From Chthoniobacteraceae bacterium (GTDB lineage: Bacteria; Verrucomicrobiota; Verrucomicrobiia; Chthoniobacterales; Chthoniobacteraceae), in NCBI GenBank assembly GCA_947476045.1, contig CANJNZ010000051.1:1-33731 (forward strand): a stretch of DNA of 33,731 nt, in the 5' to 3' direction. The notes below the pieces were generated by a model. That model was given only the letters and a program-made list of their open reading frames with translations. It made no database searches and was not told the origin of the DNA. Made by a program: the position numbers and the translations under genes. Positions 1 to 33,731 of this stretch are shown in pieces (the first letter of the stretch is position 1; every line of letters starts with the position of its first letter).

Positions 1-81
1 CGCTGCACAGAACTTTGCAACTTCTGAGTGTCCATCCATTTGAGAAAATGCCTCTCCATGAACTACTTGCAAAACATGACT

Positions 82-249
82 TCAACCCTTTGACACCGCA
101 AGATTGCAACCAATTACTACTGTGGTAGTTACTGCCGGACACTCGTGGTCCTTGGTATGAATGTTGTAATAGCGCACATACTCAATGCGAGCCAGCGCGA
201 GCATCGTGATAAGCCCAGTGGCAGCAGTTACCTTTAGACGCGTTTTCAT
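82..249 (-). CDS. Small hypothetical peptide (55 aa), possibly interrupted
   Basis: Not recognised. An ATG at 249 opens a 55-codon frame. Its N-terminus (MKTRLKVTAATGLITMLALA) looks like a short signal or membrane anchor: two basic residues followed by a hydrophobic stretch. The rest has two cysteines (C37, C48). The frame ends at TGA (82-84), but the same frame stays open for 27 more codons to the window edge, so this may be a longer gene broken by a stop, or two separate pieces. No clear ribosome binding site precedes the ATG. It lies 41 bases downstream of the stop of the next minus-strand gene, so co-transcription is possible. Confidence 0.3.
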   Translation of the reverse strand: MKTRLKVTAATGLITMLALARIEYVRYYNIHTKDHECPAVTTTVVIGCNLAVSKG

Positions 250-290
250 GGGATGGTAGATGCGAGCGCAAAAGCACCAGTGGGGATTCT

Positions 291-635
291 TCAGTCGGGG
301 CTGTGCATGCCGGTATGACGCACCGACAATGCCGACACGGTGCCGAAGATAGCGAGGCAGACTAGGATTCCGAGAATGATGAGACCAAACGCAACAACTG
401 GTTTTTCCTTCGCTGCCTCAATCCGTGAGCGGTGCTCCGAGATGCGCGCCCATATTTGCCATGCCGCTGGCAGCAGAAGCAGTAGAAAGCCGTAGCTGTG
501 AAGGAGGTTGGCAAGTGTCTGCTCCGCAGGTGTGCCCGCGACTCTCACTAGCTTTTGAATGGTGCCAACAACCAAGGTGCAATAAAAGACGACCGCGAAT
601 TGAAACGCGGCAAGGTGGTTGATTAGGAATTGCAT
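291..635 (-). CDS. Hypothetical membrane protein, three predicted TM helices
   Basis: Not recognised as a named family. The frame is open further upstream, but that part is antisense to pyruvate kinase. The ATG at 635 gives a clean 114-residue membrane protein starting MQFLINHLAAF. Hydrophobic segments lie at about residues 9-27, 44-64 and 80-102. A short basic/acidic loop (SEHRSRIEAAKEK) lies between the second and third, and a polar tail follows the third. It is divergent from pyruvate kinase with 115 bases between the starts. No catalytic motif is visible. No strong ribosome binding site is seen, so the start rests on the protein's composition. Confidence 0.5.
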   Translation of the reverse strand: MQFLINHLAAFQFAVVFYCTLVVGTIQKLVRVAGTPAEQTLANLLHSYGFLLLLLPAAWQIWARISEHRSRIEAAKEKPVVAFGLIILGILVCLAIFGTVSALSVRHTGMHSPD

Positions 636-750
636 GGGGTTCGCGTGAGAGAATGGATGGGAGCGGGGATTTTCCGTATGGTCAAGGCGTTCCCCGACGA
701 GAAACGGTGTGGACTTTCGCCCGCTGTTTGGGGCAGGGTGCGGGTGCGGT

Positions 751-2154
751 ATGAGGAAAACAAAAATCATCGCCACACTCGGGCCGGCGACGGAAGGGCT
801 CGGGAGCATACAGGGGTTAATTACGGCGGGGGTGGATTGCTTTCGCCTGAATATGAGCCATGCGGCGCATGATTGGGTGCGGGTGACGGTGCCGCGCATC
901 CGCTCGGCGGCGCGTGAACTGGGGCGGATGGTGGCCATTTTAATGGATACGCAGGGGCCGGCGATCCGGACGGGGGATTTGCCGGCGAAGCTGGTGCTGA
1001 AGCCGGGGGATGTGTTTGAGTTCACGGTGCGGGGGGAGCGGAGTGAGGAGGCGTTTAGTGTGGATGTGAATTACGACGGACTGGTGGAGGATATCGCGGT
1101 GGGTGATACGGTGCTGGTAGATAATGGGGTGATTCACATGCGGGTGCTGTCCAAAGCGGGGAACAAGCTGCGCTGTGAGGTGCTGACGGAGGGGGTGATG
1201 GGTTCGCGTCGGCACATCAATCTGCCGGGGGTGAAGGTGAATCTCCCGCCGCTGACGGAGAAGGATTTGGCGGATGTGGAGCTGGGGGCGGAGTTGGGGG
1301 TGGATTTTGTGGCGCTGAGTTTTTGCCGGGAGCCGGGGGATGTGGAGGTGCTCCGCAAGGTGCTGGGCGAGCACGGGAGCACGGCGCGCATCGTGGCGAA
1401 GATCGAGGACCAGCTCGCGGTGAAGAATATCGTGGGGATTATCGAGACGGCGGATGTGATCATGGTGGCGCGGGGGGATCTGGGCATCGAGTGTCCGATG
1501 GAGGATTTGCCAATCATCCAGCGGCGGATCGTGAAGCGGTGCATCGAACACGGGCGGCCCGTGATCGTGGCGACGCACATGCTGGAGAGTATGATCGTGA
1601 ATCCCATCCCGACGCGCGCGGAGGTGACGGATGTGGCGAACGCGGTGTTTGAGCAGGCAGATGCGATCATGCTCAGTGGCGAGACTGCGGCAGGGAAATA
1701 CCCGGTGAAGTGCGTGGACGTGCTCAACCGCATCGCCCTGCGCATCGAGCACAGCGGCGGGCTGGGCTTTGCGGAACATGCGCAACTCGACAACGACCGA
1801 GAGAAGACTGTGCGCAGCGCCGTCGTGCTCGCGAACAGCGTGCCCGACGCGAAGATCGTGATTTTCACCCGGCGCGGCGGGATGGCCGCCTATGTGGCCG
1901 GGCAGCGCCCGAACTACGCGGACATCTTCGCCTTTGCACCGACGTGGGAGCTGTGCCGCAAGCTGGCGCTGCTCCGAGGCGTGCAGCCGATCTATCTGCC
2001 GTTCGACGTGACGCCCGAGCGCACGCTGGCGACGGCGGAGAAGCATCTCATCGAACGCAAACTCGTGAGCAGCGGCGACCATCTCGTGGTGGTGAGCGAT
2101 ATTTTCGCAGGCGAGGATCGCTTCGACAGCATCCAGCTCCGCCGCGTGCCGTAG
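751..2154 (+). CDS. pyk: Pyruvate kinase
   Basis: Cytoplasmic glycolytic enzyme converting phosphoenolpyruvate and ADP to pyruvate and ATP. The ATG at 751 gives MRKTKIIATLGPATEG, the usual N-terminus; upstream in-frame starts would add 14 unconserved residues. The product has 467 residues, normal for bacterial type. Visible landmarks: FRLNMSH (31-37) with the substrate-binding Arg; MDTQGPAIRTG (65-75) at the start of the B domain; AKIED with catalytic Lys217; MVARGDLGIE (238-247); and the long MLES...PTRAEVTDVANAVF...MLSGETAAGKYPV block (277-319). The C-terminal regulatory domain fills about 350-467. The recombinase gene follows within about 20-45 bases, so the two may share a transcript. The first half uses more G-ending Leu and Gly codons than the second half. 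Confidence 0.97.
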   Translation: MRKTKIIATLGPATEGLGSIQGLITAGVDCFRLNMSHAAHDWVRVTVPRIRSAARELGRMVAILMDTQGPAIRTGDLPAKLVLKPGDVFEFTVRGERSEEAFSVDVNYDGLVEDIAVGDTVLVDNGVIHMRVLSKAGNKLRCEVLTEGVMGSRRHINLPGVKVNLPPLTEKDLADVELGAELGVDFVALSFCREPGDVEVLRKVLGEHGSTARIVAKIEDQLAVKNIVGIIETADVIMVARGDLGIECPMEDLPIIQRRIVKRCIEHGRPVIVATHMLESMIVNPIPTRAEVTDVANAVFEQADAIMLSGETAAGKYPVKCVDVLNRIALRIEHSGGLGFAEHAQLDNDREKTVRSAVVLANSVPDAKIVIFTRRGGMAAYVAGQRPNYADIFAFAPTWELCRKLALLRGVQPIYLPFDVTPERTLATAEKHLIERKLVSSGDHLVVVSDIFAGEDRFDSIQLRRVP

Positions 2155-2172
2155 GCGGGAAGTGCTCGCTTC

Positions 2173-3090
2173 GTGGTGCGGAGGAAAATACAAACGCGCG
2201 TGCCTGCGAAAGACCGATTCACCGAGCAATTCCTCGAACACCTCGAAGTGGAGCGCAATGTCTCGCGCCTCACGCTGCGCAATTACCGGCAGGCGCTGCG
2301 GGAGTTTCGCGAGGCGGGGCCGGAGCGCGCGTGGCGGGAGTTGAGGGCGGATGATTTCCGGCGGTATCTTTTCGAACGGATGAAGGCGGGACTGGCCAAA
2401 CCGACGATCCGGCTGCACTTCGCGGCGCTGCGCACTTTCTACCGCTATCTCGTGGAGCGACACGGCTTGCAGGACAACCCGCTCAAACAAGTGCAGCTCC
2501 CGAAGCTGGACAAGAAATTGCCCGTCGTGCTCACGGCGAAGCAAATCGGCACGTTGCTCGCCGCGCCGATGGCGATGGTGAAAAGCGACAAGGCCCCGAA
2601 GTGGATGCCGCAGCGGGACGCGGCGATTTTGGAGCTGTTCTATAGCAGCGGCCTGCGTCTCTCGGAGCTGGCGTCGCTGGAAGTGCGGGACGTGGATACT
2701 TTCAGCGAGAGCGTGCGTGTTTTGGGAAAGGGACGGAAGGAGCGCATCGTGCCCGTCGGCGCGCCCGCGCTGGAGGCGATTCAGAAATACCGGCAGGCCG
2801 CAGGCGTCCACGCGGGACCGTTGTTTATAAATAAGAGCCGCCGACGGCTGAGCATGCGCTCTGTGTGGCTTTCGCTGAAACGCTACCTCGCTTTCGCCGA
2901 AATCCCGCAAAACATCTCCCCGCACAAGCTGCGGCACAGCTTTGCAACGCATCTGCTCGACGCGGGAGCCGACCTCCGCAGCGTGCAGACACTCCTTGGC
3001 CACGCGTCGCTTTCGACCACACAGATTTATACGCATGTGAGCGTAGAGCGTTTGAAAAAAGCCTACGACGACGCACATCCGCGCGCCTAG
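2173..3090 (+). CDS. xerC: Tyrosine recombinase XerC
   Basis: Site-specific recombinase of the Xer type, which with XerD resolves chromosome dimers at dif. The N-terminal SAM-like core-binding domain covers about residues 12-100 (FTEQFLEHLEVERNVS..TLRNYRQAL). The catalytic domain follows with all six active-site residues visible: R162 (SSGLRLSEL), K186 (LGKGRKER), H251 and R254 (SPHKLRHSFATHLLD), H277 (LLGHASLSTTQIYTH) and nucleophile Y286. The C-terminus YDDAHPRA resembles XerC more than XerD. The product is 305 aa from GTG 2173; an in-frame GTG at 2200 gives 296 aa and has GGAGG at 2180-2184, 15 bases upstream, so the start is uncertain. There is no att site, cargo or transposase nearby, which argues for a housekeeping role rather than an integrase. 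Confidence 0.93.
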   Translation: MVRRKIQTRVPAKDRFTEQFLEHLEVERNVSRLTLRNYRQALREFREAGPERAWRELRADDFRRYLFERMKAGLAKPTIRLHFAALRTFYRYLVERHGLQDNPLKQVQLPKLDKKLPVVLTAKQIGTLLAAPMAMVKSDKAPKWMPQRDAAILELFYSSGLRLSELASLEVRDVDTFSESVRVLGKGRKERIVPVGAPALEAIQKYRQAAGVHAGPLFINKSRRRLSMRSVWLSLKRYLAFAEIPQNISPHKLRHSFATHLLDAGADLRSVQTLLGHASLSTTQIYTHVSVERLKKAYDDAHPRA

Positions 3091-3122
3091 ACTTCGCACC
3101 CCGCCGGACGCCCGGAAAATAG

Positions 3123-3142
3123 TTTGTGAAATTTTTCACAAA
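3123..3142. promoter_or_regulatory. Perfect CRP/FNR-type palindrome upstream of the atp operon
   Basis: Two 9-base arms (TTTGTGAAA and TTTCACAAA) are separated by TT. The core, 3125-3140, is exactly TGTGA-N6-TCACA, the consensus recognised by CRP-type members of the CRP/FNR family. It lies 33 bases after xerC and about 130 bases before atpB. As an RNA hairpin it would be AT-rich with no following U-tract, so a DNA operator is the better reading. No regulator gene is in the window. Confidence 0.5.
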
Positions 3143-3264
3143 GGGCTTGCCATGACACCGCCGTCACGCTTTTGTCGCCGTCCGCTTCGCTCGGAAAGGG
3201 TGGTGAAAACCGTTCTTTCCTCTCCTCTTTGCAAGCCAGCCCGCCAAGGCTGTGAATTGTTTTT

Positions 3265-3268
3265 GGAG
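3265..3268 (+). promoter_or_regulatory. Shine-Dalgarno site supporting the GTG start of atpB
   Basis: GGAG lies five bases before GTG 3274. The in-frame ATG at 3295 has only a weak GGAAA four bases away. This favours the longer product and is one of the few good Shine-Dalgarno sites in the window. Confidence 0.5.
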
Positions 3269-3273
3269 ACCGA

Positions 3274-4296
3274 GTGTCGCCCGATTTTCGGAAAATGATC
3301 GCCCTTCTACATCGCTGTTCGACTTCCGCCGCCACCACGGCGCGCATCCTCGCGCTCATCGTGGCCGCGTTCTCATTCCTTGCCCTGCCGTTGCGTGCGA
3401 CCGAAGAAAAACACGATGCTGCAGCTCCCGCCGCGCATGGAGCCGCCCACTCTGCAGGTGCGGAAGAACATCACGGCCTGACTCCCGATGCGCCGAAGCT
3501 CAGTGGATTTATCAACAGCTCGATGTTGGTGACGTGGATCGTCGCAGCGGGCATCATCATCCTCGCGCAACGCGCTACTCGCAAAATCCGAGCAAACGCC
3601 GAAGCCGTCTATGAAGCGCCGACTGGCGCGCAGAATTTCTGGGAGTTTCTGGTCGAAGGGCTCAGCAACTTCCTCGAAGAAATCATCGGACGCGACCTCG
3701 CAAAGAAGACCTTTTGGTTCTTCGCCACCGTCTTCATTTTCATCCTGTTCACGAACTGGTTCGGCCTCCTTCCCGGCGTCGGCACCATCGGATGGGGAAC
3801 TCCGGATGCAAACGGCGTGCTCACTCATATTACGACCCCGCTTTTCCGTGGCGGCAATGCCGACCTGAACATGACGTTCGCCATTTCCAGCATCTTCTTT
3901 GTGATGTGGGTCGTCTGGGCGCTTCAGTTCAATGGACCAGTCGGTTTTGTGAAGCATCTCTTTGCGCCAAAAGGCGAATCACAGGGCGGCATGAAAGTGA
4001 TGCTCATCGTGGTTTTCCTCGCCGTTGGCGTGTTGGAGGTCATCTCCATCGCCTTCCGTCCAGTTTCACTGAGCTTCCGTCTTTTCGGCAACATTTTTGC
4101 TGGTGAAAACCTGCTAGAATCCATGCAGCAGGTCATTCCGGCGCTCGGTTGGCTGGTGCCGCTGCCTTTCTATTTCATGGAGCTACTCGTCGGCCTCGTT
4201 CAGGCGCTTGTGTTCATGCTCCTGACCGCAGTTTTTACACTCCTCATCTGCTCGCATGATGAGGAACACCACGAGGAGGGCCACGCCCACCACTAA
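3274..4296 (+). CDS. atpB: ATP synthase Fo subunit a
   Basis: Membrane stator subunit that forms the proton half-channels against the c-ring. The signature SLSFRLFGNIFAGENLL carries the essential Arg at residue 269 (equivalent to E. coli R210) and Glu278 (E219 equivalent). The last helix FMELLVGLVQALVFMLL has Gln310 (Q252 equivalent) and Glu303 at the E. coli H245 position. Hydrophobic segments lie at about 24-42, 80-98, 146-168, 200-220, 241-260 and 290-325. With 340 residues it is longer than E. coli subunit a. The extra length is an N-terminal segment rich in His, Ala and Glu (about 43-70), plus a His/Glu tail (HDEEHHEEGHAHH). It is the first gene of the atp operon; no atpI is seen before it. 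Confidence 0.95.
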   Translation: MSPDFRKMIALLHRCSTSAATTARILALIVAAFSFLALPLRATEEKHDAAAPAAHGAAHSAGAEEHHGLTPDAPKLSGFINSSMLVTWIVAAGIIILAQRATRKIRANAEAVYEAPTGAQNFWEFLVEGLSNFLEEIIGRDLAKKTFWFFATVFIFILFTNWFGLLPGVGTIGWGTPDANGVLTHITTPLFRGGNADLNMTFAISSIFFVMWVVWALQFNGPVGFVKHLFAPKGESQGGMKVMLIVVFLAVGVLEVISIAFRPVSLSFRLFGNIFAGENLLESMQQVIPALGWLVPLPFYFMELLVGLVQALVFMLLTAVFTLLICSHDEEHHEEGHAHH

Positions 4297-4369
4297 AACA
4301 ATTTCGCCGATGGGACCGTCATAACGAGCGGGCGTCGGCGGGAACAACAAACAACAAGGAAAACAAACT

Positions 4370-4591
4370 ATGAGCATCATTACCACTATCGCAGAAGCGA
4401 CACTTGGCAGCGGTATCCAGGGCGGCCTCGGCGCGCTCGGCGCAGCTATCGGCGTCGGTCTCATCGGCATGAAGGCATCGGAAGCAGTCGGACGTAATCC
4501 CGGCGCAGCGACCAAAGTCCTCATTCAGTCGATTCTGAGCACCGCCTTCGCAGAAGGCATCGTGTTCTTCGCCCTCTTCTTGGGCAAGTAA
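4370..4591 (+). CDS. atpE: ATP synthase Fo subunit c
   Basis: The 73-residue proteolipid whose ring turns as ions pass. Two helices (about 16-40 and 49-71) flank the polar loop AVGRNPGAATK, with Arg42-Asn43-Pro44. The ion-binding carboxylate is Glu62 in AFAEGIVFF. The marks of sodium-binding c-rings are absent: there is no Gln 33 residues before the Glu, and the Glu is followed by Gly-Ile instead of Ser/Thr. Proton coupling is therefore inferred. AAGGA lies 9 bases upstream of the start. A strong hairpin follows the gene within 7 bases. Confidence 0.96.
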   Translation: MSIITTIAEATLGSGIQGGLGALGAAIGVGLIGMKASEAVGRNPGAATKVLIQSILSTAFAEGIVFFALFLGK

Positions 4592-4597
4592 CCTCAA

Positions 4598-4627
4598 GGC
4601 GCGGAGTCGGGCGACCGGCTCCGCGCC
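4598..4627 (+). promoter_or_regulatory. GNRA-capped hairpin between atpE and atpF
   Basis: The arms at 4598-4610 and 4615-4627 form a 13-bp GC-rich stem with a single U-G wobble (4607 with 4618). It is closed by the tetraloop GCGA (4611-4614), a GNRA loop. AGTTTTCC follows directly, so the U-tract is short. It could be a leaky terminator or an mRNA-stabilising element that raises atpE over downstream genes, as the c-ring needs many more copies than the other subunits. The structure is read from sequence; its function is inferred. Confidence 0.75.
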
Positions 4628-4651
4628 AGTTTTCCGTATCACTTTTAGAAA

Positions 4652-5206
4652 ATGACCATCCTTTCCATCCTCGCCAACGCCGCACCGGCGCCCACAGGCA
4701 ATCCGCTGGTGGACATCCCGCAGCAATTCGGCCTGAACGCATGGGGCTTCACCTGTCAGGTGATCAGCTTTTGCATCGTCGCCTTCCTGCTTCACAAATT
4801 TGCCTACCAGCCCGTCCTCGGTGCACTGGAAGCACGCCGCAAGAAAATCGAAGAAGGCCTCGCCAACGCCAAGAAGATCGAGGTTCAGCTCGCAGAAGCA
4901 AAAAAGACCTCGGAGGAACTCATCACCAAGGCCAGCGCTGATGCGAACAAGCTCATCGAAGAAGCCCGCGCCGCTGCCAAACAAGTCGCCGAGCGTGAAG
5001 GCCAGCGCGCTGTCGCTCAGGCCAATGAAATCGTCCAGAAAGCCCGCGAAGCTGGTGAAGCCGAGCAGAAGCGCCTCATGGCCGAGCTTCGCAAAGATTT
5101 GAGCCGCCTCATCGTCGAGACGACCGCAAAAGTCACCGGCAAGGTGCTCACCGCCGCCGACCAGCAGCGGATCAACGACGAGGCAACCAAGGAACTCGCC
5201 GCCTAA
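4652..5206 (+). CDS. atpF: ATP synthase Fo subunit b
   Basis: Peripheral-stalk subunit linking subunit a to the F1 head through delta. It has one N-terminal membrane helix (about residues 29-50, in GLNAWGFTCQVISFCIVAFL) followed by YQPVLGALEARRKKIEEGL, the usual transition into the stalk. A long charged Ala/Glu/Lys-rich coiled coil runs to about residue 160. The total length of 184 is slightly above the E. coli protein (156). It starts at ATG 4652 with no obvious Shine-Dalgarno sequence, downstream of the intergenic hairpin. Only one b-type gene is present, so the stalk is probably a homodimer. Confidence 0.95.
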   Translation: MTILSILANAAPAPTGNPLVDIPQQFGLNAWGFTCQVISFCIVAFLLHKFAYQPVLGALEARRKKIEEGLANAKKIEVQLAEAKKTSEELITKASADANKLIEEARAAAKQVAEREGQRAVAQANEIVQKAREAGEAEQKRLMAELRKDLSRLIVETTAKVTGKVLTAADQQRINDEATKELAA

Positions 5207-5212
5207 GAGGCC

Positions 5213-5611
5213 ATGAAGCTCACCAAAGAGTCCCGCAAAATTTCCAAAGCGCTGCTCCGCGAGAGCTTCACGAACGGCTTGCTCGACGCTGCCAAAGTGC
5301 AAAAAGTCGCAGACACCGTGATCAAGGCCAAGCCGCGCAACACGCTCGGCGTGCTCAAGGAATTTGCGCGTCTCATCCGTCTCGAAGCCGCCAAGCGCCA
5401 CGCGACCATCGAAAGCGCGCAGGAACTCGCGAGCGGCGACAAGGGAGCCATCACCAACACCATCCGCAGCAAATACGGCGCGGACGTCACCACCGAATTC
5501 AAAACCAACTCCGCGCTCCTCGGCGGACTTCGCATTCAAGTCGGCAGTAATGTGCTCGACGCCTCAGTGCGCAGCCTCCTCGACCGCCTCGCCACCGACC
5601 TCGCCGCCTAA
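5213..5611 (+). CDS. atpH: ATP synthase F1 subunit delta (short form)
   Basis: Connects the b stalk to the top of F1. The C-terminal hallmark LLGGLRIQVGSNVLDASVRSLLDRL (about residues 102-126, split here as a described region) matches the conserved L-I-G-G..I..G....D.S....L..L motif of delta/OSCP proteins. The position between atpF and atpA is canonical. At 132 residues it is about 45 shorter than the usual 175-180, and the shortfall is in the N-terminal six-helix domain that binds alpha subunits. ATG 5213 follows the atpF stop by 6 bases with GAGG between them. No upstream in-frame extension is possible without entering atpF. Confidence 0.85.
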   Translation: MKLTKESRKISKALLRESFTNGLLDAAKVQKVADTVIKAKPRNTLGVLKEFARLIRLEAAKRHATIESAQELASGDKGAITNTIRSKYGADVTTEFKTNSALLGGLRIQVGSNVLDASVRSLLDRLATDLAA

Positions 5612-5662
5612 TTTTTCGCAAAGCGAACCAACCAACTCTTAACCAATAACTCTCCACTTCGT

Positions 5663-7189
5663 ATGAGCAGCATCCTGCAAGACCTCGAATCCAAAATCTC
5701 CGGCCTCAAAACCGGAACCACAAAAACCAACGTCGGCACCGTCCGCGAAATTGGCGACGGCGTCGCCAAAATCGAAGGGCTGAGCGATGTCATGCTCAAC
5801 GAGATGCTTGAGTTTCCCGGCGGCGTCTTCGGCCTCGCTTTGAACCTCGAGGAAAACGAAGTCGGCGCAGTGCTTCTCGGCGACGACAAAGGCATCGTCG
5901 AGGGCTCCGAGGTGAAAACCACCGGCCGTCTTCTCTCCGTGCCAGTCGGCAAAGGCCTACTCGGTCGCGTGGTGAACACCATCGGCCAGCCGGTGGACGG
6001 CAAGGGACCCATCGAGGCAACCGCCCAGTATCCGGTCGAAAAAATCGCGCCCGGAATCATCAAGCGCAAATCGGTGAACCAGCCCGTGCAAACCGGCATC
6101 ATGGCGATTGACGCGATGATTCCGATTGGCCGCGGACAGCGCGAGTTGATCATCGGCGACCGTGCGACTGGCAAGACCACCATCGCCATTGACACGATCA
6201 TCAACAACGCCCGCATCAACAAAGCCAACGAAGGCAAAGCGGGTTTCCGTCCTCTTTACTCCATTTACGTCGCCATCGGCCAGAAGCAGTCGAACGTCGC
6301 GCGCAACCTCGCCGTTCTCGAAGAAACCGGCGCGCTGCCCTACACGATCATCGTCGTCGCCACGGCATCCGACACCGCTTCCAACCAATACCTCGCGCCG
6401 TTCGCCGGTGCTTCGATTGGCGAATGGTTCATGGATAATGGCATGGACGCGCTGATCGTGTTCGACGATCTTTCCAAGCACGCCGTTGCCTACCGTCAAG
6501 TTTCGCTGCTCCTCAAGCGTCCTTCGGGTCGTGAGGCATATCCGGGCGACGTGTTCTATCTCCACAGCCGCCTGCTCGAACGCAGCGCCCGTGTGAATGA
6601 ACAAAGCGGCAACGGCTCGCTCACCGCGCTCCCGATCATCGAGACGCAAGCGGGCGACGTTTCGGCCTACATCCCGACGAACGTCATCTCCATCACGGAC
6701 GGTCAGATCTACCTCGAAACCGACCTCTTTTACCAAGGCATCCGCCCCGCAGTTTCGGTGGGTCTGTCGGTCAGCCGCGTAGGTTCGTCCGCGCAGGTGA
6801 AAGCGATGAAGCAGGTCGCTGGAAAAATCAAAGGCATGTTGGCGCAGTATCGCGAACTTGCGGCATTCGCGCAGTTCGGCAGCGACCTCGACGCCGCCAC
6901 CAAGGCGCTGCTCGACCGCGGCCAGCGCATCGTCGAAATCTTCAAGCAACAGCAATACAACCCACTGCCCGTCGAGCTTCAGTGCGCGACGCTTTGGGCG
7001 GTGATGAACAACCATTACGACGACGTCGCCGTGGACAAGGTGAAGGACTTCCAGATGAAGTTCCAAGACTACCTCTCCACGCGCAAGGACGCCGTCCTTC
7101 AAATGCTCCGCGACAAGCCGGAAATCAGCGACGCCGTCGCTGCCGCGCTCAAAGAAGCCGTCACGGAATTCAAGCAGAGCTACCGCTAA
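5663..7189 (+). CDS. atpA: ATP synthase F1 subunit alpha
   Basis: Non-catalytic nucleotide-binding subunit of the F1 hexamer. The 508-residue length is typical. The N-terminal beta-barrel domain covers about 1-95. The P-loop GDRATGKT is at 165-172, preceded by [42 protein letters not shown] (described by position, 267-296) belongs to the nucleotide-binding core. The motif [13 protein letters not shown] (366-378) carries Arg372, the arginine finger that acts in the neighbouring beta site. The helical C-terminal domain ends with FKQSYR. The 51-base leader before ATG 5663 is strikingly G-poor with no Shine-Dalgarno match. Confidence 0.98.
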
Positions 7190-7195
7190 ACGAAC

Positions 7196-8083
7196 ATGGG
7201 CGCGAATACCCGCGACATCCGCCGACGCATCAAGTCGGTCAAGAATACCTCGCAAATCACCAAGGCGATGCAAATGGTCGCTGCGGCAAAGATGCGCAAG
7301 GCGCAGCTTCGTGCGCTCAGCGGTCGCCCCTACGCCGAGGAGCTTGCAAAAATGCTCGCCGCACTCGCGCAGGCTGGCGGCAGCACCGAGCTGCATCCGC
7401 TTTTGCAGGAGCGCAAAGAGGTAAAGCGCGAACTCGTGCTCGTCATCAGCACGGACAAGGGGCTTTGCGGCGCGCTGAACACCAACCTCCTCCGCGAAGT
7501 CGGTAAGTTCGATCCCGCAACAACCACCTTTGTCTCCATCGGCAGAAAGGGCGCCCAATTCCTCGGACGTCTCAAGCGCGACCTCGCGGCTGAGTTTGAG
7601 TTGAAGGAAGCGTTCACTTTCCTCGAAAGCAAACAGGCGTCCAAATTCGTCATGGAGAAATTCCTCTCCGGCGAAGTGGACAAGGTCAGCGTCGCCTACA
7701 CCGACTACATCAGCACCATCAACCAAAAGCCCACCGTGCGCGTCATCCTGCCGGTGACGAACTTCGAGTTGAGCGAACTCGAAGGCGAACACGGCACCCG
7801 GAAAGTCGAAGCTGCCGCCAACACGACCGAGTATCTTTTTGAACCCAGCGCCGGCGGCGTCCTCGCAGGGCTCGTCCCGCATTACATCAACTTCGCCGTG
7901 TATCAGATGGTGCTCGAAAGCCGCGCCTCCGAGCACAGCGCGCGCATGGTCGCCATGAAAAACGCGACCGACAACGCCAAGCAACTCATCAAAGATCTCA
8001 CCCTCGAATACAACAAGGTGCGCCAGGCGGCGATCACCACAGAACTTCTCGAAATCACCACAGCGCAAATGGCGCTCGGCTAA
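7196..8083 (+). CDS. atpG: ATP synthase F1 subunit gamma
   Basis: Central rotor shaft that turns inside the alpha/beta hexamer. The N-terminal helix has the usual form (TRDIRRRIKSVKNTSQITKAM, at residues 5-25) followed by VAAAKMRKAQ. The C-terminal helix ends in NKVRQAAITTELLEITTAQMAL, the conserved partner strand of the coiled coil. LVLVISTDKGLCGALNTNL (about 81-99) is the conserved Rossmann-like segment. The 295-residue length is normal. It starts 6 bases after the atpA stop, so translation is probably coupled; no Shine-Dalgarno sequence is seen in the gap. Confidence 0.97.
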   Translation: MGANTRDIRRRIKSVKNTSQITKAMQMVAAAKMRKAQLRALSGRPYAEELAKMLAALAQAGGSTELHPLLQERKEVKRELVLVISTDKGLCGALNTNLLREVGKFDPATTTFVSIGRKGAQFLGRLKRDLAAEFELKEAFTFLESKQASKFVMEKFLSGEVDKVSVAYTDYISTINQKPTVRVILPVTNFELSELEGEHGTRKVEAAANTTEYLFEPSAGGVLAGLVPHYINFAVYQMVLESRASEHSARMVAMKNATDNAKQLIKDLTLEYNKVRQAAITTELLEITTAQMALG

Positions 8084-9511
<1,428 letters not shown>

Positions 9512-9529
9512 AGCGGCACCCACACGAAA

Positions 9530-9946
9530 ATGGCAGCTACACTTCGCCTCGAAATCGTCACTCCTGAAGCGCGCGCGTATAGCGACGACGTTGAACTCGT
9601 CGTGCTTCCCGCCGTCGAGGGCGAGATGGGCGTGTATCCGCAGCACATCCCGCTCATCACACAGCTCAAGCCCGGCGAACTTGTCGTCACCAAAGGCGGT
9701 AAACAAATCGCGCTGGCTGTCGGCGAAGGCTTCGTCGAAGTCACAGGCGAAAAAGTGAGCGTGCTCGTGGATATGGCGTTGCAGGAATCCGAGATCGACG
9801 AAAAAGCAGTCGAGGAAGCCATCGCACGCGCCGAGGCTCGCTTGAAAGAGCAGCATGTCGGCGACGAAGAGGCTGCACTCGTGCAAGCCGCCATCGCGAA
9901 ATCCCTCGCGCAGCTTCACGTCAAGCGTCGCCGCCGCAATATCTAG
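9530..9946 (+). CDS. atpC: ATP synthase F1 subunit epsilon
   Basis: Rotor subunit at the foot of gamma that also modulates ATP hydrolysis. The N-terminal beta-sandwich (about 1-88) has the typical LRLEIVTPEARAYSDDVELVVLP and the GEMGVYPQHIPLIT loop (shown in short; positions 5-45). The C-terminal part (about 89-138) is a helical hairpin rich in Glu and Ala and could give an extended inhibitory arm. It is the last gene of the operon. No convincing terminator is seen between its stop and the def start. Confidence 0.95.
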   Translation: MAATLRLEIVTPEARAYSDDVELVVLPAVEGEMGVYPQHIPLITQLKPGELVVTKGGKQIALAVGEGFVEVTGEKVSVLVDMALQESEIDEKAVEEAIARAEARLKEQHVGDEEAALVQAAIAKSLAQLHVKRRRRNI

Positions 9947-10002
9947 CCGACGCACTTTTCACTCGCCCCCTGCGCTTGCTCTCGGGCATACGCGATGCCG
10001 AT

Positions 10003-10557
10003 ATGGTCCTCGAAATCGTCAAATACGGAAATCCTGTTCTCCGCGCCAAAGGTGCGGAAGTGGGCGAAGCGGATGACCGTTTGCGCAAGCTCGCCGATGA
10101 CATGATCGAGACGATGGAAGCCGCCAACGGCGTCGGCCTCGCTGCGCAACAGATCGGCGTTCCCATCCAACTTGCAGTCATTGACGTGAGCGATGTCGAA
10201 GATCGCCCCAGCGAAATGTTCGTGGATGGTAAGCAGGTGGATTTCGAGGCTTTCATGCCCATGATTTTGCTAAACCCTGTGCTCGAACTTGGCAAAGAAA
10301 CCGAGGATGGGACCGAGGGATGTCTGAGCTTTCCGGAAACCACCGGCGACATCACCCGCTCACTACGCGTGAAAGTAAAAGCCAAAACCCTCGACGGAAA
10401 ACCGCTCGATTTCGAAGCCACCGGCCTACTCTCCCGCGCCCTACAGCACGAAGTAGATCACCTCCACGGCATCCTCTTCATTGACCGCATGAACGCCGCC
10501 TCCCGCGCCAGCATCTCCGGCAAATTGAAGCGCCTCCAAAAAGCCGCGCGGAGCTAA
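10003..10557 (+). CDS. def: Peptide deformylase
   Basis: Removes the formyl group from the initiator methionine of new proteins. All three family motifs are present: GVGLAAQQ (43-50), EGCLSF (105-110) with metal ligand Cys107, and HEVDH (149-153) with metal ligands His149 and His153 and catalytic Glu150. The ATG at 10003 gives MVLEIVKYGNPVLR, the conserved start; an upstream TTG would add nine residues. The product has 184 residues. The stretch at 64-86 is longer than in compact deformylases. It lies 56 bases after atpC on the same strand, and its last four bases overlap convergent rodA. Confidence 0.96.
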   Translation: MVLEIVKYGNPVLRAKGAEVGEADDRLRKLADDMIETMEAANGVGLAAQQIGVPIQLAVIDVSDVEDRPSEMFVDGKQVDFEAFMPMILLNPVLELGKETEDGTEGCLSFPETTGDITRSLRVKVKAKTLDGKPLDFEATGLLSRALQHEVDHLHGILFIDRMNAASRASISGKLKRLQKAARS

Positions 10558-11681
10558 ACGCCTCGCGGCACTTCAACTTCCTGCTGCCGGTGAACCCACA
10601 CACTGTTCACCAACCCCAGTGCAAACATGATCATCAGCACAAACGTGCCGCCGTAACTGATGAGCGGCAGCGGCAGACCAGTGATGGGCATCAGCGCAAT
10701 AGTCATCCCCACGTTTTGATAAACGTGGAAAAATATCTGTGCGGTGAACCCGCCGACAATCAGCAGTCCGAACGGTTCATTCGAGCGCAAGGCCGTTAGC
10801 AGACACGCCACAAGCATCACCCCAAACGCCCCAATCACTGCAACGCCGCCGATGAAACCATGCTGCTCGGCAATGGTCGTAAAAATGTAGTCCGTGTGTG
10901 CCACCGTAGGTGCGATGAGATTCATTTCGAGTTGTGTTCCCGGTGCCTTGAATCCTTTTCCGCCCAGCCCCGCCGAGCCGATTGCAATCAACGATTGATT
11001 CACAGCGTAGCTGGATTTCTGCGGATCCACATCAGGATCCATGAAAGTCACGATGCGGTCGCGCTGATACGGCTTGAGTCCGAAATTGATCACCAGCGGC
11101 AACATCGTCAACCCAGCGAGCAGCACCGCAACCATCCAGCGTTTCGGTAAACTACCCAGCCATAGCATCGTGAGGATCACCGGCAGCCATACGACCGTCA
11201 TTCCAAAATCCGGCTGCTTTAAAATGAGCACCATCGTCGGGCCGATGATGATTCCCGTGCAAGCCAGCTTCAGAATCGGGTGCCAGCTTTTCGCTACGGC
11301 TAGAAACAACCCCACCACCAAAACACCCGAGACCAAAGCCAACTGCGAAGGCTGAAACACACCGATTCCAGGCAGGCGCAACCAGCAAGTCGCGCCACCT
11401 GCTTTCACACCCATGTGCGTGTAAGTGAGTGCGACCAGTGCAATGCTCACCAGATACATCGGAACAGCGATCCAGCGCACCCAGCGATAATCCACCAGCG
11501 TCACGACGAGGAAAATCACAAGCCCGATGCCCACCCACTTCGCCTGCATCTGCCAATAGTGCTCCTCGGGGCGGAGGTAGGACGCGCCGTGGATGAAAAG
11601 AATCCCCGCCAGCGAGATCACGATCACACTGGCAAAGAGAAGCCAGTTCATACCCAGCAATTTTCGGAGAAAAGGTGTCAT
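10554..11681 (-). CDS. rodA: RodA-family SEDS protein (rod shape / lateral wall polymerase)
   Basis: SEDS-family peptidoglycan glycosyltransferase that acts with a class B PBP in the elongation machinery at the inner membrane. About ten hydrophobic segments are visible over 375 residues. RodA-specific landmarks: KQPDFGM (155-161), PYQRDRIVTFMDPDVDP (204-220), HTDYIF (262-267) with the catalytic-type Asp264, and the MPITGLPLPLISYGG block near the C-terminus. Unusually, the TM4 motif that normally reads QPSE..K reads QPSQLAL here, so the conserved Glu and Lys are Gln113 and Leu116. No PBP2, mreB or mreC is nearby. The gene converges on def with a 4-base overlap (CTAA). Confidence 0.92.
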   Translation of the reverse strand: MTPFLRKLLGMNWLLFASVIVISLAGILFIHGASYLRPEEHYWQMQAKWVGIGLVIFLVVTLVDYRWVRWIAVPMYLVSIALVALTYTHMGVKAGGATCWLRLPGIGVFQPSQLALVSGVLVVGLFLAVAKSWHPILKLACTGIIIGPTMVLILKQPDFGMTVVWLPVILTMLWLGSLPKRWMVAVLLAGLTMLPLVINFGLKPYQRDRIVTFMDPDVDPQKSSYAVNQSLIAIGSAGLGGKGFKAPGTQLEMNLIAPTVAHTDYIFTTIAEQHGFIGGVAVIGAFGVMLVACLLTALRSNEPFGLLIVGGFTAQIFFHVYQNVGMTIALMPITGLPLPLISYGGTFVLMIMFALGLVNSVWVHRQQEVEVPRGV

Positions 11682-11721
11682 GCGACGAAACTATGAAGGC
11701 AGCGTGGGCGATATTGCAGCA

Positions 11722-12510
11722 TCACGCAAACTTCGGCACCGCCGCCAGCAGCTTCCGCGTGTATTCGTGCTGGGGATTTTCGTAAATCTGATCCGCCGGA
11801 GCGCTTTCCACGATCTTTCCATGATACATCACCAGCACGTGATCGCTGATGTGCTCAACCACCGCCAAATCATGCGCGATGAAAAGATAAGTCAGCCCGA
11901 GCTGCTCCTGCAGGTCCTGCAACAGATTCACGATTTGTGCCTGCACGCTCACATCTAGGGCACTCACCGGCTCGTCGCACACTATGAATTTCGGCTCCAC
12001 CGCCAGCGCCCGTGCGATGCCGATGCGCTGTCTCTGCCCGCCGCTGAACTCATGCGGATAGCGCTCCATCATTTCCGGTTTCAGCCCCACCTTCCGCAAC
12101 AAGTCCGCCACACGCGATCTGCGCTCATCGCGATTCATCGCAGGAAAATGAATCTCCAGCGCCTCGCCGATGATTTGAAAAATCGAAAGCCTCGGATTCA
12201 GCGAACCAAACGGGTCCTGAAAAATCATCTGCATCCTCCGCCGGTAGCTGCGGAACTCTCCCTCGCTTAAAGGAAGAATCGAATTCCCCTCGTAAATGAC
12301 CTCGCCCGCTGTCGCCGGAATCAACTTCAGCAACGCGCGGCCAATGGTCGTCTTCCCACTCCCGCTCTCGCCCACAAGTCCCACCGTCGTCCCCGGTTCG
12401 ATGGAGAAACTCACATCATCCACCGCCTTCACATCGTCAGTATGACGACGGAAAATCCCCGTGCGAATCGGGAACCAGACTTTGAGATTGCGAACTTCGA
12501 GAAGCGGCAC
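11722..12510 (-). CDS. ABC transporter ATP-binding protein, OppF/DppF-like
   Basis: ATPase subunit of an oligopeptide/dipeptide-type ABC importer. It has a Walker A motif GESGSGKTT, a Q-loop in [13 protein letters not shown], the signature [14 protein letters not shown], a Walker [10 protein letters not shown], and the switch His in FIAHDLAVV. The C-terminal extension [17 protein letters not shown] is typical of the OppF/DppF group. I chose GTG 12510, 10 bases after AAGGA, because homologous proteins start at LLEVRNL; GTG 12576 would add 22 unconserved residues. No permease or binding protein is adjacent, so it is an orphan here. Its substrate cannot be told; muropeptides are possible given the neighbouring amidase. 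Confidence 0.88.
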
Positions 12511-12640
12511 GCGCCGTGTGTCCTTCGTAGCCGCCGCTCTGTCAAGACAGGCGAGATAAACAACTTTCCGCGACACTTCTCCAGAGCACCTATTTCTAAA
12601 CCCGGGGACGTAATTCTAGCGATGCGTGGATAAATCACGA

Positions 12641-13492
12641 CTACGAACCAGCCGATTGCTCGCGCTGATACGCCGCCACTCCTTCAGCAATCGCCGTGGC
12701 CAGTCGTTCGCGATAATCCGGAAGCGCGAGCTTCTTCGCTTCGCGCGGATTGTTTAAAAAACCACCCTCCACAAGAACGGCAGCACACCTCGTGTAGCGA
12801 ACCACTGCGAGATCCCGCGCCTTCGCCCCGCGATCCGTGATGTCGAGTCCGATGACCACTGCACCCTGCACACAATGCGCAAATGCAAACCCGTTATCCG
12901 CAGGCGGCGGCTCGTGCCTTCGTTTAAACATTCTCGCGATGCTCCATCCCTCACTCGCAGCGACTTTATCCGTCGCGTAAAAAGTCTCCACACCATCGCC
13001 CGCCGCAGTCGTGTTGTCGTTGAAATGAATGCTCACAAACAGTGCACGCGGAATCGCATTCGCAACCTGCGCGCGGTCGAACAACTCCACAAACGTGTCA
13101 TCCCTCCGCGTGAGCACGACCGGAAAGCCACGCGCACGGAGCTGCCGCTCCAGCCGCAGTGCCGTATCGAGCGCGAGGTCCTTTTCACGCAGTCCGTTGC
13201 GAAAAGCACCCCCATCGCGCCCGCCATGCCCTGCATCCACAACGACCGTTGGCAGTGTTCGATTCGGTGGCAAAAACACACCCGGCTCGTCCATGCCGAG
13301 CGGAATGAGCAGTGCCACACCCGCGAGAAACAGCACGAGACCGAGCAGAGGCAGCCACGTCGCCAATTTGCGCCAGCGCGAAGGCCCGGAAGATTTCGGA
13401 GGAGGAGTGACCGGCTTCGGCGCGAAGAGCGGCAAGTCGGCGAGTTCTGACGACTCGCTGCTTTGTTTCAATGCTGGTGGCTTGGGCTCCAA
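12641..13492 (-). CDS. N-acetylmuramoyl-L-alanine amidase, membrane-anchored
   Basis: Zinc amidase (Amidase_3 fold) that cuts the amide bond between MurNAc and the stem peptide. Order: a cytoplasmic Pro/Ser-rich segment (1-44), one membrane helix (about 45-66), then the periplasmic catalytic domain (80-276). Zinc ligands are visible as His89 (DAGHGGRDGG), Glu103 (LREKDLAL) and His156 (VSIHFND), and catalytic Glu242 is in LVEGGFLNNP. The length is 283. No SPOR, AMIN or LysM domain is present. It lies 45 bases downstream of the FlgD-Ig-like gene and upstream of the ABC ATPase and rodA on the same strand, a plausible cell-wall cluster. Confidence 0.93.
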   Translation of the reverse strand: MEPKPPALKQSSESSELADLPLFAPKPVTPPPKSSGPSRWRKLATWLPLLGLVLFLAGVALLIPLGMDEPGVFLPPNRTLPTVVVDAGHGGRDGGAFRNGLREKDLALDTALRLERQLRARGFPVVLTRRDDTFVELFDRAQVANAIPRALFVSIHFNDNTTAAGDGVETFYATDKVAASEGWSIARMFKRRHEPPPADNGFAFAHCVQGAVVIGLDITDRGAKARDLAVVRYTRCAAVLVEGGFLNNPREAKKLALPDYRERLATAIAEGVAAYQREQSAGS

Positions 13493-13537
13493 ACGGCTGC
13501 ACTATGCACACAATCGCGCGTTACGCGAGCAAAGCGC

Positions 13538-14824
13538 TCACTGTTTCTTCGCCTCGGCGGGCGCGCGCAGCGTGTATTCACCTGCGTCAAAAGCCATCAT
13601 GTTCGCAGGCTTGCCGAGCTTGAATTCTTCGACCACCGCGCCGTCACTTTGGAAAAGCACGAGCGCATCGCCCTCGCGCAACAACGCCGCCCATTTCAAC
13701 TGCGGCGTTTCGCTGAGATGCGTGAGCAGAAGTCCGTCCGTCGTCTTCAAAAGCGCGCCCTTTTCATCCGTGCCCGCTTGCAGACGAATCTCGGTCTTTG
13801 CGTTTTGCAACAGCGTGTTGGCCTTCGTCTGCACCTTCACCTCCGGCGCAGGCTGCACCGGCTCCTTGCGACCGAGTTCGGCGGTGACTGCGGCGAATGT
13901 GTCGCTGCTCACAATGCGTTTTTGATAAACCGTCTTCCACGTCGAGACAGGCTCCTTCCCCTCACCTTCCGCGATGGGCGGCGACTCTGCACCCTTCGCA
14001 GCAACAAGCACCAGCGAACGCAGACGCTGCTCGTGTTCGTTTTCATCCAGCAAAAAAATCGTCTCGTTCCAATGCGATGCCGCGATCTGTTTGGGCGCTG
14101 GTTCGCCCTTCGCATAAGCGAGACGCCGCACAAATTCCCCCTCCGCCGAATACGCACGCACCTCGCGCCCGGCGGGGCTTTCCACAATCGCCCAAACATG
14201 CCCGCCGCGCCCGACACTCGCGGCAACTGCACGCTCCCCTTCACCCAACGCGACGGCATGCATCGCGTCCCCTTTGCCTACGAAAAGTTTTCCGTCCGCG
14301 ACCGATGCAGCGACTTCGATCTTCGGCGGCCCGGCACCCTCCTTCGCGAGATTCCAGCCGAGCGTCTGCTCTTTTCCGTCCATGCCACGGAGGACGATGT
14401 TGATGTTGTCGCGCCCGTCATTCTTCACCGCGAGCACACGGGTGATGCGCGGCGAATCATCGCCCTTCATCCAGTCGTTGCAGTGAAATGCAACACCATC
14501 GATGGCAAGGTCACCGACCATCCAGCCGCGCGCCGAGTATTTTCCCGGCGGAAGCGGCTGGCCCGCATCGTCGCGCCCATCCCATCGCGTGATGAACCCA
14601 TTCAGGCCAACGACAAAATCCTTTTGTGTAGCCTCGCGATGCAGTGTGCGCACCAGCTTCCCCCCGCCATCGTAAATGCCGAGACTCACAGTTCCCTCCA
14701 ACGGCGGCGGAAGAAATGTGATCTGAACCCCCTCCTTTTTCTGCGGCGGCGGAGCGTCCTCCTGCGCAAAAACAGGGAGCACCAGCGCGAGGAATGCAAA
14801 AAGTATGGCGATGCGATTACGCAT
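13538..14824 (-). CDS. Secreted protein with FlgD Ig-like domain
   Basis: Function unknown. The ATG at 14824 gives a clean signal peptide (MRNRIAILFAFLALVLPVFA, cut before QED). Residues about 40-105 fit a FlgD Ig-like domain: VSLGIYDGGGKLVRTL, then W-D-G-R-D-D-A-G-Q-P-L-P-P-G-K-Y. The rest (105-428) has short beta-rich segments with repeated DGKL/VGKG-like patterns that could be an irregular beta-propeller; this is only an impression. No catalytic motif or membrane anchor is seen. Upstream in-frame starts (to 14896) would hide the signal peptide. It is first in a minus-strand series leading to the amidase. Confidence 0.72.
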   Translation of the reverse strand: MRNRIAILFAFLALVLPVFAQEDAPPPQKKEGVQITFLPPPLEGTVSLGIYDGGGKLVRTLHREATQKDFVVGLNGFITRWDGRDDAGQPLPPGKYSARGWMVGDLAIDGVAFHCNDWMKGDDSPRITRVLAVKNDGRDNINIVLRGMDGKEQTLGWNLAKEGAGPPKIEVAASVADGKLFVGKGDAMHAVALGEGERAVAASVGRGGHVWAIVESPAGREVRAYSAEGEFVRRLAYAKGEPAPKQIAASHWNETIFLLDENEHEQRLRSLVLVAAKGAESPPIAEGEGKEPVSTWKTVYQKRIVSSDTFAAVTAELGRKEPVQPAPEVKVQTKANTLLQNAKTEIRLQAGTDEKGALLKTTDGLLLTHLSETPQLKWAALLREGDALVLFQSDGAVVEEFKLGKPANMMAFDAGEYTLRAPAEAKKQ

Positions 14825-15041
14825 AAATGCGCCAATCAAGGCGCAGGCGGAGACTGCCCCGCCTTTCGCATTTTTCCAAGAACTCTGTCTCCACACTCCG
14901 CAGCCGCAAAAACTGCTTACTGCCGCTTGAAACTCAGCCGATGTTCACGCGTGCGACCTGCGTTGTTAAGTTGTATATAGCGCACAAGCCCTAAGGAGAA
15001 TGCTGCTTTTTGGTCAGCAGAAATGAAATTTAGTTTGGAAG

Positions 15042-15419
15042 CTAATCTATGGGCCCAGACTTTACGCCAGAAACGAACTCAACAATACTGCGAAAGAATG
15101 CCGCTATGCTGAGTCCCCCAAGAATCCACATGGCCACGACAGCTTGGCCAACAACAACAAACTGACCTTTCCACTGAAAAAGTAGATAAGCAATAAACAC
15201 GACAATGCCTATTAAGGAAAATACGAGCGTAATTACTGCACGCTGACGGATGGCACGCGCCCTCGATTTAAGTGCAAGAGAATGGATTTTCTCGACTTCG
15301 TCACCAGTCAGTCTGTGCTTTTCGTTCAACCACTCGATAATTTCGCGCTTGCTGGCTCCCCAATAGACTTTGGAATCCACCTGCTTTTGAAGCATCTGGC
15401 GCATTTCATCGGATGTCAT
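15042..15419 (-). CDS. Hypothetical protein with two TM helices
   Basis: Not recognised. It has 125 residues. Residues 1-60 are soluble, charged and helical, with KREIIEWLNEKH and LTGDEVEKIHSLAL suggesting a small helical domain. Two membrane helices follow (about 62-82 and 89-110), then a short tail. GTGAAG precedes the ATG closely. It starts 24 bases after the gnd stop on the same strand, so it is probably co-transcribed with gnd; no functional link to the pentose phosphate pathway is evident. Confidence 0.65.
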   Translation of the reverse strand: MTSDEMRQMLQKQVDSKVYWGASKREIIEWLNEKHRLTGDEVEKIHSLALKSRARAIRQRAVITLVFSLIGIVVFIAYLLFQWKGQFVVVGQAVVAMWILGGLSIAAFFRSIVEFVSGVKSGPID

Positions 15420-15443
15420 AACTTCACATGGGCAGTTATTTTT

Positions 15444-16862
15444 CTACGAAAGCCAGTCGTAGTGGAAGAACTGGCCGGCGGGTTTGTCGGTGCGCTCGAA
15501 GGTGTGTGCTCCGAAGTAGTCGCGCTGGGCTTGCAGAAGATTCGCGGGGAGGTTTGCGGAGCGGTAGCTGTCGAAGTAGGCGAGCGCGCTGCTGAAGCCG
15601 GGGACTGCGATGCCGTATTCGATGGCGGTGGTGACGGCGATGCGCCAGTTGGCCTGCGTGCGGTTGAGGATGTCGGCGAAGAATGGATCGAGCACGAGGT
15701 TTTTGAGGGCGGGGTTCTTTTTGTAGGCCTCGGTGATGCGGTTGAGGAAGCGTGCGCGGATGATGCAGCCGCCGCGCCAGATGCTGGCGATGTCCTCGAA
15801 GTTGAGGTTCCAATTATAGAGGGCGCTGGCTGCGCCGAGTTGCACCATGCCTTGTGCGTAGCTGATGATTTTTGATGCGTAGAGTGCGTCGCGCACGGCT
15901 TCGATGAATTTGGCGCGGTCGCCGGTGAAGGGTTTTGGCGCGGGGCCTTTGAGCACGGCGCTGGCGGCGACGCGCTGGTCTTTGATCGAGGAAAGGATGC
16001 GGGCCTCGACGGCGCTGCCGATGACGCTGAGCGGGACGCCCATTTCGACGGCGTGTCCGACGGTCCATTTGCCGGTGCCTTTTTGCCCTGCTTTGTCGAG
16101 GACGATGTCCACGACGGCCTTGCCGGTTTCGGGGTCTTTCTTTGTGAAGATCTTCGAGGTGATTTCGATGAGGAAGCTGTCGAGTTCGCCTTTGTTCCAG
16201 TCGGTGAAAATTTGCGCGAACTCGTCGGCGCTCGGATTCAGCGCGGCTTTCAAAATGGCGTAGCCTTCGCAGATGAGCTGCATGTCGCCGTATTCGATCC
16301 CGTTGTGCGCCATCTTCACGTAGTGGCCCGCGCCGTCCGGCCCCATGTGGCGGCAGCACGGCTCGCCCTCGGCGACTGCGGCGATCTTCGTGTAAATTGG
16401 CGCGAGCGACGCCCAGCCTTCCTTCGAGCCGCCGGGCATGATGCTCGGGCCTTTGAGCGCGCCTTCTTCACCGCCGGAGACTCCGACGCCGAAGAAATGG
16501 ATGCCTTTTTCCTTGAGTGCTTTTTCGCGGCGCTGTGTGTCGGTCCAGAGCGAGTTGCCGCCGTCAATGATGACGTCGCCGGGCTCCAGCAGCGGGACGA
16601 GTTGATCAATCACCGCATCCACGGGCGCGCCTGCTTTCACCATGATCTGTGCGCGGCGGGGGCGTTTGAGTGCGCCGACGAAATCTTTGAGCGTCTTCGC
16701 GAATACAAAGTTTTTTCCTTTTCCGCGCCCGGCTTCAAACGCGTCAACGACGCTCGTGGTGCGGTTGAAAACGGCGACGTGAAAGCCGCGGGATTCCATG
16801 TTCAGGACGAGGTTTTCGCCCATCACGGCGAGGCCAATCAGGCCGATGTCACAGGTGCTCAT
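15444..16862 (-). CDS. gnd: 6-phosphogluconate dehydrogenase, decarboxylating
   Basis: Cytoplasmic pentose-phosphate enzyme that oxidises 6-phosphogluconate to ribulose 5-phosphate and CO2 with reduction of NADP. The N-terminal Rossmann fold begins [19 protein letters not shown], followed by VFNRT (31-35), a loop usual for NADP specificity. The substrate region shows DGGNSLW (100-106), [19 protein letters not shown] (127-145) and [13 protein letters not shown] (183-195), with the catalytic Lys183 and Glu190. The C-terminal all-helical domain is intact, and the protein ends FFHYDWLS. The 472-residue length is standard for the long dimeric form. The ATG at 16862 has no Shine-Dalgarno sequence. 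Confidence 0.97.
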
Positions 16863-16992
16863 AGTGGTGTTGTTTTGGTGTTTGAGTTGTAGAAATTTGC
16901 GACAACCCCGTGCCGCCCGGATCTTGGAAAGAGTTGTGAGACTGTGTCAGGCGGGTTTCCTTGGCAAGCGTGTGGTGCGGGAGCGGAACGGC

Positions 16993-17001
16993 TGCGATAA
17001 T
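16993..17001 (+). promoter_or_regulatory. Possible extended -10 promoter for pgsA
   Basis: TGCGATAAT fits an extended -10 element (TG, one base, GATAAT), 57 bases before the pgsA ATG, in the 196-base divergent gap between gnd and pgsA. No matching -35 is seen at the usual distance, so this is a weak call. Confidence 0.3.
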
Positions 17002-17058
17002 CTTTCAATTCCGTGGTTCTAGTTTGCGGCGATTCGTGATTGATGTGGCGTGCCACCG

Positions 17059-17685
17059 ATGAATTTACCCAACAAGCTGACTGTTTCGCGCTTTGTGATG
17101 ACAGGTATTTTCGTGGGCTGCATGGCTGTCGGCGAAGAGTATGATGTGTTGCACGCGCCGGGACGCGCGGAGGGTTGGAATTTCGCCTACACTGCGGCGC
17201 TGCTGCTCTTCCTCGCGGCGGTGGTGACGGATTTTCTCGATGGAGAGATCGCCCGGCGGCGGGGGCTGGAGACCAATTTCGGCAAGCTGATGGATCCGCT
17301 GGCGGACAAGGTGATGATGGCGGCGGGGTTCATCACGCTGGTGCCGTTGAAGGCGATTCCGGCGTGGGTGGTGATTTGCATCATCAGCCGGGAATTTCTC
17401 ATCACAGGGCTGCGCCTCGTGGCGACGAGCAAGGGGATTGTCCTGCCTGCGGAAAAAATCGGGAAGCACAAGACGGCATGGCAGATGGTGACCGTGAGCT
17501 ATTTTCTGCTGCTGCTCTCGTTGATGGAGTTTCAGCGCGCGGGCATCGATCTCCACGCGAAAGAATGGTGGTGGCCTGTGTGGCGCTACGGCGGATGGAC
17601 GCTCGCAGGCGTGGCGCTAGCGCTGACGCTTTACTCGGGCCTCGGCTATTTGTGGAGGCATCGCGATCTCATCGCGGAGGAATAG
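17059..17685 (+). CDS. pgsA: CDP-diacylglycerol-glycerol-3-phosphate 3-phosphatidyltransferase (PgsA-like)
   Basis: Inner-membrane enzyme of the CDP-alcohol phosphotransferase family, which makes phosphatidylglycerol phosphate. The family motif is complete: Asp58, Asp61-Gly62, Ala65-Arg66, Gly75, Asp79 and Asp83 (in DFLDGEIARRRG and GKLMDPLADK). The ATG at 17059 gives MNLPNKLTVSR, the classic PgsA start; GTG 17050 would add three residues. Several hydrophobic segments span 208 residues. A loop of about 15 residues after the first helix (EEYDVLHAPGRAEGW) is longer than usual. Another CDP-alcohol acceptor cannot be excluded, but the N-terminus favours PgsA. A short inverted repeat GTGGC-GT-GCCAC (17045-17056) sits where a ribosome binding site would be. 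Confidence 0.88.
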   Translation: MNLPNKLTVSRFVMTGIFVGCMAVGEEYDVLHAPGRAEGWNFAYTAALLLFLAAVVTDFLDGEIARRRGLETNFGKLMDPLADKVMMAAGFITLVPLKAIPAWVVICIISREFLITGLRLVATSKGIVLPAEKIGKHKTAWQMVTVSYFLLLLSLMEFQRAGIDLHAKEWWWPVWRYGGWTLAGVALALTLYSGLGYLWRHRDLIAEE

Positions 17686-17694
17686 TGCGAATTT

Positions 17695-18237
17695 TTACAG
17701 TTCGCCCTGAACTTCGATGTAGTCGCCCGGGAGGACCTTCGGATCGAGCGCCGGGTCCTTCTTGATGGCCTTGCGGCTGAAAAACTCAGCTTTGCCAACG
17801 CGAACGATTTTCACTTTGTCGTCCGCATACTCGCCGGGGCCAGAAGCCGAGGCGAGTGCGATGCTGAGGGTCATGTCGGTGGACCACGGCTGGCGGCCAG
17901 GGTTGCGAACGGCCCCCCCAACGATGATGACGCGCTGGTTGGCCACGAGGTTCACCATCACGGTGGGATTCGTGAAGATTTTTTCGTCGCGCATCCGTTT
18001 TTCAATGGCAGATGAGAGTTGCGATGGGGTGAGACCCGCGGCTTTTACACGGCCGATGTATTGCACGGTGACAAAGCCATCCGACACTGCGTATTGCAGG
18101 TGAAACTCCTCGGTAAATTCGCGGGGCGCACCACCGACGACCATTTCAAAGGTATCACCATCGCGAAGCGGGGAATCAGCGCGGAGCGGTGTGAGTGCAA
18201 CAAGGAGTGTGGCGAGGCAGTAGATGAAGTATCGCAT
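17695..18237 (-). CDS. Wza-like polysaccharide export protein (short form)
   Basis: Periplasmic/outer-membrane polysaccharide export component. The signal peptide covers residues 1-20 (cut near LRA-DS). The poly-export domain follows (about 25-105: YAVSDGFVTVQYIGRVKAAGLTP, at 49-71), then a single SLBB-like stretch beginning VIIVGGAVRNPGR (about 108-120). It lacks a lipobox Cys and the further SLBB repeats and membrane-spanning helix of full Wza (about 360-380 residues): only 180 residues are present. It lies 3 bases after the Wzc-like kinase and converges on pgsA with a 9-base gap. Because it is too short to form a Wza-like outer-membrane pore, the beta-barrel protein of the same group may supply the channel; this is inference. 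Confidence 0.85.
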   Translation of the reverse strand: MRYFIYCLATLLVALTPLRADSPLRDGDTFEMVVGGAPREFTEEFHLQYAVSDGFVTVQYIGRVKAAGLTPSQLSSAIEKRMRDEKIFTNPTVMVNLVANQRVIIVGGAVRNPGRQPWSTDMTLSIALASASGPGEYADDKVKIVRVGKAEFFSRKAIKKDPALDPKVLPGDYIEVQGEL

Positions 18238-18240
18238 GGC

Positions 18241-20376
18241 TTAGTATTGTTCTCCCTCTTCAGGCAGCGCTCCGGCTGTGGCGCGGGTTTTTTTATCTCC
18301 TGCCTTCTGATCGCGTTGCGGAGAATAGTAATCGTTGTAGTTCGAGTAGTAAGAATACGAATCGTCCTGCTTTGTGTCCACGTTGTTGAGGACGACACCT
18401 ATGAGATTTCCGCCGACATGTGTGACCGTCTGTTTCACCCTGAGGAGCATGCCGCGCGGGAAGCGCCTGTGCTGGACGACCATAATGGTGTTATCCACCT
18501 CGGAAACCAGCATACTGGCGTCCGACACACCGAGAATAGGCGGCGAGTCGAGGAATACGATGTCGTATTGCATTTTGAGTTGAGAGATGAGGGAGCCCAT
18601 CCGCGGGCTGTTCAGGATACCGGCATCATCCTGCGGGAGTTTGCCACTGGGAATAAAGCTTAGGGTTTCGAGCTTGGTGGGCTTGATGATCGATTCGAGT
18701 TCGGCTTTGTGCTGAATGTAATCTGCAAGACCAACGCTGTTATCTACGTCGAAAAAGCGGTGCTGCGAGGGACGGCGCAAGTCAGCGTCGACGACGAGGA
18801 CTCTGGCTCCTGATTTTGCGTAGGTGTAGGCGAGGTTGATGAGAGTGGTGCTCTTGCCTTCACCGGGGCCGCCAGAAACGAGGGTGTAACTGTTGGCTTC
18901 GCGATCGGTCTGATTGAATTCGATGTTCGCCTTAAGAATGCGATAAACTTCGGCATCGGCTGAGTCGCGCTTCTGCTTGATTAGAACTGCTATTTCCTTC
19001 GGAACGACTGCGAGCACGGTAAGGGATAGATATTTTTCGATGTCTTCTATCGTCTTCACGGAAGTATCGAGATACTCGATGAAGAAGGCGAGACCGACGC
19101 CTACAACTATTCCGATGAGAGCTGCCAGAAGCATATAGACTGGGACTTTTGGCTTCTCTGGATAAAGTCCGGGTTCGGCGCGCTCCCATATTTTGACGGG
19201 AATGGTGGAGAGAACTTGATCAAACTTGGCTGCGGCATACCGCTGCTCGATGGCCATCAATAGTGATTTCGCACTGAGATAATTGGCTTTCTTTTCTACG
19301 TAGCCAGTGAGTCTGGTTTTTTCGTCAATCTGCTTTCCACGGAGTTCATTGAGCTTTTCTTCGAGGGTTTTGAGATTGGCCTCTTCAATGCTAAACTTTG
19401 TTTTTTGAGAGCGTTTAATGCTGTCGAGTTGCTGGCCAAGCGTGGCGCGATAGACATCGCGCTGGGCTCGTAACGATCTCACACGCATGTGGTTTTCACC
19501 CAGACCTGAATTCAGGAGTTTTGCCTCCTCGGCCTGCGCATCCTGTAGAAGGGGCAATGTTTTCAGCATGGTGGGGTCGTCAATATTCAGCGTGCGCAAA
19601 GCCTCCAGCAATTCCTCCGGCTGGAGTTGTTCAATGCGTGAGAGCTGGTTGCGCAATTGATCCACCAGGTTCCGTTTTTCGACGACCATCTGCTCGTTCA
19701 TCACCAGCGGTTTTTCGCTGAGGGAGATCAGGGCGTTGCTGTTCTCAGGATCGGAATCGATGATGCTCTCTTCTGTCCGGATTTTAGCAGAGTCGGCAAA
19801 GAGCTTTTTGACCTCGTCCCGCTTCTTGTCGAGTTCGTCGCGCATTTCCGCCAATGTCTGATCGACGTTCTTCTTAAGGTCATCAATGCGCTTGTCGCGG
19901 TAGGTAATCGCGATGGTGTTTGCGATATCGGCTGCAAGTTTGTTGCTCGTGTTGTAGACACCCACCTCAATCAAAGTGGTATTACGCTGCTCCTGGACAT
20001 TCATACTCCTCTCGAGCACACGGGCCACCCATGATTCAGACATAGGGGTTCCTGCCGGTGATAGTTTGCTGACGAGGTCCAGCTTTTGAATGACAGGATA
20101 GAGAATCTCGGTTTTTTTTAGGATATTGAACTGAGTGCTGATAAAAGTGGGATCAGCCCTGTTCATGCCGCCCATATTGATCGGGTCCAATCCCTTGTTG
20201 TTATCAGGCTTAATTTCGATTGTGACGCGTGAATAGTATTCGCGCGGCAGAAAGAAAACATAGACACCCGCAGTGACCATCACGAGAAAGAAGGTGAGCA
20301 GGATGAGACCCATCCTGAGTTTGATGACGCGCCAGTAGTCGAGGAAGTGTAGTTTGACCTCGGTGTTATCGTTCAT
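18241..20376 (-). CDS. Wzc-like polysaccharide copolymerase / tyrosine kinase
   Basis: Inner-membrane protein controlling polysaccharide polymerisation and export. Order: N-terminal Wzz domain with TM1 (about 23-43), a long periplasmic coiled-coil region (about 160-390), a Pro-rich approach and TM2 (411-433), then a cytoplasmic BY-kinase domain. The kinase has Walker A GGPGEGKST (502-510), Walker A' VLVVDADLRR (526-535) and Walker B VFLDSPP (607-613). The tail is tyrosine-rich: Tyr674, 676, 677, 680, 683, 684 and terminal 711, the usual autophosphorylation cluster. The 711-residue length is normal. It lies between the barrel gene and the Wza-like gene. Kinase and acceptor tail in one chain is the arrangement of proteobacterial Wzc. 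Confidence 0.94.
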   Translation of the reverse strand: MNDNTEVKLHFLDYWRVIKLRMGLILLTFFLVMVTAGVYVFFLPREYYSRVTIEIKPDNNKGLDPINMGGMNRADPTFISTQFNILKKTEILYPVIQKLDLVSKLSPAGTPMSESWVARVLERSMNVQEQRNTTLIEVGVYNTSNKLAADIANTIAITYRDKRIDDLKKNVDQTLAEMRDELDKKRDEVKKLFADSAKIRTEESIIDSDPENSNALISLSEKPLVMNEQMVVEKRNLVDQLRNQLSRIEQLQPEELLEALRTLNIDDPTMLKTLPLLQDAQAEEAKLLNSGLGENHMRVRSLRAQRDVYRATLGQQLDSIKRSQKTKFSIEEANLKTLEEKLNELRGKQIDEKTRLTGYVEKKANYLSAKSLLMAIEQRYAAAKFDQVLSTIPVKIWERAEPGLYPEKPKVPVYMLLAALIGIVVGVGLAFFIEYLDTSVKTIEDIEKYLSLTVLAVVPKEIAVLIKQKRDSADAEVYRILKANIEFNQTDREANSYTLVSGGPGEGKSTTLINLAYTYAKSGARVLVVDADLRRPSQHRFFDVDNSVGLADYIQHKAELESIIKPTKLETLSFIPSGKLPQDDAGILNSPRMGSLISQLKMQYDIVFLDSPPILGVSDASMLVSEVDNTIMVVQHRRFPRGMLLRVKQTVTHVGGNLIGVVLNNVDTKQDDSYSYYSNYNDYYSPQRDQKAGDKKTRATAGALPEEGEQY

Positions 20377-20489
20377 GGGATATGCGTGATTGGTGTTCGC
20401 TGAAAGTAAAAGGGCGGAAAATTAAGCCTGTATGCTTAGATTGCGCAATGGCGGAGAAGGGCTTTTTGACCAGCGGGCAGTCGGTTTGT

Positions 20490-22274
20490 TCAAAACTCAT
20501 ATTGCCCTGTAAAAAATAAACGGCTGCGATCGTAGTCACTGGTTCCGGTGGTGCTGCTTCTGAGCGTGTAACTATAACGCGCATTTACCGAAACCCGGCG
20601 GCTGAATTTATAATCAAAAGACAGGCTGGCGTCATAAATCGCTGTGGCATCGGTAGTGCCAAGTTCAGAGGTGATCGTATTGTGAACGTAATTCACAGAG
20701 AGATCTCCTGAAAGGCGGGGCGAAAAAGCGCGTGCGTATCTCAAGCTGCCTCGAAAAGAGACGTTTTGATCGCCTGCACGGGCAGTTTGGTCGAAACCGT
20801 ATCGGGTCGTCGCCACAAACTGGGAACGCGCGCCCGATTGGTAAGACGCGGTAACCTCTCCATAGGGTGCCGTGCCGCTCCCGCCGGAGTCGAATTTTCG
20901 TAATTGCTCGCCAAGTCGAATCGTCCCGCGCAGACGGCGGCTCCATGTCCAATCGGTGCCCAAGAGCAGAAAAACTTCGCTATAGCTGCGATTTTGGTCG
21001 TTCAAATAATCACTAAATCCATAACGCAACTCCCCTACCCAAGTGTAGTGAGGCGACCAGATGTAGCGAAACTCCTGCCCTAAGGTCGCCCCCCAATAAT
21101 CATTCAGCTTGCTGGTTTCCAATTCGTAGCTGATCGCATTCGCGCTGATGCTGGAAACGGTGCTGAAACGCGAGCCCCATCGGTAGCTCAAGTCAACTTT
21201 TGCGTTGCCCGAAAAATAGCTGCCGCCACTGCTTCCGAGCGCACTGTTGAAATTGAGTTGGGAGTAATCTGGCTGCGCCTGATATGAAAGACTGGCGCTT
21301 GTCGTGAACTGCATCCTGGGAGTGAGCTTCCTGAGATACACCAGCGCCATGGAACCATTGTATTCAAGGGGATCGCCCGTGCGATTCCAGTAATAGTCCC
21401 CGCCTATGTTCAGATCAAAAGTGAAAAGCGACCGCTGCTTTGCCCACTGGATATCGAGGTGCGCATTCACATTGCTCACTACGCTCTCATTGCGCTCCTG
21501 CGCCGGGACTCCCGGAATCGTCTGAGTAATGACTTGCTGGGCCTGGAATGGCCGCAAGACCACTTTGCGTTGCACGGTTTGAAAGACCGGTCTGAACGCT
21601 CCTCCGATAAATCGCACGCCAGTTTGTTGTTGTTGCGATACGATAGTCGAAATCTCTGGCTGCTCGGGAATCGTCTGACTGAAAGTTTGCTCAGGAATTT
21701 CTCTGCTATCTGTTGGGGTTTGAAGCGTATTGTCATCAAAACCTATGCCCACCGATGCGCCATAGCGGAAGCGGGGGCGCGTAAAACGCCCCTGCCCGCT
21801 CGTGAAAGTTTGCCCGCCGGAGCCATAAAAACCAGGCGCTGAATATGTGGTTGGCTGCACCTTGGGTTGCGTTGTTTCGGTCGCTTCGGATGAGCCGGCC
21901 GGCACAATCGAAGTCGTGCCAGCGCGCGAGCCGGCGCCAAAAGTAGTAGTCGCCCCGCCGCCCGTGCCAAATGGCGAAGTGCCCCCCGCTGCGCCCGGTG
22001 TGGTTTCGCTAAAGCCAAACGGATCTTTCTTTGGCGCAGTGCCTCCGGTTCCCGTGGTGTCGCCCGTAGTTGGCGTGCTCGGTGTAATCGTAGAGGTTCC
22101 TCCCTGCGGCGAAGCACTCGTCCCGCTACCCGTTGTCCCTCCTCCTGCAGCCCCGCTGCCGGTTGTCCCGCCGCCAGTATCACCACCACCAGTTCCGCCC
22201 GTTTGCGCAAGCGAAACATGCGCCCAAGAGCATCCGGCAAGCAGGAGCAATATCCAAGGCCGGTGATACATCAT
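20490..22274 (-). CDS. Outer-membrane beta-barrel protein with Gly/Thr-rich N-terminus
   Basis: Probable outer-membrane component of the export module. The N-terminal signal MMYHRPWILLLLAGCSWAHV contains LLAGC, a possible lipobox with Cys15, but cleavage after SLAQ is also possible. Residues about 25-125 are a low-complexity Gly/Thr/Ser linker. From about 170 onward there are alternating amphipathic strands with aromatic residues and periplasmic-turn spacing, and the chain ends LFFTGQYEF, with a terminal Phe as expected for a BAM-assembled barrel. Its position directly upstream of the copolymerase (113-base gap) links it to polysaccharide secretion. The family could not be named; a channel role is inferred. 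Confidence 0.72.
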   Translation of the reverse strand: MMYHRPWILLLLAGCSWAHVSLAQTGGTGGGDTGGGTTGSGAAGGGTTGSGTSASPQGGTSTITPSTPTTGDTTGTGGTAPKKDPFGFSETTPGAAGGTSPFGTGGGATTTFGAGSRAGTTSIVPAGSSEATETTQPKVQPTTYSAPGFYGSGGQTFTSGQGRFTRPRFRYGASVGIGFDDNTLQTPTDSREIPEQTFSQTIPEQPEISTIVSQQQQTGVRFIGGAFRPVFQTVQRKVVLRPFQAQQVITQTIPGVPAQERNESVVSNVNAHLDIQWAKQRSLFTFDLNIGGDYYWNRTGDPLEYNGSMALVYLRKLTPRMQFTTSASLSYQAQPDYSQLNFNSALGSSGGSYFSGNAKVDLSYRWGSRFSTVSSISANAISYELETSKLNDYWGATLGQEFRYIWSPHYTWVGELRYGFSDYLNDQNRSYSEVFLLLGTDWTWSRRLRGTIRLGEQLRKFDSGGSGTAPYGEVTASYQSGARSQFVATTRYGFDQTARAGDQNVSFRGSLRYARAFSPRLSGDLSVNYVHNTITSELGTTDATAIYDASLSFDYKFSRRVSVNARYSYTLRSSTTGTSDYDRSRLFFTGQYEF

Positions 22275-22428
22275 GAGCGTTTTTTGTGAGGTGCAGATTT
22301 CGTGGGGCGCATGGGACTAGCGGATGCGCCGCGAAGTGGCAAGGGCCTCGCCACCGTTAATTGCTACGGCAGACGGCTCATTATGAAAAGTGAATTTAGG
22401 GCGAACAGGTTTCATCGGGGTCTGCCTC

Positions 22429-22451
22429 AGACCGCACGCCCACAATCCACG
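22429..22451 (+). repeat. Left arm of inverted repeat flanking tRNA-Gly
   Basis: AGACCGCA and ATCCACG, separated by eight extra bases. Without those eight bases the arm equals the reverse complement of the right arm, 22546-22560. It lies on the trailer side of the tRNA. Confidence 0.5.
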
Positions 22452-22475
22452 TTCGATTTTTTTATGAAAAGAGAG

Positions 22476-22546
22476 AGCGGGTAGAGGGAATCGAACCCTC
22501 ATAGCCAGTTTGGAAGACTGGAGCTTTACCACTAAGCTATACCCGC
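22476..22546 (-). tRNA. tRNA-Gly (anticodon UCC)
   Basis: Read on the minus strand, the cloverleaf is complete: acceptor stem GCGGGTA with TACCCGC; D-arm around AGCTTAGTGGTAAAGCT; anticodon stem CCAGT/ACTGG with loop CTTCCAA and anticodon TCC (22512-22514 on the plus strand); T-arm GAGGG/CCCTC with loop TTCGATT; discriminator T. CCA is not encoded. The length is 71 bases. It lies between the giant Calx-beta gene and the barrel gene on the same strand. A TATAAA (plus-strand TTTATA, 22561-22566) about 15 bases before the 5' end could be its own -10 element, but no well-spaced -35 is seen. Confidence 0.96.
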
Positions 22547-22560
22547 GTGGATTGCGGTCT
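22546..22560 (+). repeat. Right arm of inverted repeat flanking tRNA-Gly
   Basis: A 15-base sequence whose reverse complement reads AGACCGCAATCCACG. It overlaps the first base of the tRNA and reaches the possible -10 element. The longest uninterrupted match to the left arm is nine bases (CAATCCACG). Confidence 0.5.
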
Positions 22561-22596
22561 TTTATATGAGGAACGTTTGCGCTCAAGCCCGTTTTA

Positions 22597-25500
22597 CTAA
22601 ACTTCCAACAATTTGATCTTGGTCGCAGTTCCGCCGATTTCAATTTCGTCGTTGTGCGGGCCGGCTTGAAGTGCCACGGCGGCACCGTTCACTTTGATGC
22701 TGTCCACCTGTTCGGCCACGATGCCGAAAACAGCGCCTGTAGGTGCATTGGGGTTGGCAGCGACATTGCCGAGTATCACGCTCGCGATGCGTGAAATGAG
22801 AGACTGATTTGCGGGCTGGAACTGGGCCGTCGTCGTCTGCTGGTCGTCGATGGTGCCAAATTTCCCGTCACCGCCCGCATCCACTCCCGCGACGATGCTC
22901 GATGCGCTGAACGTGCCGCTCACGATGATTGTCCCGATACTCGCCCCCGCATCCACAAGCGAACCCCGCGGCGTCCCGACTGCCGATGGGGCGCTGTAGC
23001 CTGCGAGGATTTCTGCAAAAATCACATCCGCACCGAACGTCGCGCTGCGTATTCCCTTGACTGCGGAAATCACAACGGGCGCGGACTTGTCGCCCTTCAC
23101 CGCGGCGGCGCTGCCATTGCCAAACACGTTCAATGTGCCAATGGAACCCGCGCTGAAAATGCCAGCGCTGCCAGCGAGGCTGGTGCCTGCATTTACTCCG
23201 CCCTCGATGCGACCCTCGATGGTCAATTTAGTGATTTCGCCTGCGTCTATAAAACCCGAGCGCAGCAGGCTTGTAACTCCGCCGGGGGTGCCAGTGGCGT
23301 CTGTGCTGCCGCCAATCAGACTTCCTTTGATCACGGCCTGCTTCAGCACTGACTTGCCAGAGTCGCTGAGCACAGAAAGCGCACCGCTTCCACCACCCTT
23401 GCCGCCCCGAATGTCACCATAAGCCAGAAGTTTATTCACCGAGCCCGCGATGGAAATATGGCCCGAATCCTCTCCGCTGCCACCGATGATATTGCCCTTT
23501 CCAGCAACACCCGATTTACCTACCGTCACCGATGATACTTTTGCAAGCACACTCAGTGAATTGACGGTGTCTCCACTGATATCCACAGCGCCGCTCCCAT
23601 CGCCCGAACCGCCCCTGACGTCTCCCTCGATGATTAACGTGCCCTTCAACAAAGCACCCGCAATCACACCCGAGTTGCTGGCGTCCTGTGCAGTCACGCC
23701 AGTGTTTATATTGCCACCGATCACGTCGCCCGTCACACGGGTGCTTCCGAGATTGTGGACGGCAGAAATTCGGGCCGAACTCGAGCCGGAGCCGCCTTGA
23801 ATATCACCATTCACCAGCACGCGCCCGATGCTGTTGTTGGAAAATACGGCTCCCGATTGATTCCCGCTTCCACCGATGAGATTGCCCTCAATTGCAACAT
23901 CCGTTGCGCGCTGCTTGAGTTTGCCAAGCGTGAGGGAGCCGATCTTGCCCGTGTTCACAAAGCCGCTGTTCGCCCCGCTCCCGCCTACGATATCGCCCAG
24001 CACAGTGAGATTGCCGATCGAAGTGATGAAGCGCCCATCCACAGGCAACAGTGCTCCGCTAATCGAGCCCGATCCTCCAACAATCCCCCCGAGTGTCACG
24101 TTGCCGATACCGCCTGTGAATGCTATCTGCCCCGAGCTTTCTGCGGAGCCCCCTCGGATTACTCCTTTCACTACGAGCGTGCCGATGCGCCCAAAGGAGC
24201 CACCTGCAAGCGACGCACCGACCGCGTCGCCAATGACACTCAACGAACCAATCACGTCGCCCTGCACCGTCATTTTGCCAATCGGCCCGAGCACGATGCT
24301 CGAATTCGGATTCAATCCGTTCACTGGCGAATTTGGAATATTTGCCCCTGCGCCCAGCGACCCAACATCCAGCACGTGCACTCCGGCAGGACGACTCGTG
24401 CTGCCGGCGATGATGCGACCGAGATCGCCGGATATCTGCACTTTGCCCAGCGACTGCCCCGAGATGAACTGGAACAATCCCGGCTGTGGCAATGCGGCGT
24501 CAATCGCGCCGACATTCGCTTTTCCATCTCCGAGCACCTCGCCCGTCACAAGCACTTGCGGCCTGGATGTGACGATGATGTTCGCTCCTTGGAACTCGAT
24601 GCCATTATCGCTAAAATCCAGACGCTGGAAGAAGCGCCCACCCAAACTGCCGGAGAGCGTAAAGAAAACATCATTGCCCGAACCGCCGCCGCCCGTGATC
24701 GGAACGGACAGGCTGCCCTTGGAAACTTTCACGTTCACCAGGTCGCCATCCACATCCACATATTCAAATTCACGCCCGCTCACGATGTGGATGTCGTCAT
24801 TCAAAATAATCCCTCGCGGCGAAATCGTCCCGCCAGCGCCGGTAACCGAACTTACTCCCGCCGAAAAATTACTGACGTCGAGGAACAAAAATTCGGACTG
24901 CTCAAATTGAAGATCCGAACTCACATTCACCGCGACCGTCGCACTGGACTGACCGGATGCGATGCTGAAAGCCTGCCCATTCAATGCGGTAAAATCAGTG
25001 CCAGCCTTCGCTGTGCCGTTACGCGTGCTTGCCTTAAAAGTCACCGCACTCCCGCTCACCGGCGCGGTCGTCTCAACTACGAAATTGAGTGTTGCCCCCT
25101 CCACTGCACGGACATCACTCACAAAAATACCGAGCTGCGTATCGCCATTGTCCTGAATCGTGCCAGTCCCTGTGTCATCCACCAGAGTCACGCCGGAGAT
25201 ATTCGTGCCGAATCGCGCATTGGCGAGCTTCACACTGAAAGTCTCGTTGGCTTCCTTCCATGTATCACCCAGCACTGGCACGCTGACCTGCATCGTGCGG
25301 CCATCCGGCGTCGGAGCAAAAGTGAGCGTCCCCTTTGTATTCTCGAAGTCAACCAGTGTTCCGCTCGACTTGGCAGTGCCGTCCAGCGTTGAAAAATCCA
25401 CCTTCACTTCCTCCTGGGTGCCACCAGCCAGCGTGACGTTGAAAACCAGATTTGCACGCCCGCTGTCTCCCTCGACAATCGTCGCATCGCCAATCGTTAG

Positions 25501-28500
25501 ACTCGGCCCGGCATCATCATTTGCCAGCGTTAAAACCGTCTCAGTGGCGCTGAGTATTGCCCCGTGGACATCGCTATACAAAACCTTGAATGACTCGCTT
25601 TGCTCCGCATAGAGATCCCCTTTGATCTGCACGCTGAAAGTCGCGAAAGTCTGTCCCACAGGGATGGTCACATCACCCTCCGTCGCGGTGAAGTCCGCAA
25701 AGCTTCCCGTCGAAACCGCCGTCCCGTCAGCCGTCTTGTAATGAACCGTCACATCGTGCGTGGAAACTTGCGGAATACTCACCGTGAAAACGTGCGCATG
25801 GTCCGTAAGGCCCTCCGGCTCGCTCGCCGCTCCATTAACAGTCAGCAACAAGTCGTCGTTCACAATCGTGCCGGTCGCCTGATTATCGAGAATGGTCACC
25901 GGCAGCGTGGACCCGCCGGGAACGGCAAACGTGGCGCTGGTAATATTGAACAGCAACGTCTCGTCATCCTCATCCGTATTATCGCCAGTCACAGGCACGG
26001 TGATTTCCTTCTCCGTCTGCCCGGCACTAAAAACCACGGACAATGTGGTTGGCACACTAAAATCAGAACCCAGCGATGCAGTATCTGCCGCAACGTCATA
26101 CACCACGGTGATATCCCCGCCCGCCGTGGCCGGCGTCGTTCCATCCGCGCCCACGAGCTTTATTTTGAAAACCATGTTCGTCGTTCCAGCCCCTCCCTCA
26201 ACCACACGAGCATCACCGACAGTTACACGAGGCAGGCTCGCAGCATCGTTATCCGCAATTGTCACGATGGCCTCGCCGCCGGTCGTGGAAATAATGCCAT
26301 TCGTTCCGTTGTTGAGCTTCACTTTGAAAGTCTCACTTCCCTCCGCGAGACTGTCTTGCTTGATGGGCACACGGATGATGGTCGCAGCCTCCTGCTGCCC
26401 CGTGGCGAAGGTGACACTGCCGGTCACTGACGTGAAATCCGTCCCGCTGGTGGCCTGCCGCGCGCCGACCGTGTCATCGGCTGCCGTGGCAAAAAAGACG
26501 ACGCCCGGCACGTCGAACTGGCCCTCGCGCACGACCTTGAATTCCACGAATTGCTGTGCGCCACCTGCAGCCTCCTCATCCACTGTCAGCGGCCCATTAT
26601 TCACGCGCACAAGTTTGTAGCTCGCCTCATCATTGCGAATCGTTCCTGTCGCACTGCCATCGCTGATGGTCGCGCCGACCGGAGTGCTCAAATTTACGAA
26701 AAACGTCTCGTCTGCTTCGTTGATGGCATCACCATGAACCGTCACCTGAATCTGTTTCGACACTTCCGCAGGCGCGAAAGTAAGAATGTCAGACTTCGCA
26801 TCATAATCATTCGCCAGCACCGTGGCCGTTCCATCCACCGTGGTATAATTTACTGTGCTCGTCAGCGTGGTCAAACCACCGCGGGATACCGTGAAAGTAA
26901 ATATTTTTGTCCCGCTATCTCCCTCCACTTCACTCACGTCGGAAATGCTAAACGTGCTCAGATCATTCGTGCCAATCGTCGCCGTGCCGCTGATGCCCGT
27001 TCCCACATCCGCATTGGTCGTCGTAGCGAGCACGTTCACTTTGAAAGTCTCATCCAGTTCGTCAGTCGGATCGTTCGTGGTCGCAACCCGTATCTGCCCG
27101 GTCGTTTGTCCCGCAGGAATCGTCAGCGTTTGCTCCAAGGTAGTCTCAGTAAAGTCGCCCGAAGACGCGCTACCTACCTCTGTCACCCAATGCACATCCA
27201 CGGGTTTTGCCGACGGCGAACTCAAAGTCACAGTAAACACCGCCTCCTGACCTTCCGTCACGGTCGGACTGCTGATCGTCAGCGTTGGCGCAGCATCGTC
27301 GTCCGTAATCGTGGCCTCCACCGTTCCTGTGGCAAACTGGGCGTTCGTAGCCCCTGTCAGCGTCAAGTTCAGCTTCTCGTCATTTTCATCGAGCGTATCG
27401 CCGATCACGCCCAGCACGATGTCCGCCGATGTCTGTCCCGCTGGAATCGTCACCGTCAAATTCGTGGGCACCGTGAAATCCACACCCGCCGTGGCCGTCC
27501 CGCCTGCGACGGTGAACGTCACCAGCACATCATGCGACGATACCTGCGACAGATTCACCGGAATGTGAAACTGCCCCGTCCCGGTGTTCCCCTCTGCAAA
27601 CGTCGTATTCGCTTCGATAGTGACCATCAGGTCATCATTCAAAATCGTCCCAACGCTCTGACCATCCGTGATCGTAAGCGTCGTTGGGTTTGCCTGTTCA
27701 GGCAACGTCGTGGTCGCATTCGTCAAGTTCACGTGGAATCGCTCATCCAGTTCATCCGTCGTATCAACGAGTATCGGCACTGAAATCGTCACTGTTTTCT
27801 GTCCCTTGGCGATACTCTGATGCGTCATATTTATCGCTGTAAAATCCACACCCGACGCAGCCGCATCTGCACCAGTGGCTAAAGCGGACGCCACATCAAA
27901 AAACACATCAGCACCCGCAAGAGCGGAAAGCGTGACGGTAAATTCCATATTCTTCGTCCCGCTGTCGCCTTCGGTGACTTGTGCATCACCGATGCTGATC
28001 GTCGGCGCAGGATCGTTCGCGTCCTGGATTTTTCCGATACCCTCCCCATCCACAATCACAGCTCCGCTAGCCTCAGTGAGCAGGACTTTAAAAATCTCCT
28101 CCGGCGATTCAAAAGAAAGGTCTCCATTGATGGTCACCGCAAATGTCTTAAGCGCCTCGTTCGGCAGGAAAGTTATCGTCTCCGTCTTCGCTACAAAATC
28201 CGCTGCAGCACCCGCAGAACTCGCAGAAAAGTCCATCGTCGAAACTTTAACCGTGACCTGAAGACTCGATGCCGGCGTGCGACTCACTGTAAAAATCGCT
28301 GTTGATGTGCCGTTATCCCCTTCCGCAATCGTCACGTCGTTGATGCTCAAAAACGCATCGTCGTTTAATATGGTCGCCCCCACCTGATTCGCTCCCAAAG
28401 TTGCGTTACTCGAGGGGCTGGTCAGTTCCACGGCGAAGGTTTCATCCGCCTCATTGTTCGTGTCCTGCTTCACCTTCACTGTGAAAGTCGTCTCTGTCTG

Positions 28501-28752
28501 GCCGGCGGGGATCGTTACCAGTTCGTCCTTAAATTCAAAATCTGAGTCAGCCAAAGTGGCCGTTCCATCCCGGGTTATTGCATGCACCGTCACATCCGAA
28601 GCATCCGCAACGTCCAGTTTGATCTTAAAAACGTAATCCGTGAACGAACCTGTCCCGCTGCCCTCGTTCTTGGGATTGTCAACGGGAGTAACAATAGAGA
28701 GCACCGCAGGAGCGATACGGGATTCCAGGGGCTCGATAGTCGGGAACTTCAT
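22597..28752 (-). CDS. Giant Calx-beta repeat / Gly-rich beta-solenoid surface protein
   Basis: A 2051-residue putative surface or matrix protein. The ATG at 28752 gives MKFPTIEPLESRIAPAVL, an LESR/LEPR-type N-terminal motif found on large exported PVC proteins (from memory). Residues to about 1318 hold eleven Calx-beta-like repeats of about 118 residues. Each runs from an E-G-D-x-G-T-type start, through x-D-G-T-A, to a T-I-x-N-D-D end; such domains often bind calcium. The rest is a Gly/Ser-rich region in which GDIxGGSGxxSG-like motifs recur about every 33 residues (eleven copies, DNA about 23190-24170), suggesting a beta-solenoid. No PEP-CTERM, LPXTG or type IX tail is seen; the chain ends KIKLLEV. 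It precedes tRNA-Gly and the export module on the same strand. Adhesion or matrix anchoring is inferred. Confidence 0.88.
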   Translation of the reverse strand: MKFPTIEPLESRIAPAVLSIVTPVDNPKNEGSGTGSFTDYVFKIKLDVADASDVTVHAITRDGTATLADSDFEFKDELVTIPAGQTETTFTVKVKQDTNNEADETFAVELTSPSSNATLGANQVGATILNDDAFLSINDVTIAEGDNGTSTAIFTVSRTPASSLQVTVKVSTMDFSASSAGAAADFVAKTETITFLPNEALKTFAVTINGDLSFESPEEIFKVLLTEASGAVIVDGEGIGKIQDANDPAPTISIGDAQVTEGDSGTKNMEFTVTLSALAGADVFFDVASALATGADAAASGVDFTAINMTHQSIAKGQKTVTISVPILVDTTDELDERFHVNLTNATTTLPEQANPTTLTITDGQSVGTILNDDLMVTIEANTTFAEGNTGTGQFHIPVNLSQVSSHDVLVTFTVAGGTATAGVDFTVPTNLTVTIPAGQTSADIVLGVIGDTLDENDEKLNLTLTGATNAQFATGTVEATITDDDAAPTLTISSPTVTEGQEAVFTVTLSSPSAKPVDVHWVTEVGSASSGDFTETTLEQTLTIPAGQTTGQIRVATTNDPTDELDETFKVNVLATTTNADVGTGISGTATIGTNDLSTFSISDVSEVEGDSGTKIFTFTVSRGGLTTLTSTVNYTTVDGTATVLANDYDAKSDILTFAPAEVSKQIQVTVHGDAINEADETFFVNLSTPVGATISDGSATGTIRNDEASYKLVRVNNGPLTVDEEAAGGAQQFVEFKVVREGQFDVPGVVFFATAADDTVGARQATSGTDFTSVTGSVTFATGQQEAATIIRVPIKQDSLAEGSETFKVKLNNGTNGIISTTGGEAIVTIADNDAASLPRVTVGDARVVEGGAGTTNMVFKIKLVGADGTTPATAGGDITVVYDVAADTASLGSDFSVPTTLSVVFSAGQTEKEITVPVTGDNTDEDDETLLFNITSATFAVPGGSTLPVTILDNQATGTIVNDDLLLTVNGAASEPEGLTDHAHVFTVSIPQVSTHDVTVHYKTADGTAVSTGSFADFTATEGDVTIPVGQTFATFSVQIKGDLYAEQSESFKVLYSDVHGAILSATETVLTLANDDAGPSLTIGDATIVEGDSGRANLVFNVTLAGGTQEEVKVDFSTLDGTAKSSGTLVDFENTKGTLTFAPTPDGRTMQVSVPVLGDTWKEANETFSVKLANARFGTNISGVTLVDDTGTGTIQDNGDTQLGIFVSDVRAVEGATLNFVVETTAPVSGSAVTFKASTRNGTAKAGTDFTALNGQAFSIASGQSSATVAVNVSSDLQFEQSEFLFLDVSNFSAGVSSVTGAGGTISPRGIILNDDIHIVSGREFEYVDVDGDLVNVKVSKGSLSVPITGGGGSGNDVFFTLSGSLGGRFFQRLDFSDNGIEFQGANIIVTSRPQVLVTGEVLGDGKANVGAIDAALPQPGLFQFISGQSLGKVQISGDLGRIIAGSTSRPAGVHVLDVGSLGAGANIPNSPVNGLNPNSSIVLGPIGKMTVQGDVIGSLSVIGDAVGASLAGGSFGRIGTLVVKGVIRGGSAESSGQIAFTGGIGNVTLGGIVGGSGSISGALLPVDGRFITSIGNLTVLGDIVGGSGANSGFVNTGKIGSLTLGKLKQRATDVAIEGNLIGGSGNQSGAVFSNNSIGRVLVNGDIQGGSGSSSARISAVHNLGSTRVTGDVIGGNINTGVTAQDASNSGVIAGALLKGTLIIEGDVRGGSGDGSGAVDISGDTVNSLSVLAKVSSVTVGKSGVAGKGNIIGGSGEDSGHISIAGSVNKLLAYGDIRGGKGGGSGALSVLSDSGKSVLKQAVIKGSLIGGSTDATGTPGGVTSLLRSGFIDAGEITKLTIEGRIEGGVNAGTSLAGSAGIFSAGSIGTLNVFGNGSAAAVKGDKSAPVVISAVKGIRSATFGADVIFAEILAGYSAPSAVGTPRGSLVDAGASIGTIIVSGTFSASSIVAGVDAGGDGKFGTIDDQQTTTAQFQPANQSLISRIASVILGNVAANPNAPTGAVFGIVAEQVDSIKVNGAAVALQAGPHNDEIEIGGTATKIKLLEV

Positions 28753-28783
28753 ATAAAAATTGTTGAGAGAAAAATCGGGCGGC

Positions 28784-28811
28784 AAACTAGCCCCAGTCGC
28801 GCAGGCGTCAA
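28784..28811 (-). promoter_or_regulatory. Weak candidate promoter for the giant surface protein
   Basis: On the minus strand, TTGACG (28806-28811) and TAGTTT (28784-28789) are spaced by 16 bases, 32 bases before the ATG at 28752. The -10 match is poor (3 of 6). The 209-base divergent gap to ribE shows nothing stronger, and no FMN riboswitch signature is seen in it. Confidence 0.22.
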
Positions 28812-28961
28812 GGTGGGGTATGAACTGATTCGCAGCATTGTGACACAGCAGGGCATCTATTGTTCAAACGGACAGACCCGCACCGCCCTTAGTTGATACC
28901 ATTCAGCCTTAGACAAAAAATCTCGCGTGCCTTCACCGCCCTTGCCGCTAGCGTGCACACC

Positions 28962-29555
28962 ATGTTCACCGGCCTAGTCGTCGAAACAGGAGAAATAATA
29001 AGCCTCATACGCAACGGCGAGAGTGCCCGCCTCACCCTGCATGCGCCCGTCTCCGCATCACAATCACAGATCGGCGACAGCATCGCCGTCAACGGTTGCT
29101 GCCTCACCGTCACCTCGCTCAAAGGCGACCGCCTCTCCTTTGATCTCCTTGCGGAAACCCTCCGCATAACGAACATCGGCGACCTTTCTCCCAGTGCCAA
29201 AGTGAACCTCGAACCCGCTCTCGGTGCTGGCGCGAAGATGGGTGGTCATTTCGTGCAAGGCCATGTGGACACCACCGCCGCCATCCTCGAACTCTCGCCT
29301 CACGGGCAGGATCACCGCCTCGAAATCGCCCTACCATCCGAATTCGCACAGCTCGTCGTTTTCAAAGGCAGCATCGCCGTGGATGGCATCAGCCTCACCG
29401 TCGCCGAAGTCCGCGATTCCAGCTTCGTCTGCTGGATCATCCCCCACACCCTCGCAGAGACAAACCTCTCCGCACGCCGCCCCGGCGACCGCGTGAACCT
29501 CGAATTCGATATGCTCGCCAAATACGTCGAGCGCATCATTTCACACCGCAAGTAG
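28962..29555 (+). CDS. ribE: Riboflavin synthase (alpha subunit)
   Basis: Converts two 6,7-dimethyl-8-ribityllumazine molecules to riboflavin. The ATG at 28962 gives the nearly invariant MFTGLV N-terminus; the open frame upstream of it is not conserved. Two tandem lumazine-binding barrels are visible: IGDSIAVNGCCLTV (37-50) in the first and FKGSIAVDGISLTV (134-147) in the second. The linker region GGHFVQGHVD (94-103) is conserved. The length of 197 is a little below the usual 200-215. No other rib gene is adjacent. The intergenic region after the stop is highly structured. Confidence 0.96.
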   Translation: MFTGLVVETGEIISLIRNGESARLTLHAPVSASQSQIGDSIAVNGCCLTVTSLKGDRLSFDLLAETLRITNIGDLSPSAKVNLEPALGAGAKMGGHFVQGHVDTTAAILELSPHGQDHRLEIALPSEFAQLVVFKGSIAVDGISLTVAEVRDSSFVCWIIPHTLAETNLSARRPGDRVNLEFDMLAKYVERIISHRK

Positions 29556-29573
29556 CCAAAAATCAGGGCTGCC

Positions 29574-29618
29574 AAAAAAATCCCGAATTTTTTTCTAACA
29601 TAAACCGGCCTGCCCGGT
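29574..29618 (+). repeat. Two small hairpins after ribE
   Basis: The first is an AT-only hairpin: seven A plus T (29574-29581), loop CCCGA, A plus seven T (29587-29594). The second is ACCGG/CCGGT (29604-29608 with 29614-29618). Together with GTTC/GAAC (29629-29632 with 29639-29642), they lead into the terminator hairpin. Confidence 0.4.
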
Positions 29619-29643
29619 CTTACCCATCGTTCTGGGGGGAACA

Positions 29644-29689
29644 TCGGGGTCGTCGACAGGAGTAATGGGTCGGCGGCCCCGAACTTTTT
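29644..29689 (+). terminator. Intrinsic terminator downstream of ribE
   Basis: The arms at 29644-29657 and 29669-29682 form a 14-bp stem that is perfect apart from two G-U wobbles. The loop has 11 bases and contains AGGAG and ATGG. A T-run (29685-29689) follows after two bases. The structure fits termination of plus-strand transcripts from ribE before the convergent LolA-like gene. Confidence 0.7.
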
Positions 29690-29710
29690 AATACGGGAAA
29701 AGCGGGCTCG

Positions 29711-30403
29711 CTACTTCGTGACATCCTCGATTTCGAGATAGGTCGGCTTCGGGTCCGCACTACGGCCAGCCGCGCTTTCGATGCGCATTTGCTTCAGCAG
29801 CCATAGGCCGTCCCGCTTCATCACACTGCGAACCGTGAACCGCCGCGCCCATTTGTCGCGTGCATCGTAGCTCTCCGCCTTCATCAGCGCGCCATCGTCC
29901 TTGCCGATCCACAGCACGGCGCGCGTGTATTGCGAATCATCCTTTGCCGCAGGGCGCACCTCCACCTTCCAGCATGAATGCGCGACAATCGCATCGTCGC
30001 CGATCACTTTCGCCTCCGGCCAATACAGAAAACGCAGCGCGAGGTCTTCGTAGCTGAGGTCGGTGTCAAAGACCGGCTGGTTGAATTTCGCCGCCGTCAC
30101 GCGCGCCGACTTGCCGCCCTTTGTCTCCTCCAGCGTCGAGCCTTTCTCGCCGAGCCGCAGCGTGAGAGTGTCCCCCGTGTCGGTGAATTCATATCGAATC
30201 GCACCCTTCGCCACCGCGAGTTTGAAAGGATGTTTCACAATGCCCACACGGAGCTGGCCGGTGAGATTCCACTCCTGCCCGGTTTGCGCCATGCGAACCA
30301 CACGGAGAAGTTCGTGCGCGTCGGGTGCTTCATCCGCGTGCGCGGAAAAAAGAAACATCAACATCGCAGCGAGCGGGAGCTTTACAGAAAACAGTCGGCC
30401 CAT
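29711..30403 (-). CDS. Secreted LolA-fold protein (outer membrane lipoprotein-sorting-like)
   Basis: A 230-residue exported protein. The signal peptide ends near FSAHADE (about residue 24). The mature part resembles the LolA-like proteins often annotated as outer membrane lipoprotein-sorting proteins: alternating beta strands, LWIGKDDGALMKAESYDARDK (positions about 164-184), then a strand about the effect of treatment with KRDGLWLLKQMRIES and a C-terminal THR-x-LEIEDV-like end (TYLEIEDVTK). The periplasmic role is unknown; a lipid- or lipoprotein-binding function is inferred from the fold only. Its start is just 26 bases from the divergent PAP2 gene. Confidence 0.7.
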   Translation of the reverse strand: MGRLFSVKLPLAAMLMFLFSAHADEAPDAHELLRVVRMAQTGQEWNLTGQLRVGIVKHPFKLAVAKGAIRYEFTDTGDTLTLRLGEKGSTLEETKGGKSARVTAAKFNQPVFDTDLSYEDLALRFLYWPEAKVIGDDAIVAHSCWKVEVRPAAKDDSQYTRAVLWIGKDDGALMKAESYDARDKWARRFTVRSVMKRDGLWLLKQMRIESAAGRSADPKPTYLEIEDVTK

Positions 30404-30408
30404 AGGCT

Positions 30409-30419
30409 CCGAACTTCGG
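30409..30419. promoter_or_regulatory. Short palindrome in the 26-base divergent gap
   Basis: CCGAA and TTCGG are separated by one C, inside the 26 bases between the LolA-like gene and the PAP2 gene. Its position suits an operator controlling both directions, but it is short and could be chance. Confidence 0.25.
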
Positions 30420-30429
30420 CGAACCTAGG

Positions 30430-31071
30430 ATGGATCAAAAGCTCCTTTTTCTCATCAATCACGAATGGACCTGCCCCGCGCTGGATCGGCTCATGGCCGT
30501 CATGTCCAGCGGGGCACTCTGGGTCGTGCCGCTGGTGCTCCTCGCCATCGCAATCGGCGTGCGTGCCGGGTTTAAAGGGCGCGCATTTCTCGTCGTCACA
30601 CTGATCGCGATTGGACTGAGCGACGCCGCTTTTGGCAACACCATCAAACACGCCGTTGGCCGTCTGCGCCCCCACCAGAGCGAAGTCGGCGTGCGCACGC
30701 TCGACCTCACCAGCCCTGCGTGGCGCGGGCTTTTTCAGCCGCTGAAACAAAAAACCTCACTCGGCACGGGCCTCGATCAGCCGGGCAACTCCTTTCCCTC
30801 CAACCACGCCGCCAACACCACCGCAGCCGCGCTCATCGCAGCACTCCTGTGGCGCCGGCGCGGCTGGCTCGCATTTGTCCCCGTGCTCATCGTCAGCTAC
30901 TCGCGCGTCTATACCGGCGCGCATTGGCCGAGCGATGTCTTCGCGGGAATTTGCGTCGGCCTCGCAGCCGGACTTCTCGCTTTGCTCTTCGCTGAATGGG
31001 TCTGGCGGCGATGGGGCGCACGCATCGCGCCTCGCATTGCTTCGCAAAATCCCACACTCCTTTCCGCATGA
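30430..31071 (+). CDS. PAP2-family phosphatase (membrane)
   Basis: Integral membrane acid phosphatase of the PAP2 superfamily, acting on lipid phosphates such as undecaprenyl pyrophosphate, phosphatidylglycerol phosphate or lipid A. All three motifs are present: K-x6-R-P (Lys73 to Arg80-Pro81), PSNH (123-126, with Asn where Gly is common; His126 is the acid) and S-R-x5-H-x3-D (Ser158-Arg159, His165, Asp169). About five membrane helices are visible over 213 residues. Its stop overlaps the next gene's start (ATGA), which indicates translational coupling with the GT39 enzyme. The substrate cannot be told from sequence. Confidence 0.92.
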   Translation: MDQKLLFLINHEWTCPALDRLMAVMSSGALWVVPLVLLAIAIGVRAGFKGRAFLVVTLIAIGLSDAAFGNTIKHAVGRLRPHQSEVGVRTLDLTSPAWRGLFQPLKQKTSLGTGLDQPGNSFPSNHAANTTAAALIAALLWRRRGWLAFVPVLIVSYSRVYTGAHWPSDVFAGICVGLAAGLLALLFAEWVWRRWGARIAPRIASQNPTLLSA

Positions 31072-32837
31072 GACTCGCCGCTTTCCTCATCGTCCTCACC
31101 GTGCTGCGTCTCGTCATGATTGGCCAGATGGAGCTTTCGCCCGACGAAGCCTACTACCACGAATGGAGCCAGCGCCTCGACTGGTGCTATTTCAGCAAAG
31201 GCCCCGGCGTCGCCCTCGCGATGCGCGCAGGCACGACGCTCTTCGGCCACGGCGAATTCGGCGTGCGCTTCCTCGCCCCGATGCTCGCGCTCGGAACCAG
31301 CCTTCTCGTCTTCTGGCTCGCACGCAGACTCTACGACGAACGCACCGCAATATGGACCGTCGTGCTGCTGAACGTCACCCCGCTCTTCAATGCCGGTGGT
31401 TTGCTGATGACGATCGATCCGCTCTCGATTTTCTTTTGGACCGCCACGCTCTGCACGCTCTGGCGTGCACTGGAAAAAAGCCCCGGGTTCTCGCTGTGGT
31501 GGCCGCTCAGCGGCGTGCTCATCGGCGCGGGCTTTTTGTGCAAATGGACGAACGCCTTTCAACTCCTCGGCGTGCTGCTCCTGCTCGCGATGACCACACG
31601 CTATCGCCGCGAACTCCTGCGCCCCGGCTTTTGGAGTATGCTCGCCGCATTCGCGCCCGCGCTCTGGCCGCCGTGGCATTGGCAGGAGCCGCGCGGCTGG
31701 CCGATCCTCCATCATCTCTCATCGCGCGGCGGACTGGAGACACCGTGGTGGCAGATCAACGTCACCGATTTCGGCAAATTCGTCGCCAGCCATTTCGGCG
31801 TTTATTCCCCGCTCATCTTCGCCGCCATGCTCATCGCATTCTGGGCAGTGTGCAAAGACTCGCTCGCTCGCTGGGCCAAAGCACTCCTGCGTGCGATTCC
31901 CGCATTACCGCGCGGACTGCGCGCACACCCCGTCGTTGTCGCGCTCGTCCTGTTCACATCACTCGCGCTCTATTTTCTCGGCAACGCCTTCGACGTTCCG
32001 CAGCTCCACAAAATCGCCATTGCTGTTCCTGTTCTCGCCGCAGTCATCGGCATCGGAGCCTGCAAAGACGCACCCAACATCCATTGGAAATCCCGCTTCC
32101 TCACTGCATTCGCGCTGCCCGTCGTCCTCACCTATCTGTGGATCTCCCTCCACCACGACAGCGAGGTGAACTGGACCGCACCCGCCTCTGTCACCATCGT
32201 CATTCTCACCGTCGCGCATTGGATGGATCGCGCCCCGCGAGCACTCGTCACCACTGCTCTCGTGCTCGGCGGAGCGATGAGCATCGCCGGCATGAACCCC
32301 GACATCGTCCGCGCTGTCGGCATCCCGTGGCCGCTTACACGCGACCACACCGCACGCCTCCGTGGCTGGGCCGAAACCTCGAAAACCATCGCCGATTTCC
32401 GCCAGCGATACGAACAGCAGTTAGGTCAGCCCGTTTTCCTCATCGCCGAGAACTACGGCCTCGCTGGTTCGCTTTGCTATTACCTTCCGGAAAAACGCAT
32501 CGAGGCACCCGGCCACCCTGCCTGCTACATTGAGGAATCGCCCGTCGCCGCGAACCAATTTCACTTCTGGCCCCGCTACGACGAATACGAAGAACGCACC
32601 GCGCCCATCATCAACGATCAGGAAGACTCGCGCGAATATGGCATCAACAAATTCGCCGGACGCACCGCGCTCTACATCACCACGCGTCCCGAACAAAAAC
32701 CGCCGGGCGTGCTCAAGCGCACCTTCGACAAATGGGAAATCGCCACAGATTTCGAGCTAAAGGAAAACGGCCAGCCCCTGCGCACCATCCGCATTTTCAT
32801 CTGCCACCGCTACAAACCCGGCAAGTTACTGGATTAA
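31068..32837 (+). CDS. Glycosyltransferase family 39 (ArnT-like)
   Basis: Polytopic inner-membrane transferase that takes a sugar from a polyprenyl-phosphate carrier. The ATG at 31068 overlaps the PAP2 stop and gives 589 residues; the longer open frame upstream lies inside the PAP2 gene. The N-terminus has the family signature LSPDEAYYHEWSQRLDW (23-39), with acidic Asp25-Glu26 in the first periplasmic loop, followed by SKGPGVAL. Ten or more hydrophobic segments fill about 1-430. A C-terminal soluble domain (about 440-589) faces the periplasm. The acceptor is unknown: lipid A, another lipid or protein are all possible. Confidence 0.9.
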   Translation: MRLAAFLIVLTVLRLVMIGQMELSPDEAYYHEWSQRLDWCYFSKGPGVALAMRAGTTLFGHGEFGVRFLAPMLALGTSLLVFWLARRLYDERTAIWTVVLLNVTPLFNAGGLLMTIDPLSIFFWTATLCTLWRALEKSPGFSLWWPLSGVLIGAGFLCKWTNAFQLLGVLLLLAMTTRYRRELLRPGFWSMLAAFAPALWPPWHWQEPRGWPILHHLSSRGGLETPWWQINVTDFGKFVASHFGVYSPLIFAAMLIAFWAVCKDSLARWAKALLRAIPALPRGLRAHPVVVALVLFTSLALYFLGNAFDVPQLHKIAIAVPVLAAVIGIGACKDAPNIHWKSRFLTAFALPVVLTYLWISLHHDSEVNWTAPASVTIVILTVAHWMDRAPRALVTTALVLGGAMSIAGMNPDIVRAVGIPWPLTRDHTARLRGWAETSKTIADFRQRYEQQLGQPVFLIAENYGLAGSLCYYLPEKRIEAPGHPACYIEESPVAANQFHFWPRYDEYEERTAPIINDQEDSREYGINKFAGRTALYITTRPEQKPPGVLKRTFDKWEIATDFELKENGQPLRTIRIFICHRYKPGKLLD

Positions 32838-32898
32838 ACACGTTCTCGCTTGCGACACACGCGCTCGCACTCTGAACTGACCCGCGCTTTTCAAATTC

Positions 32899-33588
32899 AT
32901 GCTCTCAGTCGTCATCCCACTATTCAACGAGGAGGAAAATATCGGCCCCTTGCAGGCCGAACTCGCCACCGCGCTCGCCGGTCGCGACTACGAACTCGTG
33001 CTCGTGGACGATTGCTCGACGGACAAAACGCTCGAACACATCCAGCGCGGCCCCGGCGTGCGCGTCATCGAGTTTGAAAAAAACGCCGGCCAGAGCGCTG
33101 CGATGTATCACGGCATCCACGCAGCAAAAGGCGACATCACCATCTTCCTCGACGGCGACCGCCAGAACGACCCCGCCGATATCGTGAAGATGCTCGCCAA
33201 GCTCGACGAAGGCTATGATCTCGTCTGCGGCTGGCGCGTGAACCGCCAGGACAACTGGAGTAAAAAAATCTCCAGCCGCATCGCCAACTTCGTCCGCTCA
33301 CGCTTCACACGCGACGGCGTCCACGACACCGGCTGCTCGCTGAAAGTCCTGCGCACCGAGTGCCGCGACGCCCTCTTCCTATTTCGCGGAATGCACCGCT
33401 TCATCCCCGCGCTCGTGAAAGGACTCGGCTACCGCGTCACCGAAATGCCCACGCACCATCGCCCCCGCGTCGCCGGCGTGAGCAAATACGGCTTTGGCTC
33501 CCGCGCATGGAAAGCCACGTGCGACATGTTCGCCGTCCGCTGGTTCCTCTCGCGGCAGTTGAAAGTGCGCATCCGCAAGCAGGACTGA
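32899..33588 (+). CDS. Glycosyltransferase family 2, DPM1-like
   Basis: Probable polyprenyl-phosphate sugar synthase supplying the neighbouring GT39. It begins LSVVIPLFNEEENI and has VDDCSTDKT (36-44) with the nucleotide-binding aspartates. The metal-binding motif is LDGDRQNDP (84-92; DGD as the DXD equivalent), and HHRPRVAGVSKYG near residues 191-203 is typical of DPM1-like enzymes. The 229-residue length with no membrane helix fits a soluble or peripheral DPM1 form, unlike the two-helix GtrB/ArnC type. It follows the GT39 gene by 61 bases on the same strand. Confidence 0.9.
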   Translation: MLSVVIPLFNEEENIGPLQAELATALAGRDYELVLVDDCSTDKTLEHIQRGPGVRVIEFEKNAGQSAAMYHGIHAAKGDITIFLDGDRQNDPADIVKMLAKLDEGYDLVCGWRVNRQDNWSKKISSRIANFVRSRFTRDGVHDTGCSLKVLRTECRDALFLFRGMHRFIPALVKGLGYRVTEMPTHHRPRVAGVSKYGFGSRAWKATCDMFAVRWFLSRQLKVRIRKQD

Positions 33589-33603
33589 TACCATCTGCTC
33601 AAA

Positions 33604-33731
33604 TTAAACAGACATTCGAGTTTTCCGCATAGCGTTTAGTTGAACCAGCAGCCAGTCGCGACCGATGAGTTGGAGGACGGATTTGGCGTCCTCCCAGTAA
33701 CGTTGCAGGGTGTCCCTCATTCGATGCCGGA
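33604..33731 (-). CDS. Partial or small hypothetical ORF at the right edge
   Basis: The minus-strand frame is open to the window edge and ends at TAA (33604-33606). Visible residues after an internal ATG at 33720 begin MRDTLQRYWEDAKSVLQLIG and continue RDWLLVQLNAMRKTRMSV, 38 in all. It could be the C-terminus of a longer gene or a small gene of its own. The composition is plausible for a helical protein. Not recognised. It converges with the GT2 gene, with 15 bases between the stops. Confidence 0.4.
   Translation of the reverse strand, partial: RHRMRDTLQRYWEDAKSVLQLIGRDWLLVQLNAMRKTRMSV

Follow-up and report, generated by a model that had tools for sequence, protein, structure and literature searches.

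Our main finding is that a short N-terminal motif, LE-x-RIAPA, recurs on unrelated proteins across a Chthoniobacteraceae genome and that, in related genomes, this tag co-occurs and is linked with a cassette encoding a protease, HlyD adaptors, and a TolC-type protein. The pattern suggests that an undescribed export machine, linked to a protease, reads the motif as a leader and probably cuts it. One tagged protein, a giant of surface type, is encoded in the window (the whole stretch of 33,731 nucleotides that was analyzed), and we consider the genome-wide tag together with its co-occurring cassette the more interesting object.

The giant gene lies on the minus strand (22597..28752), with its ATG at 28752 and its stop codon at 22597-22599. 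A frame check of the window found no interruption between the two, and a full-length ortholog in a related genome (G060:C97) is 74% identical; the open reading frame of the preliminary description is therefore real and encodes 2051 aa. The protein begins with the leader MKFPTIEPLESRIAPA (residues 1-16; 28705..28752, minus strand). It continues with an array of 11 Calx-beta repeats (about residues 17-1310; 24823..28704, minus strand), as had been counted before; Pfam recognizes 11 stretches of PF03160 with 306 bits against a gathering score of 27 (total E 1e-92) and no other family above cut-off. A Gly-rich domain follows (about residues 1320-2051; 22600..24795, minus strand), which starts with YVDVDGDLVNVKVSKG. 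At the orthologous locus, the leader and the C-terminal domain are constant and the number of Calx-beta stretches ranges from 0 to 18 (9 in G060, 18 in G083, 14 in G104, and 0 in G072), so that the joint unit of Calx-beta array and solenoid by which the protein had initially been defined does not hold.

The leader is a recurring N-terminal element. In the window's own genome (4.37 Mb), ExLExRIAPA is found 19 times, far above chance frequency (reversed-pattern control, 0), and all 19 copies are N-terminal, 2–38 residues after the start codon, in front of unrelated protein bodies whose C-termini are mostly unrelated, too. By a simple composition measure, the longest hydrophobic run in each of these leaders spans 2-5 residues, and neither the giant protein nor the other tagged leaders show the hydrophobic core of a classical Sec signal peptide ahead of the motif. 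The preliminary description had noted a LESR-type motif instead of such a signal peptide, and on these grounds the motif is a real alternative to one. A chance match, which it had named as a ground for dismissing the motif, is contradicted by 19 copies versus 0 reversed ones. Taken together with a mis-called start that masks a classical signal peptide, this explanation is extremely improbable: the frame is open some codons upstream in several cases, and no other support was found, but the upstream open stretch of the giant gene is not hydrophobic, and untagged sister genomes contain no copy of the motif. No NCBIfam model matched the RIAPA-class peptides and proteins tested. We also found no paper on the LE-x-RIAPA motif or on an M50-HlyD-TolC route in the open-license literature, in agreement with the earlier view that the secretion route is undescribed.

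The first lead to a candidate machine was a 75-aa LEDRIAPA peptide encoded beside PqqD-M50 and HlyD genes, along with a large LEDRIAPA protein of Magnetococcales (1207 aa) that has OEP and HlyD genes as neighbors. The cassette is made up of GAF-HlyD, HlyD, RRE–site-2-protease(M50)–HlyD, and TolC genes, and its M50 protease was used to ask the question, already raised for LESR-type N-termini, whether they co-occur with a secretion system. In a family-wide search, done after the exporter hypothesis had been formed, a distinct high-scoring M50 class was present in 10/10 other tagged genomes and 0/16 untagged ones. Across the order (147 genomes), the M50 protein is encoded in 14/15 tagged genomes but in 11/132 untagged ones (Fisher p=4.6e-12, a test that ignores shared ancestry), and within the family the top-scoring class is found in 10/11 versus 0/18 (Fisher p=5.5e-7, with the same disregard of ancestry). 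The window's own assembly contains no M50 cassette. Its contig C53, 88% identical at the nucleotide level to a relative's contig, ends within about 230 bp of the alignment end, at the place where the cassette begins in this closest relative, so that an assembly break is the likely reason for its absence.

The cassette protease combines what are predicted to be RRE-like and site-2-protease-like folds, a reading of low confidence. In the candidate protease L098, PqqD is matched in Pfam at 1.3e-4, just under the gathering score, and a sequence search of the PDB gave no match for the RRE region. The structural model, made for a cassette M50 protein, is of low confidence (pLDDT 56); its residues 34-110 resemble the leader-bound RRE of TbiB1 (Z 8.3) and PqqD (Z 7.8, rmsd 1.7 over 59 residues), and residues 145-314 resemble the site-2 protease 3b4r (Z 9.1). 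The catalytic motifs HExxH and NPxxxxDG are both present, as HELGHG and NPLMRFDGYY, and are invariant in nine sequences. Among NCBIfam models, the closest are the RiPP maturation proteases daptide_HExxH and YydH/LiaK, and the daptide model (NF041824) scores 169.8 bits, below its curated cut-off of 300.

Tagged genes adjoin such cassettes in several lineages. In G072, one lies upstream of the cassette at a distance of 97 bp, two lie immediately downstream in G068 and G080, one is divergent from it in G139, a 133-aa LEQRIAPG peptide is encoded immediately upstream of the M50 gene in G087, and in Magnetococcales a 1207-aa LEDRIAPA protein is encoded beside OEP and HlyD genes. Only 1/10 of the conserved cassette loci of the family (cassette I) seems to share an operon with a tagged gene. 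Among 240 genomes of the phylum, the M50-HlyD family occurs in 50 and the motif in 6, of which 3 have M50-HlyD; a one-to-one relation of tag and cassette is thus unsupported at this scale, and the protease family, being far wider than the tag, must serve other substrates. The tag could accordingly be a true export or sorting leader that is read by another machine, such as Sec with an unrecognized adaptor or an unknown translocase, while the M50-HlyD-TolC proteins handle small RiPP-like peptides and merely share the same lineages. The breadth of the M50 family, the small peptides matured by its nearest named relatives, the small tagged peptides encoded next to M50 genes, and the fact that no energy source was found for the cassette would all fit with this alternative. 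It is nevertheless distinctly unlikely in our view, because large tagged proteins directly adjoin the cassette in G072, G068, G080, and Magnetococcales and because the co-occurrence is tight within a single genus, in which the untagged G120, G155, and G156 have no high-scoring cassette-I protease. A SecA-like gene accompanies other cassettes and is absent from several tagged genomes; we rejected it as a necessary part of cassette I since, in G000, G083, G015, G088, G124, and G072, all hits fall in frames of ~990-1070 aa, a length that fits housekeeping SecA.

The C-terminal domain of the giant protein belongs to a family with paralogs in the same genome, and its final ~730 residues match no Pfam or NCBIfam family above cut-off. 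The preliminary description had proposed about eleven GDIxGGSGxxSG-like units over this region at a spacing of about 33 residues. Its Gly-rich character stands, but we count only ~9-10 GGSG-type units, most of them within residues ~1559-1814 (cluster at residues ~1556-1821; 23290..24087, minus strand), and they are unevenly spaced, mostly 26-61 residues apart. A regular 33-residue periodicity was abandoned because glycine recurs most strongly at lags of 26 and 31; the lag-26 score (15.2) is high compared to the mean of shuffled sequences (10.2), yet not above all of them (maximum 15.8). The best conserved block of the domain, where invariant columns are dense (A631-E764 in the fragment that was aligned), is at its C-terminus (residues ~1917-2050; 22603..23004, minus strand). 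Structure prediction of this half, as had been suggested, yielded a beta-helix model (pLDDT 68, pTM 0.74). The beta-helix matches came from VIA-align, with 3p4g at Z 17.0 (rmsd 3.4 over 283 residues), and Foldseek gave no significant match for the model.

Since beta-rich repeat adhesins often use type I secretion, the motif might instead act once export is over, as a cleavable element for retention or attachment similar to LapA with its periplasmic cleavage, in a protein exported through a C-terminal signal by the type I pathway. HlyD and TolC parts are common to type I secretion, and the C-terminal model resembles an ice-adhesin region. However, cassette I contains no ABC ATPase (one encoded elsewhere in the genome may still exist), most tagged proteins have unrelated C-termini, the conserved C-terminal block of the giant protein is also found internally in one protein, and neither Pfam nor NCBIfam places a LapA retention or RTX family above cut-off in the giant protein, so that we give this option only a slim chance.

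Downstream of the giant gene, as had been recognized before, a polysaccharide export module is encoded on the same minus strand: a beta-barrel outer-membrane protein (DUF5777/BBP2_2; 20490..22274, 594 aa) that is a putative polysaccharide porin, a Wzz chain-length regulator fused to a BY-kinase-type ATPase (18241..20376, 711 aa), and a short Poly_export (OPX) protein (17695..18237, 180 aa). The position of the giant gene is conserved: in seven genomes from four genera it lies upstream of these same three genes, and in an eighth it precedes the barrel gene; counted by the barrel gene alone, seven genomes besides the window's own share the arrangement. Its conservation in four genera makes the link meaningful in our view. 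The giant protein could also be tied to the module by position alone, and be an ordinary adhesin, or a protein like those of S-layers, that plays no part in the polymer's fate, an explanation that concerns the polymer step and is compatible with the leader route. The gap to the barrel gene is ~320 bp, and the giant gene may therefore be transcribed separately; the barrel gene or module occurs without the giant gene at that place in untagged genomes, and tagged G015 lacks it at this locus as well. Against the kept gene order, we consider this explanation somewhat unlikely. The module itself was rejected as the reader of the tag, since the barrel gene is present in untagged genomes. Other recurrent neighbors of tagged genes are mainly common families such as ABC ATPases, kinases, and sulfatases.

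From these observations we infer that the leader is recognized and cleaved and that the protein is exported, located at the surface, and able to bind polymer, and we lean slightly toward a model in which the giant protein belongs to an exopolysaccharide system as an exported matrix or surface protein. Its first 16 residues would be a leader peptide of the LE-x-RIAPA class, common to a set of proteins in this lineage. An inner-membrane metalloprotease of the site-2 type, itself fused to an HlyD adaptor, would recognize this leader through its PqqD-like RRE domain and probably cut it at or near RIAPA. The protein would then pass through the HlyD adaptors that partner the protease and through a channel of the TolC type. 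Once outside, its constant beta-helix domain may bind or organize the polymer that the neighboring module of beta-barrel, Wzz-kinase, and OPX exports, and the Calx-beta array would serve as a variable-length spacer. Classical signals are often absent from the large surface-type proteins of Verrucomicrobia and Planctomycetes, and how these proteins are secreted has gone unrecognized. If the model is true, the export of an entire class of them could be traced to a single short leader and a single cassette, and RiPP-style leader recognition would extend to proteins thousands of residues long. The leader and the RRE domain would then offer a simple handle for testing, and the conserved polysaccharide-exporter link would indicate that the extracellular matrix of these lineages has a protein component.

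Among known systems, C39-type peptidase-containing ABC exporters work with HlyD and TolC parts and with a protease, tied to the exporter, that cuts N-terminal double-glycine leaders. The proposed route would resemble them in its HlyD and TolC parts and in the cutting of an N-terminal leader, but no ABC ATPase or C39 peptidase was noted among the cassette genes and the leader ends in APA, not GG; a double-glycine/C39 leader had been considered for its loose resemblance and was abandoned once the M50/RRE genes appeared. The daptide intramembrane metalloprotease (NF041824) and the YydH/LiaK epipeptide protease (NF058609) are the same kind of M50 protein and the best NCBIfam matches, though the cassette protein scores below both curated cut-offs, has a fused HlyD domain, and has candidate substrates that include proteins of thousands of residues. 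LEPR-XLL (NF012209) likewise places a short LE-x-R motif at the N-terminus of large proteins that are otherwise unrelated, and we know of no export machine named for it. Its model matches 0/19 RIAPA loci and in the same genome scores only C21:49798 above cut-off, with C19:38035 below, and a LEPR-XLL-type protein (LESIEDRILCSAAP) is encoded near a related M50/HlyD/TolC cassette in G120. Tentatively, at a little less than an even chance, LEPR-XLL and LE-x-RIAPA could be two dialects of one leader-directed route for giant Gram-negative surface proteins in Verrucomicrobia, Planctomycetes, and Magnetococcales, in which the RRE domain of a membrane-embedded site-2 protease fused to HlyD would read and cut the LE-x-R leader and hand the protein on to TolC without an ABC ATPase.

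The PEP-CTERM/EpsH exosortase system (PMC1569441) also has a sorting signal on many unrelated proteins and is tied to exopolysaccharide genes; that signal is C-terminal, whereas the RIAPA tag is N-terminal and hydrophilic, and an NCBIfam scan of the giant protein found no PEP-CTERM-type family. Closest to the neighborhood of the giant gene is the EpsY/EpsX composite translocon, for which the accessible part of PMC9601211 gives a size limit of 280 aa for short OPX proteins. The window likewise encodes a short OPX protein, a beta-barrel, and a Wzz-type co-polymerase side by side, and, in contrast to what that part of the source mentions, adds to them the gene of a giant tagged protein.

The giant gene lies on the minus strand of the window (ATG at 28752, stop at 22597), on contig number 51 of a 4.37-Mb assembly with 96.8% completeness, and encodes a protein of 2051 aa. 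A Pfam scan placed 11 Calx-beta stretches in this protein and gave no match for its last ~730 residues, where the actual Gly-rich units are fewer and less regularly spaced than the eleven or so evenly placed ones of the preliminary description. The N-terminal motif of the giant protein is a tag: ExLExRIAPA, searched as a degenerate DNA pattern, matched 19 times in the window's own genome versus 0 times for its reversed form, and in 19 of 19 cases an in-frame ATG is found 2-38 codons before the motif. The leader lacks a hydrophobic core, and the tagged bodies are diverse (Calx-beta, FG-GAP, right-handed beta-helix, cyclophilin, and several without a family). One of the 19 tagged frames, on contig C41 (L167:6355-6561, minus strand), is broken by a stop after 69 codons, with the C-terminal Gly-rich (solenoid) domain going on in another frame; it is either a pseudogene or an assembly error. 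One tagged protein (L170:481-2850, minus strand) contains a cyclophilin-type peptidyl-prolyl isomerase domain and is thus unusual cargo for a surface tag; its gene adjoins that of a tagged solenoid protein, with similar-looking pairs at loci L081 and L076.

Downstream of the giant gene, the window encodes a beta-barrel protein, a Wzz/BY-kinase and a 180-aa OPX protein, all on the same minus strand; modules of a short OPX protein and a beta-barrel form an established composite translocon (PMC9601211). The order of giant gene and polysaccharide module is kept in G060 (a genome of the window's genus), G083, G005, G104, G088, and G072, i.e., with the window in seven genomes and four genera, and the giant gene also precedes the barrel gene in G154. 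Untagged genomes keep the barrel gene with a different gene upstream, which is GMP synthase-like in G120, G155, and G156 of the window's own genus. Since the number of Calx-beta stretches at this locus varies from 11 in the window to 9, 18 or 14 elsewhere and down to none in G072, which has a tandem pair of short tagged solenoid proteins there, leader and solenoid are the constant part. The C-terminal domain belongs to a separate family that includes paralogues in the window's genome, and in some of these the tag stands directly before the domain. An AlphaFold2 model of this domain from eight sequences (pLDDT 68, pTM 0.74) gave no significant match in Foldseek. Re-alignment of the top 52 Foldseek chains placed the Ca-dependent beta-helical antifreeze protein 3p4g first (Z 17.0, rmsd 3.4 over 283 residues), followed by HxuA, VacA p55, and an autotransporter passenger (Z 10-11.5). 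From this model we read the domain as a beta-helix, a fold reading that gives no function.

In a scan of named genomes, tag matches in Verrucomicrobia and Planctomycetes fell nearly all at the N-termini of large proteins, and those in other phyla mostly fell in frames that were short or unrelated, Magnetococcales being a real exception. Chthoniobacter/Spartobacteria-type Verrucomicrobia, including CAIYUV (Umea_bin-08385), account for many of the named contigs with the tag. Across 147 genomes from the order, amplification of the tag to 8-25 copies is confined to part of one family; sister genera have 0 copies, as does one genome of the window's genus.

The tag co-occurs with, and is linked to, a cassette that is a candidate exporter of the tagged proteins. 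The lead came from two distant loci, one with a 75-aa LEDRIAPA peptide adjoining a PqqD-M50 gene and an HlyD gene, the other with a 1207-aa LEDRIAPA protein of Magnetococcales adjoining OEP and HlyD genes. When 31 genomes were searched with the lead M50 protein, a high-scoring class was present in 10 of the 10 other tagged genomes of the family versus 0 of 16 untagged ones, in a nearly constant neighbourhood of GAF-HlyD, HlyD, M50-HlyD (~740 aa, with HExxH), and TolC-type OEP genes. An M50 profile run over the 147 genomes detected the family in 14 of 15 tagged versus 11 of 132 untagged genomes (Fisher p 4.6e-12, ignoring phylogeny), and in at least four of the order's families (f1, f6, f12, f13) tag and M50 genes co-occur. 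Tagged genes lie 97 bp from the cassette in G072, directly downstream of it in G068 and G080, and divergent from it in G139, while G087 encodes a 133-aa peptide (MKHLNLELEKLEQRIAPGVMHGASGGGG; L278:10273-10671, minus strand) directly upstream of its M50-HlyD gene, with a RIAPG variant that the strict RIAPA pattern misses. The 8-kb loci around very short Zixibacteria ORFs, in which EELEERIAPA is followed by 7-9 residues (L084 near 4684, plus strand; L108 near 2912, minus strand), contained no cassette.

No match to the M50 protein was found in the window's own assembly. The cassette contig of the closest relative aligns at the DNA level to own contig C53 (88% over 4.8 kb), which ends ~230 bp past the alignment limit, near a dispersed repeat, where the relative's cassette starts; this short repeat (L237:4587-4666) also occurs on own contigs C21, C26, C54, C74, and C84. 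This is what an assembly break just ahead of a cassette would look like; it does not prove that the genome carries one.

For a low-confidence model of one cassette protease (pLDDT 56), two coherent matches stand at the top of the match list: residues 34-110 match PqqD and RRE domains solved with their leader peptides, and residues 145-314 match site-2 proteases, giving predicted RRE-like and site-2-protease-like folds. The most economical reading of tag and cassette is that the RRE would recognise the leader, the site-2 protease would cleave it, and the tagged protein would pass through HlyD and TolC.

The M50 family, present in 50 of 240 genomes of the phylum, is broader than the tag and must therefore have other leaders, for which LEPR-XLL and small peptides are obvious candidates. 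In G120, an untagged genome of the window's genus, a LEPR-XLL-type protein (KLLLESIEDRILCSAAP; L250:3-2807, minus strand) is encoded beside the second, related M50 cassette, which has an accessory SecA-like gene; this suggests a second leader dialect. SecA-like ATPases of ~600-670 aa are encoded in the M50/HlyD/TolC cassettes of several genomes, at L250:5038-6990 (plus strand; SecA_DEAD, PP_bind, and P-loop domains), L255:5849-7657 (plus strand), and L256:5114-7114 (minus strand); similar ATPases were also seen in Singulisphaera and a Gemmataceae genome. The window's genome encodes a single LEPR-XLL-class protein (IEVLEPRFVLSATP; L174, contig C21:46648-50025, minus strand), which scores over the NF012209 cut-off.

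In the searchable literature we found no description of the combination proposed here, a protease-adaptor cassette that would read the leaders of giant surface proteins, and there is a real chance that tag and cassette constitute a new secretion route. Already known are its parts, i.e., Calx-beta domains, beta-helices, OPX/barrel modules, peptide maturation by RRE and M50 proteins, and the N-terminal LE-x-R motif of the LEPR-XLL model.
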